Made by a program: the position numbers and the translations under genes. From positions 1 through 21,212 of the IMG/VR virus record IMGVR_UViG_3300030329_002116: a stretch of 21,212 nt of DNA. One strand, 5' to 3'. Shown in pieces: positions 1 to 21,212 of the stretch; within the stretch, counting starts at the first letter, position 1; each line of letters opens with the position of its first letter. Under the pieces are notes generated by a model. The model was not told the origin of the DNA. It searched no databases and was given only the letters and a program-made list of their open reading frames with translations. The stretch comes from a virus.

Positions 1-23
1 TGTCACGATTGAAAGGAGATGAT

Positions 24-221
24 GTGGATAGCTTTGAAGGAGTCAAAGCTCTACAGGACCACGAGGAGTTCATGCTCTATCGTGGTTGGAACTGGGAGGG
101 GTACAAGGAAAGGTACGCCTCCCGTGGACTCACTGAACAGGAAGCGATTGTGATATACGAATATGACGTAATCGAATTGCTCCGACTAAGAAAGGAGGGA
201 CAACATGGCAAGACGAGTTGA
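24..221 (+). CDS. Small hypothetical phage protein (65 aa)
   Basis: The product is an acidic, aromatic-rich 65-residue protein that I do not recognise; no motif assigns a function. The open frame reaches back to a TTG at 9, but the sequence AAGGAG at 13-18 lies five bases before a GTG at 24, so GTG is the better start. The 3' end overlaps the next gene by 17 bases, and that gene's Shine-Dalgarno (AAAGGAGG, 191-198) lies inside this frame, which suggests translational coupling. It may be the first gene of the plus-strand operon, although the window edge hides what lies upstream. Confidence 0.65.
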   Translation: MDSFEGVKALQDHEEFMLYRGWNWEGYKERYASRGLTEQEAIVIYEYDVIELLRLRKEGQHGKTS

Positions 222-483
222 TGACAGCCTACTGGTAACCAACCGAGGCCGCACTCACCAATACCCTTGGGCAGAGTGGACGGATGGCAGGACGTGGGAA
301 GTTGAGAAGGGCGAAGACTTCGAGTGTACGCTCAACTCATTCCGCAACGGCCTGTACTCCATTGCCAAGACGTTGGCTATGAAGGTCACAAGTATGACCT
401 TGCCAGACGAAGGTGTCATACGTTTTCGCTTTGTGGATGTCGACGGCCTCGATGAGGACGAAGACTTTCCCGACGACACGTGA
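205..483 (+). CDS. Small phage protein, YPW-W-DG-W family, paralog A
   Basis: This 92-residue protein contains YPWAEWTDGRTWE (from residue 20), then GEDFEC, LYSIAK and IRFRF. The same order of motifs appears in the gene at 568-966, so the two are paralogs. Small proteins with this YPW..W.DG..W..G.DF pattern are, from memory, common in the accessory regions of phages, but their function is unknown. The last residues are strongly acidic (DGLDEDEDFPDD). The ATG at 205 is preceded by AAAGGAGG with six bases of spacing. No enzyme motif is visible. The short, compact fold with a conserved tryptophan core could be a nucleic-acid or protein binder, but that is a guess. Confidence 0.75.
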   Translation: MARRVDDSLLVTNRGRTHQYPWAEWTDGRTWEVEKGEDFECTLNSFRNGLYSIAKTLAMKVTSMTLPDEGVIRFRFVDVDGLDEDEDFPDDT

Positions 484-490
484 GTCTTGG

Positions 491-521
491 GGCGGGGGGG
501 TGCCGAGAGGCCCCCTCTGTC
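491..521 (+). promoter_or_regulatory. Intergenic GC-rich stem-loop 1
   Basis: GGC (491-493) can pair with GTC (519-521) with a G-U second pair. The inner G-run (494-498) pairs with a C-run (511-515), leaving TCT bulged. An alternative small hairpin, AGAGG/CCTCT, occupies 506-518. It is the first of four related stem-loops in the gaps of this operon. No T-run follows, so a simple intrinsic terminator is unlikely; RNA processing, stabilisation or attenuation are possibilities. Confidence 0.45.
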
Positions 522-567
522 CAATCTTTCGCCTCACTTCACTACTCTCTATGAAAGGAGAACTACT

Positions 568-966
568 ATGGCGAAGAAAGTGCTGGAGTTCTTTGACGGG
601 ACACCCAAGGGAGACCATGGAAACTCCAAGTATCCATGGAACCAATGGGGGGATGGGAACATCTGGGAAATCACCCTCGGGACAGACTTTGATTGTAAAG
701 TTGTCTCGATGCGTGGCGTCCTGTACTCTTACGCCAAGCGGGCGGGCCTGAAGCTACAAGCTCAGTGCCTCATGCGGCTTGGCAAGATACGGTTCAAGTT
801 CTACAACGAGAAGGTTGAAGAACGGAAAGCCTCTACCGAAGCGGCTGTGGCCGTCGAGGCGGCTGAACCCCAGATTGTCCAGCCCTGTCAGGGGACCAGA
901 GTGGAGCTACATGCTACCGCCCCAGCGGGTTTCACAAACATTGACCCGTTGGGTTCCAGTCACTAG
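568..966 (+). CDS. Small phage protein, YPW-W-DG-W family, paralog B with C-terminal tail
   Basis: The 132-residue product repeats the motifs of its upstream paralog: YPWNQWGDGNIWE, GTDFDC, LYSYAK and IRFKF. It then adds about 50 residues of alanine- and glutamate-rich, low-complexity sequence. An open frame exists from 487, but the ATG at 568 is preceded by GAAAGGAG (553-560) with seven bases of spacing and aligns with the paralog's start, so it is the chosen start. The tail may be a flexible extension gained after duplication. Function is unknown. Confidence 0.75.
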   Translation: MAKKVLEFFDGTPKGDHGNSKYPWNQWGDGNIWEITLGTDFDCKVVSMRGVLYSYAKRAGLKLQAQCLMRLGKIRFKFYNEKVEERKASTEAAVAVEAAEPQIVQPCQGTRVELHATAPAGFTNIDPLGSSH

Positions 967-1045
967 GCGAAGGGGCGTCGTATGCCGACAGGCTGCGGCG
1001 TCCACTTGAGACAACAGCCCAGTCAAAGCCTCCTACAGTGAAGGG

Positions 1046-1077
1046 GGCGGGGTCCACCTATGGATTTCAACCCCGTC
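1046..1077 (+). promoter_or_regulatory. Intergenic GC-rich stem-loop 2
   Basis: GGCGGGGT (1046-1053) pairs with ACCCCGTC (1070-1077), with one G-U pair at the second position. The loop is 16 bases and contains a small CCA/TGG inner pairing. It lies in the 174-base gap before the gene at 1141. The arm sequence and the G-U position match the stem-loop at 1536-1568. The gap also has a 19-codon reading frame (982-1041) that I do not call as a gene. Confidence 0.45.
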
Positions 1078-1140
1078 GATGGTTATGGCTTCCCATCCTG
1101 TTGTCTCATCACACTTCTCACTCTTACGAAAGGAGAGACT

Positions 1141-1530
1141 ATGTCCTACGAAGAACATCTCGAAGGGGCAGACTGCGTTATCTGCTGGGATCGTGCCGTG
1201 CAATTGTTCGGCGCACTCATCAGGACCATCGCCTACCAACCGTCCAGCATTGCTGGTTTTCAGAAGCGGGCAGAGGAACGAACCGGCGGGAAGCCTCCCG
1301 TCGCAGAAGACGACTACGAGGCTGTTGCCGAGTTGTTCGTCCAAGTCTGCAAGGTCATCCGATGGCGCACTTCCGAATTGAGTGAACTAAGCGGCGGAAA
1401 GGTCGATGTCACGGTGGGAAAATTCCTTGACAGGGTTGGCGTTCTACTAGACGTGGACTCCGTCACCAAGGCCATGGATGAACCCGAGTCCGTGAGGACT
1501 CTCGATAACATTCCTGTCTCTTTGAACTGA
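1141..1530 (+). CDS. Hypothetical phage protein (129 aa)
   Basis: The protein is mainly helical in appearance, with an early CVIC pair and several acidic stretches; I do not recognise a family. The frame is open from 1060, but the ATG at 1141 follows ACGAAAGGAGAGACT, giving a strong ribosome site at the right distance, and the residues encoded upstream overlap the stem-loop region. It sits fourth in the plus-strand operon between two stem-loop leaders. No signal peptide or membrane segment is visible. Confidence 0.7.
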   Translation: MSYEEHLEGADCVICWDRAVQLFGALIRTIAYQPSSIAGFQKRAEERTGGKPPVAEDDYEAVAELFVQVCKVIRWRTSELSELSGGKVDVTVGKFLDRVGVLLDVDSVTKAMDEPESVRTLDNIPVSLN

Positions 1531-1535
1531 GAAGT

Positions 1536-1568
1536 AGGTGGGCGGGGGTTCGATTCCCCCGTCCACCT
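1536..1568 (+). promoter_or_regulatory. Intergenic stem-loop 3, resembling a tRNA acceptor/T-arm minihelix
   Basis: A 13-base-pair stem (1536-1548 with 1556-1568, one G-U pair) closes a seven-base loop, TTCGATT. The inner five pairs and loop copy a tRNA T-arm, and the next seven pairs sit where an acceptor stem would. No D-arm or anticodon arm precedes it, because the upstream gene ends at 1530, and no CCA follows. It is therefore not a tRNA gene. It shares its GGCGGGG/CCCCGTC arms with stem-loop 2, so the likeness may be accidental. A fragment of a tRNA 3' end, as in an attachment site, is the other reading. Confidence 0.5.
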
Positions 1569-1629
1569 CTCTGGCCCACTACGGGTCACGGCCCGCCTGA
1601 GCCTTTCAGGCACACGAAAGGAAGATGTT

Positions 1630-2286
1630 ATGGGATTACGATGTGGAGTTTATTGGAACAGCCACAAGCGGCTGTTTTCGATTCGGAACGAGGACCTCAC
1701 CACGCAGGAACTCCCCGACTACCACTACGGAAAGGTGATTGCCCACGCCCAGCATGTCTGGATGGGTCAATCTTCATTCCAAGTCAGCGAGGCTGGCAGA
1801 GAGAGGGCGCAAGACGAGGGGCGTAAGAACGTCCACGCTCGCGTGCTTGGGGATGTGATCGCAATAGGTGGACAATGGCACCTTCCTCACTCGTCCGCGA
1901 GTGGGAACATTGATGCCGTCGAAACCTACTGCAAGATCGAAATCTTCAGGCCAATGGACCTCATGTCTGCTCGTGCGAAGGTGGACGAAAGTTCATCTCT
2001 CGGAGCCTCGGGGATTTGGAGACAAACCGGAGCGATGGGTCTCTCAGACTCAGAGCCGGGGACGTACTCCGTCCACTACAGCCCTTGGGCTGGACCGGCT
2101 CACTTCACGACCTTCACAAACAAGGGCGTGTGGTCTGTCGAGACTTCAGAAGCGGTTGAGCTTTCCTGCATGATCGCGGAGACGGATAGCAAGGAGACGC
2201 TGCGGCGTCCCAGCATCACCATCCCCGTGGTCGGGAGCGTCATCAACGAAGTCGAAGAATTCACAAACGTAACTGAAACCATCTAA
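1630..2286 (+). CDS. Conserved-looking hypothetical phage protein (218 aa)
   Basis: The N-terminal half contains VYWNSHKRLFSI, a YGKVIAHAQHVWM segment, and GRKNVHARVLGD near residues 64-75. This combination recurs, from memory, in uncharacterised phage proteins, but no function is known to me. The C-terminal half is rich in serine and threonine and shows no motif. The ATG at 1630 follows ACGAAAGGAAG with good spacing. The gene lies between stem-loops 3 and 4 and is probably co-transcribed with the rest of the left operon. There is no signal peptide or clear transmembrane helix. Confidence 0.7.
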   Translation: MGLRCGVYWNSHKRLFSIRNEDLTTQELPDYHYGKVIAHAQHVWMGQSSFQVSEAGRERAQDEGRKNVHARVLGDVIAIGGQWHLPHSSASGNIDAVETYCKIEIFRPMDLMSARAKVDESSSLGASGIWRQTGAMGLSDSEPGTYSVHYSPWAGPAHFTTFTNKGVWSVETSEAVELSCMIAETDSKETLRRPSITIPVVGSVINEVEEFTNVTETI

Positions 2287-2291
2287 CCTTG

Positions 2292-2322
2292 GGGCCGGTG
2301 TTGGGGACACCCGCACCGGTCC
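2292..2322 (+). promoter_or_regulatory. Intergenic GC-rich stem-loop 4
   Basis: GGGCCGGTG (2292-2300) pairs with CACCGGTCC (2314-2322), nine pairs including a G-U at the third pair from the base. The loop is 13 bases. The lower stem has the same GGC...GTC architecture as the other gaps of this operon. It is followed by a CACT-rich spacer and then ACGAAAGGAG before the GP88-like gene. Confidence 0.5.
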
Positions 2323-2355
2323 ACTCTGTCACTACCTCAACGAAAGGAGAGAACT

Positions 2356-3084
2356 ATGGATCTGTTGTCTAAAGGCAACACGAAGGTCTTGAAGACGAAC
2401 AGGAAGCAGACGGGATACAGCATGAAGATCATGCACCTCTCGCCTGCCGACTCGTCCGGCTTCGGGAACACCTGTGGTAAAGAGAGCGAAGGGTGTGCCA
2501 GTTCCTGCTTCAGGAACAGCGGGCATTTCCTCCACAAGAACGTGCGAGCGGCTCACGACTACAAGACGGAGTGGTTCTTCAAGGACAACTTCACCTTCAG
2601 AGCCGCGCTGCAAGGAGAGTGTTCCATGCACCAGTACGATTCTGAAACCGTGGGGATGACCCCTGTTATTCGGCTGAACGGGACATCTGACATTGCTTGG
2701 GAGGAGGAAACTCCTGACATATTCGAGCAGTGTAAAGACACCCAGTTCCTTGACTACACCAAGCACCTCAGCAGGATGCTCTGCTTTTTGAGCGGAGCGT
2801 TTCCTGAGAACTACTACCTAACCTTCTCGCGTAGCGAGGACAATTGGCACGAGTGCTTGGACGTACTCCATTGCGGCGGCAACGTCGCGGTGGTGTTCGA
2901 GGAGTTGCCGAAGACGTACGGCACGTTCGAAGTCATCGACGGTGACGAACACGACCTTCGGTTCCTAGACGAACGGCCCCGCATTGTCGGACTGCTTGCC
3001 AAGGGCAAAGCAAGGAAAGACATGACGGGATTCCGAGTGAGGAAGGACATGTTGCCGGAAGGCTACGTGCCTTTCCTGAAGTGA
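2356..3084 (+). CDS. GP88-like / DUF7227-like cysteine protein
   Basis: The protein opens with LLSKGNTKV, followed by a cysteine cluster C40-x6-C47-x3-C51. Next come VIRLNGTSDIAWE (about residues 104-116), QFLDYTK, NYYLTFSRSEDN, NVAVVF and the end motif HDLRFLDERPRIVGLLAKGKARKD. This order matches the phage and plasmid family known as Gene product 88 (GP88) and its relatives, whose biochemical role is not established. The cysteine cluster suggests bound metal. At 242 residues it appears full length. The ATG follows ACGAAAGGAGAGAACT. It is the last gene before a strong terminator, so it likely ends the operon. The family call rests on motif recall rather than a search. Confidence 0.75.
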   Translation: MDLLSKGNTKVLKTNRKQTGYSMKIMHLSPADSSGFGNTCGKESEGCASSCFRNSGHFLHKNVRAAHDYKTEWFFKDNFTFRAALQGECSMHQYDSETVGMTPVIRLNGTSDIAWEEETPDIFEQCKDTQFLDYTKHLSRMLCFLSGAFPENYYLTFSRSEDNWHECLDVLHCGGNVAVVFEELPKTYGTFEVIDGDEHDLRFLDERPRIVGLLAKGKARKDMTGFRVRKDMLPEGYVPFLK

Positions 3085-3091
3085 CACACAG

Positions 3092-3130
3092 AGGCCCCTG
3101 CGAGGAATTCCCTTGCAGGGGCCTTTTTTT
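3092..3130 (+). terminator. Strong Rho-independent terminator of the left operon
   Basis: A perfect ten-pair stem, AGGCCCCTGC (3092-3101) with GCAGGGGCCT (3115-3124), has a 13-base loop and runs into seven T residues on the plus strand. It lies just after the GP88-like stop and separates the plus-strand operon from the converging minus-strand genes. On the minus strand no T-run follows the hairpin, so it should act mainly in one direction. Confidence 0.92.
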
Positions 3131-3207
3131 GTGGTTACGGTCACGATTTGGCCTCCGTATTTGCCCTCTAAGGGCTTTGGATGGCCTCCCGTGAGGTATG
3201 AGTCACG

Positions 3208-3582
3208 TCAAAATTGGTCGTGATCAGCGTCTCGCTGCTTCATTTGCGACCCCGGCGGGGTCCATCGCATCGGTCCTTGGGTAGCTCGGACGTCCCCGTC
3301 CTTCACCCAGTCCTTCTGTATCATGCGGCAGACCGACCTGATCGTTTCCAGCCTAGGCTTGTAATGCTCCCGCTGTTTGTTGAACGGATGAGTATCAGAC
3401 GGCTCTGTGCTTTCGACCTCACCCTCCAGAAGCCAGTCCCCGTACTCGCACTCTGGACACAGCCTGTGGAACTTACTGTAGACCGTGGTGCATCTCACAC
3501 ACTGCTTGTTCCACACGGGGACAACGTCCCGCATAAAATCACGAAGGCCCTTGTTGGACTTAGGTACTCTTTTTCTTGGCAT
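3208..3582 (-). CDS. Zinc-ribbon phage protein
   Basis: The protein has a basic N-terminus (MPRKRVPKSNKG), then CVRC and CPEC pairs (C-x2-C ... C-x2-C about 11 residues apart), a typical zinc ribbon, and a C-terminal helical part with RLETIRSVCRMIQKDW. I recognise the zinc ribbon but no named family. It could bind DNA or act as a small transcription or replication accessory factor; this is inference. An ATG two codons upstream (3588) sits too close to GGAGA, whereas the ATG at 3582 has about seven bases of spacing. It overlaps the SNase-like gene by 23 bases and is the last gene of the minus-strand run. Confidence 0.7.
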   Translation of the reverse strand: MPRKRVPKSNKGLRDFMRDVVPVWNKQCVRCTTVYSKFHRLCPECEYGDWLLEGEVESTEPSDTHPFNKQREHYKPRLETIRSVCRMIQKDWVKDGDVRATQGPMRWTPPGSQMKQRDADHDQF

Positions 3583-3910
3583 GACCATTCTCCACCAGAG
3601 ATTTCCCCCAGTCGGTCCCGTCGCTGACGCTCACAACATCTGCAATGGTCCGACCATATTTCCCAGTCTTGTAATCGACGCTCCTGATAAGGACCTCCCC
3701 GTCCGTATCTGAGCAAAGACCCGTGACGTGCCTTGTCGCGAGCCTCCCAAGCTCTCGCTCCTCTCCTCTCGACTCCCAAGTATCCACACCGTTGAGTCGT
3801 ATGTGTATCTTCCGATACGTGTCAAAGCCCAGAGAAACCATCGCAACATAGGTGTCGCCGTCAATGATCCTCAGGACCTCCGCTTCCCTTACGAACTCGT
3901 CTCTGACCAT
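3560..3910 (-). CDS. SNase-like (thermonuclease-fold) nuclease
   Basis: This 116-residue protein has the staphylococcal nuclease signature: IDGDT at residues 16-20, IRLNGVDTWES at 37-47 and KYGRT at 84-88. The residues matching SNase catalytic and calcium sites are present: D17/D19, R38, D43, T44, E46 and R87. The usual proline after DT is W45, a mild departure. No signal peptide is seen, so it probably acts in the cytoplasm on host or phage DNA or RNA. The frame is open to a GTG at 3925, but the ATG at 3910 overlaps the upstream stop as TGATG, with GAGGTGG before it, pointing to coupled translation. The family cleaves phosphodiester bonds with little sequence preference. Confidence 0.85.
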   Translation of the reverse strand: MVRDEFVREAEVLRIIDGDTYVAMVSLGFDTYRKIHIRLNGVDTWESRGEERELGRLATRHVTGLCSDTDGEVLIRSVDYKTGKYGRTIADVVSVSDGTDWGKSLVENGHAKKKST

Positions 3911-4128
3911 CAGGAGTACCACCACCTCAACCAGTCTTGGTAAGGGTAGGGGATGTGGGCCGTCCCGTACAGGTCATCTTGGAAGTTGTTCCCTATTCCT
4001 CCAGACGGGTCGACCCCCCACAAGCCATAGTCCATGCTGAGTCCGCTGATGAGGTTGCCGGTGCTTTGTGGCATAGACCCGTAGTTTCCCATTCTTGGGT
4101 CGAACCAGTCGTTTGACTGCTTAGTCAT
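3910..4128 (-). CDS. Small hypothetical phage protein (72 aa)
   Basis: The product is rich in glycine, tyrosine, tryptophan and aspartate, with a C-terminus ending DWLRWWYS. It shows no recognisable domain, signal peptide or membrane helix. The ATG is preceded by GAGGAGG with nine bases of spacing, and the stop overlaps the SNase-like start as TGATG, so it looks like a true member of the operon. The composition could suit a small virion or surface-binding protein, but nothing in the sequence decides this. Confidence 0.6.
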   Translation of the reverse strand: MTKQSNDWFDPRMGNYGSMPQSTGNLISGLSMDYGLWGVDPSGGIGNNFQDDLYGTAHIPYPYQDWLRWWYS

Positions 4129-4195
4129 CTACACCGACCTCCTCGTAATCCATCCAGCACTCAGACCTGAGTACCCACTGCGGGTAGTGGTCCTT

Positions 4196-4753
4196 TCACT
4201 GCTCCAGTTTACCCATACGGTGCAGGCAGGGAAGCTCGATGATGTCCCCCGGCGATGCCGCCGCAGGGCTGAGGTTGGAGGCGAACCCCTCACCCAGATA
4301 CCCAGACATGCGGAGGCAGGTAAGGACGAACTCAGAGCAGAAGAAACGCTCAGGGTCCACGTCCATGGGCTTGCCCCTCATATCCATGTATCTCCGCAGC
4401 CATCGGCACCACGTCCTCACGAACTGCCACCACGGTGCGTACTGCTTTCCCCAGTGCGACAGGGCGGTGGCCACGAGAACCTCCCTGTCGATCTTGTTGT
4501 CCTCAGGCTTGTGGAGTTCGTACCAGTCAATCCACTCGCCATCCTCTAGGCACTTGGACACTGGGAAGATCCTGATGCCACGCCCCTCCAGTGCCTCCAT
4601 GACACAGAGTCGACCGTGCATCCAGAGAGCGAACCCAACGTGTGAGGTTCTGGACTGGGTGAAGTACCTTATGAGCCAAGACCACCATCTCGTACCACGG
4701 AACGCTAGAACGTCACCGTTTCTGATCTTGTCTCTCACCTTTAGGTATTTCAT
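4196..4753 (-). CDS. YiiX/NlpC-P60-like permuted papain-fold hydrolase
   Basis: The 185-residue protein shows the order of a permuted papain fold: GDVLAF near residue 13, SHVGFA with H38, a conserved acidic site (MEALEG, E53), then FFCSEFV with C139 as the likely nucleophile. This resembles YiiX/YebB-type members of the NlpC/P60 superfamily, which cleave amide or ester bonds in peptidoglycan or lipid-linked substrates. There is no signal peptide, so a peptidoglycan target would require a partner or release at lysis. The ATG has CAGGAAG upstream and overlaps the previous gene by 41 bases. The neighbouring membrane and protease genes make a lysis-related role possible. The fold call is firm; the substrate is unknown. 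Confidence 0.78.
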   Translation of the reverse strand: MKYLKVRDKIRNGDVLAFRGTRWWSWLIRYFTQSRTSHVGFALWMHGRLCVMEALEGRGIRIFPVSKCLEDGEWIDWYELHKPEDNKIDREVLVATALSHWGKQYAPWWQFVRTWCRWLRRYMDMRGKPMDVDPERFFCSEFVLTCLRMSGYLGEGFASNLSPAAASPGDIIELPCLHRMGKLEQ

Positions 4754-5162
4754 TTTTGGCTTCCTGTTTGTCGGGTTTGCCTAGGCCGAGTATGTATCTC
4801 GTGTCCGAGTCCTCGGGACTCACAACGGCGCTGCCACCGCTCCCATTTCCCAACAAAAGCGGGGCAAAGTATCCAAGACCTCCCCCGCCAGCCAACGCCC
4901 CCAACACCATGGTGGCGATCATCCCCTTGCCCGCGCCCTTCTTCAGAGACGTGGGTGCCTCGTGGTTGACGACATCCCCTACGTGGATATTCCCCATATC
5001 CCCGTCCTCGTAGTTATCCAGAAGGGTCCTGTTGTGTGCCTTCACAGTTTCCCTGTTGATCTGTAGAAGCTCTGACAGGTCGTCAACCATGACGGCTTCT
5101 TCAGCCATCCTCAGGCCCGCCCACCTCTCCAGAATCTTTTCCTTCAAGTCCTTCGCACTCAT
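4713..5162 (-). CDS. Single-span membrane protein, hypothetical (149 aa)
   Basis: An N-terminal charged helical region is followed by a glycine-rich hydrophobic segment around residues 79-104 (MIATMVLGALAGGGGLGYFAPLLLG), then a hydrophilic, lysine- and glutamate-rich tail. I do not recognise the family. The ATG at 5162 has GGGGAGG six bases upstream and is preferred to the in-frame ATG at 5186. The glycine-rich span could form a membrane anchor or pore, and the place next to the papain-fold hydrolase hints at a lysis or membrane function, without proof. Confidence 0.68.
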   Translation of the reverse strand: MSAKDLKEKILERWAGLRMAEEAVMVDDLSELLQINRETVKAHNRTLLDNYEDGDMGNIHVGDVVNHEAPTSLKKGAGKGMIATMVLGALAGGGGLGYFAPLLLGNGSGGSAVVSPEDSDTRYILGLGKPDKQEAKNEIPKGERQDQKR

Positions 5163-5194
5163 CTCTAGCCTCCCCAGCCAAGGCACGAATAAGA

Positions 5195-5228
5195 TTAGGG
5201 AGGCCCCCCCGAAGGGAAGCCCCCCTAA
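5195..5228 (-). promoter_or_regulatory. Stable hairpin with TTCG tetraloop between two minus-strand genes
   Basis: On the minus strand TTAGGG pairs with CCCTAA at the base, and GGCTTCCC pairs with GGGGGGCC (two G-U pairs) around a TTCG tetraloop. The gap 5163-5290 holds this and a second hairpin, CCGACA-GAT-TGTCGG at 5244-5258. No T-run follows the main hairpin, so processing, stabilisation or partial attenuation are more likely than strong termination. Confidence 0.5.
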
Positions 5229-5290
5229 TGCGACTTAGGCGTACCGACAGATTGTCGGCCATCTGGCCAGCCTCGTCGCGGGGGGACACG

Positions 5291-5521
5291 CTAGGCACCC
5301 GAGGGAGCCGTGTTGCGTGACTTGCCCGAACCGCTTTCCTCAACGATCCGGTGACCCAGTGCCTCAGCCTGCGAGACCATGGCCTTCGACTCCTGATGCT
5401 CGTAGCGGATCACTTCGAGCAGGGCCGTAATACCGTTGGCTGCGTGCTGCGCGCCGTTCATGGCGTGCATCTTCAGCATGGCATAGTCATTGGCGGCGAG
5501 TTCAACTGACTCTTGTGGCAT
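5291..5521 (-). CDS. Small hypothetical phage protein (76 aa)
   Basis: The protein is alanine-rich and probably all helical (LAANDYAMLKMHAMNGAQ, then ALLEVIRYEHQES), ending in a flexible tail. It has no recognisable domain. The reading frame starts further upstream, but AGGAG lies eight bases before the ATG at 5521 and only about two before the ATG at 5527, so 5521 is preferred. It follows the exported protease gene by 63 bases and probably belongs to the same transcript. Confidence 0.6.
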   Translation of the reverse strand: MPQESVELAANDYAMLKMHAMNGAQHAANGITALLEVIRYEHQESKAMVSQAEALGHRIVEESGSGKSRNTAPSGA

Positions 5522-5584
5522 CTTCATCTCTCCTGTGACATGGACATAGACAGTCTGGGTTACACGCACCTGTGCAAGAACAGT

Positions 5585-6472
5585 TCATTTTCTCACCTCT
5601 GGGAGGACCAGCTTGATGGGCGTACCAAAAGGATAGGACTCCTCGGCCAGAACCTTTCCCGTCTCTGGGTCTAACACCTGCACCCTAGTTGGCGTGTCTA
5701 GGATCTTCCGCAACTCCTCCCGCAGCTTTTTATTCTCGGCGTCCAGTTCGGCCAGCTTTTTTATCACCGCAGCCAGAGCGACTGTTCTGTCTTTGTCTGA
5801 TCCAAGCGGAGGGGCCTTACTGCTATCCCACTCTACCAGTTTGGTGTCCAGCTTGTCAGCCTCCCTCTCCAGAAAAGCATTCAACTGCTCCTTCGTGCAG
5901 GAAAAAAGATGCTCGTGGTTTTTTGACCCGTGAGAGGTTATGCCAAACAGCTTGCCGTTGTTGAACACCCCGCCGCCAGAGTCTCCATTGTTGAACACCC
6001 CCGACTCCACCCTGAACTGATTACGCTTTCCTTCTAGTGAGTCTATGTGGAATGTCCCCTCCCAAGTGAGGACCTTTCTCCGTGGCCCCTCCCCCTTCGG
6101 GTAGCCCAACCCCCTGTATTCCTTGCTGGGTTTTTCTGAGTCTGGCTGGACATTGGCAACAACCCCCTTCGTGTCCTTTGTCCACACACGAAACAGAGAA
6201 AGGTCGCTTTTCACATCCTCGGCAATCCATCGTGCTAATCCCCCCGTCCCGTCTGGGTTGTTGAAGTACACCGTCGTTCCGACCCTGCCCGTGCAATGCT
6301 GTGCCGACACACCTACGGTCACGACATCACCCTTCTTGATAAGCACCCCACTGCATCCACCAATCCTCACGACGGCGTTGTAGTAGGACGGCTTTACCTC
6401 GCGGTTCTCGGCCAGCACCGGCCTCAGCGTCAGGAGTCCGACTATAAGTGCTACTAGATTTTTTCCAGCCAT
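5585..6472 (-). CDS. Exported trypsin-like serine protease with C-terminal coiled coil
   Basis: Residues 1-21 form a signal peptide (charged start, hydrophobic core, VLA cleavage site). The trypsin-fold triad is visible: H59 in SAQHC, D90 in SDLSLF and S165 in NNGDSGGG. C40 and C60 sit where chymotrypsin-fold proteases have the disulfide around the histidine. After the protease domain, residues of about 228-262 form a heptad-like coiled coil (KKLAELDAENKKLREEL), then a short basic and hydrophobic end. It should cleave proteins outside the cytoplasmic membrane. The ATG follows AAGGTGG, and the start overlaps the XhlA-like gene by 19 bases. A role in lysis, in changing the host surface or in excluding other phages would fit; the sequence does not choose among them. 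Confidence 0.88.
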   Translation of the reverse strand: MAGKNLVALIVGLLTLRPVLAENREVKPSYYNAVVRIGGCSGVLIKKGDVVTVGVSAQHCTGRVGTTVYFNNPDGTGGLARWIAEDVKSDLSLFRVWTKDTKGVVANVQPDSEKPSKEYRGLGYPKGEGPRRKVLTWEGTFHIDSLEGKRNQFRVESGVFNNGDSGGGVFNNGKLFGITSHGSKNHEHLFSCTKEQLNAFLEREADKLDTKLVEWDSSKAPPLGSDKDRTVALAAVIKKLAELDAENKKLREELRKILDTPTRVQVLDPETGKVLAEESYPFGTPIKLVLPEVRK

Positions 6473-6735
6473 GCGTCGACCACCTTCATAATGATTGGGA
6501 TCAGAACGCTAACACAGATAGCGATGGTCCTGAGTTCCGTGCGTAGTTTTATAATCTGTGCCGTTATGCTGTCCCCGTTCCCCCTCCATATCATGTCGTC
6601 CAGCTTAGCGAGCCTAGCCGTGTGGTCGTTGACAACCCTCCACACCTGCCCGTCGTCCTTGTCGTCCCCAACCTCAGACTTCAGCTTCTCCTCTACCTGT
6701 ATCAGCCGCCTCTCTAAGTCCTGCATTGATCTCAT
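6454..6735 (-). CDS. XhlA-like coiled-coil membrane protein
   Basis: The first 60 residues carry heptad-like helices (DLERRLIQVEEKLKSEV), and residues of about 71-88 form a C-terminal transmembrane helix (AICVSVLIPIIMKVV). This layout matches small phage proteins of the XhlA type, which are tied to cell lysis, but similar layouts occur in unrelated proteins. The start is unsure: the ATG at 6735 and the ATG at 6726 both lack a strong ribosome site and overlap the resolvase gene by over 50 bases. It directly precedes the exported protease, so the two may act together at the membrane. Confidence 0.6.
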   Translation of the reverse strand: MRSMQDLERRLIQVEEKLKSEVGDDKDDGQVWRVVNDHTARLAKLDDMIWRGNGDSITAQIIKLRTELRTIAICVSVLIPIIMKVVDAWLEKI

Positions 6736-7213
6736 CCATGTATGTTAGCCCCACGGCTATTGCCGCCCAGATGTCCTTCTTTGCCCCATACAGCGGGCCG
6801 GGGGATTTCTTGTTTCCTACGCCAGACTCTTTACCGCCGAACCGATCAATCACAGCTTGGCGGATGTTGGCATCCTTAGCCCTCATGCTCTGGCAAAGGT
6901 TCATTTTTACATCTTTTCGGTACACAAACTCAACGGGTCCATGGAACCTTTCCCTAAACCGACCTATCCACACACAAGTGTCAAACACCTCAGCCCCAAC
7001 AGGCATCCCGTAGCAAGCGATCATCTCTATGACCAGTGTCGCTTCCGGCCAGATAATGCTCACGTAGTCCAGCAGGGACAGGAAGTATTCGTTTGCGTGT
7101 ATCCCAAGGTCAACAGGCTCACCGTCTTCTAGGACCACAAACGCCGACATCTTGTTGCCGGGGTCGACAGCCACAATAGTGCTTTCCGGCTTGTGTATCT
7201 TCAGATCAGCCAT
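6674..7213 (-). CDS. RuvC-like Holliday junction resolvase (RNase H fold)
   Basis: The protein starts its fold with IVAVDPGNK (D17), has the second acidic residue in LVIEMIACYGMPVG (E63), and ends with KKDIWAAIAVGL (D147). These three sites match the metal-binding residues of RuvC-type nucleases, and the intervening VFDTCVWIGRF and KDANIRQAVIDRFG segments are typical of phage members. It would cut branched DNA left by recombination or replication so that concatemers can be packaged. At 179 residues it is full length. The ATG has GGAGAGG about eight bases upstream and overlaps the preceding nuclease gene by eight bases. Confidence 0.85.
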   Translation of the reverse strand: MADLKIHKPESTIVAVDPGNKMSAFVVLEDGEPVDLGIHANEYFLSLLDYVSIIWPEATLVIEMIACYGMPVGAEVFDTCVWIGRFRERFHGPVEFVYRKDVKMNLCQSMRAKDANIRQAVIDRFGGKESGVGNKKSPGPLYGAKKDIWAAIAVGLTYMDEINAGLREAADTGRGEAEV

Positions 7214-7655
7214 CCCGCATCCTCTCCAATGGCAACAGTCTAGGGATCGGTATCAGGATACAAGGCTCCATGTCTGCCTCGTCCCCCCTGTCGACCCTTC
7301 CCATGTAGTTGATTGGGAACACCTCGTCAGTGACGGGGATGCACAGGTCGATATCCAAATAGCGGATAGCCAGAAACACAGGGACCCCCCCATACCTGCG
7401 TATGAGGTTCATGTTGATCCACTTCTTCAACGACAGCATGTACGTGTCGTATCTGTTGTGGTCAATTTTCCTATGCTTGATCTCCACGAAGAAGCCGACA
7501 TTAGCACCTTTGCTCTGCCTCGTCAGCCCCATGAAGTCTACGTGGTAGAACGGGGGGGTCTTCTTCAGGAAAGCCCCAGTCACCTTCTCTATCTGGTGAG
7601 CGAAGGACTTCTCCCTCTTTCTGTCTGCCGCGCTTTCGTAAACTGGGCGTGCCAC
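7206..7655 (-). CDS. PD-(D/E)XK-type nuclease
   Basis: The catalytic core is visible as D40 in FYHVDF and E58-x-K60 in FFVEIKHR, with E23 on the preceding helix, giving the usual alpha-beta-beta pattern of small PD-(D/E)XK nucleases. The following KKWINM and VFLAIRY segments fit the rest of the fold. Relatives include phage resolvase-like and VRR-Nuc-like enzymes, but I cannot place it further. The frame is open to a TTG at 7691, but GGAGGG lies five bases before a GTG at 7655, which is the better start. It overlaps the RuvC-like gene, so two branch- or end-cutting enzymes are made from adjacent coupled frames. Confidence 0.78.
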   Translation of the reverse strand: MARPVYESAADRKREKSFAHQIEKVTGAFLKKTPPFYHVDFMGLTRQSKGANVGFFVEIKHRKIDHNRYDTYMLSLKKWINMNLIRRYGGVPVFLAIRYLDIDLCIPVTDEVFPINYMGRVDRGDEADMEPCILIPIPRLLPLERMRDG

Positions 7656-7705
7656 GTCTTCCCTCCGGTGACAGGGGATATGTAGCGGCAACCCTCAGGG
7701 ATTCT

Positions 7706-8263
7706 CTAGCCTCCGCTGTCCCCGGCACTGATGCGAAGTATGTTTCCCAAGCTGCCGCTAAAGCTTTCTCGTGTTCCCGCAGGGTTTTGTTCTCTGGGCC
7801 TCCCATTGGCTATCCTCTCATAAACAACACGGAAATTTGACCGCAGCTTCTCGCTGTTGAACTCCGTCATGTCACAAAGGTTTCGCCAGCCTACTTTCTC
7901 TGCCGCACCAGAAACTTCCAAAGGAAGGCACTTGCGGGCTTCGGGCATACCCATAACACCATGCTTTCGCACGGCGTCTCGCACCATCAGCCAAGCCTCC
8001 TCGACAGAAACTTCCGGCTTTGACGGGAACCATTCTTCCCTGTCATCTGCCCATCTCTCTTGATTGAACCAAGTTGCTGGGTACGGGGTGTACTGCTTGT
8101 CTTGTCCCTCCCTAGACTTTGCGTAGGAGAGAACCGCCTCCATTAGGACCTCAAACTCCTCGTTACGCAAGCTCTTTTTGATGGCCCTCAGTGCCGCTGC
8201 ACGGGCAACCTTTCGTGGATAGGCCATATAAAGTGCCATGGCCTGTTGATCTAGTGACATCAT
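7706..8263 (-). CDS. Replication-associated protein, DnaT/primosome-like
   Basis: The N-terminal part begins with AYPRKVARAAALRAIKKSL and ends in TPYPATWFNQERWADD (about residues 58-73). This YPATWxNxxRW block is the usual C-terminal signature of phage replisome organisers and DnaT-like helicase loaders. Here it stands at the N-terminus of a separate short protein, followed by a mixed helical region (VEEAWLMVRDAVRKHG) of unknown family. A role in loading a helicase or priming replication is likely but inferred. The start ATGATG overlaps the HNH stop, and AAGGAAG precedes it. Length is 185 residues. Confidence 0.7.
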   Translation of the reverse strand: MMSLDQQAMALYMAYPRKVARAAALRAIKKSLRNEEFEVLMEAVLSYAKSREGQDKQYTPYPATWFNQERWADDREEWFPSKPEVSVEEAWLMVRDAVRKHGVMGMPEARKCLPLEVSGAAEKVGWRNLCDMTEFNSEKLRSNFRVVYERIANGRPREQNPAGTRESFSGSLGNILRISAGDSGG

Positions 8264-8529
8264 TTCTTCCTTTTCTTATGGGACATCGCTGAAACCCGCT
8301 TCTTTCGAGCCGTTTTCGTCCTAGGGACAGACCGGTTCTTAGAAGGGTCCTTGGTAGTGAGATTGGACAGGCTGTTGTTGTTAGCATTCCCGTCCTTATG
8401 GTGTACGTCCTTTCCTTCAACATTCACGCCAGAGTTCTTTAGCCTACGCCTCGCCCTGTTGCGTGACGCCCTCTTAGCCTTACGTGCCTTAGTCTCGTTC
8501 AGCCTCTCCTTCTCATAGTTACGACCCAC
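8260..8529 (-). CDS. HNH-type endonuclease-like protein
   Basis: A very basic N-terminal helix (KARKAKRASRNRARRRLK) leads into GKDVHHKDGNANNNSLSNL, with H43/H44 and N56 in the HNH pattern. Many phages carry such short HNH proteins, which nick or cut DNA during packaging or act as free-standing endonucleases. The basic arm suits DNA binding. At 89 residues it is a minimal HNH unit, and the tail is almost all lysine and arginine. A GTG at 8529 follows AAGGAG with five bases of spacing. The gene overlaps both neighbours by a few bases. Confidence 0.8.
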   Translation of the reverse strand: MGRNYEKERLNETKARKAKRASRNRARRRLKNSGVNVEGKDVHHKDGNANNNSLSNLTTKDPSKNRSVPRTKTARKKRVSAMSHKKRKK

Positions 8530-8803
8530 GACTTCTCCTTATTGGCTTTATAAAGTAATGCCCAACGAACCCACCTATCCTTTTCATGCCTAGCTTCTTC
8601 CTGATGTGGTTCTCTAGGTTCGTTAGCGGGCAGTCCAGCACCTTTGAAAACACAAGAAGCAGCACCACAGACATGATTGGAACAGCCACGTACCAAGGCT
8701 CAACAAACGGCACGACAAAGAATGCCAGCACGTTGGCCACGACAATGTAGCTATGAAACACAACCAGAGCAGCAAGGGCGATTTTCAACGCCTTTTTTTC
8801 CAT
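8519..8803 (-). CDS. Two-span membrane protein, DUF2784-like motif
   Basis: After a short basic start (MEKKALK) come two hydrophobic segments at about residues 9-30 and 34-53, then VLDCPLTNLENHIRKKLG and GFVGHYF. The CPLTxLEN and GHY elements resemble DUF2784 proteins, small inner-membrane proteins of unknown function. The open frame reaches a TTG at 8926, but the sequence before the ATG at 8803 looks unlike coding membrane protein, and no start has a clear ribosome site, so the start is uncertain. A holin-like role is possible on size and topology alone. Confidence 0.62.
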   Translation of the reverse strand: MEKKALKIALAALVVFHSYIVVANVLAFFVVPFVEPWYVAVPIMSVVLLLVFSKVLDCPLTNLENHIRKKLGMKRIGGFVGHYFIKPIRRSRGS

Positions 8804-8897
8804 GTCAAAGAACCAGACAACAAAAGGAAACACAGGGAAAAAAACTGAACCACCACCACAACCTTGGTGGACAAAAGCACGGGATGTATGTCGCCCA

Positions 8898-9083
8898 CTA
8901 ATCCTCCCACTCCTCGCACATCTCAAACCAAAGGTCTATGCCAGCCTGCGTGTTGAAGTGCATCGCGACCAGTTTGCATGACGGGCATTCCACCCCGCTA
9001 AACAGATGCCCGCCCACTGCCATGTAGTTCTCCTTCAGTTCCGGCTTCACCCCACAGTCGGGGCAGTTCGGTATAGGTGTCAT
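8898..9083 (-). CDS. Lar-like zinc-ribbon protein
   Basis: The sequence NCPDCG (C7, C10) and ECPSC (C33, C36) make a zinc ribbon. It is followed by the spacing and terminal tryptophan (AGIDLWFEM) usual in phage Lar-type small proteins, some of which ease host restriction. The acidic end is EEWED. I start it at the ATG at 9083, where family members normally begin. In-frame ATGs at 9116 and 9134 are also possible, the latter only 14 bases after the stop of a small upstream frame; none has a good ribosome site. The ribbon is clear, while the anti-restriction role is only a possibility. Confidence 0.68.
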   Translation of the reverse strand: MTPIPNCPDCGVKPELKENYMAVGGHLFSGVECPSCKLVAMHFNTQAGIDLWFEMCEEWED

Positions 9084-9148
9084 GATACATCGCGGCCTAT
9101 CGGGGACACTTACCATTCCCCCATATCGTAGCATCGTCTGTCTGCTGG

Positions 9149-9289
9149 CTACGTGTTTGTAGCTTGTGTCCCCCGAGGATGTCGGCCAGACATTGCCTCG
9201 ATTTTCACGCCCCCAGCATCCGGTTTGCGAAACCGGTCGGGTAACAGACCCATGTAGGCATACAGGCGATGAAGCTGAACCGCCCTCAT
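9149..9289 (-). CDS. Possible 46-aa small protein
   Basis: An ATG at 9289 opens a 46-codon frame (MRAVQLHRLYAYMGLLPDRF and onward, then TAG) in what would otherwise be a gap. AGAGG lies ten bases upstream, and the next ATG in the operon follows 14 bases after the stop. The product is basic and unlike any family I know. A perfect palindrome, CCGGTTT-GCG-AAACCGG (9220-9236), lies inside it. The frame could be chance, because 46 codons is short, but its position and spacing suit a real gene. Confidence 0.38.
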   Translation of the reverse strand: MRAVQLHRLYAYMGLLPDRFRKPDAGGVKIEAMSGRHPRGTQATNT

Positions 9290-9469
9290 AGTTTTACAGC
9301 CTCTAATTTCCCACATGGTTGCCACAATTTCGCCTCAAAAAGGGGCCTCCCTGCCCCGATGTGCCATCCTTGGCTAAAACCGCTATGCCCGACTTGAACG
9401 GGCTGGCGACCGTGGACGCGATAACGGTTGGGGGTCACTACTCCCCCGTCCCACGAAAGGAGGACTCTA
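9290..9469 (-). other. Structured gap after the SSB-like gene, with no gene found
   Basis: From right to left on the minus strand this gap holds three structures: a GGGGG/CCCCC hairpin (9430-9447); a tRNA-T-arm-like hairpin GCCCG-TTCAAGT-CGGGC (9387-9403), enclosed by seven pairs between CCGTTAT (9421-9427) and ATAGCGG (9380-9386); and the terminator at 9337-9357. The enclosed unit is only 48 bases, too short for a normal tRNA. On the plus strand, 9426-9467 resembles the stem-loop plus ACGAAAGGAG leaders of the left operon, but no start codon follows. Confidence 0.5.
9337..9357 (-). terminator. Rho-independent terminator after the recombination genes
   Basis: On the minus strand GGGGC-AGGGAG-GCCCC is followed directly by five T residues. 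It lies about 110 bases past the SSB-like stop and before the next minus-strand gene group, so it probably ends the nuclease-ATPase-SSB transcript. The stem is five pairs but all G-C. Confidence 0.72.
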
Positions 9470-9958
9470 TTAGAACGGAGTCTCTTCGTCCGTTGTAGTG
9501 GCTGTGGCGGCCTTCTGAGGACCGCTAGAGGTCTTGTAGAGACGGTCCAGCTTCGCAGCGATACTGTTATCGTTTGCGATGGTGGCCAGTGCCTCACCCC
9601 TAAAAGGGAACTCAAAACTGTCCCACACCTTCCCACTATCTGTGTGGTGGTGCTTGTTCACTAATTCGACAGTCATTCCGGTCAGGTCGCAGGAACCCCC
9701 CGGCTCAAGGTCCTTGAACTTGCCATCCCACCCCAAGTCCTTGAGGTACTCGGATGATCGCTCCACGTTGGAGTCACTGTTCATCCACAGCTTGACGGTC
9801 CTAGTGAACTTCGCGTCCACAACGAACTCGCCTTCTGCCCCAATGTACTTGTGGGGAAGGATCTCAATCCCAAAGTACGGGGTCTGCTTTTCTCCAGCAG
9901 TCCCGAAACCCTGACCCATAACTGTACACTCGTAACGACCTTCTTCGTAAGAACTCAT
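9470..9958 (-). CDS. SSB-like DNA-binding protein with acidic C-terminal tip
   Basis: The 162-residue protein has a beta-rich body (YECTVMGQGFG, YFGIEILPHKYI, FTRTVKLWMN, CDLTGMTVELVN) and a low-complexity linker ending DEETPF. An acidic tail closing with PF is the hallmark of single-stranded DNA-binding proteins that recruit partners, as in bacterial SSB (DDDIPF). Its start overlaps the Sak4-like stop as ATGA, and phage recombinases are commonly encoded beside such proteins. It probably coats single-stranded DNA for the recombinase. The fold itself is not proven from sequence alone. Confidence 0.75.
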   Translation of the reverse strand: MSSYEEGRYECTVMGQGFGTAGEKQTPYFGIEILPHKYIGAEGEFVVDAKFTRTVKLWMNSDSNVERSSEYLKDLGWDGKFKDLEPGGSCDLTGMTVELVNKHHHTDSGKVWDSFEFPFRGEALATIANDNSIAAKLDRLYKTSSGPQKAATATTTDEETPF

Positions 9959-10776
9959 GCTTCTCTCCTAGCTTCAACGATTGCACTCTTCAGGTTTGCC
10001 CAAGCCTCTGCCCCACTGTCCCCACCCTCAATCTCAGGTGGCAACCCAAAGCGGTTCTTGGCGTCAAACGCTGCTGAGTGCTGTGTGTGGAGGACTCTTG
10101 CGTGTCCACCTTTACCCTTGGCTCTGAGGCCAGACTCATCAACATCAATCCAGTAGTTGTAGAACAGCACAGCATCACACCAGCGATGCGTAAGGCTCCA
10201 CGTCTTGTGGTGAAGGTCAACCGTGAACCGGTCGTAATCCGCACCAACTGGGTTCCGGTAGGGTGCCACCTTTGTGTGGCCAAGAAGAACAATACCCATG
10301 TCCCTCTCATCCCTGAGTCGATCAAGGGCGTTTATGAATTCCCTCCAGTCGCTCAGTGAAACCTCGTACCCTCTGTTGAAACCCAAGAAGCCCCTGTCGG
10401 ACCAGTCGCCAGAGAACTCTCGGTTACACACGCTCTCGTGAGTAATCCTCTCAGCACAAGTGATGGTGTCGATCACCAAGAACCTGTAGTCATGGTCCTC
10501 CTCGGTAACCTCCCCAATCATCTCCATCATGTCACTGTAGGTCCTAGCAGGACGCAGGACAGGAAGATCAGCAGGAACAGACCCACTGGACTTCAGCAGA
10601 TCCCACGTGTCCTCCTGACCAAAAGGCATGACCAGACTCTTGGGAATGTTCCCAGCAAGGCTGCTCTTCCCCACCCCAGCCGGTCCAGCAATGACCATAG
10701 AAGGTGGCCGCTTCGCAATGCCCTTGCGGACATTCTTCAGCCAGTTAGAAGTTGTCTTCGTCTTAGTTGGTGGCAT
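9955..10776 (-). CDS. Sak4-like RecA-fold ATPase (single-strand annealing or recombinase)
   Basis: Walker A is GPAGVGKSS at residues 31-39, and Walker B is YRFLVIDTIT with D103. A later VLLGHTK matches the polar motif that follows in RecA-like AAA_24/Sak4 proteins. These phage ATPases promote DNA annealing and homologous recombination with help from an SSB, which is encoded just downstream here. The frame reaches 10845, but the ATG at 10776 follows ACGAAAGGGGAG and matches the usual N-terminus, giving 273 residues. It overlaps the upstream nuclease by 14 bases. Together the three genes form a compact recombination unit acting on replicating phage DNA. Confidence 0.85.
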   Translation of the reverse strand: MPPTKTKTTSNWLKNVRKGIAKRPPSMVIAGPAGVGKSSLAGNIPKSLVMPFGQEDTWDLLKSSGSVPADLPVLRPARTYSDMMEMIGEVTEEDHDYRFLVIDTITCAERITHESVCNREFSGDWSDRGFLGFNRGYEVSLSDWREFINALDRLRDERDMGIVLLGHTKVAPYRNPVGADYDRFTVDLHHKTWSLTHRWCDAVLFYNYWIDVDESGLRAKGKGGHARVLHTQHSAAFDAKNRFGLPPEIEGGDSGAEAWANLKSAIVEARREA

Positions 10777-11833
10777 CGTCTCCCCTTTCGTAACCAGAAA
10801 CTGCCGCCCACCACGCATCCATTGCTGCGTGCCAGACGTTTCCAAAAAACAGAGCGGGCTTCACTTCTTCGCGAACCCTCTCCAGTCCCATCACGTAGCG
10901 ATAGTGATGTTTTGTCGGGCAAAGCTGAAAACACTTCGCCCTGCTGTTCGTAAGCAATGACCTGTTACCCTGAGGTGAAGCCTCACCCTCAAGCTCAGGG
11001 TGTACATCCGCTGTGTGCTGCCAGTTCTGGCTGCTCGGGTCGTCATGGTGAGAACAGATGCCTAGGTATTGGCACGGCGTGTTCCACATCATGCAACCAG
11101 ATGGGTTGTACGGGGTCATCTGAGTTTTCTCCGTCCTCTTCATTGTGGCCGTCATGTCCTCTGACACCTGCCACAAAGAACGGTTGTATTGCTCTAGTTC
11201 CTCAGTCGTTAGCGTGATGCTCTTACGCTTGAAGAACTTGTCCCTGTTCTCCATCACTTCCTTCACAAGACGGACGTGATACATCTCCATGTTCTCTCTG
11301 TCTATGGACAGGAGTTCCTTGAGCGTTGCGTCTGAAACACGTTCCCCCATGTAGAGGCCAGTGTTCCTAGTGTGGGCGCGAACGGCCTCGGTTATCTTGC
11401 GTGGTTTTGTTGTTGGCTTCTTGACCACATCCCAGATGATGCCCCTGAGCGGAACGCCATTGGAGTACATCAGGATCTCGTAGTGCCTAGGCTGACTCTC
11501 GATCCTGAGGTTCCTCCAGTAATTGGCGTCAGGGTCAGCAATCGGCATTGATGTGGTCTTGTGGTCAACGAGGTAATGCTCGCCGTCCACTTTGATCAGC
11601 TTGTCGATCTTGCCTGCCAGAGTCCACTTCCTGCTTATTCGGCCCTTCGGGTCCAAGTTGCGGAGTGGGGCGGTATAGACCTTCTCTATTTCAACGATCT
11701 CATAGTTAGAGTTGGTGCTGTGGTACTCGGCGGCATAGGCCGTCATCAAGGCACTGCACTGGGTGGCTACCAACTCGTTGTCCTTGGCCATTTCATCTAT
11801 GACCGAGAACGCCTCACGCAAGTATGCGTACAC
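10763..11833 (-). CDS. RecB/Cas4-like PD-(D/E)XK exonuclease, apparently circularly permuted
   Basis: The catalytic centre is GKID (D77) and VDHKTT (D90, K92), followed by YWRNLRIESQPRHYE. Three cysteines at 247, 254 and 260 look like most of an Fe-S cluster. After a linker with HPEL the chain continues with LLTNSRAKCFQLCP (C301, C305), HHYRYVMG and ALFFGNVWHAAMDAWW (H335). In ordinary phage RecB-like exonucleases this last block is the N-terminus, carrying the first cluster cysteine and the catalytic-pocket histidine; here it is C-terminal. The GTG start has AAGGAGG upstream. Length, 356 residues, is about that of an intact enzyme, so nothing seems lost. It likely resects DNA ends for the Sak4/SSB pair. 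Confidence 0.85.
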   Translation of the reverse strand: MYAYLREAFSVIDEMAKDNELVATQCSALMTAYAAEYHSTNSNYEIVEIEKVYTAPLRNLDPKGRISRKWTLAGKIDKLIKVDGEHYLVDHKTTSMPIADPDANYWRNLRIESQPRHYEILMYSNGVPLRGIIWDVVKKPTTKPRKITEAVRAHTRNTGLYMGERVSDATLKELLSIDRENMEMYHVRLVKEVMENRDKFFKRKSITLTTEELEQYNRSLWQVSEDMTATMKRTEKTQMTPYNPSGCMMWNTPCQYLGICSHHDDPSSQNWQHTADVHPELEGEASPQGNRSLLTNSRAKCFQLCPTKHHYRYVMGLERVREEVKPALFFGNVWHAAMDAWWAAVSGYERGDDATN

Positions 11834-11858
11834 GGCTCGTCCTCCTTCGTGGGTGAAC

Positions 11859-11891
11859 TGCTATGATGGGGACGGGGAGCCTCCCCGTCAA
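11859..11891. promoter_or_regulatory. Divergent overlapping promoters around a perfect palindrome
   Basis: On the minus strand, TTGACG (11886-11891) and CATCAT (11863-11868) are 17 bases apart, a fair sigma70-type promoter for the nuclease operon. On the plus strand, TGCTATGAT (11859-11867) is an extended -10 for the gene at 11912. The two -10 boxes overlap. The spacer holds a palindrome, GACGGGGA-gcc-TCCCCGTC (11871-11889), that could be an operator or an RNA hairpin at the start of the plus transcript. Confidence 0.5.
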
Positions 11892-11911
11892 GGTAAAAAG
11901 CGAGCTTGAAA

Positions 11912-12169
11912 ATGGGAAAGACGCTTTTTGAGATAGAGTGTTTCACAGATGGTCACACTTACATCATCAGGACAGATGACTCAGAGAAGTCACTGGACCT
12001 TGAGAGGAATGGACTAGTGGACATCCTGTACCGCTGGTCAAATGACGACGGGCCTCTTGAACTAGAGGACGTGTGCGACATTTTGGATTCTTTTTGTGGA
12101 CTGAAAAACGAGTTCGAGATCCACAAGATCCTCAATGAGCCGAGGTTTTCCTCTACACCAGACGGCTAG
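11912..12169 (+). CDS. Lone plus-strand small acidic protein (85 aa)
   Basis: The product is acidic (MGKTLFEIECFTDGHTYIIR, then LEDVCDILDSFCG) with no family that I recognise. It alone runs rightward within about 18 kb of leftward genes. Support comes from an extended -10 element upstream and from its end, where its TAG and the TAG of the converging MazG-like gene share CTAG (12166-12169). The ribosome site is weak: AAGG lies 18 bases before the ATG, and a TTG at 11906 is an alternative start. Such a lone divergent gene beside an operator-like palindrome could encode a regulator, but it has no visible DNA-binding motif. Confidence 0.6.
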   Translation: MGKTLFEIECFTDGHTYIIRTDDSEKSLDLERNGLVDILYRWSNDDGPLELEDVCDILDSFCGLKNEFEIHKILNEPRFSSTPDG

Positions 12170-12465
12170 GCGTCCTCGTGCTGCTCTTTGTACAAGCACA
12201 GCGCGATGAGCGAGTACACGGCCAAGTCACGGAAGCTGTCCTCCACGCTCTCGTGCTTCAGGCTTTTGTTCTTGGCGTACGTTTGGATGCGACGTATCTT
12301 GTCGTTCGCACGGACCATGCAGCCTATCCACGGGTCTATGCCAAACTCCTCTGATGCCCGAACATTGGAGAACGGGTCGTCTGGCCTTCCATAGTCAACC
12401 TGCTTTGAATCGTGCAGGTCACCTAGTAGCTTCAACTCGTGGTGGAACAGTTCGCTTCCTCGCAC
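12166..12465 (-). CDS. DUF1599 / MazG-like nucleotide pyrophosphohydrolase-type protein
   Basis: This 99-residue all-helical protein contains DSKQVDYGRPDDPFSN, RANDKIRRIQTYAKN and ESVEDSFRDLAVYSLIAL. That is the pattern of DUF1599 (nucleotide modification associated domain 1), related to MazG-type enzymes whose acidic helices bind magnesium. Such phage proteins may hydrolyse or handle nucleotides and so shift the pool for phage DNA synthesis; its activity is not shown. It starts with GTG at 12465 behind a G-rich site and overlaps the 3' end of the giant virion gene by 47 bases. It ends sharing CTAG with the opposing gene. Confidence 0.75.
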   Translation of the reverse strand: MRGSELFHHELKLLGDLHDSKQVDYGRPDDPFSNVRASEEFGIDPWIGCMVRANDKIRRIQTYAKNKSLKHESVEDSFRDLAVYSLIALCLYKEQHEDA

Positions 12466-15400
12466 CTTTTACCCCCCTGCTCAAGTTCTTGAATGACCCC
12501 AATGCTCTGCCCCGGCTTTCTGACCATTTCCTGTCAGTTAGACGGGGGAAGTTCTCTTCAGTGTAGCCCTGCTGCACCAGCCACTCAACAGCTTCCTTCT
12601 TCTCTTCCAGAAGTTCCTTCTGTTCAGCGTCCAGCATCTGCTTTCTCTTGGCAATAGGAAGCTTCATCACTTCCGGCTTCTGCTTCCAAAGCACATGATT
12701 AGGCTTGCCTAGTACAGCTATCCTTTTGTTTATGTTGTTTTGGTACACCTGCTGTCCAATTTTCTCAGCTTCGTCGTTGTAGGGGAGGCCAGCCCACTTC
12801 TTTTTTAGAATCGCCTGCGACGCTGACCTCGCCGCACTCCAGTTTGAGTTCCAAAGGTTTTCGACATACCCTTCTGTAGGCTCTTCGATATCCACGGCCT
12901 CTGAGTCGACCAGTGTTTTGAACACTTGCCCCGTGAGTCTGGTGTACTCTTCATACTCTGGCTTAGTTAGGTAACGCCTAACACCCTTGATCAGGAAGTA
13001 TGGGTCCAGTTCCTCTATGCCTTTTCGATCCTTGTCTGGGTTTTGGTCGTTCCATCTCCTTAGGATCTTGTCAGCAACCCCCTCGTGTACACTCTTTGTT
13101 TTTGCTGGAACAAGCAGTTTGTACCAGAAGCTGGACTTGTGAGAAGAGTTCGGCGTCCAGTTCTCTGGGATCTTTTTGCCGTACTGGTCGTACTTGTCGT
13201 ACTCCTCGAAAAAGGGAAGCTCCATCTTCATGATGTTCCCCTTCATCCACATCTCAAACCGACCGTCATCCCCCCAGTCCCGCCTCTCTTTTTTGTATTC
13301 CCTGCTTGCCTTGCGGATTTGCTTGTACATATTGGGAACGGCAGACGTTATGAATCCCCCAGCGATCCTTCTCGCGCCGTTTTTTGGGTTGTTCAAAAAC
13401 ACCGACAGGTCTGCAACCGTCCTCAGGAATGTCTTGTCTTTGGTCATCTCCACAACAGACTCTGTAAGCTTGAACCACGCCTCCTCTAGGTTCACCGACT
13501 TACTTCTGGCCATGACAACGATGTCTTTTGATAGCGACAGCATGGTCGCAAAAGGTTCTATGCGAGCGTAAGACCGGTATATCGCGTCCCCGTTTTCTGC
13601 ATGGCCAACCTTGATGGACATCGCCGGTATCGTCTGAGACCTAGCCTGACCAGCCCACTCCTTTGGCTGCGATGGGACAGTGCCAGTTATCCATGGCTCC
13701 TCCTCGTCGTCGCCCAGCATCATAAGGACAATGGAATAAGCGATCATCTGCTGGACGCTTTTCTCGCCCATCCCAGACCAATCGCCCTCAGTGAATCCCT
13801 TGTACACTCCGTATCCCCACTGCCCAGCACCCAGAGGAGAATAAGAGATTCCCTTCCGCAAGATGTTGTCGGGTGTCAGGATAAACGGCATGAGCCACTT
13901 AGCACCGGGGACTGTCCCCCTGACTGTAAGTGCTGCACGTCCAGCAATGGAAGGCTCGCCTTGGAACACTGTGTCACGAGCTTTGACGAGTGCGTCTGTC
14001 CATAGACGGTGTGATTTATCGTTGATCACGTTGTCCATGTACTGACCAACCTGATCGTCGACAAGCCCCTGAAACTTCGCATCCCTGTAGGCCAGTGCCA
14101 CAACCTCTGCGTGGGCGTTCACACTCTTTTGCCACGAGTCCATTGCGTTCAGGAATGTTGTGCCGGTAAGTCTAAGACCCCTTCCAGCAATAACCGCAGC
14201 CTTTCCGCCAATACCCCTGTTCCATGACCCCGGCCCGCCGATCTGCTTCAGGTGAGAACTCTCTATCTTGGTTCTGGACTTGTCTACACCCAGAGCCTTC
14301 TCGAACGCACTGTCCTCAGTGACTATGGATCTCCAGAAATACTTGGCCCCTTGAATAAACCCCTTGCCCATGGCCACGTAAAGGTGGGGAAGCTCACCAA
14401 TCCTAGGTGCCATTTTGTCACCAAGGCCAGCCTGCACGGCCACCTCGTTCAACAAGGATTCGGCAATCCTCTTGGGTCCAAACTCATAAGCGGACATCAA
14501 TATGTTACTGCTTATGTTCGCTGCGTGGGTCAGGGGTCCAGACAAGATGAAGTTGACCCAAATCTCATAGGCGATACTGGCTACAGTGCCAACCTCGCCC
14601 TTCTCCCTCATGACCTCGTACACGAACGACTCCACAGCTTCCCTGCTGCCCATGTACTTTTCTAGCTGATTGAAGTCCCAGCCCTTGGCTATCAGGGAAC
14701 GCTCCACCCTTCGGTTTTCGTTGTGCCATTCCTGTCGCAGCTTCTTCACCTTGTCCCACTGCTTGAGAGTCTTCGCCCTGCCGATCCTTCTTTTCAGCCT
14801 CTCGGACGGAGCATACAGGGCCTTGTCGATTGCTCGCTTCGACCGGTCCTTCACCGACTCAACCCTGTCCCTCATCATCGAGCCAGCACGGCCCCACTCA
14901 GAAGCAGCCTCGTTGGAGTACATAGCCAGCCAAATCTTCTGCTGAGTCATCCTCTCCATCTCAGCCGCTGTCAGCTTTCCAGCGTCCAGCATCGAAAGGA
15001 TGTGGGCATGGCCCATCTCGGCAAGCACCCAGTCCTTTGACGTGAACACCTGACCCTCTAGTCCCTTCTGGATAAGACTCTTTATTGTTCCCAGAGGGTC
15101 CTTGTTGAACTCAGACTGCCCTTTGACCTCGTCCTCTAGGTGGGTCCGTATTTCTTTAGGTGTTCTGATGTGTGCAAAAGCACGCACCTTGTCCACGGCT
15201 TGCCTAGTCCGCTCGTCGACATGATGCTTTGAGGTTTCGTCCCAGTAGTCTTCAGTGAGTTCTAGGTCGTGAATCTTTACGGACAGACGGTCGGTACTGG
15301 CTTCTAGCTGCTTGTACTCGTTCGGTGATGGAACGACGAACTGCGCCCTGTTGAGCAGCTTCCACTCAGCGTCGCCAGCCTTCACGTCTCGGGTCCTTTT

Positions 15401-18400
15401 GCCCGACAGCATCCTCTTCCTGATCTGGTCAACGAAACGAACCAGTTCCCCATCAGCCTCCTTGAGGAGGGCGTTGTACTCCTTAGACCAAACTGAGTCC
15501 ACAACCTTCTTGAGGGCCTTGCTGTCGTTTTCCCTGAGCCAACGAACGATCTGGCCCCTCTCGTTGCCAGACCAAATCTCCTTGATCAGGTCCATCACCT
15601 TCCCCTCGTGCGGGGAGTTCCTCAGTGCCATCTCCCCGTTCAGGGTGGCCCAGCCCATCTCCTCAATCTCGATTTCATCCAACCCGTTGAATGAACCCAA
15701 GGACCACCGGTCGTCGTAGTCCTCGTCGGCCATTTCGGAAAACTCACCGATAGTGTCGGATGGCTCCCAAGACATGATACGCATGCCAATACTGCTCACC
15801 CGATACCGCCCATCCTCATCTTTTATGACAAGCTCTCGGTCCATCAGGGTGTCAACGTCTATGTCCCCGATGTCTCCCTCTTCCAAGTAGAGTCCGGTTC
15901 CGTCCCGCTGATCAATGGAAGCCGCTGCGTCAAAGAAGGCTTCGATATCAGTCGACTCAATGTCAACGTCTTCGTCCGAGTAGCCCTGCCTGACTCCGGT
16001 GTACTGCTTTTCAATGTCGTCGTTCACAGCTTCAACGATTGTCTCTCGTGAATCTTCAGCCGGTTCCTCGACGGATGCAGCTTCCTCCACAGCAGAGTCC
16101 AGCAGTTCGTCATACTTCTTCTCGGTGGCTGAGACCACCTTCTTGACCAGAGAGTCACCGCCGTCATAGGACTTCAAGATCACGATCTTGGTGTTGCCGG
16201 ACTTCGTCCTTACGGTCACAACTACAGCGGAATTCGAGGCGAAGTTCTTCTGCACAACCTTGCTGCCACGCTTCTCAAGATCGGCCACAGGCTCCTCGGC
16301 CCACTCTGGAAGACCCTTCTTGAGTACGTGCTTACGGCTCTTCTTTGCGGTCTTCCGTGGCTTCTTGCGTCTCGACTTCTTTTTTGTCGTGTCTACGACA
16401 GGCCTCTCGGCAATCCCCTCGATCCCCATGTCCGATGCGACCTCGTTGAACACTGAGGTCATACCCCTGTACAGCTTGTCTCGGAATAGGGAGTTCCTGA
16501 TTCGACGCAACCAGTCCCGCATCATCTCAAAGGCGTTGCTGTCCGTCTTGGCGATCTTTGAAACAAGGCCGGTGGTGATAAAGTGGTCGTCCATCAGGTA
16601 AGCGAGGGACTCCTCCCTGATCAACTCGTCTAGCCTCGATGCGTTTGCTTCGCCCCGATAGTCAGAGTAAGGGTCAACGTCCAATCCCTGAGCAGCCTCG
16701 AACTGCTCCAAGAAGTTCTTTTTGCCCTGCTCAAGCAGCTTCCCGTATTTCGAGTCGTCAGCCAGCGTCTTGTAGAGACGGTCCCAGACACCCCCGAACT
16801 TCTTCTTTAGCTCATGCGTGAACTCATGGGCAAAGGTTCCGGTGATGGCCTTTCTCATACCCTCTTGATCAAGAACCCCGTCCTTCATGTGCTTGTTGAT
16901 CGTTGGGACGGTTATGTAGATCCCGTCTCCAGAGTAAAGACCCTTGATGTTGGGGTCGGATGTCTGGACAAACCGGATGTCCCTGCCGTTGCGGGTCTCG
17001 TTACTAAGCTCCTTGGCAATGGACAGCATTCTGACAGCGGTGTCTTCGTCTGCGTCCTTTGGTATGAGGTCCAAGTGACCAACGATCTTGGCGTCAGGGT
17101 CCTGCTGAAGGATGACTTGGGGGACCTCAACCTTGAGTTGCTCCGCTGCTGGGGGGGCGGGGACAACGTCACTGGTCACGCTTTCCGCCGGAACCTTTTG
17201 TCCCATCCTCTCCGTGATGATTTCAAGCAACTCCTTGCCAACATTCGTGGCCTCGAAATCACCACCGTCAAGCCGACTGGCAACACCCCTCGCCGCCTCT
17301 CTTGTCTTATCGTCTCGCCCCTCGTCCTCGGCCACGGACTCCCAGTATTCAAGCTCTGCCTCGTTTTCTGCCTTGCTGGACAAGTCGGAAAGGTATTTCG
17401 ATAGCTGGCCATCGGCGGCGGCTTGCCGGTTCTCCTCTTTCTTTAGGTCTCCGTATTCTCTCTCAAACGATTCCCTAACCTCGTCAGGCATGATGAGAAC
17501 GGAGTTTCGGCTCGGGTCGATCATGAACTTCCAAGCCTTCTCGGCCCCACCATGCGCCAGCTTGGTGCCTCCCATCATGAACATAGTCTGGGAGGCAGTG
17601 TCTTTCAGTGCCTGATACATGGGAGACGTTTCAAAGGTCCCGTCGTCCCCTATCCATGCGTTCCGGTACTTTCCTTCCGGCATGGTCGCGACACGGGTCA
17701 TCTCTTGTAGCACCGTCGTTATCTGCTCTTCAGTCATCTCGGCCAAGAACTGCTTGCCGAACTCTTTGTTCAGGAAGCCCCACATGCCATGGCCAACGGA
17801 CTGACTAAGCCCTTTTTCTAAACCACCCAAGCCAACCATTTGAAACACAGACATCACGCCCGCTTCGAACGCACCCTGCTTCCACGCTAGGTTGAAGGAT
17901 TGCCTAGGAGACAGTCCGTAGTCCAAACCCTCCACATAGGTGTCGTTGGCGGTGGACGCTGCGGCCCCTCCCGCCATGAAGGCGAACGAAGATCCTCCGG
18001 TGAACTTCGCAGTCGCTGCCGCTAATGCGGCTTGTGTGTAAGACCTAGAGGCACCGTACAGGTTGTCGTTGACCCACTTTCTGGTTTCCCCCAACTCGTC
18101 CGCTGTCATCCCCAAGTCCATCCCCATGCTTCTGGCTTGGGTTGAACGAACCATCCAGTTGGAAACCTCGGGGTCAACCATCCTCGCGACAGCAGCCCCT
18201 AACGACTCAACACCTGCGGCGGGGCCGCTGGTGAGGGACTGCATCTCCCAAGGCATCCAGCTATCGGATCGCTCCGCAGCTTGTTTCTCAGCCTCGGTCC
18301 TCTTCCAGTCCTGTATGTACTGGAGGTCCCTGAGGCGTTCCAGTTCCCGTTGCTCGTGGCCTGCTGACCAACCCTCTCTTGTTTGCTTGAGGGCGTCGAT

Positions 18401-18547
18401 AAACTCGTTGGTATAAACACCGCCCCCCGAAGGGGACTCGTGACCAACGAGGTCGATCAGGCTAGGCTGTCCCAGAACGTCCCTGTAAGCCTCTTGGGCG
18501 TGCAGGGGTTCTTCGTACAACCCTAGCTGGATGGGGCCATTGGCCAT
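12419..18547 (-). CDS. Giant virion-type polyvalent protein with HExxH metallopeptidase site
   Basis: The 2042-residue product looks like a large internal virion or injection protein. Hydrophobic, alanine- and glycine-rich helices lie at about 165-255. A zincin site, FAHEFTHELKKKF, gives H574, E575 and H578, with E645/E646 in IREESLAYL as a possible third ligand. A basic block (KKKSRRKKPRKTAKKSRK) lies near 719-740, followed by an acidic stretch. Residues near 1330-1350 (NFILSGPLTHAANISSNIL) and 1545-1575 (WLMPFILTPDNILRKGI) match blocks seen in phage polyvalent proteins. T7 gp16 plays a similar size and position role, with a transglycosylase instead. The peptidase may open the cell envelope or process virion proteins. 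The ATG has GGGAG upstream. Confidence 0.82.
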   Translation of the reverse strand: MANGPIQLGLYEEPLHAQEAYRDVLGQPSLIDLVGHESPSGGGVYTNEFIDALKQTREGWSAGHEQRELERLRDLQYIQDWKRTEAEKQAAERSDSWMPWEMQSLTSGPAAGVESLGAAVARMVDPEVSNWMVRSTQARSMGMDLGMTADELGETRKWVNDNLYGASRSYTQAALAAATAKFTGGSSFAFMAGGAAASTANDTYVEGLDYGLSPRQSFNLAWKQGAFEAGVMSVFQMVGLGGLEKGLSQSVGHGMWGFLNKEFGKQFLAEMTEEQITTVLQEMTRVATMPEGKYRNAWIGDDGTFETSPMYQALKDTASQTMFMMGGTKLAHGGAEKAWKFMIDPSRNSVLIMPDEVRESFEREYGDLKKEENRQAAADGQLSKYLSDLSSKAENEAELEYWESVAEDEGRDDKTREAARGVASRLDGGDFEATNVGKELLEIITERMGQKVPAESVTSDVVPAPPAAEQLKVEVPQVILQQDPDAKIVGHLDLIPKDADEDTAVRMLSIAKELSNETRNGRDIRFVQTSDPNIKGLYSGDGIYITVPTINKHMKDGVLDQEGMRKAITGTFAHEFTHELKKKFGGVWDRLYKTLADDSKYGKLLEQGKKNFLEQFEAAQGLDVDPYSDYRGEANASRLDELIREESLAYLMDDHFITTGLVSKIAKTDSNAFEMMRDWLRRIRNSLFRDKLYRGMTSVFNEVASDMGIEGIAERPVVDTTKKKSRRKKPRKTAKKSRKHVLKKGLPEWAEEPVADLEKRGSKVVQKNFASNSAVVVTVRTKSGNTKIVILKSYDGGDSLVKKVVSATEKKYDELLDSAVEEAASVEEPAEDSRETIVEAVNDDIEKQYTGVRQGYSDEDVDIESTDIEAFFDAAASIDQRDGTGLYLEEGDIGDIDVDTLMDRELVIKDEDGRYRVSSIGMRIMSWEPSDTIGEFSEMADEDYDDRWSLGSFNGLDEIEIEEMGWATLNGEMALRNSPHEGKVMDLIKEIWSGNERGQIVRWLRENDSKALKKVVDSVWSKEYNALLKEADGELVRFVDQIRKRMLSGKRTRDVKAGDAEWKLLNRAQFVVPSPNEYKQLEASTDRLSVKIHDLELTEDYWDETSKHHVDERTRQAVDKVRAFAHIRTPKEIRTHLEDEVKGQSEFNKDPLGTIKSLIQKGLEGQVFTSKDWVLAEMGHAHILSMLDAGKLTAAEMERMTQQKIWLAMYSNEAASEWGRAGSMMRDRVESVKDRSKRAIDKALYAPSERLKRRIGRAKTLKQWDKVKKLRQEWHNENRRVERSLIAKGWDFNQLEKYMGSREAVESFVYEVMREKGEVGTVASIAYEIWVNFILSGPLTHAANISSNILMSAYEFGPKRIAESLLNEVAVQAGLGDKMAPRIGELPHLYVAMGKGFIQGAKYFWRSIVTEDSAFEKALGVDKSRTKIESSHLKQIGGPGSWNRGIGGKAAVIAGRGLRLTGTTFLNAMDSWQKSVNAHAEVVALAYRDAKFQGLVDDQVGQYMDNVINDKSHRLWTDALVKARDTVFQGEPSIAGRAALTVRGTVPGAKWLMPFILTPDNILRKGISYSPLGAGQWGYGVYKGFTEGDWSGMGEKSVQQMIAYSIVLMMLGDDEEEPWITGTVPSQPKEWAGQARSQTIPAMSIKVGHAENGDAIYRSYARIEPFATMLSLSKDIVVMARSKSVNLEEAWFKLTESVVEMTKDKTFLRTVADLSVFLNNPKNGARRIAGGFITSAVPNMYKQIRKASREYKKERRDWGDDGRFEMWMKGNIMKMELPFFEEYDKYDQYGKKIPENWTPNSSHKSSFWYKLLVPAKTKSVHEGVADKILRRWNDQNPDKDRKGIEELDPYFLIKGVRRYLTKPEYEEYTRLTGQVFKTLVDSEAVDIEEPTEGYVENLWNSNWSAARSASQAILKKKWAGLPYNDEAEKIGQQVYQNNINKRIAVLGKPNHVLWKQKPEVMKLPIAKRKQMLDAEQKELLEEKKEAVEWLVQQGYTEENFPRLTDRKWSESRGRALGSFKNLSRGVKGARKRTVPPRVEATR

Positions 18548-18550
18548 CTT

Positions 18551-20185
18551 CTAAAAACTCCCTGCGGCTGGATAAGGCTCTGGGGGCATGTCGTAGCCGC
18601 CATGCGTCTCGGTGTACGGATTCACTGGAGGCAGGATGTCAGACATGCTTCCGAATACGATCCAAGGCTTTTCAATTGCCTCGTCGAGGTCGGGAGGAAT
18701 TTGGATGATCTTCTTGTTCCAGAGCGTGGGTCGACCGCCCTTGATCCCTTTCTCGTTTTGCACGGACAACTCGTACTGCTCCATGGACCTCTGTAGCCAG
18801 TCTGCGGCCATCATGCGAAGCGAGTGTTGTTTGCGGCCCTGTTCCCCTGTCATGGAGAGAACCATTTTGTTCCTGTGCATGGAGTCCATTTCAATGTGGT
18901 TGACCTGACGCATGATGTCCAGTGCGCCGACAAGTTTCCGTGAGTCAAACCGCTCCTTGGTGTTGTGGAACTTCACTCCACCCATGTCCACCAGTTTCTT
19001 TCTGAATCGGGGGTCCTCTGCGATTTGGGCCAGCTTGGGGAGGTCTTGAGCCGTGGCTTCGTGGCCTCTCTTCATAGCCTTGACGATCCGGTCAACCTCA
19101 AGCTTTTCCTGTTCTCTCCTTTGTCTCTCTCTCTCTAGTTCGTTGATGTCTGGGCCATCAGTAAAGCTTTCAGGCTTTGTAACGGGGATGTCGTTTCCTT
19201 GCGGGTCCCCTAGGGTTCGTTTCGGTAACGGCGGCACGTTCGGGTTGGGGTTCACGTCTACTTCGTGTAGTGGAGTCCGGTCAAAATCGTCCTGCTGTTC
19301 ATACCTAGATGGGAAAAATTCCCTAAACTGCTCTGGGGGTTTCGGCCAGTTCTTCTTTAGGTTTCTGGCCAGCCCATCAAATGCTTCGTCGATCTCGGGT
19401 TGGGTTTTCCCAGACAGGGCCAGTCTCTCGGTTAGTTGTGCGCCCTTGTCTGCCAACTTTTGCCCGTAGGCTGCATCTTGGGTGCGGAAGTAGGTAGTGG
19501 CTTCTTTCATCGCCGCCTGCTGCCGATCCCTCTGGGGGTTATCCAGTGCCGTAATGGTGTCGCCGTGTGCGTTCTTACCGATGACAAACCGGTTGCCCTG
19601 CGTGTCGGTGTGAATTGCTCTCTGGAAGCGGTCTGCTGAGGTGTCTGCCGAAGCCGCAGCCTGTCCGCCCATCGACACCACGCGACCGTCAAGCTGACGT
19701 ATCGCTCGCAGCATTTGAGCGTCGTCCAGCATTCCGCTTCCGCCACCAACACGCACCCTGTCGCCGTTGGGCCTGCTGATGAAACGCTCGGGACCTGCTG
19801 GACCTATAGACCGCAGATACTCAAGACCCTTGTTTTGGAGTCCAATCGCGGCTTTCTGCCCAGCCAGTTGCCTTTCGGCGTCCGCCTCGGCGTTTAGGCG
19901 AATGGTCTCGGGATCTCTGGCCCGTTTGTCAGCCGCTTGCTGCTTCTTTATGGCCAGATCGTTCTGCCAGTGTGCAGTGTGCTTTGCAGCGGCACTGTTG
20001 ATAAACGGACTGGCGACGCCAGACACCATCCCCGCAGCCAGCGACACACCCCGAAAGATGTTGTCAATGTCTTGCTGGCGTTGCTGCCGCTCGATGGCCC
20101 GTTGCTTTTCCTTGTACTCGGCGGCACCGGCAACATACCCCGCCATCCCCATGGTGCCGGGGTTTGGTCCTGTTGAAATTCTCAT
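18551..20185 (-). CDS. Virion-associated protein, probably an internal core or injection protein (544 aa)
   Basis: An N-terminal glycine-rich start and a charged helix (YKEKQRAIERQQRQQDID) lead to a hydrophobic segment at about 44-66 (GVSLAAGMVSGVASPFINS). Long polar helices and a proline-rich stretch (NPNPNVPPLPK, about 312-322) follow, then another charged helix (ELERERQRREQEKLEVDRI). No named domain is visible. The gene starts one base after the upstream stop, with TAGGAG before it, and ends three bases before the giant protein. Three large genes in a row recall the gp14-gp15-gp16 internal-core order of podoviruses, which is why I assign a virion role. Confidence 0.6.
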   Translation of the reverse strand: MRISTGPNPGTMGMAGYVAGAAEYKEKQRAIERQQRQQDIDNIFRGVSLAAGMVSGVASPFINSAAAKHTAHWQNDLAIKKQQAADKRARDPETIRLNAEADAERQLAGQKAAIGLQNKGLEYLRSIGPAGPERFISRPNGDRVRVGGGSGMLDDAQMLRAIRQLDGRVVSMGGQAAASADTSADRFQRAIHTDTQGNRFVIGKNAHGDTITALDNPQRDRQQAAMKEATTYFRTQDAAYGQKLADKGAQLTERLALSGKTQPEIDEAFDGLARNLKKNWPKPPEQFREFFPSRYEQQDDFDRTPLHEVDVNPNPNVPPLPKRTLGDPQGNDIPVTKPESFTDGPDINELERERQRREQEKLEVDRIVKAMKRGHEATAQDLPKLAQIAEDPRFRKKLVDMGGVKFHNTKERFDSRKLVGALDIMRQVNHIEMDSMHRNKMVLSMTGEQGRKQHSLRMMAADWLQRSMEQYELSVQNEKGIKGGRPTLWNKKIIQIPPDLDEAIEKPWIVFGSMSDILPPVNPYTETHGGYDMPPEPYPAAGSF

Positions 20186-20186
20186 T

Positions 20187-21212
20187 TTATCCTGCTCCTA
20201 ACTGCCCCCAAGGGAAATTGTGTGCGTCGCGGCCTCCCGCTCCCGAAGCACCCACCTGCTGCGCCATGTTGAAGGCATCTACCCCACCGAGTGACGACGA
20301 GAAGTCAACGCCCGTTATCAGTGCGACCATCTGGTCCGCAGCGGACGCAGCAATGGCGGCACGGTTCTGCAACCCTTGGTTGTATATGTCGCGGCGACCC
20401 GCAGCGGCGGAACCTGCGGCTCCCGACATGGCATTTTGATAGGCGGTCGACCCCGGCGAGACGCCTGCTTGGAACATGCTCTGACCGAGATCGGATCTCC
20501 TTTGCTTGTACGCCCCGCCGTAATCCCTGAGAGCGTCTTGCTCGGCTATATCAATTGCTCTCATGGTCTGATCCATGGTCCCGCCGATAAGCCCCATGCT
20601 CGCCTGCAATCCGTAGAGTTCGAGCAGTCTCGATTCCTTATCCGCAGCGTCACCTTTTGTAAAGAGAGCGGCCAATTCGGGGTTGTCCGGCAGTTTTTGT
20701 GACCAGTCAGTTGGAATACTGTCTTCCAACTCAGCCAGAGTGCCATGGTCGGGGTCGAACAGCTTTGTGTTAAATCTGCTCAGAGCGGACATTGACGCTT
20801 GGTCAAAGAAAGCCTGAGACTGTGGCGAGAGGTGCGGAAAGTTGTACGGTTGTTGGGCTTGTTCGTTAGCCATTGGGTCAGCCTCGTCTGTTGGTTCTTC
20901 GACTGGTATAAGCGGCTCGCCGGGGGGCTGATTACCGAGGTCAGGATCGGGTCCGATGAGCAACGGGCCGTCTGTTGGTTCTTCGACTGGTATAAGCGGC
21001 TCGCCGGGGGGCTGATTACCGAGGTCAGGATCGGGTCCGATAGGACCACCAAGAGTGTTATAAGGTACTGGGTCTGGAGTTGTCTCTGGTGGATCGAGGA
21101 CCGTGGGTCCGTCATAAAAACTAAACGTGTCTGCGTAGGCTCTGCGAGAGGCGTCGGTGGCCTCTGCCCCGTACAGTTCAGGAAAGGCTTCTGCCAGCGG
21201 ATGTGAGCCGGT
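20187..21212 (-). CDS. Virion-type protein, 3' part only (5' end beyond the window)
   Basis: The frame stays open to the right edge, so at least 341 residues are visible and the start is outside. The visible part begins THE-type structural sequence (FPELYGAEA, RRAYADTFSFYD), then a proline- and acid-rich repeat region (two copies of GPDPDLGNQPPGEP). It ends in a helical, alanine- and glycine-rich domain (LLELYGLQASMGLIGGT, SGAAGSAAAGRRDIYNQ). An internal ATG at 20873, with GAGG eight bases upstream, could begin a separate 228-residue protein. It lies upstream of the other two virion-type genes in one tight cluster. No family is recognised. Confidence 0.7.
   Translation of the reverse strand, partial: TGSHPLAEAFPELYGAEATDASRRAYADTFSFYDGPTVLDPPETTPDPVPYNTLGGPIGPDPDLGNQPPGEPLIPVEEPTDGPLLIGPDPDLGNQPPGEPLIPVEEPTDEADPMANEQAQQPYNFPHLSPQSQAFFDQASMSALSRFNTKLFDPDHGTLAELEDSIPTDWSQKLPDNPELAALFTKGDAADKESRLLELYGLQASMGLIGGTMDQTMRAIDIAEQDALRDYGGAYKQRRSDLGQSMFQAGVSPGSTAYQNAMSGAAGSAAAGRRDIYNQGLQNRAAIAASAADQMVALITGVDFSSSLGGVDAFNMAQQVGASGAGGRDAHNFPWGQLGAG
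20885..21041. repeat. Perfect in-frame tandem duplication, 84-bp period
   Basis: The 73 bases at 20885-20957 recur without change at 20969-21041, a period of 84 bases or 28 codons. The copies differ only in the short joint between them. The repeat encodes a proline-rich, acidic linker, and the reading frame is kept across both copies. Confidence 0.95.

Follow-up and report, generated by a model that had tools for sequence, protein, structure and literature searches.

Evidence for a Circularly Permuted RecB/Cas4-like Nuclease Conserved in Phage Recombination Modules

Introduction

Can a RecB/Cas4-like nuclease carry at its C-terminus the block that usually opens the protein and still be a natural enzyme, or is such a gene simply broken? 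This question is raised by a locus of an IMG/VR virus record, a metagenomic virus fragment of 21,212 bases, which is the whole stretch of DNA that was analysed and which we call the window. A sequence-only reading of the window had proposed that the order is natural. Natural circular permutations are documented in phage and defence enzymes, i.e., in DNA adenine methylases (PMC7824862) and in the HD domain of Cas10 (PMC3150331); these are permuted nucleic-acid enzymes like that of the window, with unrelated folds. Searches of the open literature, which did not extend to most papers behind subscription or to most preprints, gave no description of a permuted RecB/Cas4 nuclease.

The Nuclease Gene and Its Parts

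The gene and its parts, all on the minus strand, are the following:

11841..11847 (-): Shine-Dalgarno-like AAGGAGG preceding the GTG start, read from the sequence
10763..11833 (-): permuted PD-(D/E)XK (RecB/Cas4-like) nuclease gene, GTG start, 356 aa
11006..11833 (-): body, residues 1-276, matching PF12705 profile positions 87-246 and positions 69-329 of a profile made from conventional-order proteins only
11558..11605 (-): catalytic core D77 ... D90-H91-K92, with D77 and K92 invariant and D or E at 90 in 59 homologues of the window order and 6 of a second permuted order
11054..11095 (-): cysteines C247, C254 and C260, putative 4Fe-4S ligands, invariant in the same 59 and 6 homologues
10964..11005 (-): linker VHPELEGEASPQGN, residues 277-290, formed of the ancestral C-terminal tail (HxEL) and the ancestral N-terminal leader
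10766..10963 (-): head, residues 291-356, the usual N-terminal block (LLTNSR..C305..G, FFG..H335), matching PF12705 positions 3-50 and phrog_1218 positions 5-59

The open reading frame, the strand and the residue numbers given by the sequence-only reading were all exact, including DHK at 90-92 and the three cysteines of the body. The ribosome-binding signal that it had seen is also there, as AGGAGG lies about 7 bases 5' of the GTG start. The body corresponds to the usual C-terminal three quarters of the enzyme and contains D77, DHK 90-92, QxxxY (114-118) and cysteines 247/254/260, while the translation places C301, C305, CP (305-306), FFG (329-331), H335 and WW (342-343) in the head. An identical protein is encoded by an IMG/VR contig (L001).

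Several other features of the window were observed. It encodes a trypsin-like serine protease with an apparent signal peptide (5585-6472, minus strand; PF00089, PF13365), a second PD-(D/E)XK gene from another family (7206-7691, minus strand; PF24579, PDDEXK_14) and a protein matching Peptidase_C92 (4196-4753, minus strand), itself a permuted papain-like amidase family. A 2042-aa open reading frame (12419-18547, minus strand) matches no Pfam family and perhaps encodes an internal virion protein; judged by eye, a part of it is similar to an 813-aa open reading frame at the start of L019. Two adjacent plus-strand frames (205-483 and 487-966) look by eye like tandem paralogues sharing a YPW..W.DG..WE...G.DF.C pattern, and a direct repeat lies near the right end (20780-21115), with the translated repeat DPILTSVISPPASRLYQSKNQQT known from the list of open reading frames only.

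Body and Head Match the Family in Swapped Order

The PF12705 profile matches the window nuclease in two pieces, residues 23-260 aligning to profile positions 87-246 and the last 70 amino acids to positions 3-50. When the two parts are searched separately, as the sequence-only reading had suggested, each is significant alone (E 2.6e-9 for the body and 2.3e-7 for the tail), the body falling on the C-terminal and the tail on the N-terminal part of the profile. The exonuclease family phrog_1218 is matched in the same way, by residues 6-263 on positions 76-332 and by the tail on positions 5-59. Over the two pieces, the scores are 64 bits for PF12705 (cut-off 22) and 101 bits for phrog_1218. Conventional relatives give a single head-to-tail match to both families.

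The order was also evaluated by a rotation scan, in which the window protein was rotated in three-residue steps and scored against a profile built from conventional-order proteins only. In its native form, the protein matches this profile in two swapped pieces (153 + 51 bits), and the best score, 217 bits in one piece, is obtained by rotating it at residue 288-291. Conventional controls peak at zero rotation, these controls being themselves part of the scoring profile. The nuclease thus meets the family by its significant PF12705 and phrog_1218 matches, but not by the usual order (head, D, ExK, cysteines), as its body precedes its head. Because of this order, and because a full-length match is reached only after rotation, we conclude from sequence comparison that the window protein is a permuted variant of the PD-(D/E)XK RecB/Cas4 family and no ordinary member of it. 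Annotation by reading domains in sequence along the chain describes such enzymes only by half: with Pfam as with PHROGs, the best stretch is merely a partial one.

The junction preserves the traces of the former ends. The near conventional relatives L066, L075 and L078 end in ...IHPELEQ, ...PHQELVA and ...LHPELRN, and begin with ..QLLTHSR, ..ELLTNSR and ..VLTNSR, respectively; the HxEL motif is found at the C-terminal end of these three, of L103, of L227 and of others. Across the junction, the permuted proteins read ...VHPELEGEASPQGN-RSLLTNSR.... It follows from these HPEL endings and LLTxSR starts that the linker consists of the former C-terminus running into the former N-terminus; its length differs among relatives. 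The new termini fall between the helix bearing H335 and the next helix. The circular permutation claimed by the sequence-only reading is therefore supported by split and rotated profile matches, by many independent relatives of the same order, by the ancestral termini preserved where head and body meet and by the purifying selection on the moved block described below.

All the catalytic motifs of the family, H, D, (D/E)xK and QxxxY, are present in the window nuclease. In the alignment of thinned homologues, C247, C254, C260, C305, D77, K92, Q114, Y118, G331 and H335 are invariant (59/59), and position 90 is D or E throughout. The four-cysteine pattern is met by C305 in the head and C247/C254/C260 in the body. 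The fourth cysteine had been proposed to be C301 or C305: the latter holds and the former is rejected, C301 being a cysteine in only 24 of the 59 sequences.

A Natural Order Rather than a Broken Gene

Classification of the loci by order gave, before thinning and with contig repeats included, 141 in the window order (B), 55 in the conventional order (A) and 13 in a second permuted order (C); thinning left 59, 42 and 6, respectively. A normal gene whose head and body had been misordered by assembly, a chimera or a decaying pseudogene could in principle mimic the window order, all the more so since the window is a viral fragment of metagenomic origin and one homologue, in L063, is split across two frames. 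However, the same order is carried by eight IMG/VR loci with 74-100% identity, on contigs from separate samples, by further IMG/VR loci recovered by profile scans, by the complete genomes of the Tunturiibacter phages Tunturi_1 and Tunturi_2, and by bacterial genome contigs titled Planctomycetaceae and Deltaproteobacteria, with more within their phyla. Moreover, the active-site residues are conserved, and comparison of the window gene with four relatives gives for the head a nonsynonymous divergence (pN) of 0.04-0.08 against a synonymous divergence (pS) of 0.50-0.65, pN being far below pS in head and body alike. Judged by these divergences, the moved head block is under strong purifying selection. 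Independent genomes with the window order and purifying selection lead us to reject misassembly, frameshift and pseudogene, of which practically nothing remains, and bear out the proposal that the order is natural.

Three permuted nucleases (L231, L236 and L260) were seen in bacterial genomes belonging to the same phyla as those of L018 and L019; they probably lie in prophages, and that of L236 is divergent. The L063 gene (3310-4330) lies in two reading frames and is probably broken or affected by a sequencing error. When the Tunturi_2 protein was used as the only query against IMG/VR, no relative was recovered.

A Second Permutation with Another Breakpoint

Proteins of a second permuted form emerged when conventional and permuted sequences were combined in one scan, with L163 and L260 as further members; this form is found in L102, L106, L108-L113, L115, L118, L147, L163 and L260, the last of which sits in a bacterial genome. 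These proteins start at the catalytic ExK strand (MKVYLWETKTTSE...), continue with QxxxY, the three cysteines, HxEL and the head, and stop just past the motif-II D (GGKVDAIVE...), so that they are opened in the hairpin that separates the motif-II D from the ExK strand. Nine of them show no variation in E, K, Q, Y, the four cysteines, H and D. By rotation scoring, L118 reaches 283 bits full-length versus 176 + 96 in native form, and L106 297 bits versus 188 + 104; for L113, the same scoring gives no single full-length match and two pieces remain. The AF2 model of L118 is of moderate quality (pLDDT 80, pTM 0.69). Both permuted forms belong to the same family, join the old ends alike (HxEL ... 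LLTQS in the second) and lie in the same neighbourhood, but the second is opened between the motif-II D and ExK, unlike the window form. A second permutation with a different breakpoint exists in a sister clade.

Evolution of the Permuted Forms

The tree was built from rotated sequences and rooted on the conventional proteins of named phages. Proteins of conventional order branch off at the base, and the clades of permuted order are nested among conventional ones. The window order forms two clades (24 and 8 rows), and the second order one clade of 6 rows (support 93/99), grouped with conventional relatives (82/99). A single clade for all window-order rows is not rejected (p-AU 0.42 and 0.65) and beats the free tree in one data set; since the breakpoints of the two clades coincide, one origin of the window order is the simpler reading. 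A joint clade of both permuted kinds has a lower likelihood and is not rejected either (p-AU 0.06 and 0.34). Taken together, the tree and these values imply that trimming took place in no fewer than two different ways, whether independently or starting from one shared ancestor with a tandem duplication. Evolution thus appears to have rotated this enzyme at two different points.

The permutation would most likely have been produced by an in-frame tandem duplication followed by the loss of the outer parts. This route is inferred, because none of the loci sorted by means of the conventional profile contained a tandem dimer (head-body-head-body). An insert of about 25-40 aa ('RVMTKDGKK') had been considered as a marker tying one permuted clade to conventional forms. 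It was dropped: being absent from the conventional L164, L168 and L170 and from the second-type L163 and L260, it is labile and unusable as proof. A more speculative hypothesis, which we put forward only tentatively, is that permutation arose repeatedly and independently (once for the second breakpoint, once or twice for that of the window), favoured by the ease with which tandem copies form in recombination modules and by a cysteine cluster that keeps the old ends together, and that the new termini change docking on Sak4 or SSB.

Structure and Fold

The AF2 model of the window protein, built with 34 permuted homologues and without rows from named phages, is confident over the whole chain (pLDDT 92.5, pTM 0.86), only the last five residues being of very low confidence. 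Its best BFVD match, A0A6J5NSY1, an uncultured phage protein named only PD-(D/E)XK nuclease, covers the full length (TM 0.80/0.83), and the remaining matches are mostly partial or poor. Foldseek against the PDB gives weak matches only (best E 2e-3, TM up to 0.27 on the query), to AdnAB, AddAB, MGME1, Cas4 SSO0001 and RecE; such a result is expected, as a sequential aligner likely fails on a permuted chain, and it is no positive proof. A PDB sequence search with the permuted profile gave no match. The AddAB/AdnAB/RecB nuclease domains, Cas4, MGME1 and RecE carry the H, D, (D/E)xK and QxxxY motifs, AddB and Cas4 having in addition a four-cysteine cluster; unlike the window protein, to which their folds bear a weak likeness, all are in the conventional order.

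In the proposed fold, the ancestral C-terminus (...HxEL) would run into the ancestral N-terminus (LLTxSR...), the chain being opened anew between the metal-binding H335 helix and the following one. By inference from the Cas4/AddB fold, the four cluster cysteines should meet, with the former N- and C-termini next to each other and to the cysteines; this may be why the rotation is tolerated.

Neighbourhood and Role

Two genes follow the nuclease on the same strand:

9955..10776 (-): Sak4-like ssDNA annealing protein (RecA-like ATPase; phrog_124 E 6e-30, PF13479)
9470..9958 (-): probable single-strand DNA binding protein, from its position and the Tunturi annotation

The ATG of the Sak4-like gene overlaps the nuclease 3' end by 14 bases. 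The second frame has no family match in profile searches; the Tunturi phage gene at its position is annotated SSB, and a profile built from it recurs downstream of the nuclease. Where thinned loci extend at least 1.5 kb past the nuclease, it is followed by a Sak4-like gene in 25/29 conventional, 47/50 window-order and 6/6 second-order loci; for an SSB-like gene, the figures are 19/29, 47/50 and 5/6, respectively. The locus thus qualifies as an exonuclease-Sak4-SSB recombination module, its SSB resting on position and the Tunturi annotation. No cas1/cas2 or other CRISPR adaptation gene lies beside the nuclease, and no Cas-family match was obtained among the frames scanned, which were not all those of the window; the scanned neighbours are Sak4-like, probable SSB, replication initiation and resolvase genes.

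The closest known systems share this setting. The nearest conventional phrog_1218 Cas4/RecB-like phage exonucleases in IMG/VR (L066, L075, L078, L227, L103), like those of named phages (Gordonia phage Azira gp39, Microbacterium phage Triscuit gp78), have the same motifs, cysteine cluster and RecA/Sak4-like neighbour, with the HxEL tail in the near ones, but carry the head first and the body second. Tunturi_1 gp59 and Tunturi_2 gp56, annotated 'exonuclease', have the permuted order (35-37% identity) and are followed by Sak4-like and SSB genes; they differ from the window by one small gene between nuclease and Sak4, and their annotation is silent on permutation.

As all three orders sit upstream of Sak4-like and usually SSB-like genes, the role is likely end resection for phage single-strand annealing, activity and polarity being inferred. 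From gene order, the nuclease would supply single strands that the Sak4-like protein and SSB then use to recombine phage DNA. The fold could nevertheless be kept for another task, such as acting on intermediates of replication or packaging, the Sak4 gene being adjacent only through shared regulation: there are no activity data, recombination is suggested by gene order alone, and the window also encodes a Holliday junction resolvase and replication genes. We find this rather unlikely, as a Sak4-like gene lies downstream of the nuclease in almost every locus, whichever of the three orders it has, and a RecA/Sak4-like gene follows it in most conventional relatives of named phages. It is still less probable, in our opinion, that the C-terminal head is donated to the active site of an adjacent subunit, in a domain-swapped dimer, instead of completing that of its own chain; no test in this analysis excludes it and the linker varies in length, but the monomer was modelled with high confidence along its length. 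We thus have considerable confidence that the window encodes a complete RecB/Cas4-type domain, circularly permuted with the old HxEL/LLTxSR ends fused and new ends past the H335 helix, which likely resects ends for Sak4-like/SSB recombination; activity, Fe-S cluster and folding in cis are unproven.

Conclusions

The sequence-only reading had not foreseen that the order defines a large clade, that conventional relatives persist in the same neighbourhood and that a second breakpoint exists. An ordinary enzyme class in an unusual order is, in this case, a conserved family. As a rule, natural permutations come to light when the event is long past and no ancestral form stands beside them. Here, conventional and two differently permuted forms share one kind of recombination module, and the ancestral ends are readable in the linker. 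Hence, the duplication and trimming route, and its effect on activity and partners, are directly testable with natural proteins.
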